Shown here in pieces: positions 1-64,000 of a DNA stretch of 64,000 bases. This stretch comes from Pedobacter lusitanus (GTDB lineage Bacteria > Bacteroidota > Bacteroidia > Sphingobacteriales > Sphingobacteriaceae): contig NZ_CP157278.1 of the NCBI RefSeq assembly GCF_040026395.1, positions 3,286,001 to 3,350,000 on the forward strand, in the 5' to 3' direction. Position 1 is the first letter of the stretch. Each line of letters starts with the position of its first letter. Made by a program: the position numbers and the translations under genes. The notes below the pieces were generated by a model. That model saw nothing but the letters and a program-made list of their open reading frames with translations, made no database searches and was not told the DNA's origin.

Positions 1-1
1 C

Positions 2-835
2 TATAAACAGGCTGACGGAAGCGTAAGCGTTTTCAGAGCTGACAAAAATTTTGCACGTTTCAATAAATCTGCTGTCCGCATGGCGATGGCAACTATTCCT
101 GAAGAAGTGTTTATGCAGGGTATTGCTGCATTAATTGATATTGATAAAGCATGGGTTCCTGCTGAAGAAAATTATTCTTTATACATCAGACCTGTGATGT
201 TTGCGACAGATCCTGTACTGGGTGTAAGACCGTCATCAACCTACAAGTTTGTGATCCTGACCAACCCAAGTGCACCTTATTACAGCAAACCGCTGAAAGT
301 TAAAGTGGAAACGCATTATACCCGTTCGGCTGAAGGTGGTGTTGGTGCTGCAAAAACTGCAGGAAATTACTCCAGAGCAATGCTTCCTACTGCTGAAGCA
401 CAGGCAGAAGGTTTTGACCAGCTGATCTGGACTGATGCAAAAGAACACAAGTACCTGGAGGAATCCGGAGCTGCCAACCTGATGTTTGTCATCGGTGGTA
501 AAATCGTAACTCCTGAAGTACGCGAAACTATTCTGGATGGTGTAACCAGAGATACGGTTATCCAGCTGGCAAAAAGCATGGGTATAGAAGTGGAAGAAAG
601 AAGAGTCCTGATACAGGAAGTTCTGGACAACATTGAAAACGGAACCTTAACAGAAGCATTCGCTGTAGGTACTGCTGCAACTGTTACACAAATCAGTGAG
701 ATCACTTATGAAGGTAAAAAGTATACCCTTACTGATCCTGCTACAAGAACAGTTTCAATCAGCATTGCCAAAAAATTAAATGATATCCGCTACGGAGTTA
801 CAGCCGATGAATTTGGCTGGAACTGGACAATTTAA
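2..835 (+). CDS. ilvE: Branched-chain-amino-acid aminotransferase, 5'-truncated by window edge
   Basis: Reversible transamination of valine, leucine and isoleucine with 2-oxoglutarate, PLP-dependent, cytosolic. The reading frame is open from base 2, so the N-terminus lies outside the window; the ATG at 80 is internal (the upstream in-frame residues FNKSAVRMAMA are family-like). Class IV aminotransferase features are visible: the PLP lysine in GAAKTAGNYS (codon 353-355), the following AEAQAEGFDQLIWTD block and the LEESGAANLMFV cofactor-binding stretch. The C-terminus ends DEFGWNW, usual for the bacterial long form. A strong hairpin terminator follows. The family call is firm; preference among branched-chain substrates is inferred from the family. 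Confidence 0.93.
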   Translation, partial: YKQADGSVSVFRADKNFARFNKSAVRMAMATIPEEVFMQGIAALIDIDKAWVPAEENYSLYIRPVMFATDPVLGVRPSSTYKFVILTNPSAPYYSKPLKVKVETHYTRSAEGGVGAAKTAGNYSRAMLPTAEAQAEGFDQLIWTDAKEHKYLEESGAANLMFVIGGKIVTPEVRETILDGVTRDTVIQLAKSMGIEVEERRVLIQEVLDNIENGTLTEAFAVGTAATVTQISEITYEGKKYTLTDPATRTVSISIAKKLNDIRYGVTADEFGWNWTI

Positions 836-858
836 TTCTGCATAAAATTTTTAAATAA

Positions 859-897
859 AAAAGGGATGTTCATAGTTTATGAACATCCCTTTTTTTA
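859..897 (+). terminator. Rho-independent terminator after ilvE
   Basis: A 13-bp perfect stem (861-873 with 879-891, AAGGGATGTTCAT) with a 5-nt loop is followed by a T run to 896. It ends the ilvE transcript. It also rules out the ATG at 879, which lies inside the right arm, as the start of the next gene. Confidence 0.9.
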
Positions 898-956
898 TAT
901 TTATGGAAAAGAGGACGTTTGGGCATCATGTTGGAGTAAATATTAACACACACACA

Positions 957-1676
957 ATGAAAACATTATTTAAAAACTTCGGCACAAAACTAATTTTAAC
1001 AATCGCATTTATAGCTGGTCTTTCATTCTATACCAAAGCAGAAGATATCCAAATGGTTATCAAAGAGGAACGGGCAAACTGCACGGGCGTAGGTCCGCAA
1101 ACCTGTTACCTGGTTAAATATAAAACCAGCAGGGACTGGGAGTTTTTTTATAGTGGCATTTCAGGCTTCAGCTATAAACCAGGCTACCGCTATACATTGC
1201 TGGTTACCCGCACCAGAAGAGCCAATGTACCGGCAGATGCGTCTATCTATACCTATAGAGTCAAAAGAGTAATTAAAAGACAAAAAATATCGGCAAATAC
1301 CGGCACAACACCGAATACACCAGAAACAAATTTTGTATTCAACCATAAATGGAAACTGATCCAGATGGAAGGAATTACCCAGGAAGAATCTCCTGCTTAC
1401 CTGATTTTTCACAGGGAAGACCAGCGGTTTAATGGTTCTGCCGGTTGTAATAACATTTTCGGCGGCTATGAATTCAGTAATGGAGCCATTACCTTTAAAC
1501 AAATAGGCAGCACGATGATGGCTTGTCCGGAAGACAAAATGAAGCTGGAAAACACGTTTGTGAATCTCCTGAATGACAAAACTTTCAGATATGATATTGC
1601 TGATCAGACTTTAAATCTTTATCTGGGTAATAAGCTGGTGATCATGTTTGGCATGGCGGATCTGGAAACGGAATAA
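957..1676 (+). CDS. Secreted DUF4377 / META-domain (HslJ-like) protein
   Basis: A 240-residue exported protein of unknown function. The start at 957 (MKTLFKNFG) is chosen because the longer frame begins inside the ilvE terminator and because 957 opens a normal signal peptide ending near TKA. Residues about 30-110 resemble DUF4377: paired cysteines (NCTG, QTCYL), W..F, GF.Y.PG and the ADAS..YR block. Residues about 130-235 are a META domain of the HslJ type (WKLIQMEG, SAGCNNIFGGYEF, TMMACPE). There is no lipobox cysteine, so it is probably periplasmic. Proteins with these domains are often linked to envelope stress, but nothing here shows the role. Confidence 0.8.
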   Translation: MKTLFKNFGTKLILTIAFIAGLSFYTKAEDIQMVIKEERANCTGVGPQTCYLVKYKTSRDWEFFYSGISGFSYKPGYRYTLLVTRTRRANVPADASIYTYRVKRVIKRQKISANTGTTPNTPETNFVFNHKWKLIQMEGITQEESPAYLIFHREDQRFNGSAGCNNIFGGYEFSNGAITFKQIGSTMMACPEDKMKLENTFVNLLNDKTFRYDIADQTLNLYLGNKLVIMFGMADLETE

Positions 1677-1682
1677 GACATT

Positions 1683-1720
1683 GATCAGGCCCGGCACACC
1701 TAAACCGGACCTGATTTTTA
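1683..1720 (+). terminator. Probable rho-independent terminator
   Basis: ATCAGG-C-CCGG pairs with CCGG-A-CCTGAT (one mismatch) across an 8-10 nt loop, followed by TTTTTA. It lies 7 bases after the META-protein stop and between convergent genes. Confidence 0.7.
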
Positions 1721-1768
1721 TTGGCTCTAATCTTTACACCCGTTAGAATACCGGATGATCGTTAAGAT

Positions 1769-2527
1769 TTAAAAGTCCTGATCTAAAGGACGGATCAACA
1801 ATTCACTAATCAGCACATGATCGGGACGCGTAACAGCAAAAACAATCGTTTCAGCTATATCTGCCGGTTGTAACTGACGCATCTTTGCTGCTGCAGTATC
1901 AATACTCTTCTTTGCTGCTTCATCGGTAATATGTTGACGTAATTCTGTTTGTGCTACGCCAGGTTCAATGACAATTACCTTTACGCCTTTGGACGAAACT
2001 TCTTTACGTAAGCCTTCACTAAATCCATTCACGCCCCATTTTGTCCCTGAATAGATTCCTCCGTTCAGATTTGCGGCACGGCTGGCCGTAGAAGAAATCT
2101 GCACAACAGCACCACGTGTTTCAATCAGGTGTGGTAATGCAAACCGGGTCATATACATCAGTCCTAATAAATTTGTGTTGATCTGTTCTGCCCATTCTTT
2201 GAGATTCCCATCCTGAACCGGCCCTAACAGCATCAACCCTGCACTATTGACTAAAATGTCTAAACGTCCAAACTTTTCAATTACACTATTAATTGCTTCT
2301 TCACAATTAGCGGGCAACGTTACATCCAGCTCTATGCTAAGAACAGTTGAACCCTGCGCAACAAGTTCTTTTTCAAAAACTGCCAATTTTTCTATCCTGC
2401 GTGCTGCGATTACAATAATTGCTCCCGATTGAGCCAAAGCTCTTGCTGTTCCCTGACCAATACCCGAGGAAGCTCCGGTAACCAATGCAACTTTTCCTGC
2501 CAGTGGTAAATTAAGTTGATTATTCAT
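1769..2527 (-). CDS. Short-chain dehydrogenase/reductase
   Basis: A 252-residue classical SDR: NAD(P)-binding TGASSGIGQ at residues 18-26, NSAG at 94-97, a catalytic Ser in QISSTAS (~145), and YSGTK with catalytic Tyr159 and Lys163. The basic AARR after the second strand favours NADP(H). The substrate cannot be read from sequence; close relatives are often annotated as generic SDRs or YdfG-like serine/3-hydroxy acid dehydrogenases. It stands alone, convergent with the META gene and divergent from the DPP-IV gene. I found no convincing -33/-7 promoter on its side of the intergenic region. Confidence 0.88.
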   Translation of the reverse strand: MNNQLNLPLAGKVALVTGASSGIGQGTARALAQSGAIIVIAARRIEKLAVFEKELVAQGSTVLSIELDVTLPANCEEAINSVIEKFGRLDILVNSAGLMLLGPVQDGNLKEWAEQINTNLLGLMYMTRFALPHLIETRGAVVQISSTASRAANLNGGIYSGTKWGVNGFSEGLRKEVSSKGVKVIVIEPGVAQTELRQHITDEAAKKSIDTAAAKMRQLQPADIAETIVFAVTRPDHVLISELLIRPLDQDF

Positions 2528-2651
2528 AAGTATCCTATATTAAATATCTTTGTTAACAACAGAAACATCACCGTTTTTGTTCGTTATTTGCAACACACTT
2601 GCAAAATCTTACACTAGAAATACATAATAGGTAACATCTGTTAAACAATAC

Positions 2652-2681
2652 TTGGAATACGCATCAGCTTTATTATGTTTG
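2652..2681 (+). promoter_or_regulatory. Bacteroidota-type promoter of the DPP-IV gene
   Basis: TTG (2652-2654), then exactly 19 nt, then TATGTTTG (2674-2681), matching the TTG-N19-TAnnTTTG consensus. The predicted transcription start is about 2686. The ATG at 2675 is part of the -7 box and so cannot be translated; initiation must be at 2699. Confidence 0.75.
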
Positions 2682-2698
2682 CCACAAAAATTTTCAAC

Positions 2699-4819
2699 AT
2701 GAAGAACGCTTTACTATTCAGCCTGGCTGTCGGATTATGTCTCAGTTCCAATCTGCAGGCACAGCAGCACAAACTTAATTTTGCACAGACTCAGGGCAAC
2801 GCTCCTTCGCTGACCAAAAGCATGAATAAAATATATGGCTGGAGTGATGAAGAACACTATATAGAAAGAGATGAAAAAACACGTCAGCTATATGCGGTGA
2901 ACATCAATTCTGGTGCACGTACCGCTTATACACCGCCACCTAAAAGTAATGTCGAGGTAATGGTGAAAGACAATGATGTTTATATTCAGTATGGTAAAGC
3001 TACCCCTAAAAGATTAACCAGCAACCTACAGGAAGAGCAAAACCCAACACTCTCTCCGGACGGCAAATACGTGGCTTTTACCCGCAATAATGATCTGTAT
3101 GCAGTTGAGTTGGCAACAGGTAAAGAAATCAGATATACTACTGACGCTACTGATGTAATCTACAACGGTTATTCTTCATGGGTTTATTATGAAGAAATAC
3201 TGGGCCGCCCTACAAAATACAAGTCTTTCTGGTGGTCTCCGGACAGCAAACACCTCGCTTTTATGCATTTTGATGATACTAAAGTCCCGATGTTCCCTAT
3301 CAACGGATCAACCGGACAGCATGGTTATGTAGAAAAAACACGTTACCCTAAAGCCGGAGATCCAAATCCGGAAGTTAAAATAGGTTTTGTGGAGGCTGCA
3401 GGTGGCAAAATAGTATGGGCAGATTTCAACGAAAAAGACGATCAGTATTTTGGCACTCCATACTGGAGTTATGATGGCAGCAATATGATGGTGCAATGGG
3501 CAAACCGCGGACAGGATAACCTGAAATTTTATGCTGTTAAACCAGAGACCGGTGCTAAAAAAGAAATTTACGATGAGAAACAATCTTCGTGGGTAGACCT
3601 GGAATTTGATGGCCGTATTACCTATCTCGAAGACAAAAAACACTATATCTTAAAAAGTGATAAAACCGGATGGGCACACTATTACCTGTACACGCTGGAC
3701 GGCAAACTGGTAAACCCTTTAACCAGCGGTAAATGGCAGGTAAAAGACATCGTTAAAGTAGATGAGAAGAACAAGCTGGTTTATTTCATGGCGATTAAAG
3801 AAGCCAATACCAGAACAGATTTATACCGTGTAAACTACAACGGTAAAGATTTGAAAAGACTGACCTTCGGGGACTATACGCACGAAGTGGAAATGTCTCC
3901 TTCGGGCGATAAATTCATTACTACTTATTCTAATGTGTCTACACCGCCAAAACAAACTTTAGTGGATCACAATGGAAAAATCATTAAAGAAATCGGAGAC
4001 AGCAAGGCTGCTGATTTTGCCAGTTTCAATATCGGAAAAACAGAAATGATCACCATCCCGACAGATGATGGTTATAACCTGCCGGCTACAATTACTTATC
4101 CTGTTGATTTCGATGCGAACAAACAATATCCAGTAATCTTCAGTATTTACGGAGGTCCGAACGCAGGGACAGTAAAAAACACCTGGAAAAAAGCTGATTT
4201 GCAATGGTGGGCTAATGAAGGTATAATCCAGATCGAGGTAGATCACCGTGCTTCGGGCAAATTCGGTAAAGAAGGTGTTGCCTTAATGCACAGAAACCTT
4301 GGTAAATGGGAAATGAAAGATTATATCACCGCAGCAAAATGGTTAAAAGCCAAACCATGGGTAAATAACAAAAAACTGCTGATCTCTGGTCACAGTTATG
4401 GTGGTTATATGGCTGCAATGGGCCTAACTTATGCAGCAGACTACTTCGACTACGGTTTTTCGGGTGCTCCTGTAACGAGCTGGGAACTGTATGACAGTGT
4501 TTATGCAGAGCGTTTCATGGATACGCCTCAGGAAAACCCTGAAGGTTATAAAAATGCTTCTGTATTAACCTACACTGAAAAATACAAAGGACTCCTGCGC
4601 ATCATGCATGGAGACATGGATGATAATGTTCATATGCAAAACACCATTCAGCTCATCAATAAGCTGGAAGATGAAAATAAACACTTTGAACTGATGATTT
4701 ACCCTGGCGGCAGACATGGCTGGAAAAACACAAAAGGTAAACATGATTTTTCAGAGCGTGCACGTTTCTATTATAACAACCTGCTGGAAAAACCAATCCC
4801 GGCAGAGGCGTTAAACTAA
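2699..4819 (+). CDS. Dipeptidyl peptidase IV, S9 family
   Basis: Serine exopeptidase that releases X-Pro or X-Ala dipeptides from peptide N-termini, exported to the periplasm or envelope. With the start at 2699 (MKNALLFSL, fixed by the promoter) the signal peptide ends near LQAQQ and the protein has 706 residues. Residues about 60-430 form the DPP-IV N-terminal beta-propeller, with a YEE pair near the region that binds the substrate amino end in the family. The C-terminal alpha/beta-hydrolase has GHSYGGY with Ser566, HGDMDDNVH with Asp641 and GGRHGW with His673; spacings of 75 and 32 are close to human DPP4 (78 and 32, from memory). Monocistronic by position. Confidence 0.92.
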   Translation: MKNALLFSLAVGLCLSSNLQAQQHKLNFAQTQGNAPSLTKSMNKIYGWSDEEHYIERDEKTRQLYAVNINSGARTAYTPPPKSNVEVMVKDNDVYIQYGKATPKRLTSNLQEEQNPTLSPDGKYVAFTRNNDLYAVELATGKEIRYTTDATDVIYNGYSSWVYYEEILGRPTKYKSFWWSPDSKHLAFMHFDDTKVPMFPINGSTGQHGYVEKTRYPKAGDPNPEVKIGFVEAAGGKIVWADFNEKDDQYFGTPYWSYDGSNMMVQWANRGQDNLKFYAVKPETGAKKEIYDEKQSSWVDLEFDGRITYLEDKKHYILKSDKTGWAHYYLYTLDGKLVNPLTSGKWQVKDIVKVDEKNKLVYFMAIKEANTRTDLYRVNYNGKDLKRLTFGDYTHEVEMSPSGDKFITTYSNVSTPPKQTLVDHNGKIIKEIGDSKAADFASFNIGKTEMITIPTDDGYNLPATITYPVDFDANKQYPVIFSIYGGPNAGTVKNTWKKADLQWWANEGIIQIEVDHRASGKFGKEGVALMHRNLGKWEMKDYITAAKWLKAKPWVNNKKLLISGHSYGGYMAAMGLTYAADYFDYGFSGAPVTSWELYDSVYAERFMDTPQENPEGYKNASVLTYTEKYKGLLRIMHGDMDDNVHMQNTIQLINKLEDENKHFELMIYPGGRHGWKNTKGKHDFSERARFYYNNLLEKPIPAEALN

Positions 4820-4917
4820 AAAAACAGCCTGTAACAAGTTTACAGCTGCGTAAATAACCCAGTCCTGTTGAGCAAGATTATCCTTCCGGGGAAAATGAAA
4901 TGCTGAACGGAACAGGG

Positions 4918-6705
4918 TTATTTTTTTAACTGGCGTTTTCTCCTGGCTTCACGCCTTAGCTCCCGGTCTCTTTTCATCTGCTCAAATTTCGCAATCTGAT
5001 TATCAATTTCTGCCTGTTTCTCTGGCGTTAATCCTACTGTATACTTGATCCCCTGCAATAATGTTTTCCAGATAAAGCTGAAAAAAGAAATTCTCGGATC
5101 TCTCTGAAAGTATACAGACGCTGAAATCTCTTTCCCTCTGGCATCAGGATTATCCGGCCGGATGACCAGTGAGTTGGCCAGCATAGAAAACAGTCCCAGC
5201 TTGACCAGCCTGGTTTTACCCTGTACTTTTTTCAGCAGGCCTATTGATAAATCTTTATATTGAAAATTCAGATCACCACTCGCTTTAGCCTCATCCGCGA
5301 TGACCTTAAAACTTAGTTTCTTAACCATACCGCTGTTTACCTGAAGCATCCCGAGCGGTTTGGTAATTCTGTTCAGCACCCCGCCATCCATATTACCCAG
5401 TTCACCCTGATAAGAAAAAGCTCCGTTGGGGGCATTCAGGTCAAACTTAAAGTTAACCGCCAGTTTCCCCTGTCCCATCATATAGGTGTTCAGGTTAGCG
5501 AGCATAAAGTGATTTTTTGCTTTTACCTTTGCTTCATTGGTTACATTCGAAATTGTTCCTGAAGTCTTCTCAAAGGTTATTCTGCCCTTTTGCTTACTGT
5601 CACTATCATATTCTGCATAACTGATATCTATATCATTCAGATTTAATTTCTTTACGGTAAGCTGCGCTTTAACCAGCTGCAGAAGCTGATGCGGAAACTT
5701 CCCTATGCGCTCTTCTCCGTGTCCGGGAAGTTCATTGTTATTGAAAACTGATACGTAACCGTTGTTAATATTCATTTCACTGGCCGCAAGCTCCTGCTTT
5801 TTTACATATAAAGGCAAATCGACCCCCTTCAGATTAATATCACTCAGCTGGATATTAAAACGCTCTTTGGCAAAACCGGCTTTGCGCCCAAAGTCCATTT
5901 CTGAATATCTCGGAATAACCCCGAACTTTTTAATATTCAGCTTCCCCGTAGAAGCGGTAAATGAGAACTCGTTCATCCGGATATCGTATAAACTATCCGG
6001 GGTGGCAAACTGATAATCATTTAAATTGATCAGCACGTCTTTTAACAGGTAAATCCGGGTTGGATCTGTGGCTGATTTTGCATCAATTAACCAGTCTTTA
6101 AGTGTAATATCCAGCTTATTTACAGAATCTGTTTCAGGTACCGGAAGGTTTTTATTGATGTATTTAAAGCTGACATCTTTCAGACTGACCTTGTCCACAC
6201 TAACTTCACGGAGAAATCTGGAGATATAATCGTAGGGCGATTTATTGGGTCTGGGCGGCCTGTTTTCATTAAAATCAAACTGTCTGTTGATCATCACAAC
6301 TTTAGGATGTTCAAACAGTAGCTGACCAACATTCAACCGCTTATCTCTGTAAATCCGCAGCGGATGAAAATGTCTTATCGTAAGCTTCTTCAAACTTACT
6401 TCGTAAATATTATTGGGAGCTCTTTTTAGCTTGATCAGCTTATTAAAGATATTGGTATCGGGAATGATCTTCACATCGCTGACAGAAGCATTTCCCAGCA
6501 GAAAATTGGTATTCACCCTTGAAAATTCAACACGGTATAAACTATCTGTCGCATTCAGCACCAGATCTTTCAGTTCTTTGTTAATAACGGGCCTTAGTTT
6601 GACGCTAAGATACCAGGACATAGCATCTGCTGCTAAAAACAGCAGAAACATGACTCCGGCAACCCATTTAACTACCGTAAATGTCTTTCGGTTTTTTTCA
6701 ATCAT
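4918..6705 (-). CDS. AsmA-like membrane-anchored protein (copy 2 of a tandem pair)
   Basis: A 595-residue protein with one N-terminal membrane helix (about 14-33) and a long beta-rich extracytoplasmic part, ending in a very basic tail (RRKRQLKK). Repeated strand patterns and layout are those of AsmA/DUF748-like proteins, which in other bacteria sit between the membranes and are linked to lipid transport or outer membrane assembly. It is a clear paralogue of the gene just upstream (6783-8576): shared order is the TM helix, LLGNASVSDVKI, IRHFHPLRIY and the block ending LANSLVI. The 77-bp gap suggests one operon. The specific function is unknown. Confidence 0.7.
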   Translation of the reverse strand: MIEKNRKTFTVVKWVAGVMFLLFLAADAMSWYLSVKLRPVINKELKDLVLNATDSLYRVEFSRVNTNFLLGNASVSDVKIIPDTNIFNKLIKLKRAPNNIYEVSLKKLTIRHFHPLRIYRDKRLNVGQLLFEHPKVVMINRQFDFNENRPPRPNKSPYDYISRFLREVSVDKVSLKDVSFKYINKNLPVPETDSVNKLDITLKDWLIDAKSATDPTRIYLLKDVLINLNDYQFATPDSLYDIRMNEFSFTASTGKLNIKKFGVIPRYSEMDFGRKAGFAKERFNIQLSDINLKGVDLPLYVKKQELAASEMNINNGYVSVFNNNELPGHGEERIGKFPHQLLQLVKAQLTVKKLNLNDIDISYAEYDSDSKQKGRITFEKTSGTISNVTNEAKVKAKNHFMLANLNTYMMGQGKLAVNFKFDLNAPNGAFSYQGELGNMDGGVLNRITKPLGMLQVNSGMVKKLSFKVIADEAKASGDLNFQYKDLSIGLLKKVQGKTRLVKLGLFSMLANSLVIRPDNPDARGKEISASVYFQRDPRISFFSFIWKTLLQGIKYTVGLTPEKQAEIDNQIAKFEQMKRDRELRREARRKRQLKK

Positions 6706-6782
6706 GCCTAACCTGTGTATAAAATGTTACTTATTTTAAACGGACTCTTACAAGATACGTTTTTTAATAACGCTATAAAACA

Positions 6783-8576
6783 TCAATCATTTCTCTTTTC
6801 TCCTTGTTTCTGCTGCTTTTTTTGTTCTTTTTTCTCTTTACGGTCTTCCATTTTTTTAACAACCGCCTTCCGGGTTTCTTCCGGACTCTTCATCGGGATT
6901 ATTCCCAGTCCGATGGTTTCCCGCATACCGGTATAAACACTTTTCCATAACAGGTTAAAGAAAGAAGCACCGGGCGGACGCTCATAATGAATTCTGGCTG
7001 TACGTACTGCCTCTCCTTTTGACGGATTGGCATCTTTAATAATCAGCGTATTGGCTAAAAAAGAAAGTAAACCTTTCTGATGTGCCGGCTTCCCTTCTTC
7101 TCCTTCTTTCAGCAACTTAATCTTCAGCTGATTATAATAGAGCTGCATCACACCTTCAGAACCCTGCTCACTGGCTTTCGCCTCAAAGTCTATTTTCTGT
7201 ATTTGCCCGGTTTCAATCTCTACCAGCCCCAATGGTCTGGACAATGGATTTAAACTGGTCATATCCAGCTTACCTATATTTCCTTTAAAAGTGAATGCCC
7301 CGTTTTTTGAAGACAGATCAAAATTAATCAGGATGTGCAGCTGTGCAGCCTTAATGAGCTGTGCATGCAAATCGGCTGCTGCATAATGATTTTTAACCCG
7401 GGATAAAGAATCGTTGGTCACATTCAGAATATGGCCATTTAGCTGGTCAATATTCACCGTTCCTCGTTTTTGTGACATCGGATTATACTCGGTATAAGCC
7501 ACATTTACTTTTTTAAATTTCAAGGTATCAATCGTAACCGGAACCGGCAGTCTTTGTAAAGCCACATGCGGAAAATTACGGCCCTTATTTCCTTTACCAG
7601 GAGGCATCTCTCGGTTCATAAATATTCTGGCCTCTGTGTTTTTAATCTCAAGCGCCTTTGCATGAATAACACGATCTGTGTTAAACTTCATAAAATCGAC
7701 TCCGCTGAAACTGACCTGACCGAAAACCAGATCATAACGGTCTTTCTGGATTTTGAGCTTTCTGCTGAAAGCCAGATCGGGATACATCGGAATCACTTTA
7801 AAACCTTTAATATTTATCTTTTTACCTGTTGCCGACCCTGTAATTGTATCAGCTTTCATGGTGTAAAGTTTATCTTTTGATACAGCATGATAACCCGCCA
7901 GCTCAAAAAATACATCTTTGGTATAATAAAATCTTGTGGTATCGCTTTCAGACCGGGCATCCAGTCTGAAATCCCTGATCTGTACATTCAGGTGTTTTAC
8001 GGAATTCAGCACCAGGCTGGTTGAACCATTGACATAGTCAAAATCAGCATCTGCAATTTTAATTCCTTTGATGTGAACTGATTTCAGTGTGCCTGAGATG
8101 AGCTGGTACAAACTGCGTCCGGCTTTTGCGGTATCAGCCTTTTTATAAACTTTGTTATAAATCATGTTAATGGAAGGGTTCTCCAGAATAATATCATTCA
8201 TTGCTATCTTTTGCTGAAAATAGACCTGGAGTATTCTTATATGGCGCAATTTCAACCTGGCCAGTTTAACCTGAAACAGGTGTGTGGGCGCTGTCCCTGC
8301 TTTCTTTCGCTGTGCGAAAATGGCGGTATCTGGTCTTAGAAAAATACTGTCAACAGTCACACTTCCTGAAAGCAGATTAAGCTGTATATCTTTAAAATCA
8401 ATCTGATACAAATGCCCGGAACCCCGGTAAACTACTTCTTTAATCTTCTTTGTCAGTACAGGCTTCCAGCTCAGGCTCAGGTATAACGAAGCACCGCCAA
8501 TGATGACGAACAGGGTAATAATTATTGCGGTAATCCATTTCCATAACTTTTTACTCCCTGATCTTTTGTCTGTCAT
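6783..8576 (-). CDS. AsmA-like membrane-anchored protein (copy 1 of a tandem pair)
   Basis: A 597-residue paralogue of the downstream gene, with the same plan: a short basic N-terminus, a membrane helix (about 14-34) and a long beta-strand-rich domain (LLSGSVTVDSIFLRPDTAIF at about 70-88; IRILQVYFQQK), ending with SFLANTLIIKDANPSKGE and a highly charged, Lys/Glu-rich tail (about 570-597). Probably spans the periplasm from the inner membrane. It heads the minus-strand pair and is divergent from miaB. The AsmA relation is inferred from architecture and strand pattern; a reasonable alternative label is DUF748-family protein. Confidence 0.7.
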   Translation of the reverse strand: MTDKRSGSKKLWKWITAIIITLFVIIGGASLYLSLSWKPVLTKKIKEVVYRGSGHLYQIDFKDIQLNLLSGSVTVDSIFLRPDTAIFAQRKKAGTAPTHLFQVKLARLKLRHIRILQVYFQQKIAMNDIILENPSINMIYNKVYKKADTAKAGRSLYQLISGTLKSVHIKGIKIADADFDYVNGSTSLVLNSVKHLNVQIRDFRLDARSESDTTRFYYTKDVFFELAGYHAVSKDKLYTMKADTITGSATGKKINIKGFKVIPMYPDLAFSRKLKIQKDRYDLVFGQVSFSGVDFMKFNTDRVIHAKALEIKNTEARIFMNREMPPGKGNKGRNFPHVALQRLPVPVTIDTLKFKKVNVAYTEYNPMSQKRGTVNIDQLNGHILNVTNDSLSRVKNHYAAADLHAQLIKAAQLHILINFDLSSKNGAFTFKGNIGKLDMTSLNPLSRPLGLVEIETGQIQKIDFEAKASEQGSEGVMQLYYNQLKIKLLKEGEEGKPAHQKGLLSFLANTLIIKDANPSKGEAVRTARIHYERPPGASFFNLLWKSVYTGMRETIGLGIIPMKSPEETRKAVVKKMEDRKEKKEQKKQQKQGEKRND

Positions 8577-8664
8577 ATTTCTGGTTTTTCATTAAGATTA
8601 CAGCTGAAGAGTTATAATGTTTTCGATATTTGAAATAAGGACGAGCTAATTTAAATGCTGCCAA

Positions 8665-8697
8665 TTTGTCATTTACAAATTAAATTTAGTATTTTTG
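8665..8697 (+). promoter_or_regulatory. Probable miaB promoter
   Basis: TTTG (8665-8668), 21 nt, then TATTTTTG (8690-8697), a TAnnTTTG -7 box. It overlaps the TTG at 8695 that opens the longest frame and places the start of transcription near 8702, so the ATG at 8722 is the likely initiator. Confidence 0.6.
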
Positions 8698-8721
8698 TCC
8701 TCTTACGAATGTTACTCTTTT

Positions 8722-10155
8722 ATGATCGATTTACAGCTAACAGACAAAACTCATGATGAAGCCCGCCAGGGTGAAGCCCTGATTGTTGAGGCCCCGAAAC
8801 TGCTTAATGCGAGAAAGCTATATATTGAAAGTTATGGTTGTCAGATGAACTTTGCTGATAGTGAAATTGTTGCGTCTATCCTGCTGGATCAGGGTTATGA
8901 GACGACAGGCAACTATCAGGAAGCAGATGCAATTTTCATCAATACCTGCTCCATCAGAGAGAATGCCGAACAGCGTGTACGTAACAGATTATCGCAGTTC
9001 GGTATAGAAAAACGTAAAAACCCAAAACTGATTGTCGGCGTACTGGGCTGCATGGCAGAACGTTTAAAATCCAAATTCCTGGAAGAAGAGAAGCTGGTAG
9101 ACGTGGTTGTTGGCCCTGATGCCTATCGTGATCTGCCTCAGTTGTTAGAACAGGTGGGCGAAGGTCAGAAAGCGATCAATGTACTGTTATCAAGAGAAGA
9201 GACTTATGCAGATATCAGCCCGGTCCGCTTAAACGGAAATGGGATTACTGCTTTCATTTCCATTATGCGTGGTTGTGATAATATGTGCTCTTTCTGCGTG
9301 GTTCCTTTTACCAGAGGACGCGAACGCAGCCGTGACCCGCATTCTATTCTGGCAGAAGCACAGGATCTATATGACCGCGGTTACAAAGAAGTTACACTGC
9401 TTGGACAGAATGTGGACTCTTACAAATGGAAAGGTAAAGAAGAAGCGGAAGACGGAGCAGAAATTATGGTCAACTTTGCCCAGTTACTGGAAAAAGTAGC
9501 ATTGATCAGCCCGGAACTGCGTGTTCGTTTCTCAACTTCTCATCCTAAAGATATCACTGACGAAGTATTATATACGATTAAAAAGCATGATAACATCTGT
9601 AACAATATCCACTTGCCTGTACAATCGGGAAATAGCAGGATACTGGAACTGATGAATCGTACCTATACCCGTGAATGGTATATTAACAGGATTGATGCAA
9701 TCAGAAATATTATTCCGGATTGTGCAATTTCTACAGATATCATCGCAGGTTTCTGTACAGAGACTGAAGAAGAACATCAGGAAACATTGAGTATGATGGA
9801 TTATGTGGGTTATGATTTTGCTTTCTGTTTCAGTTATTCTGAAAGACCGGGAACCATGGCAGCGAGAAAACTCGAGGATGATATTCCTGAGGAAGTAAAA
9901 AAACGACGCCTGCAGGAAATCCTGTTAAAGCAACAGTCTACTTCTCATTACAGACTGCAAAAGTCTGTAGGAAAAACGGTTAGAATCCTGGTAGAAGGTT
10001 TCTCCAAAAAATCTGACAAAGATCTTTGCGGCAGAAATGACCAGAATGCCATGATCGTATTCCCGGCAGTAGAAAATGTTATGCCCGGACAATATGTAAA
10101 CGTCATTATTGAGCGTTGTACATCTGCAACATTACTGGGCAGAATTACAGATTAG
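8722..10155 (+). CDS. miaB: tRNA-2-methylthio-N6-dimethylallyladenosine synthase
   Basis: Radical-SAM methylthiotransferase that converts i6A37 to ms2i6A37 in tRNAs reading UNN codons; cytosolic. Domain order: an N-terminal UPF0004/MTTase domain with the auxiliary-cluster cysteines ([28 protein letters not shown]), a radical-SAM domain with [19 protein letters not shown] (CxxxCxxC), and a C-terminal TRAM domain ([16 protein letters not shown], with CGRND). Length (477 residues) is normal. The ATG at 8722 is preferred over the TTG at 8695 because the latter lies in the -7 box. About 40 bases separate it from the sigma-54 activator gene, so the two may be cotranscribed. Confidence 0.95.
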
Positions 10156-10197
10156 AAAAGAAATACATCCTGGTGAGACTTTAAATATAAAATTATT

Positions 10198-11433
10198 TTG
10201 GACGTACAAGATATTAAAAACCGATTCGGAATTATTGGTGGTTCTCCACTTTTAAACCGTGCTATTGATATTGCCAGACAGGTAGCACCAACGGATATGT
10301 CAGTATTGATTACTGGTGAAAGTGGTAGCGGAAAAGAAGTGTTTTCGCACATTATACACCAGATGAGCACCCGTAAACACGGTGCCTTTATTGCCGTAAA
10401 CTGCGGAGCAATTCCTGAAGGTACAATTGACTCAGAATTATTCGGACATGAGAAAGGGTCTTTTACTGGTGCACATGAAGCACGTAAAGGCTATTTTGAA
10501 GTCGCTAACGGAGGAACAATCTTTCTGGATGAGGTTGCTGAATTACCTCTGGGTACTCAGGCCCGTTTATTAAGGATACTGGAAAGCGGAGAATACCTGC
10601 GGGTAGGTTCTTCAAAAGTACAGAAAACAGATGTTCGTATTATTGCAGCCACCAACGTGGATGTTTACAACAGGGTTAAATCCGGCAAATTCCGTGAGGA
10701 TTTATATTACCGTTTAAATACCGTGCCTTTGCGTATTCCTGCGCTGCATGAACGTAAAGAGGATATTTTCCTGTTATTCAGAAAATTCTCTGCTGATTTC
10801 AGCGACAAATACCGCAGCCCGGGTATCCACCTGGAACCGGATGCCATACAAATGCTGAGTAATTACAGCTGGCCCGGCAACGTAAGACAGCTGAAAAATA
10901 TCGCTGAACAGATCTGTGTATTAGAGAAAGACCGTAACGTAACAGCCAATGCCTTATTAAGCTATATTCCCAATGAAGGCGGCAGCAATCTGCCTGTAGC
11001 ATTGAACAATGGTAACAATAAAGAGGATTTTTCTGAACGGGATATTCTTTACAAGGTTCTTTTTGATATGAAAAAGGACATGATGGATCTAAAAAAACTG
11101 GTTGCTGAAATTATTCAGAGCGGCGGAAATACTTCGCATATCATGGAAGAGAATCCGCATTATATCAATCAGCTTTATCAGGAAGTAGATCAGACCGGTA
11201 ATACGGAGTCCACTTTCATGATCAAAAAGTCTCCTCAAAGTACACCTGTAGATTATAACTACACCCATGATGCGGAAGAAGTGGAAGAGTCATTATCCCT
11301 GATTGACAAAGAATCTGATTTAATCAAAAAGGCCCTTAAAAAACATAAAGGCAAACGTAAGTTCGCGGCTCAGGAACTGGGAATCTCAGAACGTACGTTA
11401 TACAGAAAAATCAAGGAACTCAACTTAAATTAG
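10198..11433 (+). CDS. Sigma-54-dependent transcriptional activator lacking a receiver domain
   Basis: AAA+ enhancer-binding protein that remodels sigma-54 RNA polymerase. Residues about 10-240 carry Walker A GESGSGKE, the sigma-54 contact loop as GSFTGA (usual form GAFTGA), Walker B GGTIFLDEV and R-finger region FREDLYYRLN. The C-terminus (about 375-411) is a Fis-type helix-turn-helix (KRKFAAQELGISERTLYRKIKEL). No N-terminal sensory or receiver domain is present, so activity must be controlled by another route. The start is the TTG at 10198, because the residues that follow (DVQDIKNRFGIIG) match how homologues begin and no usable ATG precedes the ATPase. Followed after 2-20 bp by the LptE-like gene. 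Confidence 0.88.
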   Translation: MDVQDIKNRFGIIGGSPLLNRAIDIARQVAPTDMSVLITGESGSGKEVFSHIIHQMSTRKHGAFIAVNCGAIPEGTIDSELFGHEKGSFTGAHEARKGYFEVANGGTIFLDEVAELPLGTQARLLRILESGEYLRVGSSKVQKTDVRIIAATNVDVYNRVKSGKFREDLYYRLNTVPLRIPALHERKEDIFLLFRKFSADFSDKYRSPGIHLEPDAIQMLSNYSWPGNVRQLKNIAEQICVLEKDRNVTANALLSYIPNEGGSNLPVALNNGNNKEDFSERDILYKVLFDMKKDMMDLKKLVAEIIQSGGNTSHIMEENPHYINQLYQEVDQTGNTESTFMIKKSPQSTPVDYNYTHDAEEVEESLSLIDKESDLIKKALKKHKGKRKFAAQELGISERTLYRKIKELNLN

Positions 11434-11453
11434 TTATGACACCATATACACCG

Positions 11454-11963
11454 ATGAAAAAAATCTGTTTGCTGTTATTGCTTCCTGCACTTACTTTATT
11501 GAATTCATGTTCTGTAAAATTAAACGGCGCATCTATTCCTGCAGAGATGAAAACTGTAACGGTAGCTTATTTCGAAAATAATGCGCCATTGGTTATTCCA
11601 ACATTAAGTGCTGATTTTACCGAGGCATTAAAACTGCGCATCAGGAACCAGACACGTCTTGCTGTTACGCAAAGTAACGCGGATGCAATTTTTGAAGGCA
11701 GAATTACTGGTTATGATATTAAACCTATCGCACTGCAAAATAATAATGCACCGAGTGCGGGTGGAAACAGGCTGACCATCAGAATCAGCGTAAAATACAC
11801 GAATAATCTGAGTCCTAAACAGAGTTTCGAGGAATCTTTTGAAAGATTCAAGGATTTCAACATGGGTTCTCAGAGCCTGGAATCTGTTCAGAATCAATTA
11901 AATAAGGACATCAATGCACAGCTTACTGAAGATATATTCAACAGGGCTTTTGCACAGTGGTAA
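11454..11963 (+). CDS. lptE: LptE-like lipopolysaccharide-assembly lipoprotein
   Basis: Outer-membrane lipoprotein that in the LPS transport system plugs and assembles the LptD barrel. With the start at the MKK codon (11454, six codons inside the longest frame) there is a lipoprotein signal peptide with lipobox LLNSC, then a roughly 150-residue alpha/beta domain (VAYFENNAPLVIPTLS, TRLAVTQSNADAIFEGRITGY, beta-rich IRISVKY, C-terminal helix QLTEDIFNRAFAQW), as in the Bacteroidota LptE family. It follows the sigma-54 activator without a gap, so both are probably on one transcript. Sequence identity in this family is low; the call rests on length, signal and pattern. Confidence 0.8.
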   Translation: MKKICLLLLLPALTLLNSCSVKLNGASIPAEMKTVTVAYFENNAPLVIPTLSADFTEALKLRIRNQTRLAVTQSNADAIFEGRITGYDIKPIALQNNNAPSAGGNRLTIRISVKYTNNLSPKQSFEESFERFKDFNMGSQSLESVQNQLNKDINAQLTEDIFNRAFAQW

Positions 11964-12003
11964 AGAAACAGTCATACCGTTCATAAAAATGAATTTCAAT
12001 CGT

Positions 12004-12011
12004 TAACTTAG
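12004..12011 (+). promoter_or_regulatory. Candidate -7 box for a leaderless transcript
   Basis: TAACTTAG, a TAnnTTnG variant, ends 4 nt (TCTC) before the GTG at 12016, the same spacing seen at sdaA, clpS and the HD-hydrolase gene. No clear -33 TTG is present, so support comes from the repeated geometry only. Confidence 0.35.
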
Positions 12012-12015
12012 TCTC

Positions 12016-13104
12016 GTGAAGCTGGATAAAAACATACAACAACAACTTGCTGAATTAATAGCGGACCCTCAAAAGGCTTCTCCGCAGCATTCGGCTATGT
12101 TGAGTGATTTGTTGCAGATGTACCCTTATTATCAACCTTTGCATCTGCTATTGGCCAAAGCTGATCTGCAGCGCGCAAAAGACACCAATCAGCTTGCTCA
12201 GGCTTCTCTTTATACCAACGGCTCTTTATTACACCATTTCCTGTTCAGAAAGGAAAACAAAGCAGCAAATTTCCTGATTGTCAATGGCTGTAATGGGGTA
12301 AGGGAAGAAAATGAACAGGAGATACTTGATCAGCAGGAGATTTATGAAGAAATTGCTGAAGTTGATCATACCAATTATCGCCCGTTTAAAAATTCCGAAC
12401 ATCCTGCCGAAACTATAAATACAGAGGAAACTGCTGAGCGTAAAAATTCTCTGGAAGATGATTTTGTATTTGAAAGCATCGCCTCATCAGATTTCTTCGC
12501 CTTTGAACAGAACTTTAGTACTGAGGTTATTGAACAGCAGGAAAAAGAACCTGAACAGGTAATTCCGGTAATTGAAGAACATGAATCTGCAGCAGCAGCC
12601 GAAGTGGAAAACAGTCAGATAAGTAATTATCATGATGAAAATTTACCTTACACCTTTTTATGGTGGCTGGCTAAAACCCGCAAAGAACACCAGAGTATCT
12701 TTCAGCCTTATGCTGTACCCAAAACAAATAATTCTCAGGAACTGCAGCAGCAATATGTAGAGCATATTTTTCATATACAAAGTCACCTGACCGGAAATGA
12801 AACCCTGCTGGAAAATGAAGAACAGCACAGGCCGGCAACAAAGGATGCAGAAATTATAGAGAGCTTTATCAAAAATGATCCGCAGATTATGCCTCCCAAA
12901 GCAGAGCAGATCGATAATGAAAACAAAGCGAAGAAAAGTGCAGAGGATCAGAACGACCTTGTATCTGAAACACTGGCCAATATTTACATCGAGCAAATGC
13001 TTTACGACAAGGCTATAGATACTTATGAAAAATTAAGTTTGAAGTTTCCAGAAAAAAGACGTTACTTTGCCGACCTTATCCAATCTATAGAAAAGAAAAT
13101 TTAA
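12016..13104 (+). CDS. Conserved hypothetical protein, acidic, possible helical repeats
   Basis: A 362-residue protein starting with GTG (next residues KLDKNIQQQLAELI). The N-terminal ~90 residues (SDLLQMYPYYQPLHLLLAKADLQ) and C-terminal ~60 (SETLANIYIEQMLYDKAIDTYEKLSLKFPEKRRYFADLI) look like helical, TPR-type hairpins; the middle is acidic and Glu/Gln-rich, probably disordered. No signal peptide or membrane segment. It lies between lptE and secG, 14 bp before secG, and probably shares its transcript. Function unknown; the placement hints at an envelope or secretion-related role but does not show it. Confidence 0.7.
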   Translation: MKLDKNIQQQLAELIADPQKASPQHSAMLSDLLQMYPYYQPLHLLLAKADLQRAKDTNQLAQASLYTNGSLLHHFLFRKENKAANFLIVNGCNGVREENEQEILDQQEIYEEIAEVDHTNYRPFKNSEHPAETINTEETAERKNSLEDDFVFESIASSDFFAFEQNFSTEVIEQQEKEPEQVIPVIEEHESAAAAEVENSQISNYHDENLPYTFLWWLAKTRKEHQSIFQPYAVPKTNNSQELQQQYVEHIFHIQSHLTGNETLLENEEQHRPATKDAEIIESFIKNDPQIMPPKAEQIDNENKAKKSAEDQNDLVSETLANIYIEQMLYDKAIDTYEKLSLKFPEKRRYFADLIQSIEKKI

Positions 13105-13118
13105 CCATTTAACATACT

Positions 13119-13478
13119 ATGCTTTTTTTAATTATTTTATTGATCATTATTTGTGTTGCATTAGGTCTGTTTGTTTTAATACAAAATCCTAAAGGCGGTG
13201 GTCTTGCAACAGGCGGATCGGGCAGCAATATGTTCGGCGTACAACGTACCGGTGATGTACTTGAAAAAGGCACCTGGGTACTTTTAACGTTAATCGTGGT
13301 TGTTTCTCTTGCAATTACTGCTATTGGTAAAACCGGCTCAACCGGAACTACAGGCGGCGGAGATTCAAAAATTCAGCAGCAATTGGATAAAACACCTACA
13401 CCTTCACCAATTGGCGGCGGCGTAAAACCAGCTCCTGCTACTACTACTCCTGCAACTCAGGAAGCTCCAAAAAAATAA
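13119..13478 (+). CDS. secG: Preprotein translocase subunit SecG
   Basis: Small accessory subunit of the SecYEG channel. Two membrane helices (about 2-20 and 50-69) flank the signature cytoplasmic loop QNPKGGGLATGGSGSNMFGVQRTGD. The C-terminus adds a Thr/Pro/Ala-rich low-complexity tail (about 85-119), common in Bacteroidota SecG. Length 119. Starts 14 bases after the upstream gene and is followed by a strong terminator, so it is the last gene of its operon. Confidence 0.93.
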   Translation: MLFLIILLIIICVALGLFVLIQNPKGGGLATGGSGSNMFGVQRTGDVLEKGTWVLLTLIVVVSLAITAIGKTGSTGTTGGGDSKIQQQLDKTPTPSPIGGGVKPAPATTTPATQEAPKK

Positions 13479-13496
13479 GCTAAAACACATTTTCAG

Positions 13497-13533
13497 GAAG
13501 CCCGTCAGAAATATTTCTGACGGGCTTCTTTCG
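13497..13533 (+). terminator. Rho-independent terminator after secG
   Basis: A 15-bp perfect inverted repeat (13497-13511 with 13514-13528, core CCCGTCAGAAA) with a 2-nt centre is followed by a T-rich tract. It separates the secG transcript from groESL. Confidence 0.85.
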
Positions 13534-13698
13534 TTTATCCCTGCCAGTCTGACACAAAAAAAAACAGGCAATAATCCATTAGCTGACAAGCCTGTGTAAA
13601 TTTGGCAACCAATAGCCCCTTGGCATAAAAACTGATGTATCTTTAATGTTATTACAAAATTTATACGTTAACCTTTAAATTAAAACAATAATTAAGTT

Positions 13699-13992
13699 AT
13701 GGCTTTAAACATTAAACCCATTGCAGATAGAGTAGTTGTTGAAGCTGCTCCTGCCGAAGAAAAAACTGCTTCGGGTATTTATATCCCGGATACAGCTAAA
13801 GAAAAACCTCAGCAAGGAACAGTAGTTGCAGTTGGCCCGGGTAAATATGCCGAGTTAACAGGAAACTTAGTACCATTGAGCGTTAAAGTTGGTGATGTAG
13901 TTTTATATGGCAAATACGGAGGTACTGAAATTACCTTTGAAGGTAAAGAGTATCTTATTATGCGTGAAACTGATCTTTACGCAGTTCTTTAG
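13699..13992 (+). CDS. groES: Co-chaperonin GroES
   Basis: Ten-kilodalton heptameric lid of the GroEL folding chamber, cytosolic. The 97 residues show the family order: [38 protein letters not shown] with the mobile loop, then [14 protein letters not shown] and [12 protein letters not shown]. It is followed after 53 bp by groEL in the standard bicistronic order. The 220-bp upstream region has no CIRCE-type inverted repeat and no clear TAnnTTTG box, so the heat-shock control element is not identified. Confidence 0.97.
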
Positions 13993-14030
13993 TTGCTGGT
14001 TTAATTCTGGCAAATCTCACCAAATATTAA

Positions 14031-15686
<1,656 letters not shown>

Positions 15687-15708
15687 GTCAATTCTGTTAA
15701 TTACTAAT

Positions 15709-15743
15709 TAAAACCTCCAGTCTAAAAACTGGAGGTTTTTTAT
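15709..15743 (+). terminator. Rho-independent terminator after groEL
   Basis: AAAACCTCCAG (15710-15720) pairs with CTGGAGGTTTT (from 15730), loop of about 9 nt, followed by Ts. It ends the groESL operon. Confidence 0.9.
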
Positions 15744-15823
15744 GTTATAGAAATTTTAACTCGTTGTAAGGCAGTTGTTTGGAAAATTAGATTCTATTTT
15801 CTAAATTGATATACCGATACAAT

Positions 15824-18800
15824 ATGAGGAAAATTCTAACTGTTTTTTTCGCTCTCTTCCTTAATATTATATCCTTTCATTCCAATGCCCAGCTTACTAT
15901 TGGAATGGTGGATGCAGGCCCCTATACGCCCGGGTCAACCATTAGCGCCACTTTTACTATTGGAACAAACAGTTGTATTAAGATTGGTAATACGTTTAAT
16001 CTGTACCTGGTGGACGCCGGAGGGAACGAAGTTTCCATCGGAACGTATAATGGATTCTACTCTACTTTTGTCAATGGGGTTATTCCTTCAGGTATAACGG
16101 CAGGCACAGGTTATAAAGTAAGGGTTAAATCTTCAAACCCGGCGTTGAGCTCTGATTTATCTGCCGCTTTCGAAATTAAAGCTGGCACAGCGGTTACCGC
16201 AGGTGTTAGCAGCGTAGCTTCTACCATCAGTAACAATCCGCTGACTTTTGGCTCTTGTAACAGCACAGATAATACAAATTTCAATTTCACCAATACTTCT
16301 TCCACTAATCAGGTAACCGCCACAGTTAACAATGAATTAAATCCGGGAACTCCGGTCACCTTAACTTATTCGGCTACTACTCCGGTAAATACTTTTAAAG
16401 CAAATCTGGCTCACTATACCGTTTTTGTTAAAGCAACTGCACCTGACGGGACGGTTGGGACACATGCCTATTTTCTGATTAACAATCTTGCAGTGACAGC
16501 GTTTACTACTTCCAGTAGCAATACGGTTTGTTACCCGATTGGTTCTTTTGAATATGGTGTTACTGTTAATGGTTCCAGTGGTATTTCAGCCAATTTCCCG
16601 GGGAACACGTATAAAATAGACTGGGGAGATGGAACATCCAATGAATATACAATCTGCGATATCATCTCAAACAGCAATAAGGTACAGCATACCTTTACCA
16701 AATCATCCTGCGGATTCACTTATACAACAGGTAATCAAACTACCTATAATGCATTCGGAATTAATGTGGGTGTCTACAGTCCTTATTGCGGGGCAATAGG
16801 CACGCCAATTTCCACAACGGCAAGGGTTGTGTCCAGACCGATAAACAGATTCAGTGCTCCCGCTGTAGCTTGTCTTGGTGATCATCTGGCGATAACCAAC
16901 CAATCTACTGCCGGACAGAATCCAAATTCGACTTCTTCTGGCTGTACCGATAATCAAATTTTTTATACGTGGTATGCAAATGGCGTAGCTGTTGCTACGG
17001 ATGTCCCTTTTTCATTTATCCCGGATATTGTATTCACTTCCAAAGGCAAACACAAGATCAGGCTTACCGCCAGGAGCGCGGGTAACTGCCAGCCAGATGA
17101 TGCGGAGCAGGAAGTATGTGTACAGGATCCTCCAAAACCCAGCTTTGATCTGGGTAATCCGCTGATCTGTCTTAACCCGGGTACTTTAACTCCGGCCAAT
17201 ACTTCTGTACTGGATAATACCTGTCCGGCGGCGCTGCCTGTTTTCAAATGGGTAATTACCCCTCCGGCTGGTGTCCCGCTGTCCAGTATCACTTTTGATC
17301 CTGCTAATCCGGCTCCTCAGTTTAAGTTCACTCAGATTGGTGTATATAATGTCACTTTAACTATCCAGTCGGGAACTTGTTCTGTGACGAGTGCATCACA
17401 GAAAATCGTAGTCAACACACAGCCGCAGGCATCTCTTTCGCCAGACAAAACTCTTTGCGCAATTGGAAATTACACTTTTGGCACCGCAACCGGACCGACC
17501 CAGACTACACTGAGCGGGACAGCAGAAGAAATAGCGGGAACTTACAACTGGACAGTAACCGGAAATACCAATTATACTTTTGTTGCTCCGGATGGCCCGT
17601 CTACAAAATATCCAACAATAAATTTTTCTGATTATGGTACTTATACGGTAACAGTAACCCATACCAACAACTGCGGTACGATTACCAAAACACAAAACAT
17701 TACCTTTTCTAAATCTCCTAAACCGGAAATAACTGCTTTACCAAGCGCGGTCTGTTATAATGCAGCGATTAACTTAACGGGAAAAATAATTGATGATAAT
17801 CCGAATACTAAATTTGAATGGATAGGCAACGGAGGCGTTTTCTCTGCTCTGTCAGATCTGATTACAACTTATACCCCCACAGCCGCTGAACGCATTGCAG
17901 GAACTGCGACAATTATACTGCGGGTCAAAACAGGTCTCCCTGATCCATGTGCCCAGGTTGAAGCCAGTTTACCGGTGCAGATCTACCCTAACAATACAGG
18001 CACCAATGTCACCCAAAATATCTGCTCTGGTCAGCGGGCATTTCATACACCTGCATCCAGTGTACCCGGCAGCACTTTCAGCTGGACGGCAGCAAATGCA
18101 GACGGAATGGCTAGTGGTTTTACACCTGCGGGAACCGGTGCTATTAATGACGTGATCACCAATAGCAATGCAACGGCCAATGCTGTGGTAGTTTATACCA
18201 TTACTCCTCAAAGCAATAGCTGTGATGGAGTTCCCTATACTTTTACAGCAACGATTACCCCTATCCCGGTAATCACGCCTGCCGCGCCACAGTTTGCCAT
18301 CTGTGGTAATGAACATGCTGGTATCACCATGTCTTCAACGATAACAGGTACCAAATATACCTGGACCAGTACAGCAACTGCAGGAATTACTGGTAATACG
18401 AATCAGGGAGTGCCTGCAGCAGTTACTTCTATTGATGACATCTTATCAAACAGCGGTGCTGTACAGGGAACAGTTACTTATGTGATTACACCGGTTTCCG
18501 GCACAGGATGTCAGGGTGCAGCTGTAACGGTAACGGTAAAGATTGATCCGGCGATTACTGCTGCCAATGCCGGCCCCGCCCAGCTACTCTGTAACCAGTT
18601 AGCAGCAACAATGGCGGGTAATAATCCAAAGGCCGGAGAAACAGGTTTATGGTCTCTCGTTTCAGGAACTGCCACTATTACTGATGCGTCGAATCCTACG
18701 ACTACAATTACGGGATTAACAGGTGGACAGACCTACGTGCTGAGATGGACAATCAAAGGTCCTTCTAACTGTACGCCCACTTCTGCTGATGTGACAATCA

Positions 18801-21220
18801 CTAATTTCCCTGTAATCAGTAATACGATTGCCAGCAGCAGTACGGAAGTTTGTTACGGACAAAATATTACTATTACAGGTGACACGCCTGCCGGAGGGAA
18901 TGGAACCTATACATATAGCTGGGAAAGCAGTGCAGATAATGGAACAACATGGAGTCTGATCAGCGGTCAAACCCAGCAAAACCTGAATTTTCAATTGTTA
19001 AGCACTCTAAGCTTCAGAAGAACAGTCAGCAGCGGGCCATGTCCAAAAACAAGTAATGTGATCAGTATTATTGCGCAACCTCCTATTGACAACAATACCA
19101 TAGCAGCAGCACAGACTATATGTACCGGTCTGATTCCTGCTCCGCTGACAGGAAGTGCACCAACTGGTTCTGATGGTCATTTCAATTATCAATGGGAGTC
19201 TGGCCCTGATAATGTAAACTGGACTGAGATCAGCGGTGCTGTATTTGTCAATTATAGCCCGCAGACATTAACAGCAACCACTTATTACAGACGTAAAGTA
19301 AGCACACAGGCTTGTAACGGGGCACTGCAAAATATAAGTCCTGCGGTTAAAATCACGGTTAAGCCAAATGCAAAAGCCGAATATACTTTTACTGCGGACA
19401 ATGGCTGTATCCCTTTTACGTTGAATCTGACAGCAACACCATATCCCGACCGTAATGACACCTATACCTGGTATGCTGACAATGTACAGATCGGAACGGG
19501 TATCAGGTTCCCTGGTTATATCATGAAAAACAGTAATGCGACTGTAGTCATTAAACTGGTTGTAAGCAGCAGTCTGGGCTGCACACAGGATGAATTCAGC
19601 CATACTTTCAGTACGATAGAGAATGTGGTGCCGGCATTTACACAGAGTGCCAAAGAGGGATGCGGCCCCTTGAAAGTCACTTTTATCAATACCTCTACTT
19701 CCTTAACAAGCGCCACATTCAAGTGGGACTTTGGCAATGGTATTACCACCACGGATGTGATGCCCGGGCAAATCACTTTTTCACCTGATCCGCAGGGCAA
19801 AGACACAACCTATATGGTTTCTCTGACTTCAACAACTGCCTGCGGAAAAACTACGGTAGTCAATAGTGTATTTGTTAAGGCAAAACCAGTTTCGTTGTTC
19901 TCTCCGGATAAAACGGTTGGCTGCTCACCAATGAAAGTGACTTTCAGCAATACCTCGCCGGGCGGAACCAATACTTATTATTATGATTTCGGAGATGGTA
20001 CTTTACTGACAAAGACTGATAAATTACCTGTAGAGCATACTTATGTCACCGGAGCTGTAAAAGATTATATAGTCAGGATGCTTGCAAAAAATGAATGTGG
20101 CAGCGAAGAAAGCTTTTATACCATTCGTGTATCACCAAATACCATTTTACCGGAATTAGTAGTTAATGCAAGTGAAAAGGAAGGTTGTGCTCCTCTTAAA
20201 GTAAATTTCTATAATAACAGCAAAGGAGCAAGCAGCTTCAAATATGATTTTGGGGACGGCAGTACCCTGGTGACCCGGTCTGCTCCAGAAGTTGTCACCC
20301 ATACTTTTAATACTTCCGGGACCTTTACGGTTACTTTAACAGCTTCAAATGGCTGTTCTGATACAACGACCACAGAAACTGTAAAAGTGCTTCCACAGCC
20401 CGTTGTATCCTTTACAGCTGATGTAACTCTGGGCTGTCCGGGACTGCCGGTTCAGTTTAAAAATACGAGCGTTGGCGGGGTCGGTTATCTCTGGGACTTT
20501 GGAGACGGGACCACTTCCGGAGAACTTGAACCGAAACATATATTCAGCAGCGGCCAGGAGTTCTACACAGTCAGCCTCAAAGCGACCAATACACTGGGCT
20601 GCACCAATACGCTGGTGATGAATGAATATATTCATATCGTTCCACCGCCCGTTGCGTCGTTTAACGTCCTGCCTTCAACCCTCATCAGCATCCCTGATTA
20701 CACATTCAGATTTCAGGATGAGAGTACCGGAAATCCTACCATATGGTCGTGGGATTTTGGCGACAAACAACTTTCTGCTTTGAAAAATCCTTCTCATACT
20801 TATCCTGATACGGGTACTTATGTGGTTACGCTAAGGGTGACCAACCAGCAGGGATGTTTTACCACTACATTTAAAAAAGTAACCATTGTTGGTGTTCCGG
20901 GTTATCTGTTTGTCCCTAATTCGTTTATACCAGGAAGCGAAACGCCTGAACTCCGGGTTTTCAAAGCCAAGGGATCTGGTATAAAAACCTGGAAGATGTC
21001 CATCTTCAATAAATGGGGACAGTCGCTTTGGGAAACAACAAAACTTGATGAAGGCCGGCCGGCAGATGGCTGGGATGGCATCTTCAATGGAAGTCCCGTC
21101 CCCCAGGACGTGTATTTCTGGAAGATTGACGTCCAGCTCATCAATGGTACGGAATGGAAAGGGATGACCTACGATTCTTCAGCCCCCAAAAGAACAGGAA
21201 TTATTCACTTGATCAGATAA
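15824..21220 (+). CDS. Giant PKD-repeat surface protein with gliding-motility-type C-terminal sorting domain
   Basis: A roughly 1798-residue exported adhesin-like protein. The start at 15824 (MRKILTVFF) gives a clean Sec signal ending near SNAQ; the TTG at 15806 is less likely. The body is a long series of Ig/PKD-like beta domains. The clearest are in the last third, about 90 residues each, with the hallmark Y.WDFGDG (WDFGNG, YDFGDG twice, WDFGDG, WDFGDK) and GC.PL.V.F.N starts. The last ~90 residues (VPNSFIPGSETPELRVF, IFNKWGQSLWE, DGWDGIFNG, VYFWKIDV) are the CHU_C/TIGR04131 domain, a type B signal for the type IX secretion system. The next gene, 7 bp on, is a PorP/SprF partner, as in SprB-family clusters. 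Ligand unknown. Confidence 0.9.
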   Translation: MRKILTVFFALFLNIISFHSNAQLTIGMVDAGPYTPGSTISATFTIGTNSCIKIGNTFNLYLVDAGGNEVSIGTYNGFYSTFVNGVIPSGITAGTGYKVRVKSSNPALSSDLSAAFEIKAGTAVTAGVSSVASTISNNPLTFGSCNSTDNTNFNFTNTSSTNQVTATVNNELNPGTPVTLTYSATTPVNTFKANLAHYTVFVKATAPDGTVGTHAYFLINNLAVTAFTTSSSNTVCYPIGSFEYGVTVNGSSGISANFPGNTYKIDWGDGTSNEYTICDIISNSNKVQHTFTKSSCGFTYTTGNQTTYNAFGINVGVYSPYCGAIGTPISTTARVVSRPINRFSAPAVACLGDHLAITNQSTAGQNPNSTSSGCTDNQIFYTWYANGVAVATDVPFSFIPDIVFTSKGKHKIRLTARSAGNCQPDDAEQEVCVQDPPKPSFDLGNPLICLNPGTLTPANTSVLDNTCPAALPVFKWVITPPAGVPLSSITFDPANPAPQFKFTQIGVYNVTLTIQSGTCSVTSASQKIVVNTQPQASLSPDKTLCAIGNYTFGTATGPTQTTLSGTAEEIAGTYNWTVTGNTNYTFVAPDGPSTKYPTINFSDYGTYTVTVTHTNNCGTITKTQNITFSKSPKPEITALPSAVCYNAAINLTGKIIDDNPNTKFEWIGNGGVFSALSDLITTYTPTAAERIAGTATIILRVKTGLPDPCAQVEASLPVQIYPNNTGTNVTQNICSGQRAFHTPASSVPGSTFSWTAANADGMASGFTPAGTGAINDVITNSNATANAVVVYTITPQSNSCDGVPYTFTATITPIPVITPAAPQFAICGNEHAGITMSSTITGTKYTWTSTATAGITGNTNQGVPAAVTSIDDILSNSGAVQGTVTYVITPVSGTGCQGAAVTVTVKIDPAITAANAGPAQLLCNQLAATMAGNNPKAGETGLWSLVSGTATITDASNPTTTITGLTGGQTYVLRWTIKGPSNCTPTSADVTITNFPVISNTIASSSTEVCYGQNITITGDTPAGGNGTYTYSWESSADNGTTWSLISGQTQQNLNFQLLSTLSFRRTVSSGPCPKTSNVISIIAQPPIDNNTIAAAQTICTGLIPAPLTGSAPTGSDGHFNYQWESGPDNVNWTEISGAVFVNYSPQTLTATTYYRRKVSTQACNGALQNISPAVKITVKPNAKAEYTFTADNGCIPFTLNLTATPYPDRNDTYTWYADNVQIGTGIRFPGYIMKNSNATVVIKLVVSSSLGCTQDEFSHTFSTIENVVPAFTQSAKEGCGPLKVTFINTSTSLTSATFKWDFGNGITTTDVMPGQITFSPDPQGKDTTYMVSLTSTTACGKTTVVNSVFVKAKPVSLFSPDKTVGCSPMKVTFSNTSPGGTNTYYYDFGDGTLLTKTDKLPVEHTYVTGAVKDYIVRMLAKNECGSEESFYTIRVSPNTILPELVVNASEKEGCAPLKVNFYNNSKGASSFKYDFGDGSTLVTRSAPEVVTHTFNTSGTFTVTLTASNGCSDTTTTETVKVLPQPVVSFTADVTLGCPGLPVQFKNTSVGGVGYLWDFGDGTTSGELEPKHIFSSGQEFYTVSLKATNTLGCTNTLVMNEYIHIVPPPVASFNVLPSTLISIPDYTFRFQDESTGNPTIWSWDFGDKQLSALKNPSHTYPDTGTYVVTLRVTNQQGCFTTTFKKVTIVGVPGYLFVPNSFIPGSETPELRVFKAKGSGIKTWKMSIFNKWGQSLWETTKLDEGRPADGWDGIFNGSPVPQDVYFWKIDVQLINGTEWKGMTYDSSAPKRTGIIHLIR

Positions 21221-21227
21221 CCGGAAA

Positions 21228-22256
21228 ATGAAGCTGTACTTAAAATGTGTCTTTCTGCTATACGTACTGACCAGGTCAATCGCTGCATCTGCTCAGGATC
21301 ATATTTATTCTCAGTTTTTTAATGCTCCGCTATATCTTAACCCTTCTCTTACCGGGCAGTTTGAGGGGGATTTCCGGATGAATATGATTTACCGGAACCA
21401 ATGGACAGGACTGAGTGGTACTTTATCTTATATCAACGCTTCTGCTGATCTGAATATTCCCCGTTTTGGTGGCGGTGTGGGTATACAGTTCAACCGCAGC
21501 TCTGAGGGCACAGCCTTCCTGGTAAAAAACAATATAGCAGCAAGCTACTCTTACAGTGTCGGGACTGATGATTTTGTTTTATCTTTCGGCATACAGGCTG
21601 GCTTTACAAGCCGGCAGATTGACTGGAACAAACTGGTTTTTTCAGATCAGATAGACAACAGACTGGGATATATTCCCGGCAGTATCAGTGCTGCCCAGCC
21701 TCCTGCACAGGCCCGCAAGTATTTCTTTGATCCTGCTGCCGGGATCAACCTGGTTTATGGAAATTTCATGGCCGGCACAGCAATGCATCATATTAACCAG
21801 CCTGATGAATCTTTTAGTGGGGCACAGGCAAAACTTCCGCGCCGGATTACGGGTTATGCCAGCTACCGGATCGCTTTAACACAGAATTTCATTTACGGGG
21901 AAGACATCGCTTCTTATCTGATTCCATCGGTAGTTTATTACAGACAGCAAAACGTATCCTCCATGAGTGCAGGTTTACAGTTTAAACACAAAGGACTGAA
22001 TTCTGGTCTCTGGTACCGTTCGGCAGGTGAAGGCGGCCCGGATGCAATTGTGGTCTCCCTGATCTTTGATATTTTTACCGGCCGGGAAAACGGAGAGAAA
22101 TTAAGACTGGGTATCAGTCATGATGCTACAACTTCAAAAATCAATTACACCAATACAAATGGCACAACCGAAGCCAGCGTAGGTTATCAGAAGTATTTCC
22201 CTAACAGTGCGGGATATAATAAGTTCAATGGGGTAAGGTGTTACGATTTTTATTAG
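21228..22256 (+). CDS. PorP/SprF-family type IX secretion membrane protein
   Basis: A 342-residue outer-membrane beta-barrel with a signal peptide (to about ASAQ). The family signature sits just after it: HIYSQFFNAPLYLNPSLTGQFEGDFR...YRNQW, then alternating amphipathic strands. PorP/SprF proteins attach type IX cargo with type B C-terminal domains to the cell surface; here the 7-bp gap to the PKD cargo gene makes a cargo/anchor pair very likely. The pairing is inferred from context; the family call is direct. Confidence 0.92.
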   Translation: MKLYLKCVFLLYVLTRSIAASAQDHIYSQFFNAPLYLNPSLTGQFEGDFRMNMIYRNQWTGLSGTLSYINASADLNIPRFGGGVGIQFNRSSEGTAFLVKNNIAASYSYSVGTDDFVLSFGIQAGFTSRQIDWNKLVFSDQIDNRLGYIPGSISAAQPPAQARKYFFDPAAGINLVYGNFMAGTAMHHINQPDESFSGAQAKLPRRITGYASYRIALTQNFIYGEDIASYLIPSVVYYRQQNVSSMSAGLQFKHKGLNSGLWYRSAGEGGPDAIVVSLIFDIFTGRENGEKLRLGISHDATTSKINYTNTNGTTEASVGYQKYFPNSAGYNKFNGVRCYDFY

Positions 22257-22356
22257 AACCCGGCTCCCTGCATAACTATCTGAAATTCTTTCCTTAACTT
22301 TAAAACTGTTTAAATCTCACAGACAGGTTTAACCGGTTTTTATCTTTTTGACAGCA

Positions 22357-23013
22357 ATGGAGCAACTAATTGAAGGCAATCATTTTCTTACACAGAGTGA
22401 AGTATATAAATTTTTACTGGCGATATTACTCTGCGGACTTATTGGCCTTGAACGGGAGTTGAGAGCCAAACAAGCCGGGCTGAAAACTATGATTATGATC
22501 GGCCTGGGCTCTACGCTGTTCACCATCTTATCTATTAAAATCGGGATAGGTAATGCTGATCGTATCGCCTCTAATATTGTAACCGGTATAGGTTTCCTGG
22601 GTGCAGGGGTAATTTTCAAAGAGGAGAGTAAGGTAAGAGGATTAACTACTGCCTGTGTAATCTGGATTGTCGCAGCAATCGGAATGGCTATCGGTGCTGG
22701 TTTTTCTGAACAGGCCATCGGGGTAACGGTCATCGTTCTGCTGGCATTAATTCTTTTTCCCTATGTGGAAGATTTCGTGCAGCACAGGTCTACTTCCAGA
22801 GAATACAGAATTGTCAAGAAATATGAAAATGAAGGTCTCGACAGCTATGAAGAGCACTTTAAAATTGCCGGTTTAAAATTAAGCCGTGGACAGCAAAATC
22901 TTTCTGATGGAATTATCAGTGGTACCTGGACTGCTGCGGGTAGTCCGAAAAATCACAAATTATTTGTTGACCACATGCTACAGGATGAAAAAATTCTTGA
23001 ATTTCAGTTCTAA
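22357..23013 (+). CDS. MgtC/SapB-family membrane protein
   Basis: A 218-residue inner-membrane protein starting at the ATG at 22357 (the TTG at 22348 is less likely). The first ~140 residues are hydrophobic with the family core: GLIGLERELRAKQAGLKTMIMIGLGSTLFT, TGIGFLGAGVIFKEESKVRGLTTACVIWIVAAIGMAIG. A soluble ~75-residue C-terminal domain follows. MgtC proteins are linked to magnesium limitation and modulation of the F-type ATPase in some bacteria; the role here is not shown. Lies 91 bp after the PorP/SprF gene and 37 bp before sdaA. Confidence 0.85.
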   Translation: MEQLIEGNHFLTQSEVYKFLLAILLCGLIGLERELRAKQAGLKTMIMIGLGSTLFTILSIKIGIGNADRIASNIVTGIGFLGAGVIFKEESKVRGLTTACVIWIVAAIGMAIGAGFSEQAIGVTVIVLLALILFPYVEDFVQHRSTSREYRIVKKYENEGLDSYEEHFKIAGLKLSRGQQNLSDGIISGTWTAAGSPKNHKLFVDHMLQDEKILEFQF

Positions 23014-23038
23014 TTTCCCTTTATTCACTTTAACTATT

Positions 23039-23046
23039 TAGCTTTG
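23039..23046 (+). promoter_or_regulatory. -7 box immediately before sdaA (candidate leaderless promoter)
   Basis: TAGCTTTG, an exact TAnnTTTG match, ends 4 nt (CATC) before the ATG at 23051. With this spacing the predicted transcription start falls on or beside the A of the ATG. No matching TTG is seen upstream; TTC at 23015-23017 is the nearest. Confidence 0.45.
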
Positions 23047-23050
23047 CATC

Positions 23051-24478
23051 ATGCATAGAGAACAAATCTCCGTATTCGATATTTTTAAAATCGGGATAGG
23101 CCCGTCAAGTTCACACACTCTTGGTCCCTGGAGGGCCGCTCAGCAGTTTACTGCTTCCTTAGCCAGTAAGCATTTGCTGGATAGTGTAGAACAGATAAAA
23201 ATATTGCTTTATGGTTCTCTTGCCAAAACTGGTCATGGCCACGGTACCGATATTGCTATTCTTCTGGGAATGGTTGGTGCTGATCCGGTAACATTTGACG
23301 TCAATGCAATTGACTCAACTATTGAAGCTATCAAAACCGGGCAGCAGCTATCTCTTGCAGGCAGCCATCAGATCTCTTTCAATTATACAGACGACCTTAT
23401 TTTTCTATATCATGAAAGCCTTCCTTTTCACCCTAATGCAGTTACTTTTCAGGCATTTTTGAGTAACGGCACTGCATTCTCTGAAACTTATTATTCCATT
23501 GGAGGAGGCTTTGTAGTCAAAGAAGGTGAAACAGGCGGAGATAAAGAACAAGTAGAATTACCTTTCCCTGTTGAAATTGCAGGAGACTTATTACACTGGT
23601 GTTTAACCACGGGATTAAAGGTTTCTGAAGTGGTCATGGAAAATGAACTGATGTGGCGCACTGAGGCAGAAACTAAACACGGTATTCTCCAGCATTTTAA
23701 AGTCATGAAAGAATGTACTTTCAGAGGCTGCCATACAGGTGGATTTTTACCTGGCGGATTAAATGTTGGCCGCAGAGCTACAGCTTTAAATAAAAGACTG
23801 ATTGGAAACAGACCGTACACCGACTATGAAAGCTGGATACAAGCAATCAGAGCCGGAGGAAATGGTTTTAATTATACTTTAGACTGGGTAAGTTGCTTCG
23901 CCCTGGCAGTGAATGAAGAAAATGCTTCATTTGGCCGCGTGGTTACCGCCCCTACAAATGGAGCTGCGGGAGTAATTCCGGCAGTATTACAATATTATAT
24001 CGCTTTTTGCGATGGTTTTGATGAAGAGAAAATCATACAGTTCATTGCCTGTGCATCTGAAATAGGCAGTATCTTCAAAAAAGGAGCAACTATATCAGCT
24101 GCAATGGGTGGCTGTCAGGCTGAAATCGGCGTATCTTCTGCCATGGCTGCTGCTGCCCTGACCGAATGTATGGGAGGTTCACAACGACAGGTGATGATGG
24201 CAGCTGAAATTGCTATGGAACATCATCTGGGCTTAACCTGTGACCCTATTGGCGGTCTTGTACAGATTCCATGTATTGAGAGAAATACAATGGGTGCAAT
24301 TAAAGCAATTACTGCAAGCCAGCTGGCCTTACAAAGTAATCCCGATAAAGCCAAAGTAAGTTTAGGTGCTGTTGTCAACACAATGTGGGAAACCGCATTG
24401 GATATGAACTCCAAGTACAAAGAAACTTCGGACGGTGGTTTAGCCACTAATATCCCGATCAGCTTACCGGAGTGTTAA
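23051..24478 (+). CDS. sdaA: L-serine ammonia-lyase, iron-sulfur type, single chain
   Basis: Deaminates L-serine to pyruvate and ammonia using a [4Fe-4S] cluster. The 475-residue chain fuses the beta domain (start [25 protein letters not shown]) to the catalytic alpha domain, where cluster cysteines appear in [10 protein letters not shown] and [16 protein letters not shown]; the motif [20 protein letters not shown] is also diagnostic. Length is usual for the one-chain SdaA/TdcG form. The stop codon overlaps the stop of the convergent esterase gene by 4 bases. Confidence 0.95.
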
Positions 24479-25194
24479 TTTTTAAAAGCTTTAATGACTG
24501 ATGGACTAAGCGCTTCTGCCCATTCCTTATACATTTTTCCTGAAGGGTGAAGTCCGTCTGTTGTAATGAGTGAAGCATCAGCCGATGCTTTTCTTGAACC
24601 CGGTGTAATATCTGTATAGCTTATTCCTGCCTGAAGCGTTTCTTCTCTGTTAACCGTATTAAAAGCATCAATTTCTCTGGCAATAGCCTTCACATCTCTG
24701 CCACTTTGTGCACCGTAGGCAGTCGAGCCCCAGTCAGGGATAGATACCACAAAAACATGTGCAGTATTTCCTCCTGCAAAGCCAACAGCAGTTTTGAGCA
24801 GCTCTTTAAACTCATTACGGTAAATAGCTATTGAGTTACCACGATACTGATTATTAACACCAATCAGCAGCGTGACCAGATCATATTTCCGGTTAAGATT
24901 TTCAGCCTTAATCCCGGCTATTAATTCGCCGGTTGTCCATCCTGTTGTGGCAATAATTTTAGGCGCAGACAGATTTAAAGCTTGTTTACTCAGGCTCACA
25001 GTTAACTGGTATGGAAAACTTTCCATTTGCGTTACCTGTTCTCCAATAGTATAAGAATCTCCCATTGCCAGATATGACAACTGATCTGTAGGCGGGCCGG
25101 TTTCAGGTGTAGTAATTTTATTCATGCCGTTTATAGTTTCCTTTGCACACCCAAGCAGGAAAATCAACAGGACAAATGTGGTTATTAACTTCAT
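24475..25194 (-). CDS. SGNH/GDSL-family hydrolase, lipoprotein
   Basis: Lipid-anchored esterase or lipase of unknown substrate, probably periplasmic or outer-membrane. The start is placed at MKLITTFVL (25194), which gives a lipoprotein signal with lipobox LLGC; the longest frame has nine extra residues. SGNH blocks: GDSYT (nucleophile Ser), TGWTTGEL (block II Gly), IGVNNQYRG (block III Asn) and DGLHPSGK (block V Asp/His). 239 residues. The gene's end overlaps the sdaA end by 4 nt in a convergent arrangement. Confidence 0.88.
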
Positions 25195-25276
25195 CTGAAG
25201 ATTTACGGAGACTGGATGCAATCAGATGTTGAAGGTAATAATTTATATATTCTCCGAGCAGATATGCATCATTTTA

Positions 25277-25612
25277 TTAATGCGTATGCGGCATAAAAAT
25301 CTTAAACAGATAACTGATGGTAATGATAGATGCAGTAATCATGTACAATACATTAATCAGGTTTTTACTTTTAGGGCCCCACCAGAAATGGGCAGCAAGG
25401 CCTGTTATCACAGTTATCAATATAGGTATAGTAGCAGGATATAGATAAAAACTATGATACAAATCACCTTTGAGCAAGGCTAAAAAGGAACGCTGAAAAC
25501 CACAGCCGGGACAGTCATAGCCTGTAATATATTTAAAGGGGCAGGGCAGCATATAATTATCAGCTTTCTCTAAAAAGGCAGAGAAAGCTGATAAGATAAA
25601 TATTTTATGCAT
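25277..25612 (-). CDS. DUF2752 small membrane protein
   Basis: A protein of up to 111 residues of unknown function. The DUF2752 core is clear: LPCPFKYITGYDCPGCGFQRSFLALLKGD, with CPGCG and the conserved Arg, followed by two membrane helices (about 58-76 and 87-106). The start could be 25612, 6 bp after the preceding gene, or Met21 (25552); an LEK..NYMLPC sequence like that at the start of relatives favours some coding upstream of Met21. An 11-bp perfect inverted repeat (25560-25570 with 25581-25591) lies within codons 8-18. Same strand and tight spacing with the DUF5684 gene suggest cotranscription. Confidence 0.8.
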   Translation of the reverse strand: MHKIFILSAFSAFLEKADNYMLPCPFKYITGYDCPGCGFQRSFLALLKGDLYHSFYLYPATIPILITVITGLAAHFWWGPKSKNLINVLYMITASIITISYLFKIFMPHTH

Positions 25613-25617
25613 TGGAA

Positions 25618-26100
25618 TTATGCCTCCGGTGTTGTTGGAGGTGTAGGAGGTTGATTAAAAGGATTGTTCCCACCGAAAGGATTGTTTGCTCCAAATTGGT
25701 TATTAGAACCAAATCCGTTTGCTTCTTTAGCCGAAGGCCCCAGATATCTTGCATCTGTGAAAGCCAGTAATGGGAAAAATATAAATGGTAATAAGAGTAA
25801 ACCTACTGTAAAACCTTCCGATTTACCAAAACTCTTAGCCAGAAGATTGATTGACCAGATACCAAAAACAATGTTTGTACATGGCAAAATCAACCATAGA
25901 ATCCAGATTGGTGGTTTTCCAATAATTTCCAGTATAACAATCATATTATAAATGGGCACGATTGCCGCCCACCCAGGTTTGCCCGCCTTTTCGAAAATCC
26001 TCCACATGGAGTACACAATCAAGATAAGGACAGCAAAATACATTAATCCTCCAAAAAGGCCGATTCCCATTGGAGAAGTACCAGTAGCGTTATAATCCAT
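25618..26100 (-). CDS. DUF5684-family membrane protein
   Basis: A 160-residue protein with about three or four membrane helices (first ~15-35, then ~60-80, ~95-112). The pattern YSMWRIFEKAGKPGWAAIVPIYNMIVILEIIGKPPIWILWLILP is that of DUF5684, a small family also seen in signal-peptidase-related proteins, but no protease residues are present. The C-terminus is a low-complexity tail of NNPFGGNNPFN-type repeats and prolines. Sits between lipB (78 bp away) and the DUF2752 gene (5 bp away). Function unknown. Confidence 0.8.
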   Translation of the reverse strand: MDYNATGTSPMGIGLFGGLMYFAVLILIVYSMWRIFEKAGKPGWAAIVPIYNMIVILEIIGKPPIWILWLILPCTNIVFGIWSINLLAKSFGKSEGFTVGLLLLPFIFFPLLAFTDARYLGPSAKEANGFGSNNQFGANNPFGGNNPFNQPPTPPTTPEA

Positions 26101-26178
26101 AGTTTATTTTTTTAGTATTTGTAAGATAGGAAAAAAAATAAATAAATGTTTTACTAAACGGTGACAAATAACAATTAA

Positions 26179-26874
26179 TTAATATAATTCCATTTGAAAC
26201 AGAGTGGAAATATGTTTTTTAAGCACGTTTTTTACCTCAGACAAATTTAATTCATAACCAAGTTCTTTCTGCATAGAGGTAACGTCCTTATCATCTATCC
26301 CACAAGGAATTATATTTTTAAAATACTCCAGATTCGCATTTACGTTAAAAGCAAAACCATGCATGGTTACCCAACGGCTGCAACGCACACCCATCGCACA
26401 GATTTTTCTTGCCTTTTCATTATCAGCATCAAGCCATACCCCCGTAAACCCAGGATACCTGCCAGCTGCAATACCATAATCTTTTAGGGTTAGAATAACA
26501 GCTTCTTCCAGAGTTCTGAGATATAAATGTATATCTGTAAAAAAATTATCCAGATCAAGAATCGGATAACCTACAATCTGTCCGGGGCCATGATAAGTAA
26601 TATCTCCTCCGCGATTGGTTTTATAGTAGGTAGCTTCCTTCTCTTTAAGTCCTTCTTCATCCAGTAAAAGATACTCCGGATGTCCACTTTTTCCTAAGGT
26701 ATAAACATGGGGATGTTCACAAAACACAAGGAAGTTTGGCGTTTCATCTGTAGTCTCCTGTATGCGGTTATTTGTCTTGACAGCAATGGTATCTTTAAAA
26801 ATAAGTTCCTGATTATTCCAGGCATCCTGATAATCCACCAATCCCCAGTCAACAAATTTTACTTTCTTATTCAT
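26179..26874 (-). CDS. lipB: Octanoyl-[acyl-carrier-protein]-protein N-octanoyltransferase (LipB)
   Basis: Transfers octanoate from acyl carrier protein to lipoate-dependent enzymes, the first step of lipoate synthesis. The 231 residues show RGGDITYHGPGQIVGYPI, the lysine region KICAMGVRCSRWVTMHGFAFNVN and the catalytic cysteine in IIPCGIDDKDVTS. The gene lies 12 bp downstream of the phosphopantetheinyl transferase gene; both enzymes act on carrier-protein biology (one makes holo-ACP, the other consumes octanoyl-ACP), so the operon makes metabolic sense. Confidence 0.95.
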   Translation of the reverse strand: MNKKVKFVDWGLVDYQDAWNNQELIFKDTIAVKTNNRIQETTDETPNFLVFCEHPHVYTLGKSGHPEYLLLDEEGLKEKEATYYKTNRGGDITYHGPGQIVGYPILDLDNFFTDIHLYLRTLEEAVILTLKDYGIAAGRYPGFTGVWLDADNEKARKICAMGVRCSRWVTMHGFAFNVNANLEYFKNIIPCGIDDKDVTSMQKELGYELNLSEVKNVLKKHISTLFQMELY

Positions 26875-26886
26875 CTCAGTTTAAAA

Positions 26887-27522
26887 TTAAGCAACAACGT
26901 ATCCCAGCATATAACCATCTGTTGTCTTAAAATAATTTGCAGTTAAAGTTCTCCGGCCTTCAGGCAAATCTACCAAAGCAGTTAAAGATCCTTCTTCATG
27001 CAACTCAAAAGGCTGTATGTGAATATCCCTCTTAAATTCCAGGCCTTTTTTACCATACCATTTATAGATTGCTTCTTTTACACACCAGCAAACATAAAGT
27101 CCGTCAGTATTATCCTTAACATGCAGCAGTTCGGGAGGGGAAAGAAATTTTTGCTGAATACGGTGAATCTTAGGTTCGATTCTTTCAATGTCAACGCCTA
27201 CTCCATTTTTTTTTCCGATCATCACCGCTGCGTAATCAAAAGAATGACTCAGTGAAATGGTAGAATCAGAATTAACCAGATATGGTTTTCCATGCTCATC
27301 AATACGACAATCAATATAATCGGCTGTATTCAGCATCGTACGCAGAAGCAAACGCGTACTTAACCAGTGCAACAGCCGCTTACCATTGTTCAATGTCGCC
27401 AGAAAATCCAGCTCATGCTTCTTTAACTGCAGGCCGGAAATCAGGTCTTCTTCCCGTTCTTCGATTTTCCATACGGCAAGTATGGTTTGATCGTCAATGT
27501 CTTTATTATAGATTACAGGCAT
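26887..27522 (-). CDS. 4'-phosphopantetheinyl transferase (Sfp/AcpT-like)
   Basis: Adds phosphopantetheine from CoA to apo-carrier proteins. The 211 residues contain the paired motifs GVGVDIERIEP and WCVKEAIYKWYGKKGLEF, with Mg-binding Asp/Glu in VDIE and Glu in KEA, plus the N-terminal LSHS block. The start at 27522 (MPVIYNKD) is chosen because the longest frame would run back into the divergent dcd gene and past the -7 box at 27542-27549. It heads a probable minus-strand operon with lipB. Confidence 0.9.
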   Translation of the reverse strand: MPVIYNKDIDDQTILAVWKIEEREEDLISGLQLKKHELDFLATLNNGKRLLHWLSTRLLLRTMLNTADYIDCRIDEHGKPYLVNSDSTISLSHSFDYAAVMIGKKNGVGVDIERIEPKIHRIQQKFLSPPELLHVKDNTDGLYVCWCVKEAIYKWYGKKGLEFKRDIHIQPFELHEEGSLTALVDLPEGRRTLTANYFKTTDGYMLGYVVA

Positions 27523-27541
27523 CGTATTTAAAAAATCAATG

Positions 27542-27549
27542 CAAAAGTA
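27542..27549 (-). promoter_or_regulatory. Candidate -7 box of the phosphopantetheinyl transferase operon
   Basis: TACTTTTG on the minus strand (CAAAAGTA on plus) lies 19 nt before the chosen ATG. A TTG is present (minus strand, 27574-27576) but 24 nt away, longer than usual, so only the -7 element is convincing. Confidence 0.4.
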
Positions 27550-27587
27550 TCTTAAATTAATCATAATTTCGCCCAAAGACTTTACAA

Positions 27588-28124
27588 ATGATACTTTCCG
27601 ATAAGCGTATTCTAGAAGAAATTGACAGAGGAACAATAATTATTGAACCTTTTGATCCAGGATGTTTAGGCACAAATTCCTATGATGTTCATCTGGGGAA
27701 ATACCTGGCAACTTATACTGACAGGGTACTTGATGCCAGGGCACATAATAAAATTCAACATTTTGAGATTCCAAAAGATGGTTTCGTTCTGCAACCAGGT
27801 ACTTTATATCTGGGCGTAACCCTTGAATATACCGAAACACATGCACATGTTCCATTCCTGGAAGGTAAATCAAGTACCGGCCGCCTGGGAATTGATATCC
27901 ATGCCACAGCAGGAAAAGGTGATGTCGGTTTCTGCAATACCTGGACACTGGAAATTTCCTGTGCACAACCCGTAAGAATTTATGCAGGCATGCCTATCGG
28001 ACAGTTGATCTATTTTGCTGTGGAAGGAGATATTGAGAAGATGTATAACGCTAAAGATGATGCAAAATACAGCAATAAAACAACCAAACCGGTTGAAAGC
28101 ATGATGTGGAAGAATACCTTTTAG
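27588..28124 (+). CDS. dcd: dCTP deaminase
   Basis: Deaminates dCTP to dUTP, feeding dTTP synthesis. The 178 residues show the trimeric dUTPase-like fold markers: NSYDVHLGKYL, LQPGTLYLGVTLEY, FLEGKSSTGRLGIDIHATAGKGDVGF (catalytic Glu in EGKSS) and a C-terminal tail YSNKTTKP. Divergent from the phosphopantetheinyl transferase gene with 65 bp between start codons. A TAATTTCG sequence at 27564-27571 might be its -7 box, but it mismatches the consensus. Confidence 0.95.
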   Translation: MILSDKRILEEIDRGTIIIEPFDPGCLGTNSYDVHLGKYLATYTDRVLDARAHNKIQHFEIPKDGFVLQPGTLYLGVTLEYTETHAHVPFLEGKSSTGRLGIDIHATAGKGDVGFCNTWTLEISCAQPVRIYAGMPIGQLIYFAVEGDIEKMYNAKDDAKYSNKTTKPVESMMWKNTF

Positions 28125-28145
28125 AAGCTTCCTAAAATTGCATTA

Positions 28146-28201
28146 ATAATATAGCAATTGAGCCTCAATATCCCTATATTGAGGCTCAATTGCTATATTA
28201 T
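28146..28201. repeat. 26-bp perfect inverted repeat overlapping a start codon
   Basis: Left arm 28146-28171 and right arm 28176-28201 are exact reverse complements with a CCCT loop. The right arm includes the A and T of the ATG at 28200. Each arm also contains its own smaller palindrome (ATTGAG-C-CTCAAT type). No T run follows on either strand, so it is not a standard terminator; it could end dcd transcription, hide the next gene's start, or be a mobile palindromic element. Confidence 0.85.
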
Positions 28202-30890
28202 GAAAACCAAATATCTTTATGCATGCCTTGTCCTGCTGATCTGCACTTTCTCTTTTGCATTCAGACTGGCGGATGACCCATTTGAGGCACTGCTAAAAAA
28301 GCTATCAGACTTTAATGAAGAGAATCCGCAGGAAAAAGTCCATCTGCATCTGGATAAACCTTACTATGCCATTGGCGATAATATCTGGTTCAAAGCCTAT
28401 GTTACGGATAATTCCACTAATCAGCTTTCCAAAATCAGCAATATTTTATACGTAGAACTGATTAATGAAAATGACTCTGTAAAACGTCAGGTCAAACTTC
28501 CGCTGGAATCAGGTTTATCCTGGGGAGATTTCAAATTAACTGATACTCTGCCAGAGGGAAATTACAGAATCAGAGCTTATACGCAATGGATGAGAAATGC
28601 CGGCCCCGATTACTTTTTTGATAAAACGATTAAAATCGGGAATGCCTGGACAAACAAAGTCTTAACTGATACAAAATATACCTATAGCAGCACTAACAAT
28701 GAAGAACATGTAAATGCGGTAGTTACTTTTACAGATAAAAAAGGACAGCCCTATGCGAATGTTCCTGTCAGCTATAATGTCCGTTTAAAAGATAAAACTG
28801 TAGAAAGAGGAAAAGGCCTGACTAATGCACAGGGTGCGATGACTATTTCCTTTAGCAGTAAACAGGCAGAAGCTAACGTATCCGGGAGAATCACTGCAAC
28901 ACTAACTATAGACAACAAGGAGAAAGTTGTTAAAACTATCCCAGTCAAAGCTACATCAGATGCAGTTTCAGTTCAGTTCTTTCCCGAAAGCGGAAATCTG
29001 ACAGAAGACCTGCCTTCAAGGGTAGGTATCAAAGCTATTAACTCTGCTGGTCTGGGTGAAGATGTTTCAGGCGCTGTTATTGACCAGGATGGTTCAGAAG
29101 TTCTTCCTTTTAAAACCAGCCATCAGGGTATGGGGAGTTTTATCATTAATCCCCAGGCCGGAAGAACATATACAGCCAGAATTAAATTAAAAGATGGCTC
29201 AGTTCAAAATATCGCCCTGCCAAAAGCACTTACAGCAGGCTATGTAATGACTGTCAACAATAGTGACAGCAGTAAAGTAAATATTAAATTACTGATCAGT
29301 GAATCTTTATTGAATAAGGGAGAAATGAAACTGGTGATACAGCATAATAATACTGTATCAGGAGTGCTGAAAATCACCACAATCAAACAAGTATCCACGC
29401 TGTCATTGAATAAAGAAGAACTTCCATCGGGCATAATTCATTTCACGTTATTCTCTCCGGATAATATTCCGGTTGGAGAAAGATTGATTTTTAATAATAA
29501 TCCTGCAGAGCTGATGAATACAGAGCTGCTGAATTTAAAACCATCGTATGGTATCAGAGAAAATGTACCGCTTGAATTAATGGCTAAAGATAATGGCAAA
29601 CCTACAATAGGTAGCTTTTCTATTGCAGTGACCAACGCCAGTATCGTAGATCCTGATGCAGATAATGAGAGTAATATACTGACTTCTTTACTGCTCACTT
29701 CAGATCTGAAAGGATATATCGAGAAGCCCAATCAATATTTCAGGGATAACAGCAAACAAACAAGAGAGCATCTGGATCAGCTGATGCTTACTCAGGGATG
29801 GAGCCGCGTATTATGGAAGGATATCATGGGAAACACATTTGCCAAACCTGTTTTCCAGGCCGAAAAATCCCTTAAAGTCAGTGGTACGGTGACCACCCCT
29901 GGAGGTAAACCGATCCCTAACGGGAAAGTCACTCTGTTTTCAAACGCAGGCGGGATCTTCATGATAGATACTTTGACAGATGCCAAAGGGCATTTTAATT
30001 TTGATAATATTAGTTTTGGTGACAGCACAAAATTTGTAGTCCAGGCACGTAATGCCAAAGACAAAAAAAATGTGGAGATTAATCTGGACCAGATTCCGGG
30101 ACAAATAGTAACCAGGAATAAGAATACCGGCGATATCGAGGTCAATGTCAATGAAGCTATACAAAGTTATATTATCAAAAGTGAAGGATATTTTAATGAC
30201 CTGACCAAAAGGGGGCTGCTGGAAAGAAGTTATACACTGGACCAGGTTAATATTGTACAGAAGAAAATACAGGCTAAAAACTCTGCAAATTTAAATGGTG
30301 CAGGACGTGCGGATGCTATTTTAAAAGACACAGATCTGGGTTATTGCACCAATTTATCTCAATGTTTGCAGGGCAGAGTGGCCGGATTACTGATCCGGGA
30401 TGGGAAAGCCTATCTGATGCGGAGCAGCAACACACCGATGCAGATCATTCTGGACGGAACCAATGTAGGATCAGATTTTCTGGATAATATACAGCCTACA
30501 GAAGTAGCCACTATAGAGGTATTAAAAAGTGTGGGTAATACCGCTATATATGGATCTCAGGGTGGCGGAGGTATTTTAATCATCACTACCAAAAGAGGCG
30601 GAGATTCCAGCTATGTCAGATACGCACCTGGAATTGTGACCACAACACCTTCAGGTTATTATGCCGTACGCCAGTTCTATTCTCCAAAATATAGTACTCC
30701 GCAACAAATAAGGGCAGCAGATAAAAGAACTACAGTATACTGGAATCCGCATTTACCAACCAGTGCTGCAGGTTCTGCTAAATTTAATTTCTATAATACA
30801 GACGAATCAGGAACTTATAGAGTTGTTATAGAAGGAATCAATGCCGAGGGGCACCTGGCAAGAAAAGTATATACTTACGATGTAAAATAA
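28200..30890 (+). CDS. Exported MG2-domain / TonB-plug protein without a barrel
   Basis: An 896-residue exported protein. The start at 28200 gives a signal peptide (MKTKYLYACLVLLICTF...); the TTG at 28158 lies inside the hairpin. Domains: an alpha-2-macroglobulin MG2-like domain (about 40-140: EKVHLHLDKPYYAIGDNIWFKAYV, LPEGNYRIRAYTQWMRN); further beta domains; a carboxypeptidase-regulatory-like domain (about 575-640, VSGTVTTPGGKPIPNGKVTL); then a TonB-receptor plug-like domain (about 705-800: LQGRVAGLLI, MQIILDGTNVG, IEVLKSVGNTAIYGSQGGGGILIITTKRG). No 22-strand barrel follows. This architecture is common in Bacteroidota but its role is unknown. Ends 7 bp before the isomerase gene. Confidence 0.8.
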   Translation: MKTKYLYACLVLLICTFSFAFRLADDPFEALLKKLSDFNEENPQEKVHLHLDKPYYAIGDNIWFKAYVTDNSTNQLSKISNILYVELINENDSVKRQVKLPLESGLSWGDFKLTDTLPEGNYRIRAYTQWMRNAGPDYFFDKTIKIGNAWTNKVLTDTKYTYSSTNNEEHVNAVVTFTDKKGQPYANVPVSYNVRLKDKTVERGKGLTNAQGAMTISFSSKQAEANVSGRITATLTIDNKEKVVKTIPVKATSDAVSVQFFPESGNLTEDLPSRVGIKAINSAGLGEDVSGAVIDQDGSEVLPFKTSHQGMGSFIINPQAGRTYTARIKLKDGSVQNIALPKALTAGYVMTVNNSDSSKVNIKLLISESLLNKGEMKLVIQHNNTVSGVLKITTIKQVSTLSLNKEELPSGIIHFTLFSPDNIPVGERLIFNNNPAELMNTELLNLKPSYGIRENVPLELMAKDNGKPTIGSFSIAVTNASIVDPDADNESNILTSLLLTSDLKGYIEKPNQYFRDNSKQTREHLDQLMLTQGWSRVLWKDIMGNTFAKPVFQAEKSLKVSGTVTTPGGKPIPNGKVTLFSNAGGIFMIDTLTDAKGHFNFDNISFGDSTKFVVQARNAKDKKNVEINLDQIPGQIVTRNKNTGDIEVNVNEAIQSYIIKSEGYFNDLTKRGLLERSYTLDQVNIVQKKIQAKNSANLNGAGRADAILKDTDLGYCTNLSQCLQGRVAGLLIRDGKAYLMRSSNTPMQIILDGTNVGSDFLDNIQPTEVATIEVLKSVGNTAIYGSQGGGGILIITTKRGGDSSYVRYAPGIVTTTPSGYYAVRQFYSPKYSTPQQIRAADKRTTVYWNPHLPTSAAGSAKFNFYNTDESGTYRVVIEGINAEGHLARKVYTYDVK

Positions 30891-30897
30891 ATAAGCT

Positions 30898-31659
30898 ATG
30901 AACACAATTAATGTGACAATAAAAGACCGTTTAGCACTGATAACACTCAACCGTGGTAAATCCAATCCCCTGAACAGGGAAATGATCACTGAGCTTACCG
31001 ATATGCTCCATAATATAGCCAATGATGATAATATTGGTGGTGTGATTATAACAGGCAGGGAAAGCTTCTTTTCTGCCGGTCTGGATCTGATTGAGCTATA
31101 TGGTTATAATGAGGAAGAAGCCAAATCTTTCTGGCACTTATTTCTGGATTTCATTGCTAAAATTACAGCTTTCAGGAAACCAATGGTTGCAGCAATCAAC
31201 GGGCATTCTCCTGCCGGAGGCTGTGTGATTGCATTAGCCTGTGACGCCAGGATTATGGCAGAAGGTAAGTTTATTATTGGTTTGAATGAGGTTCCGGTTG
31301 GAATTATAGTGCCTGAAAGCATTTTCAGCTTATACTCTTTCTGGCTGGGTAAGGGGCATGCGACCAGAAGTTTACTGGAGGGTAAGTTATTCAGCCCTGA
31401 AGAAGCATTAAGTATAGGCCTGGTTGATGAACTGGTTAATCCGGACAGCATCATGACTGCTGCCGAACGCAGAATAAGAAAATATATGGCCCTGGAGCCT
31501 AATACGTGGCAGCAAAGTAAACTGAATATCAGAAAAGAGCTGATTACTGCAACTTCAGCCGATCAGTCTGAAGCATTAAAAATTATGCTGGCACAATGGT
31601 GGTCTCCGGCTACCAGGAACATCCTGAAAATGATTATTGACAACCTTCAAAAGAAATAA
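30898..31659 (+). CDS. Enoyl-CoA hydratase/isomerase family, ECI1-like delta3-delta2-enoyl-CoA isomerase
   Basis: A crotonase-fold enzyme of 253 residues. Oxyanion-hole motifs are FFSAGLDL (~58-64) and GHSPAGGCVIAL (~102-113). The block IGLNEVPVGIIVPE with Glu131 matches, from memory, the IGLNETQLGIIAP region of mitochondrial enoyl-CoA isomerase, where that Glu is catalytic. I therefore favour shifting of 3-enoyl-CoA to 2-enoyl-CoA during oxidation of unsaturated fatty acids over simple hydration. Strong context: the next gene, 3 bp away, resembles 2,4-dienoyl-CoA reductase, which acts in the same pathway. Confidence 0.85.
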   Translation: MNTINVTIKDRLALITLNRGKSNPLNREMITELTDMLHNIANDDNIGGVIITGRESFFSAGLDLIELYGYNEEEAKSFWHLFLDFIAKITAFRKPMVAAINGHSPAGGCVIALACDARIMAEGKFIIGLNEVPVGIIVPESIFSLYSFWLGKGHATRSLLEGKLFSPEEALSIGLVDELVNPDSIMTAAERRIRKYMALEPNTWQQSKLNIRKELITATSADQSEALKIMLAQWWSPATRNILKMIIDNLQKK

Positions 31660-31662
31660 GTT

Positions 31663-32538
31663 ATGTACAATCAACCTATGTTAAGAGATGATGCTTTAAA
31701 AGGCAAAACAATTGTAGTTACAGGCGGTGGTACCGGTCTGGGTAAAGCAATGGGCACCTACTTTTTAAAACTGGGTGCTAACCTGGTAATCACCAGCCGT
31801 AAAGCTGATGTACTGCAAAAAACAGCAGATGAGCTGGAGAAAGAAACCGGCGGTAAAGTATTAGCTGTAACCTGTGATGTACGCGATTATGAGCAGGTAG
31901 AACATGTGCTGGCAGAAACTATAAAAACCTTTGGCCGCGTGGACAGTCTGTTAAATAATGCAGCTGGAAACTTCATCTCTCCTACTGAGCGTTTATCGGC
32001 CAATGCCTTCTCTACTGTAATTGATATTGTTTTAAAGGGATCTGTAAATTGTACGCTTGCTTTTGGAAAACACTGGATCAAAGAAAAACAACCCGCCAGC
32101 ATTTTAAACATTGTGACAACTTATGCCTTTACAGGTTCAGCTTTTGTTGTTCCTTCGGCCTGTGCTAAAGGCGGCGTCTTAGCGATGACACGTTCTCTTG
32201 CCGTTGAGTGGGGAAAATATGGAATCAGAACCAATGCAATTGCACCTGGACCTTTCCCGACCAAAGGAGCCTGGGAACGCCTGCTACCAGGTGATCTGGC
32301 AGAAAAATTCGACTTTAAAAACCGTGTCCCGCTGAAACGTGTTGGTGAACATCAGGAACTGGCAAATCTTGCAGCCTTCCTGGTCAGTGATTTCTCCGGA
32401 TATATCAATGGAGAAGTAATTAGTATAGATGGGGGTGAATGGCTACAGGGCGCAGGACAATTTAATGGGCTGGAAGCTATCCCGGATCAGATGTGGGATG
32501 CCTTTGAGCAAATGACCAGATCAGCTAAAGGCAGCTAA
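31663..32538 (+). CDS. 2,4-dienoyl-CoA reductase-like SDR (mitochondrial DECR1 type)
   Basis: A 291-residue NADPH-dependent SDR. Cofactor motif TGGGTGLGKAMG (20-31), NNAAGNF (98-104). It lacks the usual YxxxK; instead Tyr154 (TTYAF) and Lys169 (SACAKGG) are 15 residues apart, exactly as Tyr199/Lys214 in human DECR1 (numbers from memory), and NFISPTERLS, FVVPSA, EWGKYG and DGGEW also match that family. This points to reduction of 2,4-dienoyl-CoA from polyunsaturated fatty acids. Follows the isomerase gene after 3 bp. The first ATG is used; Met6 is an alternative. Confidence 0.87.
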   Translation: MYNQPMLRDDALKGKTIVVTGGGTGLGKAMGTYFLKLGANLVITSRKADVLQKTADELEKETGGKVLAVTCDVRDYEQVEHVLAETIKTFGRVDSLLNNAAGNFISPTERLSANAFSTVIDIVLKGSVNCTLAFGKHWIKEKQPASILNIVTTYAFTGSAFVVPSACAKGGVLAMTRSLAVEWGKYGIRTNAIAPGPFPTKGAWERLLPGDLAEKFDFKNRVPLKRVGEHQELANLAAFLVSDFSGYINGEVISIDGGEWLQGAGQFNGLEAIPDQMWDAFEQMTRSAKGS

Positions 32539-32627
32539 ACTGATTTCCTGAATCAGAATCATTCGTAACCTGATAAGAGACTGTTTAATTTTATCATCTA
32601 AATTTAAACAGTTTCTTAAGAATAGCT

Positions 32628-32635
32628 TATTTTTG
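32628..32635 (+). promoter_or_regulatory. -7 box immediately before clpS (candidate leaderless promoter)
   Basis: TATTTTTG, an exact TAnnTTTG match, ends 4 nt (TATC) before the ATG at 32640. No TTG at the -33 spacing. The predicted transcription start coincides with the start codon. A weak hairpin (ACTGTTTAA with TTAAACAGT, 32579-32612) just upstream may end the previous operon. Confidence 0.45.
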
Positions 32636-32639
32636 TATC

Positions 32640-32921
32640 ATGTCAACAGAAACAAAAGAAGAAACATTTACACTGGAAGAGATTTTAACCTCATTAAAAA
32701 CCTCTCACAGACTGATTTTATGGAATGATGATGTAAATACCTTTGATCATGTAATCTACTGTATGACAAAATACCTGGATTATACGGATTCTCAGGCAGA
32801 AAAAATTGCATGGGAAGTTCATAATAAAGGTAAATGCGCTGTACTGGAAGGTTCTTTCACTGAAATGGAAGTTTACCGCAAAATTCTTCAGCAGGAAGGT
32901 TTAACAGTTACAGTGGACTAA
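32640..32921 (+). CDS. clpS: ATP-dependent Clp protease adaptor ClpS
   Basis: Adaptor that delivers N-degron substrates to ClpA/ClpC with ClpP, cytosolic. The 93 residues include the signature LILWNDDVNTFDHVIYCMTKYL (Asn-Asp-Asp contacts to the N-degron amino group), AEKIAWEVHNKGKCAVLEG and the C-terminal EMEVYRKILQQEGL. Convergent with the thioredoxin-like gene, only 5 bp apart, with no obvious terminator between. Confidence 0.95.
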   Translation: MSTETKEETFTLEEILTSLKTSHRLILWNDDVNTFDHVIYCMTKYLDYTDSQAEKIAWEVHNKGKCAVLEGSFTEMEVYRKILQQEGLTVTVD

Positions 32922-32926
32922 TCAGA

Positions 32927-33526
32927 CTATTCCAGTTTACTGATCAGCGCAGTTAATTCCTGCTGGGTAGTCTGTGTTTTGTCTCTGGCATACCATAAAT
33001 GCAAGCGCTCAGCTAATTCAAACATATCTGAAATCTCAGCTTTCCATTCTCCTAATAAGTGCTGAAGAATGTCTGGTCTGGGACCCCATTTTGAAATCAG
33101 TTCGCCTTGTGCATCCAGTAATAATAATACGGGAATAGCCCGGCCCCCATTAGTCAGGTGTGCATCTATCAGCGGCAGATTTTTATCTCTCAGTACTAAA
33201 CGCAATGAAAGTTTTTCCGGTGCAAGCTGAGTCATCTTATCAAACAAGGGAACAATCTGCGCCGCATCCCCACACCAGCCTTCAGAAATAACCAGTAGCT
33301 GATAGCTGTTCTTTAATCTATTAATTGCTTGTATAAAAGCATCATTAAGCTCAACAGTTTTGTCAACTCTGCTCATACGCTGTACATTCATTTTACTGTA
33401 ATGCAGCATGGCTTCACTATTATCTTCTCCCGTTGTTTTATTGCTTTTAAGAAGAGAATCTATCAAATCCCTATACCCGGAATAAGTCATTCCTTCATTC
33501 ACAAAAATATTACTGTAATTACTCAT
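32927..33526 (-). CDS. Thioredoxin-family protein with a single active-site cysteine
   Basis: A 199-residue cytosolic protein (no signal peptide). Residues about 60-175 look like a thioredoxin fold: YQLLVISEGWCGDAAQIVPLFDKM, then the cis-Pro strand GGRAIPVLLLLDAQGELISKWG. The usual WCGPC is replaced by WCGDA, so only the N-terminal Cys85 remains and a dithiol cycle is not possible there. This SEGWCGDA form belongs to a Bacteroidota/Bacillota thioredoxin-like family of unknown job. Convergent with clpS. Confidence 0.83.
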   Translation of the reverse strand: MSNYSNIFVNEGMTYSGYRDLIDSLLKSNKTTGEDNSEAMLHYSKMNVQRMSRVDKTVELNDAFIQAINRLKNSYQLLVISEGWCGDAAQIVPLFDKMTQLAPEKLSLRLVLRDKNLPLIDAHLTNGGRAIPVLLLLDAQGELISKWGPRPDILQHLLGEWKAEISDMFELAERLHLWYARDKTQTTQQELTALISKLE

Positions 33527-33620
33527 AATCCTGCTGTAATAAAATAGTTACCCCCCGTTTTTTCCATTCTCAGGCCGTTACTTTGCCGCTATATAAAAAC
33601 CTAAAAACAGACTATTCTCA

Positions 33621-36107
33621 ATGAAGAAATATCTCTTTAAATTTCTATTGGTAACATTCACTATTTGTACTACAATCTTTCAACTAAATGCACAAAACCT
33701 GCCTACCGGTAAACTTACTGGAAAAGTAGTAGACATCCAAAATAATGAAACAGTTCCTTTTGCCACTGCTGTACTAATTAACAAAAAAACAAAGGCAACC
33801 GTAAAAGTCGCACAGACAGATGCCGACGGTTCATTGATTATGAATGATGTTCCTGCTGGCGTATTTACTTTTAAAATCAGCTATGTCGGTTATCAGACGA
33901 TGGTAAGAGATTCTGTCGCAATTACTAAAAACCAGCGGTTAATCAGCTTAGGCACTATAAAGATGAAAGCCGCAAAAGGAAATGTCCTGAGCGAAGTTAC
34001 TATAACCGGGCAGAAAGCCCCTATCCAGCTGGGCATAGATAAAAAAGTCTTTGCCGTAGACCAGAGTCTGGTAAGTGAAGGAGGTTCCGCCGGCGATTTA
34101 CTGCAAAATGTACCCTCAGTTCAAACAGATGTAGATGGCAATGTCAGCCTGAGAGGCTCTACCGGAGTAAAAGTACTGATTGATGGAAAACCTTCATTAA
34201 TTGCAGGAGGCAACATTGCACAAGTACTGGCTTCTATTCCCGCCAGCTCTATCGAGACCGTAGAAGTGATCACCAATCCATCGGCAAAGTATGATGCAGA
34301 AGGCCAGTCTGGCATTATCAATATCGTACTGAAAAAGAACACCAAACTGGGTTTTAACGGGAATGTGGCTTTGACCGCTGGCAACAGAGATAATTACAAC
34401 GGAAATGTCAGCCTGAGTTTCCAGAATAAAAAGATTAATATTTACGGAAACTATGGCTACCGTTATGGCAATCGCCCTGGTGGTGGTTATAATAATATCC
34501 AATATCTGACCCGTAAAGATTCACTGGTTTACGCTGATCAGCTGAGTAACTGGAAATCAACTGATAAAAGTCATAATGCAAAGGCCGGGTTGGATTATTA
34601 CCTGACTGATAAAGATATTTTAAGTTTTTCAGGTGGTTTCAACAGCAGGGAAAATGATCGTACCGAGCTATTAGACATTAATAAATACAAAAAGGGAAGA
34701 GCCCCGCTGGAATTTAGCAGGCGAATCAATACGAATAACGGAAGCGGACATAGCTATGATTTAAATCTGGATTACAGCCATAAATTTAAACCTAATCAGG
34801 AGCTGACTTTTAATTTTGGCTACTCCAATGGAACCAACGACAATTTTCAGCTTTACAACACTTCAATATATAGTGTAAACGGTGCACCTGTTACCACAAC
34901 TCCTGAACTGTTGAACAACACCAATGACGGAACCAATAAGAATTATAATATACAGCTGGATTATACCATGCCATTAGGGAAACTGGGGAAAATTGAAACC
35001 GGTTACCGCAGCCAGATCAAATATGCTGATGCCAACACTATAGCTAAAAAATATGATAATGCTTCAGGCACTTATACAGATAATTTTTTGTTATCAAATG
35101 AATTTGACAGTAAAGATCAGGTTCATGCCCTTTATTTGAATTATCAGAATCAGATAAAGAACTTCGGATACCAGATTGGTCTGAGAGCAGAAGATGCTTT
35201 ATTAACTACAAATTCCAATGGTTATGATCAGACCGGGAACCTTACAACTGCTCCTGCACGCATCGCTTATAAAAGATTATATCCAAGTATTTATTTAACG
35301 CAGAAGTTTACAGGCGAACAGCAGATACAGTTAAGTTATACCAGAAGAGTAAACAGACCAAGACCATGGGATACGAATCCTTTTATTGATTATTCTGATC
35401 CACTTAACTGGCGTCAGGGTAACCCAAACCTGCTGCCAGAAGATGTTCATTCTTTTGAACTGGGCTACAGCAAATTCTGGCCAAAAGTCACGTTGATTTC
35501 CAGTGCTTATGTCAGACAGACCAATGATCTGATTCAAAGAGTGCGTTCTGTGCCTGATGCGGATGGCGTAATTATAACCACTCCGCAGAATTTAACCAAA
35601 GACCTTTCAAGTGGTTTAGAGTTTATTGCCAAGGCCGATATAGTGAAACCGTGGAACTTTACTGCCAATGTGAATATATACCACAGTAAAATTGATGCTG
35701 TTCCTGCTTACAACATTGCAGGTAATTCGGGCTTCAGCTGGAATGCGAATCTAACCAATAACTTCGTGCTGCCGCATAGTATTACGCTTCAGGTCAGAGC
35801 CGATTATAATTCTTCGCAGGTTATGGCTCAGGGAACAAGAAAAGCAATGTACGGTGTTGATGGTGGTGCAAAATATGATTTTAAAAACAAGAAAGCTTCA
35901 CTGAGTTTAAATGTGAGAGATATTTTCAACACAAGGAAATGGGGCATGATCACCGAAGATCAAAATTCTATTATCGCTTTTCAAAGATATCAGCAGGGAC
36001 CAATGGGGAACCTGACCTTTTCTTACAGATTCGGAAAAACCAGCTTTATGAAAAAGAGTAAGAAGCCGGAACAACAGGAGAACAAACCTGATGAAGGTTC
36101 CTTTTAA
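33621..36107 (+). CDS. TonB-dependent outer-membrane beta-barrel protein (OMP_b-brl_3 type)
   Basis: An 828-residue outer-membrane receptor. Signal peptide to about LNAQ; a carboxypeptidase-like regulatory domain (about 30-115, TGKVVDIQNNETVPFATAVL... SYVGYQT); a TonB plug (about 125-240: LLQNVPSVQTDVDGNVSLRGSTGVKVLIDGKPS, SIETVEVITNPSAKYDAEGQSGIINIVLKK); then a C-terminal barrel of alternating strands (RLYPSIYLTQKF, YTRRVNRPRPWDTNPF, LNVRDIFNTRKW). No SusD gene is adjacent, so it is not a standard glycan-uptake pair; the ligand is unknown. Two strong hairpins follow. Confidence 0.9.
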   Translation: MKKYLFKFLLVTFTICTTIFQLNAQNLPTGKLTGKVVDIQNNETVPFATAVLINKKTKATVKVAQTDADGSLIMNDVPAGVFTFKISYVGYQTMVRDSVAITKNQRLISLGTIKMKAAKGNVLSEVTITGQKAPIQLGIDKKVFAVDQSLVSEGGSAGDLLQNVPSVQTDVDGNVSLRGSTGVKVLIDGKPSLIAGGNIAQVLASIPASSIETVEVITNPSAKYDAEGQSGIINIVLKKNTKLGFNGNVALTAGNRDNYNGNVSLSFQNKKINIYGNYGYRYGNRPGGGYNNIQYLTRKDSLVYADQLSNWKSTDKSHNAKAGLDYYLTDKDILSFSGGFNSRENDRTELLDINKYKKGRAPLEFSRRINTNNGSGHSYDLNLDYSHKFKPNQELTFNFGYSNGTNDNFQLYNTSIYSVNGAPVTTTPELLNNTNDGTNKNYNIQLDYTMPLGKLGKIETGYRSQIKYADANTIAKKYDNASGTYTDNFLLSNEFDSKDQVHALYLNYQNQIKNFGYQIGLRAEDALLTTNSNGYDQTGNLTTAPARIAYKRLYPSIYLTQKFTGEQQIQLSYTRRVNRPRPWDTNPFIDYSDPLNWRQGNPNLLPEDVHSFELGYSKFWPKVTLISSAYVRQTNDLIQRVRSVPDADGVIITTPQNLTKDLSSGLEFIAKADIVKPWNFTANVNIYHSKIDAVPAYNIAGNSGFSWNANLTNNFVLPHSITLQVRADYNSSQVMAQGTRKAMYGVDGGAKYDFKNKKASLSLNVRDIFNTRKWGMITEDQNSIIAFQRYQQGPMGNLTFSYRFGKTSFMKKSKKPEQQENKPDEGSF

Positions 36108-36122
36108 GGAAGCTTCATCAGG
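36087..36122. repeat. 17-bp inverted repeat spanning the stop codon
   Basis: Arms 36087-36103 and 36106-36122 pair with one mismatch and a TT loop; the TAA stop (36105-36107) sits at the hairpin tip. No T run follows. It may protect the 3' end of the message or assist the large terminator just downstream. Confidence 0.65.
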
Positions 36123-36139
36123 GGTAATTCTCAGGGGGT

Positions 36140-36217
36140 AAAAAAAAGAGGCCCTGTCTGCAGACTGCATTTCTCTGAAATGAGAAATAATGTCCGCAGA
36201 CAGAGCCTCTTTTTTTT
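36140..36217. terminator. Large bidirectional terminator-like hairpin
   Basis: AAAAAAAGAGGC-C-CTGTCTGC (36140-36161) pairs with GCAGACAG-A-GCCTCTTTTTTT (to 36217), one mismatch, ending in eight Ts and preceded by As, so it works on both strands in principle. The 35-nt apex has its own hairpin (ATTTCTC with GAGAAAT). It ends the receptor transcript. Confidence 0.8.
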
Positions 36218-36356
36218 ACCTGCCTTAAATTACATATGATATCAGGCCTTCCTTCTGCGTCATGTAAAGATAAACACACCGTAGACAGCTTCTTAAAAGA
36301 CCACCACCACTCAAATATACCATAGCCGTTTTTTAGAAATTTTGTAACTTGCGGAC

Positions 36357-36911
36357 ATGGAAGATCACAATCCCTGGACTATTTTAGATAGCCGCAAGAT
36401 TTATGAGAATAACTGGATTGGGATAACAGAACATAATGTACTAAATCCCTCGGGTGGGAAAGGTATTTACGGGGAAGTTCATTTCAGAAATTATGCAATT
36501 GGTATTTTACCACTGGATGAAGAAATGAATACCTGGATTGTAGGGCAATACCGCTTTCCGCTCAAGGCCTACAGCTGGGAGATTCCCGAAGGCGGAGGCC
36601 CGCTGGATCAGCCAATACTCAATAGTGCCAAACGTGAACTACAGGAAGAAACTGGACTTATAGCCAGTGACTGGACTGAGATACAAAGAATGCACCTGTC
36701 CAACTCAGTAAGTAATGAACTCGCTATAATTTATGTAGCCAGAGGACTTACCATGGGACAGGCTGAACCTGAAGAGACCGAAGAGCTCGTTTTACGTAAG
36801 TTACCCTTTGAGGAAGCCTATCAAATGGCTATTGATGGCAGAATTACCGACAGCATGAGTGTCGCAGCATTATTGAAAACCAAAATATTACTACTAGAAG
36901 GCAAATTATAG
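36357..36911 (+). CDS. Nudix hydrolase, ADP-ribose pyrophosphatase-like
   Basis: Hydrolyses a nucleoside diphosphate linked to another moiety, probably ADP-ribose. The 184 residues have the ADPRase arrangement: strand VGQYRFPL, EIPEGGG, then the Nudix helix AKRELQEETGL. The box reads G-X5-Q-X7-REXXEEXG, with Gln where the first Glu is usual; the metal-binding REXXEE is intact. TAACTTGC ends 4 nt before the ATG, a loose match to the leaderless -7 pattern. The acyltransferase gene starts 14 bp downstream. Confidence 0.87.
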   Translation: MEDHNPWTILDSRKIYENNWIGITEHNVLNPSGGKGIYGEVHFRNYAIGILPLDEEMNTWIVGQYRFPLKAYSWEIPEGGGPLDQPILNSAKRELQEETGLIASDWTEIQRMHLSNSVSNELAIIYVARGLTMGQAEPEETEELVLRKLPFEEAYQMAIDGRITDSMSVAALLKTKILLLEGKL

Positions 36912-36925
36912 CTTAGCATAATCAT

Positions 36926-37660
36926 ATGAACAAATTTCTGGGATATATCTTTACTCCTGTATTTTACATTTTCTTTTTCCTGATACTTATTATTTTTCAA
37001 CCCATTCAATGGGTATGCTTCCGCCTTTTTGGCTATAAAGCACATAAAGTATCTGTAGACTGTCTGAACTTTTTTCTGACGTATTGCCAGGTATTTTTAG
37101 GAAATTCAACTACGTTTATCAATCATCAGGACTTACCACTTAACCGCCCGATTATCTTTGTAGCCAACCACCAGAGTATGTACGATATTCCTGGTATCAT
37201 CTGGTTCTTAAGGAAATACCACGTCAAGTTCATTTCAAAAATTGAACTGACCAGAGGTATCCCTTCCATATCTTTTAATTTAAAACATGGAGGAGGAGCC
37301 AATATTAACCGTAAGGACAGCAAACAGGCCGTATCTGAAATCATCAAACTGGGCCGCAGAATGAAAGACAATAACTGGTCTGCAATGATCTTTGCCGAAG
37401 GCACCAGGGCAAAAGACGGGCGAATGAAACCTTTCCAGGTAGGAGGAATTGCCACGCTGCTCAAAGCTGTACCTGATGCGATGATTGTTCCTATAGCCAT
37501 AGAAAACTCCTGGAAAATTGTACAGTACGGGGCTTTTCCACTAAGCGCCGGAGAAAAGATCAGATGGACTGTCCTTCCTCCAGTGGTGACTGCCGGACTT
37601 AACCCCGAAGAACTTACACTGGCAGCCGAACAGGCCATCAGAAAAGCTTTAAATCAATAG
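36926..37660 (+). CDS. plsC: 1-acyl-sn-glycerol-3-phosphate acyltransferase
   Basis: Membrane enzyme that acylates lysophosphatidic acid to phosphatidic acid. An N-terminal hydrophobic segment (about 8-30) is followed by the four acyltransferase blocks: NHQSMYD (HX4D, catalytic), a SKIELTRGIP/GGGANINRKD region, FAEGTRAKDG and the VPIAIENSW strand. 244 residues, normal length. Probably cotranscribed with the Nudix gene. Its end is 4 bp from the convergent LytTR regulator gene. Confidence 0.92.
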   Translation: MNKFLGYIFTPVFYIFFFLILIIFQPIQWVCFRLFGYKAHKVSVDCLNFFLTYCQVFLGNSTTFINHQDLPLNRPIIFVANHQSMYDIPGIIWFLRKYHVKFISKIELTRGIPSISFNLKHGGGANINRKDSKQAVSEIIKLGRRMKDNNWSAMIFAEGTRAKDGRMKPFQVGGIATLLKAVPDAMIVPIAIENSWKIVQYGAFPLSAGEKIRWTVLPPVVTAGLNPEELTLAAEQAIRKALNQ

Positions 37661-37664
37661 CCGG

Positions 37665-38414
37665 CTAAATATTTTTATTCTCTATCCGCTTAAAAAACTC
37701 ATCCCGGTAGGTATCGCCTATCGGGATAATCTTTCCGCAGATTGCAATCCGGCTACGCTCGATACTTTCTATCTTATCAAGCGCAATAATATATGACTTA
37801 TGAACACGGATAAACTGAGCCGGAGGCAACGTTTCTTCCATCCTCTTCATATTCTGCAATGTGATTATCCGCTCCGTTTTCGTGAAAATTGAGATATAAT
37901 CCTTCAAACCCTCTATATACAGAATATCATCCAGTTCAATTTTCTGGATTTTATGTTCGGTTTTTACAAAGATAAAATCCTGAACAGGCTGCACCGCTAC
38001 AGGCACAGGTGCCGCTACAGCCACAGGCGCGGGAACAGCTACAGGTTCTGCATTATTCTTATGCTGATTATGTACTTTCTCTACTGCCTTATAAAACCGG
38101 TCAAAGGCAATTGGCTTCAATAAGTAATCAGAGACATTCAGATCATAACTCTCCAGTGCATATTGCGAATAAGCAGTAGTCAAAATATAACTGGCTTTAT
38201 TATTCGCAATTTTCAGGAACTGAATACCCGTCAGATCCGGCATCTGTATATCCAGAAACACCAGGTCTATTCCACCAGCCTGAACGAGCTGCAAAGCCTC
38301 GATGGCATTTTCTGTCCTTTTTACAAGCTCCAGAAAGGGCACTTTTGAAACATAATCTTCAATGATATCAAGCGCCAGAGGCTCATCATCTACGGCTATA
38401 CATTTTAGTGTCAT
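37665..38414 (-). CDS. LytTR-family response regulator
   Basis: Cytosolic two-component regulator of 249 residues: receiver domain (about 4-120) with the DD acid pair at 9-10, phospho-acceptor Asp55 in FLDIQMPD and Lys102 region (LLKPI); C-terminal LytTR DNA-binding domain (about 150-248: FIFVKTEHKIQKIELDDILYIEGLKDYISIF, FIRVHKSYIIAL). The linker (about 123-148) is a low-complexity Pro/Val/Ala run. Lies 17 bp downstream of its partner kinase gene, so the two form an operon. The target genes are not evident. Confidence 0.93.
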   Translation of the reverse strand: MTLKCIAVDDEPLALDIIEDYVSKVPFLELVKRTENAIEALQLVQAGGIDLVFLDIQMPDLTGIQFLKIANNKASYILTTAYSQYALESYDLNVSDYLLKPIAFDRFYKAVEKVHNQHKNNAEPVAVPAPVAVAAPVPVAVQPVQDFIFVKTEHKIQKIELDDILYIEGLKDYISIFTKTERIITLQNMKRMEETLPPAQFIRVHKSYIIALDKIESIERSRIAICGKIIPIGDTYRDEFFKRIENKNI

Positions 38415-38431
38415 TTAATTTCTTTTGTTTT

Positions 38432-39457
38432 TTATATATCAAGCATGAGCTCACTAGTGTAGTGGGTAGCCGAATTTACGATATTTAACTTATACCTTTC
38501 CGGATAAAGTAACTGCAAACGACGTTCAACATTATTTAAGCCAACGCCCCCTACCTCATCTTTATTCCCATTGCTTTTTTTATTCGTAATACTGAAATGC
38601 AGAATCTTCTGATTAGCAATAATATTGATCCGGATAGGGTCTTTAGGGTCATTTGCAACACCATGCTTAAAGGCATTTTCTACAAATGAGATAAGAATCA
38701 GCGGTATAATCTGCTGATCGTTAATCTCACCGTTCAATGTCATTTCAACTGCAGCACCGTTTTTAAATCTTAATTTCTGCAGCTCTATATAACTCTGTAC
38801 ATACTCAATTTCTTTACTCAGTGCCACCCAGCTATCATTACTTTCATAGATCATGTACCGCATAATTTCTGATAACTTTAAGATAGCATCAGCCGTTTTA
38901 TCAGATTTCTGATAAGCCAGCGAGTAAATATTATTTAATGAATTGAAAAGAAAATGCGGATTGAGCTGCGATTTCAGGAACTGCAGCTCCATATCCTTTT
39001 TCTCGGTTTCAAGACTGCGCTGAATACGGGTATTACTAAACCAGTCCAGCATAAACTTAATCAGACAGCTCGAAATGATAAAAAATCCGGAAACAAATAC
39101 CGTCAGTACCATATAAGAAATGAGATCCTTATATTCAACTGCACCCGTCTTGGGGTTGTTATACTGAAGGATCACATCCCTGTAAAGCACCGCAAGAACC
39201 GTTTTGACACCAGCCATCAGGATGATCAGGCCAATCAGAGAGATCACATATACCCAGTATCTTTTCAGCAGCTGCGGAATTAGGAGGGTATAATTAATAT
39301 AAAATATAGAGATATTAATAACCGAATAATAACCAATGCCAACCAGAAGTACAGACCTGGTTACAGGCTCTTTACTAAAAAGCATAATCAAACCCATAAT
39401 ACCACCAATAAACAGCCAGTAAACGGAATGTGCTATCAATGCTCTCTTATCTATCAT
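38432..39457 (-). CDS. LytS-type sensor histidine kinase
   Basis: A 341-residue membrane kinase. About four membrane helices in the first 140 residues, a short coiled-coil linker (RIQRSLETEKKDMELQFLKSQLNPHFLFNSLNNIYSLA) containing the His_kinase-family phospho-site in NPHFLFN, and an ATPase domain with LILISFVENAFKHG (N box) and GGVGLNNVERRL (G box). The sensor part is just the membrane block, with no clear periplasmic domain. Partner of the LytTR regulator. Heads the minus-strand operon, divergent from the small gene at 39698. Confidence 0.92.
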   Translation of the reverse strand: MIDKRALIAHSVYWLFIGGIMGLIMLFSKEPVTRSVLLVGIGYYSVINISIFYINYTLLIPQLLKRYWVYVISLIGLIILMAGVKTVLAVLYRDVILQYNNPKTGAVEYKDLISYMVLTVFVSGFFIISSCLIKFMLDWFSNTRIQRSLETEKKDMELQFLKSQLNPHFLFNSLNNIYSLAYQKSDKTADAILKLSEIMRYMIYESNDSWVALSKEIEYVQSYIELQKLRFKNGAAVEMTLNGEINDQQIIPLILISFVENAFKHGVANDPKDPIRINIIANQKILHFSITNKKSNGNKDEVGGVGLNNVERRLQLLYPERYKLNIVNSATHYTSELMLDI

Positions 39458-39697
39458 TTTTATTTATTGTTTTATACTGAGGTCCGCTATTGAGACTTTC
39501 CAAAGTAGTGAAAGTAACAATTTTTGGTCATAGCTTTCGACGAACTGGCATTTTTCTTCTACGAACTCCTCAAAACCCGCCATTCTCTCTTTTATTTAGT
39601 TAATTACCCGTTGATCTATAATTATATCCACTTGGTATAAAACATTTTAAGGTGGTTAATTTTATGAGTCTATTTGTTTCATCAAAACGAAACAATT

Positions 39698-39973
39698 ATG
39701 GAAACTGCATCTATTCAATACATCAATACTACAGTAAATAACAGACTGCATAATTCCTACAATTTAGAAATCAGTAAACTGACCAATGTAAATACCTATA
39801 TCATGAAAAAGTTAACGAATGTCTCTCCTTTTATCCTTTTGCTGATTCCCGTTTTTGTAATGATGATTTTTGCGCTAACCAACGGTAAAGACATGAATCA
39901 GCGTGATGGACTGGCAATGAAATCTGCTCCGGCAGCAGAAATTGCAAAAACAGCCTATTATCAGGTCAAATAG
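39698..39973 (+). CDS. Small hypothetical membrane protein
   Basis: Up to 91 residues (ATG at 39698; the longer frame begins with TTG). A second ATG at 39803 would make a 57-residue product that starts MKKLTNVSPF, is basic then hydrophobic (LLLIPVFVMMIFAL), and looks like a small membrane anchor or exported peptide; the N-terminal extension is polar and less protein-like. A near-repeat (KLTNV) occurs on both sides of the second Met. The frame is followed by a good terminator, supporting a real transcript. It sits between the LytS kinase and blaI. Not recognised. Confidence 0.5.
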   Translation: METASIQYINTTVNNRLHNSYNLEISKLTNVNTYIMKKLTNVSPFILLLIPVFVMMIFALTNGKDMNQRDGLAMKSAPAAEIAKTAYYQVK

Positions 39974-40017
39974 ACCTGAACCCTCTTTTAGAAATTTAGT
40001 TTTTAGTTAATAGTTAG

Positions 40018-40053
40018 AAAATATGGTGACTGGATGGTCTCCATATTTTTTTT
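40018..40053 (+). terminator. Rho-independent terminator
   Basis: AAAATATGGTGAC (40018-40030) pairs with GTCTCCATATTTT (one T-T mismatch), loop of 7 nt, followed by a long T run. It ends the transcript of the small gene before blaI. A further 7-bp palindrome (39961-39979, TCAGGTC with GACCTGA) spans that gene's stop. Confidence 0.8.
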
Positions 40054-40068
40054 GCAAATACATTTTGA

Positions 40069-40113
40069 AACTAAAGAATTAGTTTATACATTTATATAAC
40101 TAAACTTTTAGTT
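40069..40113. promoter_or_regulatory. Twin palindromic operators of the BlaI-type repressor
   Basis: Two 16-bp palindromes: AACTAAAGAATTAGTT (40069-40084) and AACTAAACTTTTAGTT (40098-40113), both with AACTAA/TTAGTT ends and 29 bp centre to centre. They lie just upstream of a BlaI/MecI-family gene, where such repressors bind as dimers, so autoregulation of the blaI-M56 operon is the natural reading. Confidence 0.75.
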
Positions 40114-40141
40114 CTATTGTAAACCAAAGAAAACCAACTAT

Positions 40142-40519
40142 ATGGAAATTAAAGATCTGACCAAAGCCGAAGAACAACTTATGCAAATTGTCTGGCAAAT
40201 CGATAAATGTTTTGTCAAGGATGTCATAGATCTATTGCCCGAACCCAAGCCGGCTTATAATACAGTCTCTACCATTATCCGGATATTGGAAACCAAAGGG
40301 TTTATCGGACATGAAGCTTTTGGAAAATCACATCAGTACTATCCCCTTATATCTAAAGAAGACTATAAACGTCACGCAACAGAAAAACTACTGGGAGGTT
40401 ACTTTGAGAACTCGGTAGAAAGTATGTTTTCCTTTTTTGTGAAGGAAGAAAAGATGGACGTAAGTGATGTGGATGAAATTCTTAAAATGATCAGCAAACT
40501 TAAAGACAAATCAAAATGA
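40142..40519 (+). CDS. BlaI/MecI/CopY-family transcriptional repressor
   Basis: A 125-residue winged-helix repressor: DLTKAEEQLMQIVWQIDKCFVKDVIDLLPEPKPAYNTVSTIIRILETKGFIGHEAFGKSHQYYPLIS is the typical DNA-binding half, followed by a C-terminal dimerisation helix pair. In the classic system the repressor is cleaved after the membrane protease senses its signal. Its stop overlaps the start of the M56 protease gene by 4 nt (ATGA), so the two are translationally coupled. Twin palindromes upstream fit autoregulation. Confidence 0.93.
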   Translation: MEIKDLTKAEEQLMQIVWQIDKCFVKDVIDLLPEPKPAYNTVSTIIRILETKGFIGHEAFGKSHQYYPLISKEDYKRHATEKLLGGYFENSVESMFSFFVKEEKMDVSDVDEILKMISKLKDKSK

Positions 40520-42324
40520 CCTGGGCCCACTATCTTCTGCAGGTAAATATATACCTGGTTATATTTTACGCCTTCTATAAATTGTTGCTGGACAAAGAGA
40601 CATACTTTATGCTGAACAGGATATATCTCATTTCGGCCGGTGTATTTTCTCTGGTTATTCCATTTCTAAGACCGGAATGGTTTGTGAAACAACCGGCAAC
40701 CCAGCAAATTAAGATCGGCATCGAACAGCTGAGTATGATGGCAGAGGGCACTGTCGCATCTGATGAAAATTACCACCTTAGCCTGAGCGAGACGGTAACC
40801 ATTATCTATATCATTGGTGCATTATTCTTCCTTGGCCGGTTCCTGTTTCAGCTATATCGTGTAAAAAAGCTGCTCAGAGCCAATCCGGCAGGCATGGCCT
40901 TTTCATTCTTCAGAAAAAAAGTAATTGATCCGGCATTTAAAGGCAAAGATATCATAGAAAAACACGAGGATGTACATATTCGTCAGTATCATACCATAGA
41001 TGTCTTGTTTTTCGGGCTGCTGGGAGTCCTGGTCTGGTTTAACCCCATTATTTATCTCTATAAAACCGCTGTAAAGAACATCCATGAATATCTGGCTGAT
41101 GAAGCAGCCGCCCGTTTTCAGGGAGACAAAGAAACTTATGCCATGCTTATCCTTAGCCAGGCATTCGGAGTAAATCAGAATATATTAACCAACAGTTTTT
41201 TCAACAAATCATTAATTAAAAAACGTGTATTTATGCTGTATAAACAACGCTCCACAAAAACTGCCATATTGAAATATGGCCTGTTTTTACCCCTGTTCGC
41301 GGTTACTTTGCTGTTATCATCAGCAACGATCAGCGAAAATGAAAGTTTAAGAAATGTAGCCAGAGAAATAGCTGCCCCGGTTTCTCTCACCGCATCCCGT
41401 TTACCTTTACCCGGTAGCGAATTCCTTACACAAGAAACCAATATCTGGGACCCGTTTTACAAGCATTTAGCCAGCACCATCAAATATCCTGCTGCTGCTT
41501 TTAAAGATCAGCTTCAGGGGAATGTGATCATTAAATTTACGCTGCAGAATGGCGAACTGAAAAACGTCGGTGCGATCACTCAGCTGGGCTCGGGCTGTGA
41601 TGCCGAGGTTATCCGCGCAATCGCAGCATTTGACGGCTTTAAATCGACCGAAAATGGCTTATATAGCATTGCTGTAGCTTTCAGATTGAACGGAGCTGGT
41701 ACACAGATACAGAATAAGTTTACTGTTACTCCAAAAGGTTATCAGGCACTGAAATCAGTTACGATAACTGGTTATAACAGTTCAAAACCAGATAACAGTA
41801 CTAAGGTTTATGATTTCGTTTCTATAACCAAACAACCTTCATTCCCCGGAGGAATGAACAAATTTTATGCTTACCTGGCTAAAAGCGTTAACTATCCTGC
41901 CGAGGCCAAAAAGAATAATGTACAGGGAAAAGTATTTCTGTCTTTTATCGTAGAAATGGATGGAACGCTCAATGATATCCGTGTAATTCGCGGAGTGGGA
42001 AGCGGCCTTGATGAAGAGGCAGTAAGAATCCTGAAAGAATCACCAAAATGGGAACCGGGTTATAATGACAATCTGCCTGTAAGAGTCAAATACAATATTC
42101 CTATTTCTTTTTCTTTTACAAAGGAGGATAACAAGGCTCAGGAATTACCACCAGCTAATGCTTTATATGTTATAGATGGTAAACCAGTATCAGATAAAGC
42201 TGCTTTAGATGCTATTTCACCAAATGACATAGAATCTGTAGAGGTTTTGAAAGGCGCCAAAGCCACTGAAATTTATGGTGAAGCGGGCAAAAACGGGGCT
42301 ATTGTGGTTACAACCAAAAAATAG
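40516..42324 (+). CDS. M56 (BlaR1-like) metallopeptidase fused to two TonB C-terminal domains and a plug-like motif
   Basis: A 602-residue inner-membrane protein. Membrane helices at about 4-24, 36-52, 95-113, a helix near 163-181 and one at about 268-285. Zinc motif HEDVH at 150-154, with further acids in HEYLADEAA (190-198), as in M56/BlaR1 proteases. Outside the last helix come two TonB C-terminal-like domains (about 318-394 YPAAAFKDQLQGNVIIKF; about 445-520 YPAEAKKNNVQGKVFLSFIVEMDG) and a receptor-plug motif (about 545-602: YVIDGKPVS, IESVEVLKGAKATEIYGEAGKNGAIVVTTKK). It probably inactivates the adjacent repressor; what the TonB modules do is unclear. No penicillin-binding sensor domain is present. 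Confidence 0.88.
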   Translation: MTWAHYLLQVNIYLVIFYAFYKLLLDKETYFMLNRIYLISAGVFSLVIPFLRPEWFVKQPATQQIKIGIEQLSMMAEGTVASDENYHLSLSETVTIIYIIGALFFLGRFLFQLYRVKKLLRANPAGMAFSFFRKKVIDPAFKGKDIIEKHEDVHIRQYHTIDVLFFGLLGVLVWFNPIIYLYKTAVKNIHEYLADEAAARFQGDKETYAMLILSQAFGVNQNILTNSFFNKSLIKKRVFMLYKQRSTKTAILKYGLFLPLFAVTLLLSSATISENESLRNVAREIAAPVSLTASRLPLPGSEFLTQETNIWDPFYKHLASTIKYPAAAFKDQLQGNVIIKFTLQNGELKNVGAITQLGSGCDAEVIRAIAAFDGFKSTENGLYSIAVAFRLNGAGTQIQNKFTVTPKGYQALKSVTITGYNSSKPDNSTKVYDFVSITKQPSFPGGMNKFYAYLAKSVNYPAEAKKNNVQGKVFLSFIVEMDGTLNDIRVIRGVGSGLDEEAVRILKESPKWEPGYNDNLPVRVKYNIPISFSFTKEDNKAQELPPANALYVIDGKPVSDKAALDAISPNDIESVEVLKGAKATEIYGEAGKNGAIVVTTKK

Positions 42325-42338
42325 AACTAAGCCTTAAA

Positions 42339-42397
42339 ACAAGGATTTAACACAGAACCCCAGCTAAAATAGCCGGGGTTCTGTGTTAAATCCTTGT
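42339..42397. repeat. 28-bp inverted repeat between convergent genes
   Basis: Arms 42339-42366 and 42370-42397 are reverse complements with one mismatch and an AAA loop (core GGATTTAACACAGAACCCC). No T run follows on the plus strand and only four Ts on the minus strand. It probably serves as a 3'-end structure for both the M56 gene and sdhB. Confidence 0.8.
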
Positions 42398-42414
42398 CTC
42401 GTTGACTAAATTTA

Positions 42415-43185
42415 TTAAACTTCTTCCTCAGAAACAAATTTTGCAGAATAAAAGTCTCTGTTCATTCTTGCAATATTCTCTAAAGAAATTCCTTTAGGGC
42501 ATTCTGCTTCACAGGCACCGGTATTGGTACAGTTACCAAAACCTTCAGCATCCATCTGTGCAACCATACTCTGTACACGACGGTAGCGTTCTGGCTGACC
42601 CTGAGGCAATAACGCCAGTTGTGAAATCTTAGCTGAAGTAAATAACATCGCCGATGCATTTTTACAGGTAGCCACACAAGCACCACAACCAATACAAGCC
42701 GCAGCTTCAAAAGCTAAATCTGCCTGGAACTTTGGAATCGGCAGTGCATTCGCATCCTGCGCATTACCCGTATTTACTGAAATAAATCCTCCTGCTGCAA
42801 TAATTCTGTCAAATGCAGTACGATCTACAGTTAAATCTTTAATTACCGGAAAAGCTTTCGCTCTCCATGGTTCTACAACAATAGTATCACCATCTTTGAA
42901 AGAACGCATGTGCAACTGACAGGTAGTAACACCCTCTTTTGGTCCATGTGGTCTTCCATTAATATACATAGAACATGCACCGCAGATACCTTCTCTGCAG
43001 TCATGGTCAAAAACTACCGGCTCTTCACCTTTATTAATCAGCTGCTCATTTAAAACGTCGAACATTTCTAAGAAAGACATATCAGGAGAAATTTCTGATA
43101 TTTTATAGTCGACCAAATTGCCTTTGGCTTTGTTATCTTTCTGACGCCATACTTTCAGCGTTAAATTCATATTTCCTGTACTCAT
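42415..43185 (-). CDS. sdhB: Succinate dehydrogenase/fumarate reductase iron-sulfur subunit
   Basis: Electron-transfer subunit of complex II. The 256 residues carry the [2Fe-2S] cysteines in [20 protein letters not shown] plus the following C in VTTC, and the [4Fe-4S]/[3Fe-4S] ligands in [14 protein letters not shown] and [15 protein letters not shown]. Last gene of sdhC-sdhA-sdhB; 23 bp downstream of sdhA. The gene order and single large cytochrome subunit match type B enzymes that use menaquinone. Confidence 0.95.
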
Positions 43186-43208
43186 GGTATGGAGATTTTA
43201 GTACTAGA

Positions 43209-45188
43209 TTATTTATAACTTCTTTGTGCAATTTTGATGTTTTCGAATTTCAATTCTTCTTTATGAAGTTCAAATTTAACATCCCCCTTGTATTCCCATG
43301 CTGAAACATAAGCATAGTTTTCATCATCCCTTAAAGCTTCACCCTCGTCAGTCTGATATTCTTCTCTGAAGTGACCTCCGCATGATTCATTTCTGTTCAA
43401 TGCATCCAGACACATCAACTCACCTAACTCGATAAAGTCAGCCACACGGCCGGCTTTCTCCAGTTCAGGGTTGAACTCATTAGTTGAACCGGGAACACGT
43501 AAATCAGACCAGAATTCTTTACGCAGCTGCTGAATTTCAGCAATTGCTTCAGATAATCCCTGTGCATTACGGGCCATTCCACATTTTTCCCACATGATCT
43601 TACCTAATCGCTTGTGGAAATAATCCACCGATTTGGTTCCTTTGATAGAGATAAACTGATCAAGGATAGCTTTAACACTAGCCTCAGCCTCTACAAATGC
43701 CGGGTGATCCAGCGGAATTGCTTTAGTAGCAAGCTCTTTGGAGATATAAGAACCAATAGTATAAGGAATCACAAAGTAACCATCCGCAAGTCCCTGCATT
43801 AAAGCAGAAGCACCTAAACGGTTAGCGCCATGGTCTGAAAAGTTAGCTTCACCTAAAGCATATAAGCCCGGTACAGTTGTCATCAGGTTATAATCTACCC
43901 ATAGTCCACCCATTGTATAGTGAACCGCAGGATAAATACGCATAGGCAATTCATAAGGATCTTCACCGGTAATCTGTTTATACATGTCAAACAGGTTTCC
44001 GTATTTTTCTTTGATTACTTCACGACCCAGGCGCATACAAGTTTCTTTATCCGGGTTATGAATATTGTGGACAGAAGCCTCAATACGTCCGTAACGCTCT
44101 GTATTCGCAGTGAAATCCAGATATACAGCCAGTTTAGATGAACCTACACCATAACCTGCATCACAACGCTCTTTAGCCGCTCTTGAAGCCACATCACGTG
44201 GTACAAGGTTACCAAAAGCAGGGTAACGACGCTCTAAGTAATAATCTCTTTCCTCTTCAGGAATATCTGTTGCTTTACGCTGATCGTCTTTTTTCTTAGG
44301 CACCCAGATACGTCCGTCATTACGTAATGACTCAGACATCAGGGTTAATTTAGATTGGTGATCTCCTGATACCGGGATACACGTTGGGTGGATCTGGGTA
44401 AAACAAGGATTACCAAAGAAAGCTCCTTTTTTATGTGCTTTCCAGGCAGCAGTAACATTACTACCCATTGCATTGGTAGAAAGGAAAAATACGTTTCCGT
44501 ATCCACCTGTTCCCAATAATACAGCATGGCCGAAATGACGCTCCAGCTCACCAGTGATTAAGTTACGTGCAATAATACCACGTGCTTTACCTTCAATCAC
44601 AACAACCTCAAGCATTTCGTGACGGGTAAACATCTCAACTTTACCCATACCAATCTGACGCTCCAGTGCACTGTATGCACCTAAAAGCAATTGCTGACCA
44701 GTTTGTCCGGCAGCATAGAACGTACGCTGAACCTGAGTACCACCGAATGAACGGTTATCCAGTAATCCACCATACTCTCTTGCCAGAGGAACACCCTGAG
44801 CTACACACTGGTCAATGATATTTGCACTGACTTCAGCTAAACGGTGAACGTTAGCTTCACGGGCACGGTAATCACCACCTTTAATTGTATCATAGAATAA
44901 ACGGTAAACACTATCTCCGTCATTCTGGTAATTTTTTGCCGCATTGATACCACCCTGAGCCGCGATAGAGTGCGCTCTTCTTGGTGAATCCTGGAAACAA
45001 AAACATTTAACTTTATATCCCATTTCAGCCAGAGTTGCTGCTGCCGAAGCACCCGCAAGTCCTGAACCTACTACTACAATTTCTATACTTCTTTTATTCG
45101 CCGGATTAACCAGAGGCATTGAAGACCTCAGTTTAGTCCATTTCACGGTCAGTTCCCCTTCCGGTATATTTGCATTAAAATCTGCCAT
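43209..45188 (-). CDS. sdhA: Succinate dehydrogenase/fumarate reductase flavoprotein subunit
   Basis: Catalytic subunit that oxidises succinate to fumarate with covalently bound FAD. The 659 residues start with a Rossmann motif [19 protein letters not shown] (~34-52), the flavin-linked [12 protein letters not shown], active-site [14 protein letters not shown] and [17 protein letters not shown], and [13 protein letters not shown]. The C-terminal part ([16 protein letters not shown]) is family-typical. Between sdhC (29 bp) and sdhB (23 bp). Whether it runs forward or as fumarate reductase cannot be told from sequence. Confidence 0.96.
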
Positions 45189-45217
45189 TTTATTTAGCGT
45201 TTTATACGTTCGAAATT

Positions 45218-45898
45218 TTATTTAATAAGCCCTGCATAAACTGCAATCGGCATAGCAGCAAAAAGTACTGCAATGATAATCGAATACCATACTCCCAATC
45301 CTTTAATAAGCGGAGTGTATTTTTTGTGATTCCATCCCAGTGTCTGGAATGCAGAAGCAAAACCATGTAATAAATGGTAAGCTAACGATCCCATTGCAAG
45401 GACATATAAAACCACGATCCAAACATTTTGAAAAGTCTCTTTCATCACTGCGAACAAATCTTCATGTCCATTTAAGTCTTCTGTAGGGATACCTGTAAAA
45501 CGGGATACTACCCAGAAATTAGACAAATGCACAATCAGAAAGATCAGCAATAACGTACCTAATAATCCCATTGAACGGGAGTACCATTTACTATTTGCAT
45601 TTCCATCACTTACTGCATACTTTACCGGACGGGCTGCCTGATTTTGAAAAGTCAGACGAAGACCTTGTACAATGTGTAAAAGCAAACCAACCATCAGGAT
45701 AACTTCTGACCCCCTGATTAACCAGTTAGTAGCCATAAAGTGCGCACCAAGATTGAATGTTAATCCACCGTCATTCAGAAATATCAACGAATTGATAAAG
45801 CAATGTACGATTAGAAATAAAATAAGAAACAGGCCGGTGATACCCATTATTAGTTTTTTTCCTATAGACGAGGAAAAAGCGTTTCCGAAACTAGCCAT
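45218..45898 (-). CDS. sdhC: Succinate dehydrogenase cytochrome b subunit (type B)
   Basis: Membrane anchor with di-haem b that passes electrons to quinone. The start at 45898 ([15 protein letters not shown]) is chosen over the longer frame because a TACTTTTG -7 box lies at 45928-45935, inside the longer frame. The 226 residues hold five membrane helices and candidate haem-ligand histidines in [29 protein letters not shown] and [14 protein letters not shown], as in the one-subunit type B anchors. First gene of sdhCAB. Confidence 0.93.
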
Positions 45899-45927
45899 TA
45901 GATTTATATTTTTGAGTTCTATTCCTG

Positions 45928-45961
45928 CAAAAGTATTTAATAAATGACTTAATTTATACAA
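45928..45961 (-). promoter_or_regulatory. Probable sdhCAB promoter
   Basis: On the minus strand: TTG (45961-45959), 23 nt, then TACTTTTG (45935-45928). The spacing is at the long end of the accepted range. Predicted transcription start about 45923, giving a leader of about 25 nt to the ATG at 45898. Confidence 0.5.
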
Positions 45962-46058
45962 GAATTACAGTAAAAATCAATAAATAAACTATTTAGAAAC
46001 GTTCTAAGTTTTCTCGTTTTAAGGGGTTCCTGTACAAATTACACGAACCGGAAGGCAC

Positions 46059-46096
46059 AAAAAAAACGGGAAGCAATATGAATTGCTTCCCGTTTT
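46059..46096 (-). terminator. Rho-independent terminator after htrA
   Basis: A 15-bp perfect stem (46063-46077 with 46082-46096, core ACGGGAAGCAAT) with a short loop; on the minus strand it is followed by about eight Ts (As at 46059-46066). It lies 24 bases past the htrA stop. Confidence 0.9.
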
Positions 46097-46119
46097 AAAA
46101 ACCTTAAAATCAGTTCTGA

Positions 46120-47652
46120 TTAATTAAAGCTGAAAGTATAATTTCCATTCGGTCCTACCCCCGAAACTGTAGTCTTTCCATTTTTAGATGTCGGCAATGC
46201 GGCCTCTACATCTTTAGCACTGTTAACAGGTTTGCCATTGATAGACGTTACCAGCAGTCCTTTAGGAATATCCAGATTATCAAAGGCTTTACCAGGTTCA
46301 ACAGCAGTGACAACCACTCCGTTTTTAGCGCCGAATTTAGCTTTAACCGCAGGTGAAGCCGGTGCAAATGAAGCACCCAGTTTACTCATCGTAGTTCCTG
46401 TTGTTTTTGCTGCATAAAGATTTTTGGCTTTATTAACGCTTTCATCACCTCTTAAAGTTACATTTACATTCTGCTCTTTACCATCTCTGGATATAGTCAG
46501 CTGAACTTTATCACCAGGGCTCATACGTCCAATTTTTTCCTGAAGATCAGGAGACGCAAAAACGTCTTTACCTTCTACTTTTTTGATAATATCACCTTTT
46601 TTGATACCCGCTGCAGCACCACCACCATTTGGCATTACATCATTCACATATAATCCCGATACATCTTTAATTTTCAGGTTTTCTGCTGCATCAGCATTCA
46701 GTTCCTGGAAAGTAACGCCTACATAACCACGTTTTACACTTCCGAATTTTTTGAAATCTTCCAGAATCTTTTTAGCCAGGTTAACCGGAATAGCAAAACC
46801 ATAACCTTCGTTAGTGCCTGTCTGAGAAGCTATCGCTGCATTAATACCAATCAGTTCACCATTAGCATTCACTAAAGCGCCACCGCTGTTTCCAGGATTA
46901 ATTGCCGCATCAGTCTGGATATAAGACTCGATAGCACTGTTTGTTCTTGCAGGTGCCTTACCAGTACGCTGATACTCTTCAAACTCTTCTTCAGTTGGCT
47001 GCTGATCTCTGTTTAAAATACCAATAGCACGTGCTTTGGCACTTACAATTCCGGCAGTTACCGTAGTTTGCAGATCTAACGGGAAACCTACTGCCAGTAC
47101 CCATTCTCCTACCTGAACATTATCAGAGTTACCCATTTTTACCACCGGTAAATCTGTTGCGTCCACTTTGATTAAAGCTAAATCTGTATTCGGGTCTCTG
47201 CCGATTACTTTGGCCTCAACCTTACGGCGATCAGATAAAACCACCTGGATTTTCTCTGCATTATCTACCACGTGATTGTTGGTTACGATATAACCATCAG
47301 GCGTTAAAATCACACCAGAACCTGATGCAGCCCTTGGTGCACGTGATCTTCTGCCTCCACGGCCACCAAAAAACTCTTCCATCATATCCATTGGAGAACC
47401 TGAGCCTCCGCCAGCATTTTCTGTATTAAAAGTTGTTCTGATATGTACTACTGCCGGGGAAACCGCTGCAGCAGCCTGAACAAAGTCAACTGCTCCTGTA
47501 GAAGATATCTTTACCGGATTGCTGGCAAAAAGAACATTTTGCTTTTCAGCCAGCGTGAGCCCACTACTATTGCGCTCTAACATTTTATAACCGCCAATTG
47601 CTACTGCACCTCCAATGAATGCAGCTAAAACTATTAATGCTATTTTTTTCAT
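46120..47652 (-). CDS. Periplasmic serine protease/chaperone DegP/HtrA (Do family)
   Basis: Quality-control protease of the cell envelope. N-terminal signal anchor (residues 4-21), then a trypsin-like domain with triad His127 (NNHVV), Asp157 (NTDLALIK) and Ser256 (GNSGGAL), and two PDZ domains (about 300-390, RGYVGVTFQELNADAAENL; about 420-505, GVVVTAVEPGKAFDNLDIPKG). An insertion between strands (about 215-240, Glu-rich) corresponds to the LA loop. 510 residues. Monocistronic with its own terminator; divergent from dapF. Confidence 0.94.
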   Translation of the reverse strand: MKKIALIVLAAFIGGAVAIGGYKMLERNSSGLTLAEKQNVLFASNPVKISSTGAVDFVQAAAAVSPAVVHIRTTFNTENAGGGSGSPMDMMEEFFGGRGGRRSRAPRAASGSGVILTPDGYIVTNNHVVDNAEKIQVVLSDRRKVEAKVIGRDPNTDLALIKVDATDLPVVKMGNSDNVQVGEWVLAVGFPLDLQTTVTAGIVSAKARAIGILNRDQQPTEEEFEEYQRTGKAPARTNSAIESYIQTDAAINPGNSGGALVNANGELIGINAAIASQTGTNEGYGFAIPVNLAKKILEDFKKFGSVKRGYVGVTFQELNADAAENLKIKDVSGLYVNDVMPNGGGAAAGIKKGDIIKKVEGKDVFASPDLQEKIGRMSPGDKVQLTISRDGKEQNVNVTLRGDESVNKAKNLYAAKTTGTTMSKLGASFAPASPAVKAKFGAKNGVVVTAVEPGKAFDNLDIPKGLLVTSINGKPVNSAKDVEAALPTSKNGKTTVSGVGPNGNYTFSFN

Positions 47653-47841
47653 TAGTCTGTTAATTTAATATTTAAATGGTATTGAAGCTTGCGGGACCCT
47701 ATTTTATTCATTAATTTGAATGAAATAAACTCATACAGGTTTCATTTGTGCGTATTATGTAATTTCTTTTGTCTGACAATTCAAATTTAATACCAATACA
47801 ACGATATTTGTGTCACCGAAGCATCCCTTATTTGTTAAAAA

Positions 47842-48654
47842 ATGTTAAATACAAAAAACAACGATCCGTTAAAACCTCATTTCTATAAATACCAGGGAGC
47901 TGGCAATGACTTTGTTTTAATCGACAACCGTCGTCAAACATTTGAATATAAGGATAATAATCTTGTTTACCAACTGTGTGACAGGCGTTTTGGCGTTGGA
48001 GCAGACGGTTTAATGCTGCTGCAAAACCACTCTGAATACGATTTTGAAATGCTCTATTTCAATGCAGACGGAAAGCTGGGCAGCATGTGCGGAAATGGTG
48101 GGAGATGTATCGTCGCCTTTGCCAAACACCTCGGCATTATAGACACCCAAACTAACTTTTTGGCAGTGGATGGCCCTCATTATGCCAAAATTACAGCAAA
48201 AGGCGACTGGGTTGATCTGCAGATGATTGACGTACATCAGATCAGCAGAGACGGAGAGGCTTATGTTTTAAATACCGGTTCTCCGCATTACGTGGAACAG
48301 GTCACAGAGCTTAAGGAAATGGATGTTTTTAAAAAAGGAAAAAAAATCCGCAACAATACGACCTACAAAAAAGAAGGTATCAATGTAAATTTCGTGGAAG
48401 ACAAAGGCGATCATCTTTTTGTACGCACCTTTGAACGTGGTGTAGAGGATGAAACTTTTGCCTGCGGAACCGGAGTAACCGCAGTTGCACTTGCTATGGC
48501 TAAGAAGAATGAAAAAACCGGCAACCAGGTTACTGAAATAGAGGTTCTGGGCGGAAATCTTCGCGTTGGTTTTAACTATGACGGCAATGATTTCACCAAA
48601 GTATTTCTTTGTGGTCCTGCCGAACTGGTGTTTGAAGGCAACGTTAAATTCTAA
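47842..48654 (+). CDS. dapF: Diaminopimelate epimerase
   Basis: Interconverts LL- and meso-diaminopimelate for lysine and peptidoglycan synthesis. The two catalytic cysteines are visible: Cys83 in SMCGNGGRCI and Cys208 in FACGTGVTAV. N-terminal FYKYQGAGNDFVLIDNR and DGLMLL blocks are also typical. 270 residues, full length. Its stop overlaps the stop of the convergent helicase gene by 4 nt. Divergent from htrA with 189 bp between. Confidence 0.96.
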   Translation: MLNTKNNDPLKPHFYKYQGAGNDFVLIDNRRQTFEYKDNNLVYQLCDRRFGVGADGLMLLQNHSEYDFEMLYFNADGKLGSMCGNGGRCIVAFAKHLGIIDTQTNFLAVDGPHYAKITAKGDWVDLQMIDVHQISRDGEAYVLNTGSPHYVEQVTELKEMDVFKKGKKIRNNTTYKKEGINVNFVEDKGDHLFVRTFERGVEDETFACGTGVTAVALAMAKKNEKTGNQVTEIEVLGGNLRVGFNYDGNDFTKVFLCGPAELVFEGNVKF

Positions 48655-50906
48655 TTCTCCGCCAGATGGGCAGCAATGCCAATCTTAATTTCCCCGAAAG
48701 TGAAGCTTTTACCCAGGTGATCCCTGATGGGTGTTAAACTCATGGTCTGCAATTCTTTAATTGCCTGCAGAATATTGTCCAGTTTTTTGCGACCTAAAAT
48801 ATCTTTGGCAGAAATCTCCTGCAGAGCGACATAATGCGCAAGGTGCCCTTCTATCGTACCCACAACCATTTTTCGCTCTTCAGCAATTTCAGCTATATTT
48901 TTCCCTTTTAAAAACAGCTCCAGAGAAACCATTTTGGTATCTTCTTTAGGCGGTTTAACTACAGCAGCTTTTTTAGTTCTTTCTTTTTTCGCTGTAAAAT
49001 CCAGTTGATTAGGCATCGCAAAAACCGTCTTCATCTGGGCTTCACGCTCTTTCTGATTCAACAGAGAGCCTACATCCGTTTTAGTAAAATCTGTACCATT
49101 GATTGTCGCCTGCAATAAACCAGAAGCTTTTCTTATCTTTTTAAATTGCTCATAAAACAGTGATTCCATGTCCAGCAGTTCTGTCAGATAAGCAGTCACC
49201 TGTTTATCCTGTTTAACCAGTTCCATCCGGTCAAAAATACGCTTCGAAAGATCCAGTATCAGCGGATTGAAATAATTCTCTGCTGCAGTAGTTCTCACCA
49301 GCAGACTGGCCAGCCCCTCTTCAGACTGATCGTTGCATAAACGGTGAAGCTGCGCCAGGAATTTATTGGCATTAGCCTTAATCTCACTCAGATCTTTTAA
49401 CAACTGCTGAGCCCATTTGACATGTTTCTGTTTCGCAGATTTATTGATATCCTTACTGTAAGAGTGAACATGCTCATAAACATAATTATCGAGCGGCGTC
49501 AGGTCAAAACAAGTCAACAGGTAGCTTTTCAGGAAAGCTTCGCTCTCGAGTTTAATCTGGGCGTTCAATTCCTCCTCCTGCTGTTTATTCTTTGAGAATA
49601 AGGCAACATTCTGATCCTGTCTGATTCCTGTTCTGGAAATTAAAGAAGTAAGCACCAATCCGTCAAGCGAACGCAAACGCGACAGGGCTACATAGATTTG
49701 TCCAGGCGCAAAAGCATTACCAATATCAATGATGGCTTTGTCAAAAGTTAAGCCCTGGCTTTTATGTACAGTAATTGCCCAGGCAAGTTTAATCGGGTAC
49801 TGAATAAATTTACCAATAACCTCTTCTTCAATTTCATTGGTAATTTTATGATTGCTGTATTTTATATTTTTCCAGGTAAATTTTTCAAGAACGATCCTTT
49901 CCCTTTCGCCCTCTGTTTCTACTTCTATGCCATCCTCCCGCAAACCGGTTACTGTAGCAATTTTTCCGTTAAAATAGCGGCGCTCACCACTCTGATCGTT
50001 CTTAATAAACATGATCTGCGCACCCAGCTTTAGCTCCAGTGAGTACTCGGCAGGATAAGAACTTTCAGAAAACTCATCTTCTATGGTCGCTCTGAAAAAA
50101 TAAGATTTACCCGAAAGCTCTTCCAGGCTTTTCTTGTTTAAAGTATCTGCACGCTGATTATGAGTAGTCAGCGTGATATATTTATCGTCTTTTGCCGGTT
50201 CGAAATCAGCTTTGTAATATTTCTCCAGCAGCGTAATGTCTTCTGCTGTAATTTCATTATTTCTCAGATTATTCAGCAGGTTAATGAATACTGAATCTGC
50301 CTGTCTGTATATTTTTTCCAGTTCGATATATACCGGAGGATTATGATACAGTGCATGGGCATCAAAGAAATAAACACTTTGATAAAACTCACCCAGTAAC
50401 TGCCATTCATTAGACTTAACTACCGGAGGTAACTGGTGAAGATCACCGATAAACAGGACCTGTACCCCTCCAAAACTGGCATTATTTTTCCTGATATAGC
50501 GCAGTACCATATCTATCGCATCCAGTAAATCTGCACGTAGCATACTGACCTCATCAATGATCAGTAATTCCAGATCCTGAAATATTCTTCTTTTGGTTGT
50601 GTTCATCTGCAGGTGACGAACGATAGATCTCGGCGTATTATATTGCTGATTCACCGGTTCAACTGCTGGCTGTTTAGGCAGGTAAGTGCCAAATGGAAGC
50701 TGAAACAGCGAATGAATGGTTACCCCTGCCGCATTAATCGCAGCAATCCCCGTAGGCGCCACAATAACTGCTTTTTTATGCGTCAGTTCAATTAAATTTC
50801 TCAAAAAAGTAGTCTTCCCGGTTCCGGCCTTCCCTGTAAGGAAGATGTGCCTGGAAGTATAATTGATAAATTTAGCTGCTATCTCAGCAGGGTTGTATTC
50901 AGACAT
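48651..50906 (-). CDS. Pif1/RecD-like helicase with C-terminal HRDC and helix-turn-helix domains
   Basis: ATP-driven 5'-3' superfamily 1B DNA helicase. Residues: Walker A GKAGTGKTTFLRNL (~24-37), Walker B IIDEVSML, GDLHQLPPV, and the C-terminal helicase motif WAITVHKSQGLTFDKAIIDI...GQIYVALSRLRSL. After about 450 residues comes an HRDC-like helical part and a final helix-turn-helix (LFLKGKNIAEIAEERKMVVGTIEGHLAHYV). The start at ATG 50906 replaces the TTG at 50918. Total 751 residues. A common Bacteroidota architecture; involvement in replication-fork or repair work is inferred from the family. Confidence 0.9.
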   Translation of the reverse strand: MSEYNPAEIAAKFINYTSRHIFLTGKAGTGKTTFLRNLIELTHKKAVIVAPTGIAAINAAGVTIHSLFQLPFGTYLPKQPAVEPVNQQYNTPRSIVRHLQMNTTKRRIFQDLELLIIDEVSMLRADLLDAIDMVLRYIRKNNASFGGVQVLFIGDLHQLPPVVKSNEWQLLGEFYQSVYFFDAHALYHNPPVYIELEKIYRQADSVFINLLNNLRNNEITAEDITLLEKYYKADFEPAKDDKYITLTTHNQRADTLNKKSLEELSGKSYFFRATIEDEFSESSYPAEYSLELKLGAQIMFIKNDQSGERRYFNGKIATVTGLREDGIEVETEGERERIVLEKFTWKNIKYSNHKITNEIEEEVIGKFIQYPIKLAWAITVHKSQGLTFDKAIIDIGNAFAPGQIYVALSRLRSLDGLVLTSLISRTGIRQDQNVALFSKNKQQEEELNAQIKLESEAFLKSYLLTCFDLTPLDNYVYEHVHSYSKDINKSAKQKHVKWAQQLLKDLSEIKANANKFLAQLHRLCNDQSEEGLASLLVRTTAAENYFNPLILDLSKRIFDRMELVKQDKQVTAYLTELLDMESLFYEQFKKIRKASGLLQATINGTDFTKTDVGSLLNQKEREAQMKTVFAMPNQLDFTAKKERTKKAAVVKPPKEDTKMVSLELFLKGKNIAEIAEERKMVVGTIEGHLAHYVALQEISAKDILGRKKLDNILQAIKELQTMSLTPIRDHLGKSFTFGEIKIGIAAHLAEN

Positions 50907-50928
50907 ATCTTGTACCAATTTTGAGAAG

Positions 50929-50936
50929 CAAAGGTA
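50929..50936 (-). promoter_or_regulatory. Candidate -7 box of the helicase gene
   Basis: TACCTTTG on the minus strand, an exact TAnnTTTG match, lies 22 nt before the ATG at 50906 and between the helicase gene and the response-regulator stop. No TTG at normal spacing. Confidence 0.4.
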
Positions 50937-50953
50937 CTAAAGCTTTCCAGAAA

Positions 50954-51646
50954 CTAATTAATCAAAAGTTTATAGCCCTTACCATGTACATTCAGAATCT
51001 CCACTTTAGGGTCTTCTTTCAGGTATTTGCGCAGTTTACTGAGAAACACATCCATACTTCTGCCATTAAAGTAATTATCATCATGCCAGATACTCAGCAA
51101 AGCCTCCTCGCGGGTAAGAACCGCATTCTGCTTCAGGCAAAGCAATTGTAGAAGCTCAGCCTCCTTGGTTGAAAGTTTTTGCTGCTGTCCGTTATGCTGA
51201 ATCAGTTGTGTCGTATAATCAAAAGTATAACTTCCTATCTGGAACTGCGACTGAACAGGCTCAGCAGTCTTCGTTTCCCTGGCTGATACACGCTTAAGCA
51301 GCGCATTGATTCTGAGCAGCAGTTCTTCTATACGGAATGGTTTTGTAATATAATCATCTCCCCCTAAGTCATAGGCCGAAGCTTTATCTTCCATCATCGC
51401 TTTTGCAGTGGCAAAAATAATAGGAATATTCTCATTGATCTTTCTGATCTCTTTACCTAATGCAAAACCATCTTTTTTGGGCATCATCACATCCAGAATA
51501 CACAAATCAAAAGTCTGCTTATTAAAAGTCCTGAGACCTTCTTCGCCATCTGCACATAACACTACATCAAGTTTACCCTTTAGCTGTAAATAGTCTTGCA
51601 GCAGCATTCCCAGGTTAGGATCATCTTCGACCAATAGAATTTTCAT
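50954..51646 (-). CDS. OmpR/PhoB-family response regulator
   Basis: Transcription factor of 230 residues. Receiver domain with DD at 8-9, phospho-acceptor Asp52 (CILDVMMPKKDG) and Lys in DYITKPF; winged-helix DNA-binding domain in the last ~100 residues (LSTKEAELLQLLCLKQNAVLTREEALLSIWHDDNYFNGRSMDVFLSKLRKYL). It follows its kinase gene after 6 bp. The pair resembles the Bacteroides RprXY type in layout; the regulated genes are not visible here. Confidence 0.94.
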   Translation of the reverse strand: MKILLVEDDPNLGMLLQDYLQLKGKLDVVLCADGEEGLRTFNKQTFDLCILDVMMPKKDGFALGKEIRKINENIPIIFATAKAMMEDKASAYDLGGDDYITKPFRIEELLLRINALLKRVSARETKTAEPVQSQFQIGSYTFDYTTQLIQHNGQQQKLSTKEAELLQLLCLKQNAVLTREEALLSIWHDDNYFNGRSMDVFLSKLRKYLKEDPKVEILNVHGKGYKLLIN

Positions 51647-51652
51647 AAGTTC

Positions 51653-53485
51653 TTATTGTTGTTTTAGGGGTATAATTATTTCAAATACTGTTCCTCTGTC
51701 CTTCTCACTTTTCACCTTTATCGTTCCATCCATCTGTGTAACGATGTCCATGACGTAATTCAGGCCAAGTCCAAATCCTTTCACATCATGCAGATTCCCT
51801 GTCGGCACCCTGTAAAACTGATCAAAAGCACGCTTACATTGTTCTTTCGTCATTCCGATACCCTTATCTTCTATATCAATATAAAGGTTTTTACCCGAAT
51901 TCCTTGTACTTAATACAATCTGTGGTGGCCCGACACTGTACTTATTCGCATTATCAATCAGATTATAAATCACATTTGACAAATGCAGCTCATCTCCGGA
52001 TACTACCGCAGCAGAAGCATTCAGCTCCAAAGTTAAAACAGCTTCTCTTTTCTGCAGCTGAAGACTCATACTATCGGCCACAGCAGCGATGAGTTCATTC
52101 ATCTCGACATCCTCGGCCTCCAGCTTCAATTCCTTTTTATCCAGTCTCGCAATACTCAGTACACGCTCAATATGATTTCCCAGACGAACGTTTTCATCAT
52201 ATATAATTCCGGCAAGCCTGCCAATTCTTGTCTTATCTCCCTGAATATCCGGATCCTTCAGAGCTTCACTGGCAATCATAATCGTAGAAACCGGGGTCTT
52301 GAATTCATGAGTCATGTTATTGATGAAATCAGTCTTCATTTCTGCAATCTTTTTCTGTCTCAATATAGCGTAAAGTGTATAAGAGAAAATAGATATCAGC
52401 ACGATCAGCAAACCAGCAGAAGAGGCCATCGTTACGCTCAGATTGCTGAATATTGCAGCGCTTTTATTTGGGAAATTGATATACAGCATCCCCGGATCGC
52501 GGAGCACATCATTACTGAAAAGTGTCGTTTTATAAGTATTGGCAGGCAAAATCTCTCCTGAAACCGATGATATTTTACGAAATACAATCGAATCACTGGC
52601 TAAACTTTTCAGCCAGAAGTCATAATCCAGGTCTATATTTTTATTGACCAGTTCTGCGCGCAGCAAAGTATCAAGGGTTGCTTTGGAAATCCGCTCAGTC
52701 AATGGAATATCCAGCTGACTCATCTCTTTGGCAGCCGCTTCCAGTACATTAAAACTACCTTCATCAAGCAGACGCACTGTATCAGCCTGCAATTCTCTTA
52801 AAGCATGGTCCCGTCTTCTGTTGGCAATCTCATCCTCAACTTTGAATTTAATCCGCATGTCTCCGTTGAGTGTTGGTAAAGATACCCTCAGCGGTCTGCT
52901 GTCATAACGGCTGTAAACAAGGTAACGAATACTATCGGGCAGTTTTTTAGGCTCTATATCGAAAGTTTTAACAGATCCGAGCTTAAATGTTTTTTGCACG
53001 TTACTGCCAATCATATTCAGATTGGCATCAAAACCTACATTAACATCTACATTCAAAGGCGTTGTAGCCTGGTTGGCCAGGTTATAAAAATCAGACTCTG
53101 AAATTATTGTCGGACTCAGATACATTTTTCTGATCATCTCATCCTGATAATTGAGTTCATCAATCATCTGCTTGCGCTGATCATATTTTCTTCTGCGCTC
53201 TTCTTCTTTGTATTTCTGATCCAGATCTATCAGACGGCGGGTTCTGTCGCGACGCTGATTCTCTATTTTAATCCGCCATTCCACATCTTTTTTATTCAGA
53301 TGATTCACTGCATTCAAACGCTGTACCTTATCGGCTACGGCACTTAAAGCCTGATTCACTTCCTGCTCGAAAAGCTGTGATTTAAGTCTATAAGCCTCCC
53401 TGATGTAATACAATTGCATTACAAACACACCAAGCAGCGCTATGGTCATGAGGGCAGTAATCAGCCAGAGACTTCTTTTCTTCAT
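51653..53485 (-). CDS. Two-component sensor histidine kinase
   Basis: A 610-residue membrane kinase: an N-terminal helix (about 8-27), a long charged periplasmic region of about 320 residues starting with a coiled coil (KYKEEERRRKYDQRKQ), a second helix (about 345-370), then HisKA with phospho-His in NMTHEFKTPVSTIM and a HATPase domain with NLIDNANKYS, DKGIGM and GFGLGLNYV. Cotranscribed with the OmpR regulator. TATTTTTG ends 10 nt before the ATG and is probably its -7 box. The signal is unknown. Confidence 0.93.
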   Translation of the reverse strand: MKKRSLWLITALMTIALLGVFVMQLYYIREAYRLKSQLFEQEVNQALSAVADKVQRLNAVNHLNKKDVEWRIKIENQRRDRTRRLIDLDQKYKEEERRRKYDQRKQMIDELNYQDEMIRKMYLSPTIISESDFYNLANQATTPLNVDVNVGFDANLNMIGSNVQKTFKLGSVKTFDIEPKKLPDSIRYLVYSRYDSRPLRVSLPTLNGDMRIKFKVEDEIANRRRDHALRELQADTVRLLDEGSFNVLEAAAKEMSQLDIPLTERISKATLDTLLRAELVNKNIDLDYDFWLKSLASDSIVFRKISSVSGEILPANTYKTTLFSNDVLRDPGMLYINFPNKSAAIFSNLSVTMASSAGLLIVLISIFSYTLYAILRQKKIAEMKTDFINNMTHEFKTPVSTIMIASEALKDPDIQGDKTRIGRLAGIIYDENVRLGNHIERVLSIARLDKKELKLEAEDVEMNELIAAVADSMSLQLQKREAVLTLELNASAAVVSGDELHLSNVIYNLIDNANKYSVGPPQIVLSTRNSGKNLYIDIEDKGIGMTKEQCKRAFDQFYRVPTGNLHDVKGFGLGLNYVMDIVTQMDGTIKVKSEKDRGTVFEIIIPLKQQ

Positions 53486-53495
53486 TTATCGAATT

Positions 53496-53503
53496 CAAAA
53501 ATA
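53496..53503 (-). promoter_or_regulatory. Candidate -7 box of the kinase-regulator operon
   Basis: TATTTTTG on the minus strand, exact TAnnTTTG, 10 nt before the ATG at 53485, predicting a leader of only about 6 nt. No -33 TTG at the expected spacing. Confidence 0.4.
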
Positions 53504-53690
53504 AGGAAGACCAGTTTAATAACGTCTATTTTAACAATATTTAACACGAGTGGATTACAAAAATATACAATCAGCCATCTGTGAGCCGGACAAAAGACAT
53601 ACTGCATAAATTGGAACGGTTTTTGAAAAAAGCAATAAAGTTTAGTATAAATAAACAAAGTTCATTAAAACCAGTATCCTAATTATTCTT

Positions 53691-54725
53691 ATGATGATAC
53701 TTAAAACATTCCGATACCTGTTTTTCACGTTGCTTGCAGGAATATTTGTCCTCTTCGTATTTACTTTTGCTGTAAAAAGAACTCCTGAAAACAATTACAA
53801 GAATCTAAATCAAACAGATAAACAATTGTTTGATGAGCTGACCTTACAGTATAAAACCTTCGCAGAGAAATCAGAACAGATCTGGACAGCTAACTATCGT
53901 TACGACAAAAAACCACTGATTCTGATCCGTTCTGTTAAAAACAAGTTTATATGGAACTATATCTATCTTGTAAACGCAGGTAAACTGATAGATACCAGTA
54001 AATATACAAAGATACACTTCCCCGGCAACCCCTACCTGCAGGATGTATATGCAACCACTTCTTTAGGTACAACGTCATTGCAATATTGGTTCCCGTTTGC
54101 TTTTGACTATAGCACCTTAGGCAATCAGGAAGTATTGGCTTTTAAGTATTATCCGGAATTATTTAAAAATGGGGTTACATTTCCGGACTTCTCTTTTTTC
54201 TCCATGCATGAAGCATTTCACCTGTATGCACAAAAAGACTGGAAATATGATGCTGATGCTAAAGCATCGACCAATCCATACCCGCATAATAACGAAAATT
54301 ACAACCTGCTAAAAAAAGAATATGTGCTGATTGATACCGCATTAAATACAACTGATACTGTCGCTTTAAACAAGATAATGAAAGAATGGGTACAAGTACG
54401 AAATAGCCGTTACGCAAAATGGCCTCAGCTTATCGGAGAGACAAATCTTGAAGCGATCGAGGGTACTGCAAAATATATAGAATTAAAATATGCAAAACTG
54501 ATTGACCATAAGAAGAAACAAGGACCCACTTTTTCACAGGCATTGGACAGCCTGTTAAAAAGCGGGCAAAATTATTCTTTTCTGGAAAGATCAGTCTTCT
54601 ACTCTACGGGCGCTGCATTAGGCTATATACTGGATCGTTTAGATCCTGCCTGGAAAGAAAAAATCACGGAAAGCCCAACCCATAAAGGACAAACTCAATA
54701 TCAGATTTTAAAATCCCGTTACTAA
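53691..54725 (+). CDS. Putative membrane-anchored zinc metallopeptidase (HEAFH motif)
   Basis: A 344-residue protein of no family I can name. One N-terminal membrane helix (about 8-28), the rest outside the cytoplasm. It has HEAFH at 173-177, an HExxH zinc motif in a predicted helix (FFSMHEAFHLYAQKDW), and about 75 residues later LEAIEGTAKYIELKYA, where Glu257 in an EGxAxY context is a plausible third ligand, as in gluzincin-type peptidases. Stands alone between a kinase gene and a bidirectional terminator. The protease role is inference from these two motifs. Two ATGs in tandem (53691, 53694) are possible starts. Confidence 0.7.
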   Translation: MMILKTFRYLFFTLLAGIFVLFVFTFAVKRTPENNYKNLNQTDKQLFDELTLQYKTFAEKSEQIWTANYRYDKKPLILIRSVKNKFIWNYIYLVNAGKLIDTSKYTKIHFPGNPYLQDVYATTSLGTTSLQYWFPFAFDYSTLGNQEVLAFKYYPELFKNGVTFPDFSFFSMHEAFHLYAQKDWKYDADAKASTNPYPHNNENYNLLKKEYVLIDTALNTTDTVALNKIMKEWVQVRNSRYAKWPQLIGETNLEAIEGTAKYIELKYAKLIDHKKKQGPTFSQALDSLLKSGQNYSFLERSVFYSTGAALGYILDRLDPAWKEKITESPTHKGQTQYQILKSRY

Positions 54726-54755
54726 AAAATGCCGGGAAATATTTCCCGGCATTTT
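54726..54755. terminator. Bidirectional rho-independent terminator
   Basis: A 30-bp perfect palindrome (AAAATGCCGGGAAAT and its complement) with A-rich and T-rich ends, placed between convergent genes at 53691-54725 and 54786-55154, serving both strands. Confidence 0.85.
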
Positions 54756-54785
54756 CATAATATTTGTTTCCTGTAAAAAAGATCC

Positions 54786-55154
54786 TTAGAATGGCAGATC
54801 ATCTTCCTCACCCGGTGCATTGTTTAAATCTGCAGGGGGAGCATATTGTGGAGTAGAAGCCGCAGCACCGCTATTAGTCAGTGCATTGATACGCCAAACT
54901 ACCAAACTATTGAAATAAGAAACTTTTCCCATTTTATCTGTCCACGGGCGACCACGCAAATTGAATGAAACTTCAACATCATCACCAGTTTTTAAGCTAT
55001 CAAATAAAGCAGTTTTATCTTGTAAAGCCTCGAACCTGATGTATTCAGGATAAGTTGGGTTTTCTGCATATTCAATAATGAGATCACGCTTTTTAAAAGT
55101 CTCACTCACCTGCTGTAATGCACCAATTTCGTGCACTTTTCCTTTTAATTCCAT
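54786..55154 (-). CDS. DUF3127 protein with an SSB-like acidic C-terminal tip
   Basis: A 122-residue protein. Residues 1-95 are DUF3127, an OB-fold-like domain (MELKGKVHEIGALQQVSETFKKRDLIIEYAENPTYPEYIRFE, FNLRGRPWTDKMGKVSYFNSLVVWRI). The tail is Ala/Pro/Asn-rich and ends EEDDLPF, very like the DDxPF tip by which single-stranded DNA-binding protein recruits repair and replication partners. Binding to ssDNA and to SSB partners is therefore a reasonable inference but not shown. Divergent from the THUMP methyltransferase gene. Confidence 0.85.
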   Translation of the reverse strand: MELKGKVHEIGALQQVSETFKKRDLIIEYAENPTYPEYIRFEALQDKTALFDSLKTGDDVEVSFNLRGRPWTDKMGKVSYFNSLVVWRINALTNSGAAASTPQYAPPADLNNAPGEEDDLPF

Positions 55155-55225
55155 AACAATTACTCTTTTATTCTACTTTCTAGTTCAAATCTCTATATTA
55201 TTATTGATAACTTAGCACAATAATT

Positions 55226-56431
55226 ATGCAAGTTTTCCACAACAAAAGTAAGGTTATTTTAACCTGTAACAAAAGACTTTCGCCTTATCTGGTAGAAGAG
55301 GTAAAAGCGCTTGGCTATGAAATCGTAAGAGATTTCCCTACCGGAGTAGAGTTGAATATCACCTTAACAGAGTGTATTAAACTGAATTTAAACCTGAGAT
55401 GTGCCAGTCAGATCTTATACTGTTTAAATAGCTTTAAAGCCAATAATCCCGAAGAATTATACCGCGAACTGGTAGATATGCCATGGGAAGATCTGATTGA
55501 TTTTTCCGGTTATTTCTCGGTTACTTCCAACGTAGATAATCCAACGATAACCACTCCGCTTTTCACTAACCTGAAAGTTAAGGATGCTATCGTTGACAGA
55601 ATAAAAGACAAAAAAGGAATGCGTCCGAATTCGGGTTCAGATGCGAACAAAACTGTAGTCCACCTTTACTGGAAAGACGACGAAGCAGCTATTTTTCTGG
55701 ATACCTCGGGAGAAACTTTAGCCAAACACGGTTATCGTAAAATTCCTGGAAAAGCACCGATGCTTGAAGCTCTTGCGGCAGGCGTAGTGATGAGTACAAA
55801 CTGGGACCAGAAATCACCATTTATTAACCCGATGTGTGGTTCAGGAACCCTGGCTATTGAAGCCGCATTACTGGCGACCAACAGAAGACCTGGTTTATTC
55901 CGGATGAATTATGGTTTTATGCATATCATTGGCTATGATGAGGAAGTGTTTTTTGCTGAACGCAGAATTCTTAAAGACCAGGTCATCAAAAATGTTGATT
56001 TGCAGATTGTAGCGACAGATTTATCGGAAGACGCAGTTGATGTGAGCCGTAAAAATGCAAAAACTGCCGGTGTAGATACCCTGATTACCTTTGAAGTTTG
56101 TGATTTTGCAGACACACAGGTTCCTGAAGGCGGAAAAGGTGTGGTCGTATTCAACCCTGAATATGGGGAGCGTCTGGGTGTTCACTCTCAGCTGGAACTG
56201 ACCTATAAGCGGATTGGTGATTTCCTGAAAAAGGACTGTAAAGGTTACAGTGGCTATATTTTCACCGGTAATCCTGATCTGGCTAAAAAAATCGGATTAA
56301 AAGCATCCCGCAAAGTTGAATTCTATAATGGTAAACTGGATTGCCGTATGCTGGAATACGAATTGTATGACGGTACACGCCGGGCTGAAGAAGAAAGACC
56401 TAAGCCTAAAGAACATAATCCGGAAAACTAG
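55226..56431 (+). CDS. THUMP-domain class I SAM-dependent RNA methyltransferase (RlmL-like)
   Basis: A 401-residue RNA base methyltransferase. N-terminal THUMP-type RNA-binding part (about 10-160), then a Rossmann methyltransferase with NPMCGSGTLAIEAALLA (SAM motif) and the catalytic-loop motif as NPEYGERLG rather than NPPYGER; the acidic motif VATDLSEDAVDVSRKNA is also present. Relatives are annotated as 23S rRNA guanine-N2 methyltransferases; the exact target base is uncertain. The 71-bp divergent region with the DUF3127 gene has a TAACTTAG (55208-55215) that could be a weak -7 box. Confidence 0.88.
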   Translation: MQVFHNKSKVILTCNKRLSPYLVEEVKALGYEIVRDFPTGVELNITLTECIKLNLNLRCASQILYCLNSFKANNPEELYRELVDMPWEDLIDFSGYFSVTSNVDNPTITTPLFTNLKVKDAIVDRIKDKKGMRPNSGSDANKTVVHLYWKDDEAAIFLDTSGETLAKHGYRKIPGKAPMLEALAAGVVMSTNWDQKSPFINPMCGSGTLAIEAALLATNRRPGLFRMNYGFMHIIGYDEEVFFAERRILKDQVIKNVDLQIVATDLSEDAVDVSRKNAKTAGVDTLITFEVCDFADTQVPEGGKGVVVFNPEYGERLGVHSQLELTYKRIGDFLKKDCKGYSGYIFTGNPDLAKKIGLKASRKVEFYNGKLDCRMLEYELYDGTRRAEEERPKPKEHNPEN

Positions 56432-56461
56432 TTCTCTTTAAACAAACAAGTAATCCTATAT

Positions 56462-56525
56462 AAGACCTGCAGGCCTGAACATTCCTTTAAAAGGAAATAA
56501 TGTTCAGGCCTGCAGGTCTTTTTCT
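56462..56525 (+). terminator. Strong rho-independent terminator
   Basis: A 22-bp perfect stem (56462-56483 with 56499-56520, core GACCTGCAGGCCTGAACATT) is capped by a small CCTT/AAGG hairpin and followed by TTTTTC. It ends the methyltransferase transcript. Confidence 0.88.
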
Positions 56526-56596
56526 TTTGGTTCCAATAGCAGAAAAACTGGTATGACATTATTTTGTCGCTAGTTAGTCGTTAGAGTTAATACGCC

Positions 56597-56680
56597 ATTG
56601 AAACGGGGTTGAAGCGGGGTTGAAACGCTTCGACCCGTATCAACCCCGCTTCAACCCCGTTTCAATCCCGCTTCAACACT
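56597..56680. repeat. REP/MITE-like palindrome of 11-bp TTGAAnCGGGG units
   Basis: Left arm 56597-56623 and right arm 56640-56666 are perfect 27-bp complements. Each arm is built from tandem 11-bp units (TTGAAACGGGG, TTGAAGCGGGG), and the array runs on past the right arm (CCCGCTTCAAC to about 56677). The GC-rich units stand out in an AT-rich gene-free stretch (56432-56807). The 16-nt centre has a small ACG/CGT hairpin. Apart from this and the terminator at 56462-56525, the stretch shows only AT-rich DNA leading to the XRE gene. Confidence 0.8.
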
Positions 56681-56807
56681 AACCAGTATATATCCGGTTC
56701 TATACTAGAATATAGATGCAATAGTAATTTGTCTTATTCCCACTCTTTACCCTCAACAGGAATATATTTTCCAATTCCAAATCCGCCGGCTCTGAATTCT
56801 CGTTAGT

Positions 56808-57089
56808 ATGTATTCAGTATCATATATTATGAAAGACGCCCCGGATATAAAACCAGAAATTGTGGCAAGCAACATCAGAAAAATCAGAGAGTTTAGGAAT
56901 TACACTCAGGATTATCTTGCTGCCAAACTTGAAATTTCGCAAAATGCCTACAGCAAAATTGAGCTGGGCTACAGTAAACTTACTGTAGAAAGATTATTTC
57001 AGATAGCCGCTATACTTGACGTTAAAGTCACGCAGCTGATTATGGCGGATTACAGCCATGGTGTTAATCTTAATCAGTTAACCGAATAA
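56808..57089 (+). CDS. XRE-family helix-turn-helix regulator
   Basis: A 93-residue (or 86, if the ATG at 56829 is used) cytosolic protein that is essentially one Cro/C1-type domain: IVASNIRKIREFRNYTQDYLAAKLEISQNAYSKIELGYSKLTVERLFQIAAILDV. A short C-terminal tail follows; no toxin gene is adjacent. Related small regulators are frequent in Bacteroidota. It is next to the palindromic repeat, so its control region includes or abuts that element. Targets unknown. Confidence 0.88.
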   Translation: MYSVSYIMKDAPDIKPEIVASNIRKIREFRNYTQDYLAAKLEISQNAYSKIELGYSKLTVERLFQIAAILDVKVTQLIMADYSHGVNLNQLTE

Positions 57090-57101
57090 CCCGGAATATA
57101 A

Positions 57102-57109
57102 TATCTTTG
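57102..57109 (+). promoter_or_regulatory. -7 box immediately before the HD-hydrolase gene (candidate leaderless promoter)
   Basis: TATCTTTG, an exact TAnnTTTG match, ends 4 nt (TTTC) before the ATG at 57114, in the 24-bp gap after the XRE gene. No -33 TTG. Confidence 0.45.
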
Positions 57110-57113
57110 TTTC

Positions 57114-57773
57114 ATGCAAATGGATCTGGATATTATCAAAGAAAAAACAATCAGTTTTGTAAAAAAAACGCTCGAAGGAGCTGAGGCCGGTCATGACTGG
57201 TTTCATATAGAAAGGGTTTATAAAACAGCCCTGAGTATCAATGCAAAAGAAAACGGCGATTTACTTATTGTAACTCTTGCTGCATTACTGCATGATATTG
57301 CTGACAGCAAATTCAATAACGGAGACGAAGAAATCGGGCCGGAAATCGCAGGCCGCTTCATGCAGTCAGCAGGTATCCCTGATGACATCATTCTGCAGGT
57401 ACAGCAAATCATCAGAAACCTGAGTTATAAAGCCAGCCTGGGTCAGATAAACTTTTTTTCCAGAGAGCTGGATATTGTACAGGATGCAGACAGACTCGAT
57501 GCTATAGGTGCCATTGGAATTGCCAGGGCCTTCACTTATGGCGGATTTAAAAACAGGGTACTCTATGACCCGGAAATTCAGCCCGACCTGAATATGAGTA
57601 AAGAAGCCTATAAAAACTCGGTCTCCCCTACCATCAATCATTTTTATGAAAAACTCCTTCGCCTGAAGGATCTGATGAAAACCGGCACCGGAAAACAAAT
57701 TGCAGCGCAGAGACATCAGTTTATGCTGCTCTATCTGGATCAGTTTTATGCAGAATGGGAAGGTGTAAGTTAA
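57114..57773 (+). CDS. HD-domain phosphohydrolase (YedJ-like)
   Basis: A 219-residue cytosolic metal-dependent phosphohydrolase. Ligands are visible: His31 in AGHDWFHIERV, His60-Asp61 in ALLHDIAD and Asp124 in VQDADRLDAIGAIGIARAF. The closest known group is the YedJ/HDIG-like family, some members of which hydrolyse nucleotides; the substrate here is unknown. It sits 51 bp before the PhoR-like kinase gene and might share its transcript, though the kinase has its own possible -7 box. Confidence 0.9.
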   Translation: MQMDLDIIKEKTISFVKKTLEGAEAGHDWFHIERVYKTALSINAKENGDLLIVTLAALLHDIADSKFNNGDEEIGPEIAGRFMQSAGIPDDIILQVQQIIRNLSYKASLGQINFFSRELDIVQDADRLDAIGAIGIARAFTYGGFKNRVLYDPEIQPDLNMSKEAYKNSVSPTINHFYEKLLRLKDLMKTGTGKQIAAQRHQFMLLYLDQFYAEWEGVS

Positions 57774-57824
57774 ATTTAAAACCTGTTAAAACTTATCTGA
57801 TAATTATCTTGTAAATTGCCTGCC

Positions 57825-58850
57825 ATGAAGTTAAGTGTCCTTGTTCTGATTACTGCTCTGGCAGTTGGCCTGTCTATCGGGCTGGTAAATTTCCATTTCC
57901 AGCAAAGCTGGTATTTTATGCTTGTCTCTTTCGGGGTTTCGTTCGTGACAAGTTTTATTATGTTTTACTACCTGCTGGAAAAATACATCTATTCAAAAAT
58001 TAAACTGATCTATAAACTGATCCATAATCTTAAGCTGGGTAAAGACCTGAAAGATGCACTGGGCGAATATGTGAGTACAGATCCGATCAATGATGTGGAG
58101 CACGAAGTGAAAGAATGGGCCGGTGCAAAGAAACAGGAAATTGACCTGCTTAAAAAACAGGAACAGTTCAGAAGAGAATTTTTATCAAATGTCTCTCATG
58201 AATTTAAGACCCCGCTTTTTGCAATTCAGGGTTATATAGAAACTTTACAGGACTGTCTGCTGGACGATCCTGAAATGGCTGTTAAATTTCTGCAAAAGGC
58301 AGAGAAAAATGTTGAACGCCTGAGTTATCTGATCAATGACCTGGATGCGATTTCAAAACTTGAATCAGGAGAGGTACCTATCGATTACCGGAAGTTTGAT
58401 TTTGTACTGCTGGCTAAGGAAGTTATGGAAGCACTGGAGGATAAAGCCAGCAAAAGAAAAGTTCAGCTCTCTTTCAAAGAGAAATATATGCACCCCGCTT
58501 TTGTAAACGCCGATCGCGAAAAAATCAGACAGGTTATGATTAACCTGATTTCCAACTCCATTAAATATGGAAAAGAAAACGGATCTACTGCTATAAAAAT
58601 ATTTGAATTACATGATCAGTACCTTATTGAGGTCACAGACGATGGAATTGGAATTGATGAAAAACACCTGCCCAGACTTTTTGAACGCTTCTACAGAATT
58701 GACTCTCACCGGTCAAGAGAAGTTGGCGGAACAGGTTTGGGACTGGCTATCGTCAAACATATTCTGGAAGCTCACCAGCAGATTATATCTGTGAGAAGCA
58801 CTCTTCAGATCGGGACAACTTTTGCTTTTACGTTGCAAAAAATTGGTTAA
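57825..58850 (+). CDS. PhoR-like sensor histidine kinase, no adjacent regulator
   Basis: A 341-residue kinase starting at ATG 57825 (TTG at 57816 rejected). Two close membrane helices (about 2-19 and 26-46) with almost no periplasmic loop, as in PhoR; a short cytosolic linker; HisKA with phospho-His in SNVSHEFKTPLFAIQGYI; HATPase with NLISNSIKYG, DDGIGI, FERFYR and GGTGLGLAIVKHIL. No response-regulator gene adjoins. It lies directly before a phosphate uptake operon that carries a Pho-box-like repeat, which supports a phosphate-sensing role (inference). Confidence 0.88.
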   Translation: MKLSVLVLITALAVGLSIGLVNFHFQQSWYFMLVSFGVSFVTSFIMFYYLLEKYIYSKIKLIYKLIHNLKLGKDLKDALGEYVSTDPINDVEHEVKEWAGAKKQEIDLLKKQEQFRREFLSNVSHEFKTPLFAIQGYIETLQDCLLDDPEMAVKFLQKAEKNVERLSYLINDLDAISKLESGEVPIDYRKFDFVLLAKEVMEALEDKASKRKVQLSFKEKYMHPAFVNADREKIRQVMINLISNSIKYGKENGSTAIKIFELHDQYLIEVTDDGIGIDEKHLPRLFERFYRIDSHRSREVGGTGLGLAIVKHILEAHQQIISVRSTLQIGTTFAFTLQKIG

Positions 58851-58875
58851 GATTTAAAGAAATATTCCTTTAATG

Positions 58876-58916
58876 TTAACACTTAACACTAACTTAACAT
58901 TGCGATCCTACTTTTG
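58876..58916 (+). promoter_or_regulatory. Candidate Pho box and promoter of the phosphate uptake operon
   Basis: ACTTAACA (58881-58888), CTA, ACTTAACA (58892-58899): exact 8-bp direct repeats with 11-bp period, preceded by another TTAACA (58876-58881). Nine bases further on is TACTTTTG (58909-58916), a perfect -7 box with no -33 TTG. This is the layout of PhoB-type activated promoters, where the tandem repeat replaces the upstream promoter element. Predicted start about 58921. Confidence 0.7.
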
Positions 58917-58937
58917 TAACCATATCTTATAGTTAAC

Positions 58938-59579
58938 ATGAATAATATTTTCAAGTTCTTTACACCAAAAGACAAAAAATTCCAACCGCTGTTTGAACAA
59001 GCCGGAAGCAATGTATTAAAGATCTCAGAAGCACTTTTTCTTGCATTAAGTACAAAAGATCTGGAAAAAAGAAAAGAATATATAAAAGAGATTGAACGTC
59101 TTGAGCACGTTGGTGATGAAATCACTCACTCTATCTTCTTAGAATTAAGTAAAAACTTTATCACTCCTTTTGACAGGGAAGATATTCATGCACTGGCTAG
59201 TGCAGTTGATGATATTGCAGATTATATCCATGCTTCGGCAAGTAATATAGAACTGTATAACATTACGAATATCGGCGATGCCATGATTAAACTGGCAGAA
59301 TTACTGGTAGAAATGTGTACAGATTTAGATAAGGCAATCAGAGAATTGAGAAGCTTTAAAAATATCCGTGTAATTGCTGACGCCTGTGTACGTATTAACA
59401 GTGGCGAGAATCAGGCAGATTACGTTTGTAATATTGCAATTGCGAGGTTATTTGAATTTGAAACCAATGCAATTGAACTGATCAAGCAAAAAGAAGTCCT
59501 TCAAACACTTGAAATGGCTACAGATAAATGTGAAGATGCAGCAAATGTGTTGGAATCTATATTGGTTAAAAACGCTTAA
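58938..59579 (+). CDS. DUF47 / PhoU-like phosphate transport regulator
   Basis: A 213-residue, all-helical cytosolic protein of the DUF47 family (FKFFTPKDKKFQPLFEQAGSNVLKISEALFLAL, IERLEHVGDEITHSIFLELSKNFITPFDREDIHALASAVDDIADYIHA). Acidic clusters (EHVGDE, DREDIH, VDDIAD) are the metal-binding sites seen in PhoU relatives. DUF47 proteins are usually encoded next to Pit transporters and modulate them, as here (12 bp gap). Its expression is probably driven by the Pho-box promoter just upstream. Confidence 0.92.
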   Translation: MNNIFKFFTPKDKKFQPLFEQAGSNVLKISEALFLALSTKDLEKRKEYIKEIERLEHVGDEITHSIFLELSKNFITPFDREDIHALASAVDDIADYIHASASNIELYNITNIGDAMIKLAELLVEMCTDLDKAIRELRSFKNIRVIADACVRINSGENQADYVCNIAIARLFEFETNAIELIKQKEVLQTLEMATDKCEDAANVLESILVKNA

Positions 59580-59591
59580 AATTCAACGAAA

Positions 59592-60620
59592 ATGCTTACA
59601 CCCTTATTGATCGTCGTAATTGTACTGGCCATCGGTTTCGATTATATCAATGGTTTTCACGATGCAGCTAATTCTATAGCAACCGTTGTATCAACAAAAG
59701 TACTTACCCCTTTTCAGGCAGTACTCTGGGCAGCACTTTTTAATTTTGCTGCTTACTTCTATTTTACGGATCACAAAGTTGCCAATACGATTGCTAAAAC
59801 GGTTGTGGAGAATTTTATCACCCTCGAGGTAATTCTGGCCGGACTGTTAGCTGCGATTACATGGAACCTGTTTACCTGGTGGTATGGTATTCCATCGAGT
59901 TCATCACATACCCTGGTTGGAGGTTTTGCAGGAGCTGGTATGGCTAAGGCAGGATCACTGGGTTTTGGTGTGCTGTCTGCAATTAACCTTGCCCCGATCC
60001 TTAAAATCATTGCTTTTATTGTACTTGCCCCTGTTATCGGGATGTTCATATCAGTAATCATTTCGATTATTTTATTGCATCTTTCTAAAAATGCAAGACC
60101 TTCGGTTGCGGAGAAATGGTTCAAAAAACTACAGTTAATCTCTTCTGCAGCATTGAGTTTCACTCACGGAGGAAATGATGCACAGAAAGTAATGGGTATT
60201 ATTTATGTAGCCATGGTTGCTGCCAAAGTATTAAAAACAGGAGATACCATGCCGGAATGGATTCCATTTACCTGTTATGCTGCCATCTCTTTAGGTACAA
60301 TGAGTGGCGGATGGAAAATTGTTAAAACAATGGGTTCAAAAATCACCAAAGTAAATGCCTTTGAAGGTGTTGCTGCAGAAACTGCAGGTGCGGTAACCCT
60401 GGGTATCACAGAACATTTTGGTATACCTGTATCTACTACACATACCATTACAGGTTCAATTGTTGGGGTAGGATTGTTAAAAAGAGTTTCAGCAGTAAGA
60501 TGGGGCGTAACGGTAAGTTTGCTTTGGGCATGGGTATTAACTATCCCGGTTTCAGCATTACTGGCTGCCATTATCTTTAAGGTAGTTGACGTTTGTTTTC
60601 CAGGTCTGGGAGCTGTATAA
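59592..60620 (+). CDS. pit: Low-affinity inorganic phosphate transporter, PiT family
   Basis: A 342-residue inner-membrane carrier for phosphate. The PiT signatures are present near each end: GFDYINGFHDAANSIATVVSTKVLTP (~12-37) and SFTHGGNDAQKVMG (~192-205), with GIPSSSSHTLVGG and GIPVSTTHTITGSIVGVG as the paired inverted repeats. About ten membrane helices. It is the last gene of the DUF47-pit operon and is closed by a bidirectional terminator. Confidence 0.95.
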   Translation: MLTPLLIVVIVLAIGFDYINGFHDAANSIATVVSTKVLTPFQAVLWAALFNFAAYFYFTDHKVANTIAKTVVENFITLEVILAGLLAAITWNLFTWWYGIPSSSSHTLVGGFAGAGMAKAGSLGFGVLSAINLAPILKIIAFIVLAPVIGMFISVIISIILLHLSKNARPSVAEKWFKKLQLISSAALSFTHGGNDAQKVMGIIYVAMVAAKVLKTGDTMPEWIPFTCYAAISLGTMSGGWKIVKTMGSKITKVNAFEGVAAETAGAVTLGITEHFGIPVSTTHTITGSIVGVGLLKRVSAVRWGVTVSLLWAWVLTIPVSALLAAIIFKVVDVCFPGLGAV

Positions 60621-60638
60621 ATAGCATTAAGATAAAAT

Positions 60639-60676
60639 AAAAAAAGCCTCTGAACATGATGTTCAGAGGCTTTTTC
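60639..60676. terminator. Bidirectional rho-independent terminator
   Basis: AAAAAGCCTCTGAAC pairs with GTTCAGAGGCTTTTT around a short loop, with As before and Ts after. It lies between the pit gene and the convergent anti-sigma gene. Confidence 0.88.
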
Positions 60677-60682
60677 TTTTCT

Positions 60683-61630
60683 TTAAAACACAACCGTGTA
60701 ACTCACACGGCTTTCTTTATTTTTAGGTTGTTCCCATTTAGGTCCTTCCTTAATCAGCCTTACAGCTTCTTCATCAAATTCTTTACTGATACCTTTCATG
60801 ACCTTCAGATCAGCAGGCTTACCTTCGCTGTCAACCAGGAAGCTTAATTCGACCAGCTTATCTCCGGTACCACGCAATTTATTGTGATCATTCAGGTAAG
60901 TATCGAGATTTACCCATCCGCCCACCGGAGCAGATAGTGCCGGTACAGCCGTAGCTACTGCTACTTCTGCCAGTGGTTTACCCTCATTTTTCTCTATCAC
61001 GGGCTGATCTGCGGCCGGAATACTTTTACTCATTCTGCGCATCGCCTGAACAGGAACCACTGTACTATCACCAATCCTCACCGGAGCACTCTGTATGGCA
61101 TATGGCTGAACCACTCTGTCCATTGCCACGACTTCACCCTGTATCTCTTTTTTAAGATCCGGCTGCCCGGTTACTGCTTCTTTAGTTCTTTTTGCAGGTA
61201 CATTACTGGCATAAATATCATTTTTAGCCGAATCTATAACTGCCTGACCTGGTAAAGGAGCAATGTTTACTTCAACCTTTTCCGGCCTGGTTCTCGCTAA
61301 CTCATTTCTTTTCTCCCTGTCCTTCATGAAGAACATGATACTGACAGAAATAAACATTACCGCCGCTGCTGCTGCCACGCTCAGACGCTGCCAGGTAAAG
61401 ACAGTTTCTCTTTTAGTTTCCTGCTGCCGGGCTATACGTTCATATAGCTGCTGCTGAAGCAGAGATACGTTTTGCACAGCCCTTCCCGGCGATTCACTTA
61501 AACCTGCAAGTGCCTGTGCAACAAAAGGATCTTCCAGCGCCTGCTTTTCAATCTTGTGCATAGCTTTGCTGTCAAGCTTACCATCCAGGTAATCTTCCAG
61601 TAATTCTATATCTAACCAATTGTTATTCAC
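60683..61630 (-). CDS. Anti-sigma-like membrane protein fused to a TonB C-terminal domain
   Basis: A 315-residue single-span protein. N-terminal cytosolic part (about 1-75, LLEDYLDGKLDSKAMHKIEKQALEDPFVAQALAGL) looks like the helical segment of Bacteroidota anti-sigma factors; one membrane helix (about 84-104, SVAAAAAVMFISVSIMFFM); a long Pro/Val-rich periplasmic stretch; then a TonB C-terminal-like domain (about 235-315, LVELSFLVDSEGKPADLKVMKGISKEFDEEAVRLIKEGPKWEQP). Its start overlaps the stop of the ECF sigma gene by 8 nt, so it is probably the cognate regulator. The fused TonB domain could link it to receptors or sense tension; this is inference. Confidence 0.8.
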   Translation of the reverse strand: MNNNWLDIELLEDYLDGKLDSKAMHKIEKQALEDPFVAQALAGLSESPGRAVQNVSLLQQQLYERIARQQETKRETVFTWQRLSVAAAAAVMFISVSIMFFMKDREKRNELARTRPEKVEVNIAPLPGQAVIDSAKNDIYASNVPAKRTKEAVTGQPDLKKEIQGEVVAMDRVVQPYAIQSAPVRIGDSTVVPVQAMRRMSKSIPAADQPVIEKNEGKPLAEVAVATAVPALSAPVGGWVNLDTYLNDHNKLRGTGDKLVELSFLVDSEGKPADLKVMKGISKEFDEEAVRLIKEGPKWEQPKNKESRVSYTVVF

Positions 61631-62201
61631 TGCTGTTTTTCTCTATGCAAATTTTCAAATTGCGTTTTCCGTTCTGAATATAGCTCTTTACCTTGACCAT
61701 TTCATACCCGGTCAGTTCTGCTACTTCTTTATAACATTTTTCCTGGAGATAGAATAAATCCACACTCGTGCGCTGCTCTTCGGTCAGGGTCTCCATACAC
61801 CTTTCCATAACGGTCAGTTGCTTTTCTTTGGTATCATCTATATCCAGATGCACAAAGTCGGTATTTTCCACAAAAGTATCATCAATTGAGACCGTATTGT
61901 TTTTAGCTAACTTCCTCAGTGCCATTAAACAATGATTTCTGGTCAATACATGCAGCCAGCTTTTGAAATTCTGAACCTCATGAATCTTCAGTTTGACTAC
62001 CAGTTCTTCAAAAATCTGCATAACGGCATCCTTGCTCGCTTCCTCGTCTTTGAAATAATTAAGACAAACCCCGTAAACAAGATGCATATACCGGTTATAA
62101 AGCACCCCTAATGCATCCAGACTTCCTGTACTTTTGTACTGTAAAAGAAGGCCTGCATCATCGGTATCTCTGACTCCTGCTGTATTTTTTATAAATTTCA
62201 A
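61623..62201 (-). CDS. ECF-type RNA polymerase sigma factor
   Basis: A 192-residue sigma-70 family protein with region 2 (about 25-95: LGVLYNRYMHLVYGVCLNYFKDEEASKDAVMQIFEEL, FKSWLHVLTRNHCL) and region 4 (about 130-185: MERCMETLTEEQRTSVDLFYLQEKCYKEVAELTGYEMVKVKSYIQNGKRNL). Length is normal for ECF factors. Translationally coupled to the anti-sigma/TonB gene. No clear TAnnTTTG box upstream; such operons often use their own sigma, whose motif I cannot define from one site. Confidence 0.93.
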   Translation of the reverse strand: MKFIKNTAGVRDTDDAGLLLQYKSTGSLDALGVLYNRYMHLVYGVCLNYFKDEEASKDAVMQIFEELVVKLKIHEVQNFKSWLHVLTRNHCLMALRKLAKNNTVSIDDTFVENTDFVHLDIDDTKEKQLTVMERCMETLTEEQRTSVDLFYLQEKCYKEVAELTGYEMVKVKSYIQNGKRNLKICIEKNSSE

Positions 62202-62334
62202 ATTATATATGGAGGAAAATTCTTTTCAAGTATAAAAATATTTTCTGACTCTGAGCCTCTTTAAATTCATATGATTCTGATAATCTTCATTTAATGGCCA
62301 GAAATTTGCTTACTATTGACTTTATACCAAACAA

Positions 62335-63147
62335 ATGAATAAAATCAAATTATTATCCCTGGCTTTCGCAGCCATCGCACTGAACACCTATAACGCACAA
62401 AGCCAATCACTTGGAAGCATTTTAAAAAAAGTAAAATCTGCAACCGAGACTAAGACAACTACTACCCAGCCGGCAAACCAGCAAACAAATCAGCCCACGG
62501 CTACCGCAACAACTTCTACAGCAGTTAAACCAAGTACCCTGGAAATTGGTACCGGAATTAAACAGGCACTGGAAGCAGGTATTTCCAAAGGGGCAGATCA
62601 GTTATCTATGAAAGACGGTTTCCTGGGTAATATGGCAGTTAAAATATTATTCCCTCCCGAAGCACAAAAGGTAGAAAAAGCACTGAGAAGTGTAGGTCTG
62701 GGTTCTCTGGCTGATAATGTCGTGACCAGTTTAAACAGGGCAGCAGAAGATGCAGCAAAAGAAGCTAAACCGATATTCGTCTCGGCAATTAAACAAATGA
62801 CCATTACTGATGCTACAAATATTTTACTGGGGAGTGAAAATTCAGCAACTGAATATTTTAAAAAGGCAACGACTTCTCAACTGATGGAGAAATTCAAACC
62901 TGTCGTTACTTCCAGTTTAAGTAAAGTCGGCGCAGCTAAATATTGGGGAGACGCAACCAATCAGTACAATAAATTACCATTGGTTAAACCGGTAACTACT
63001 GATCTTACGGGTTATGTAACTCAGAAAGCCGTAGAAGGCATGTTTATCCAGGTTGCACAGGAAGAGGCAGCGATCAGAAATAACCTGGGCGGACGTACGA
63101 CATCAGTTCTTCAGAAAGTATTCGGATACGCCGATCAGAAAAAATAA
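62335..63147 (+). CDS. DUF4197 secreted protein
   Basis: A 270-residue protein with a signal peptide (to about NAQS), a Thr/Gln/Pro-rich low-complexity spacer (about 35-65) and a roughly 200-residue helical DUF4197 domain (IGTGIKQALEAGISKGADQLS, DGFLGNMAVKILFPPEAQKVEKALRSVGLGSLADNVVTSLNRAAEDAAKEAKPIF). Function unknown; probably periplasmic. Divergent from the ECF sigma gene, so the sigma factor might control it, but nothing in the 133-bp gap proves this. A weak hairpin (AGCC with GGCT, 63150-63168) follows. Confidence 0.87.
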   Translation: MNKIKLLSLAFAAIALNTYNAQSQSLGSILKKVKSATETKTTTTQPANQQTNQPTATATTSTAVKPSTLEIGTGIKQALEAGISKGADQLSMKDGFLGNMAVKILFPPEAQKVEKALRSVGLGSLADNVVTSLNRAAEDAAKEAKPIFVSAIKQMTITDATNILLGSENSATEYFKKATTSQLMEKFKPVVTSSLSKVGAAKYWGDATNQYNKLPLVKPVTTDLTGYVTQKAVEGMFIQVAQEEAAIRNNLGGRTTSVLQKVFGYADQKK

Positions 63148-63206
63148 AAAAGCCGAAAATAAAGGCTACTTTTATGCAGTACAATTACGAATAACTTACA
63201 AGTATA

Positions 63207-64000
63207 TTGGATTTTAAAGATTTTAATTTTAACCCTGATCTATTAGAGGGTTTATTAGCAATGGGTTTCAGAAATGCAACCCCTATACAACAGGAAGCAA
63301 TTCCGCTTATCCTGGCAAAAAAAGACCTGATTGCCTGCGCCCAGACCGGGACAGGAAAAACAGGAGCTTATTTGCTGCCGGTCATGAATATGATCAGCCA
63401 GACCGAGGAGCGGCATAATAATACGCTTATTCTTGCCCCTACCCGGGAGCTTGCACAGCAAATTGATCTGCAGGTTGAAGCACTTTCCTATTTCACCAAT
63501 ATCAGCTCCCTGACAGTTTACGGAGGAGGAGATGGTATTGCCTATGAACAACAGAAACGCAGTATGCGTGAAGGTGTGGACATTATCATTGCCACGCCGG
63601 GCAGACTGATTTCTCACCTTTCTTCAGGATTACTCAAACTTGATCAGCTACAGCACCTGGTTCTGGATGAAGCGGACAGGATGCTCGACATGGGTTTTTA
63701 TGATGATATTATGCGCATCGTAAGTTTCCTTCCGGAAAAAAGACAAACGGTATTATTTTCGGCAACCATGCCACCTAAAATAAGAAAGCTTGCAGGTAAC
63801 CTGTTAAAAGATCCTGAACAGATCAGTATTGCAATTTCAAAACCTGCAGCCGGGATCAATCAGCAGGCTTATATCGTACATGATACACAGAAAGTAAAAT
63901 TGCTTACTGAACTCATGAAAAACGTTGATTATCCAAGTATTTTAATTTTTGCTTCTACGAAAGACAAGGTTAAAAATCTGGGTAAAGTCTTCCGTGGACT
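63207..64000 (+). CDS. DEAD-box ATP-dependent RNA helicase, 3'-truncated by window edge
   Basis: ATP-dependent RNA remodelling enzyme, cytosolic. The visible 264 residues start at a TTG (63207), because DFKDFNFNPDLLEGLLAMGF matches the normal start of the family (Q-motif region ATPIQQEAIP follows) and no ATG precedes it. Motifs in order: Walker A AQTGTGKT, PTRELAQQ, TPGRL, DEADRMLDMGF and SAT. The second RecA-like domain begins (YPSILIFASTKDKV) and runs off the window end. RhlE-like subgroup by sequence feel; not certain. Confidence 0.93.
   Translation, partial: MDFKDFNFNPDLLEGLLAMGFRNATPIQQEAIPLILAKKDLIACAQTGTGKTGAYLLPVMNMISQTEERHNNTLILAPTRELAQQIDLQVEALSYFTNISSLTVYGGGDGIAYEQQKRSMREGVDIIIATPGRLISHLSSGLLKLDQLQHLVLDEADRMLDMGFYDDIMRIVSFLPEKRQTVLFSATMPPKIRKLAGNLLKDPEQISIAISKPAAGINQQAYIVHDTQKVKLLTELMKNVDYPSILIFASTKDKVKNLGKVFRG

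Follow-up and report, generated by a model that had tools for sequence, protein, structure and literature searches.

A conserved tandem repeat upstream of the DUF47-pit operon of Pedobacter is a predicted Pho box, probably shared across the class Bacteroidia

Introduction

The PhoP box of Bacillus subtilis follows the consensus TT(A/T/C)ACA-N5, comprises up to four repeats and works with a sigma factor different from that of the bacteria studied here; the TTAACA hexamers that we describe below in Pedobacter, spaced at an 11-bp period, fit this consensus. Pho boxes have been defined in Escherichia coli, Sinorhizobium, cyanobacteria, Bacillus, Corynebacterium and Streptomyces (PMC4415409, PMC1906773). 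In E. coli, the OmpR-type regulator PhoB binds in tandem to 8-bp direct repeats that are joined by a 3-bp linker and placed 10 bp before the -10 element (PMC1906773, PMC4415409). The Pedobacter box shares this architecture, and binding of the same kind is predicted for it. However, the E. coli core reads CTGTCAT, whereas that of Pedobacter reads TTAACA and is combined with the promoter element TAnnTTTG. The boxes of the cyanobacterial PhoB, SphR (CTTAACCT), are likewise 8-bp tandem repeats with a 3-bp linker and have an almost identical TTAAC core (PMC1906773), but they comprise at least three repeats ending in CCT, whereas Pedobacter has two (pit) or three (phoB), those at pit ending in A. 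Moreover, the two groups of bacteria belong to different phyla and use different sigma factors.

Within the Bacteroidota, one of the dominant phyla of soils, seas and guts, the OmpR-type regulator PhoP of the PhoPR pair of Riemerella anatipestifer was found by DAP-seq to recognize the core TTTAACA. PhoP rises in phosphate starvation and binds its own promoter, and its motif was likened to that of ArcA (PMC9603813); the terms ‘pho box’, ‘direct repeat’ and ‘pst’ are absent from the main text of that article. In Bacteroides fragilis, PhoB of the PhoRB system shifts a 512-bp pstC promoter fragment, and the accessible part of the article yielded no box sequence for this regulator (PMC3547664). The NCBIfam model of the Bacteroides PhoR spans 583 positions, against 341 amino acids for the Pedobacter kinase described below. 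Phosphate depletion of Flavobacterium johnsoniae raises the expression of phoB, plcP and a glycosyltransferase gene of the PhoBR operon, whereas the OprP porin and phoR of this operon are not induced (PMC8115612).

In the accessible open-licence literature, we found no defined Pho box for Bacteroidota. A previous reading of the locus from its sequence alone (the sequence-only reading) had proposed that such a box would be new for this group. This still stands for the box itself, but with the TTTAACA motif of the R. anatipestifer PhoP in print (PMC9603813) the group is not wholly blank. The tandem architecture is already known, and what appears to be new for this phylum is the consensus together with its spacing rule. 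With a fixed spacing rule, such a box makes it easier to infer the phosphate regulon from many genome sequences, also where Pst is missing, and it allows the interplay of an OmpR-type activator with the unusual Bacteroidota promoters to be tested directly.

Results and Discussion

A tandem repeat between a PhoR-like kinase gene and DUF47-pit

The DNA analysed here, hereafter the window, is a 64,000-nucleotide stretch of Pedobacter lusitanus (contig NZ_CP157278.1, positions 3,286,001 to 3,350,000). The closest named relatives of its genome point to a Pedobacter near P. cryoconitis. The repeat lies in the 87-bp gap between the sensor kinase gene and the DUF47 gene (Table 1). Its two ACTTAACA copies occupy positions 58881-58888 and 58892-58899 and are separated by the linker CTA (58889-58891), as checked against the letters of the window, and the core TTAACA-N5-TTAACA covers 58883-58899. 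The downstream TACTTTTG we take to be a -7 element of the Bacteroidota type, with the consensus TAnnTTTG. A Pho box can be expected to have at least two direct repeats at an 11-bp period, which we find here and at all 81 pit and 29 phoB loci compared below; to occupy the -35 region, some 10 bp upstream of a -10 type element, the distance in the window being 9 bp; and to stand before phosphate genes, pst above all. No TTG is present in 58870-58899, and therefore no -33 TTG is found there. The coordinates bear out what the sequence-only reading had described, namely the repeat, the CTA linker, the 9-bp gap to TACTTTTG and the missing -33 TTG, and the further TTAACA hexamers that it had placed at 58876-58881 and 58933-58938 are indeed there, the latter overlapping the ATG of DUF47 at 58938. 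Profile matches also agree with its naming of the flanking genes as PhoR-like kinase, DUF47 and Pit. As judged by eye, the outer hexamers occur in some relatives and are not generally kept. We thus rejected both as general features: the one at 58876 as a true third repeat, being also offset by 7 bp, and the one over the ATG.

Table 1. Features of the DUF47-pit locus (positions in the window)
Feature	Position	Strand	Basis
PhoR-like sensor kinase (HisKA + HATPase_c), orphan here	57825..58850	+	Pfam
Additional TTAACA, offset by 7 bp from the upstream TTAACA of the box	58876..58881	+	some relatives only, by eye
Predicted Pho box, two ACTTAACA direct repeats, 11-bp period	58881..58899	+	sequence, genome count, conservation
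TACTTTTG, presumed -7 element, 9 bp after the box	58909..58916	+	sequence; 9 bp in 77/81 loci
PhoU-like DUF47 / PhoU_div protein, leading gene of the presumed operon	58938..59579	+	Pfam PF01865, 93.8 bits
Phosphate transporter of the Pit type, second gene, 12 bp after the end of DUF47	59592..60620	+	Pfam PF01384, 302.9 bits

Conservation upstream of DUF47-pit within the genus

Without mismatches, the 19-bp repeat is found a single time in the genome (6,049,699 bp), and its reversed control does not occur. When one mismatch is allowed, TTAACA-N5-TTAACA is found once in the window, compared with a mean of 1.01 in shuffled versions of it. One loose match is thus what shuffling predicts, so that the window by itself proves nothing and a chance repeat in AT-rich DNA could account for it. 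The comparison across relatives leads to a different view. Among 222 DUF47 relatives found in GTDB genomes, the best 80 (77-100% identity) were fetched and analysed together with the window. The exact TTAAC-N6-TTAAC lies upstream of DUF47-pit in 81/81 of these loci; in 77 of them a perfect TAnnTT[TC]G lies 9 bp behind the box, and in 3 it lies 10 bp behind. The flanks are variable: mean information is 1.92 bits in the box (1.83 over the nine columns that remain once the ten anchoring TTAAC letters, at 2.0 bits by construction, are set aside), compared with 0.38 in the left flank, 0.57 in the spacer and 1.61 in the -7 element. At the 29 loci where the kinase end is gone from the left flank (L083-L111), the box keeps 1.97 bits. 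An exact repeat beside such flanks at every locus, together with the enrichment before phosphate genes in other families described below, leaves a negligible probability to chance, which is ruled out by the relatives though not by the window alone. Since the 80 loci all come from close relatives, they are not independent, and the sets from other genera constitute the more independent test.

The consensus of the box is TTAACATTAACTTAACATT, from which the window departs by one base. It also contains an additional TTAAC at +6 (TTAACATTAACTTAACA).

The box precedes other phosphate genes of Pedobacter

Upstream of phoB, TTAAC recurs at 11-bp steps in 29/29 recovered Pedobacter genomes, with three copies in 28 of them, and TAnnTT[TC]G stands 20 bp from the box in 28 and 31 bp in 1. 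This set represents 29 of 30 loci, and the remaining one (L183) also bears a triple repeat. The polyphosphate kinase gene ppk, counted without the paralogue locus L404, has an exact box in 27/29 genomes and a box with one mismatch in one more; a -7-like element lies at 10 bp in 28. A third gene, for a metallophosphoesterase whose resemblance to PlcP is limited to its domain (PF12850), has a box within 380 bp in 26/27 genomes at no more than one mismatch (7 exact), versus 1.1 in shuffles, and in the 26 boxed genomes a -7-like element is found at 9 bp in 12, at 20 bp in 3 and at 21 bp in 10. Both ppk and the plcP-like gene had been chosen as phosphate-looking from single sites in this genome, and with phoB they make up the genes followed in relatives. 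A family-1 glycosyltransferase gene follows the plcP-like gene, and the two resemble the plcP-glycosyltransferase pairs that replace phospholipids by glycolipids under phosphate starvation (PMC4796936). At loci L348-L356, a short ORF of ~35-40 codons (by eye) separates the plcP-like gene from its boxed promoter.

Two more sites of this genome (designated G000, C1) were looked at. A second DUF47 gene (G000:C1:5438138-5438755) has only a one-mismatch box ~350 bp upstream, and a calcineurin-like phosphoesterase gene follows it in place of pit. A perfect TTAACATTAACTTAACATT at G000:C1:5746463-5746481 (L172) lies 9 bp before CATATTTG and precedes a putative small hydrophobic ORF of ~70 aa, the ATG of which is very close to the -7 element.

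The box in other genera and families of the class

Outside the genus, we searched the 250 bp upstream of genes for the box at no more than one mismatch. It was present before phoB in 21/32 genomes (shuffle 0.95; 3 exact) and before DUF47 in 17/26 (shuffle 0.70; 7 exact), and was missing in the remaining 11/32 and 9/26, respectively. The DUF47 set derives from 37 matches in 34 genomes, of which 30 loci were fetched; removal of the own genome and of one Pedobacter left 28 genomes, and 26 of these were recovered (all but G032 and G079). Counted by family, the box stands at phoB in 13/21 and at DUF47 in 13/21. Within the same limits, no box was found before pit inside the operon (0/28) or before phoR (0/34). 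The remaining neighbouring genes, taken as a control, were boxed in 13/116 cases (2 exact), above their own shuffles (2.35), and some of these boxed genes lie in pst clusters and may themselves be phosphate genes. The difference between phoB plus DUF47 (38/58) and these other neighbours (13/116) gives a Fisher p of 3e-13. The sequence-only reading had held that absence of the repeat before orthologous DUF47-pit operons would refute a Pho box; the repeat is there in the 81/81 loci described above and, at one mismatch, in the 17/26 genomes of other genera.

That reading had also looked to matches before pst and other phosphate genes for support, and these exist: besides phoB, ppk and the plcP-like gene, boxes at one mismatch outside the genus precede pstS (3/3), the phosphate porin Porin_O_P (2/2) and phoU (1/4). 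The eight pst/pit/phoR cluster loci examined had been selected for their linkage. Placement before phosphate genes, pst included, is thus seen in the genus and other families taken together. One genome (G027) carries a whole cluster of porin, pst genes, phoU, DUF47, pit and phoR, with sites before the porin gene and pstS; apart from porin, PstS, DUF47 and the kinase, its genes were named by eye.

The period of the repeat is also found independently of the full motif. In other genera, pairs of TTAAC are spaced at 11 bp in 17 cases and at 22 bp in 4, compared with 0.1 and 0.2 in shuffles, and a motif-blind count of dyads over 67 upstream regions placed TTAA-N8-TAAC (33 regions, 1.4 expected) and TTAA-N7-TTAA (41 regions, 3.1 expected) at the top. 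Pairs of TTAAC at 5 and 6 bp are in excess as well (5 and 3, versus 0.1 and 0.2).

Helical phase of the box and the -7 element

In Pedobacter, the distance between the box and the -7 element is 9, 20 or 31 bp. In other genera, 29/40 -7 candidates lie 8-10, 19-21 or 30-32 bp from the box, where 23% would be expected (p = 7e-11), and an in-phase candidate is present in 24/38 segments, whereas 500 shuffles give a mean of 4.6 and a maximum of 11; the phase classes behind both figures were fixed after the Pedobacter and other-genus spacings had been viewed, and related genomes are not independent. The agreement between the Pedobacter distances and the in-phase distances elsewhere suggests a rule of one-turn steps, as is expected of an activator that faces RNA polymerase.

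A PhoR-like kinase and a PhoB-like regulator separated in this genome

The kinase at 57825-58850 (341 aa) has its best NCBIfam matches with PnpS (265.8 bits) and PhoR (240.7 bits), both below the cut-off: the PhoR models require 334.2 bits for TIGR02966, to which the 240.7 bits refer, and 500 for NF053855, with which it scores 166.5. The genome encodes 15 OmpR-type regulators. The best PhoB among them is an orphan, G000:C1:5546670-5547356, located 2.2 Mb from the window. It scores 225 bits with TIGR02154 (cut-off 296.2) and 219.4 with NF053854, the Bacteroides PhoB model (cut-off 270), whereas the runner-up regulators score 197 and 181.5. By its context, this regulator would work like PhoB, yet it is not a formal member of the family.

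Among 99 genomes of the class, 83 hold a single match each to the kinase (E 1e-55 or better), and its neighbourhood was read in the 30 best of these 83. Outside the family, it lies directly behind an orthologue (51-71% identity) of the regulator 5546670 in 26/27 loci. In its own family (three members read: G000, G105 and G067), the kinase adjoins DUF47-pit and the kinase-regulator pair is split. The window kinase and the regulator 5546670, adjacent in other families and apart here, therefore look like a separated PhoR-PhoB pair, and by gene order the kinase looks like the partner of this regulator. Across 33 orthologue rows, in which some genomes occur twice, the regulator keeps its recognition-helix core (R198 T I D V H and R205) without change, and R205 is found in 0/14 paralogues of this genome. 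Such an invariant helix core fits a single box across the class.

Predicted action of PhoB at the box

We consider it very probable that the repeat at 58881-58899 is a PhoB box, at which phosphorylated PhoB (PhoB~P) would recruit RNA polymerase when phosphate is scarce. The box would offer two head-to-tail half-sites, one helical turn (11 bp) apart, to an OmpR-type regulator of the PhoB kind, and would take the place where RNA polymerase otherwise needs a -33 element. Upon phosphate scarcity, the PhoR-like kinase of the window would phosphorylate the PhoB-like regulator (G000:5546670), and PhoB~P, placed on the tandem repeats, would contact the sigma factor; this contact would increase DUF47-pit transcription from the weak TACTTTTG promoter. 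PhoB may also act on its own promoter through three repeats, on ppk and on the plcP-glycosyltransferase pair, and Pit would be a starvation-induced importer. The sequence-only reading had the repeat driving the operon. We infer this activation in phosphate starvation from the geometry, and the binding of PhoB and the phosphate signal are predicted as well.

The same box could have the opposite sign, with PhoB~P repressing DUF47-pit in starvation and the operon constituting a high-phosphate system. The orfA-pit operon of Sinorhizobium meliloti is repressed by PhoB~P under starvation. The control of Pit differs among species (PMC4415409), and deletion of phoPR in R. anatipestifer increases pstS 8-fold (PMC5399024), which argues against simple activation if the PhoPR-like pair is orthologous. 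However, the box lies 9 bp upstream of the -7 element, in the place of the -33, which is the position of an activator, and phoB, ppk and the plcP-like gene likewise carry their boxes upstream of -7 elements, mostly in the same helical phase. Repression also fits poorly with the gene content of the genus: no PstS above the cut-off was detected in 25 of its genomes (0/25; best 58.5 of 206.6 bits), and with no such PstS it makes little sense to repress an importer in starvation. For these reasons, repression appears unlikely.

PstS exceeds the cut-off in 3/41 genomes, all from other families. In the present genome, a PstS-like lipoprotein gene (PF12849; G000:C1:3844983-3845756, L173) belongs to what looks by eye like an exbB-exbD-tonB cluster, and no pstCAB was seen near it; as this is the sole PstS-like match, we rejected Pst as the main target here. 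Plant-associated Bacteroidetes have been reported to be devoid of PstSABC (PMC8115612). Because no PstS passes the cut-off in Pedobacter, Pit would be the starvation-induced importer, and it may be the one on which starvation control must act, the absence of Pst being judged by PstS.

Bacteroidia probably share a class-wide Pho box of two to three TTAACA repeats at 11 bp, placed 9, 20 or 31 bp from TAnnTTTG, so that PhoB would always approach the sigma factor of this group from one side of the helix. In Pedobacter, which has apparently lost Pst, the main importer induced by starvation would probably be the low-affinity Pit operon, with the PhoR gene adjoining.

Specificity of the box across the genome

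The box alone does not name a regulon. Only pit and ppk, by eye, are plainly phosphate genes among the 10 exact TTAACA-N5-TTAACA sites of the genome, and the excess of motif matches over the reversed control is modest (112 versus 71, 61 versus 33 and 84 versus 72). A regulon list drawn from the motif alone was therefore discarded as too noisy across the genome. Exact sites such as G000:C1:274787 and 6001541 precede, among others, a gene that by eye encodes citrate synthase and one for a copper-type response regulator, and may reflect either chance or a wider regulon. The latter would be expected if the box were the site of another OmpR-type regulator or of an ArcA-like global regulator, the phosphate genes being part of a broader regulon, and the PhoP motif of R. 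anatipestifer, derived from 583 peaks, was found similar to that of E. coli ArcA (PMC9603813). However, the box stands before phoB itself in all 29 recovered Pedobacter genomes, in triplicate in 28, and recurs at pit, ppk and the plcP-like gene, and elsewhere at pstS and the phosphate porin. We thus regard another OmpR-type regulator or a global one as improbable and retain the PhoB-like one, noting that the gene neighbourhood in other families was read for the PhoB-like regulator alone among the 15 of OmpR type, which makes this a partial comparison.

Apart from the box, the window contains, between two genes at 56575-56688, a 53-nt inverted repeat that is 83% complementary and has an 8-nt loop. 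It is built partly of 11-bp units like CCCGCTTCAAC and looks like a repetitive or mobile element.
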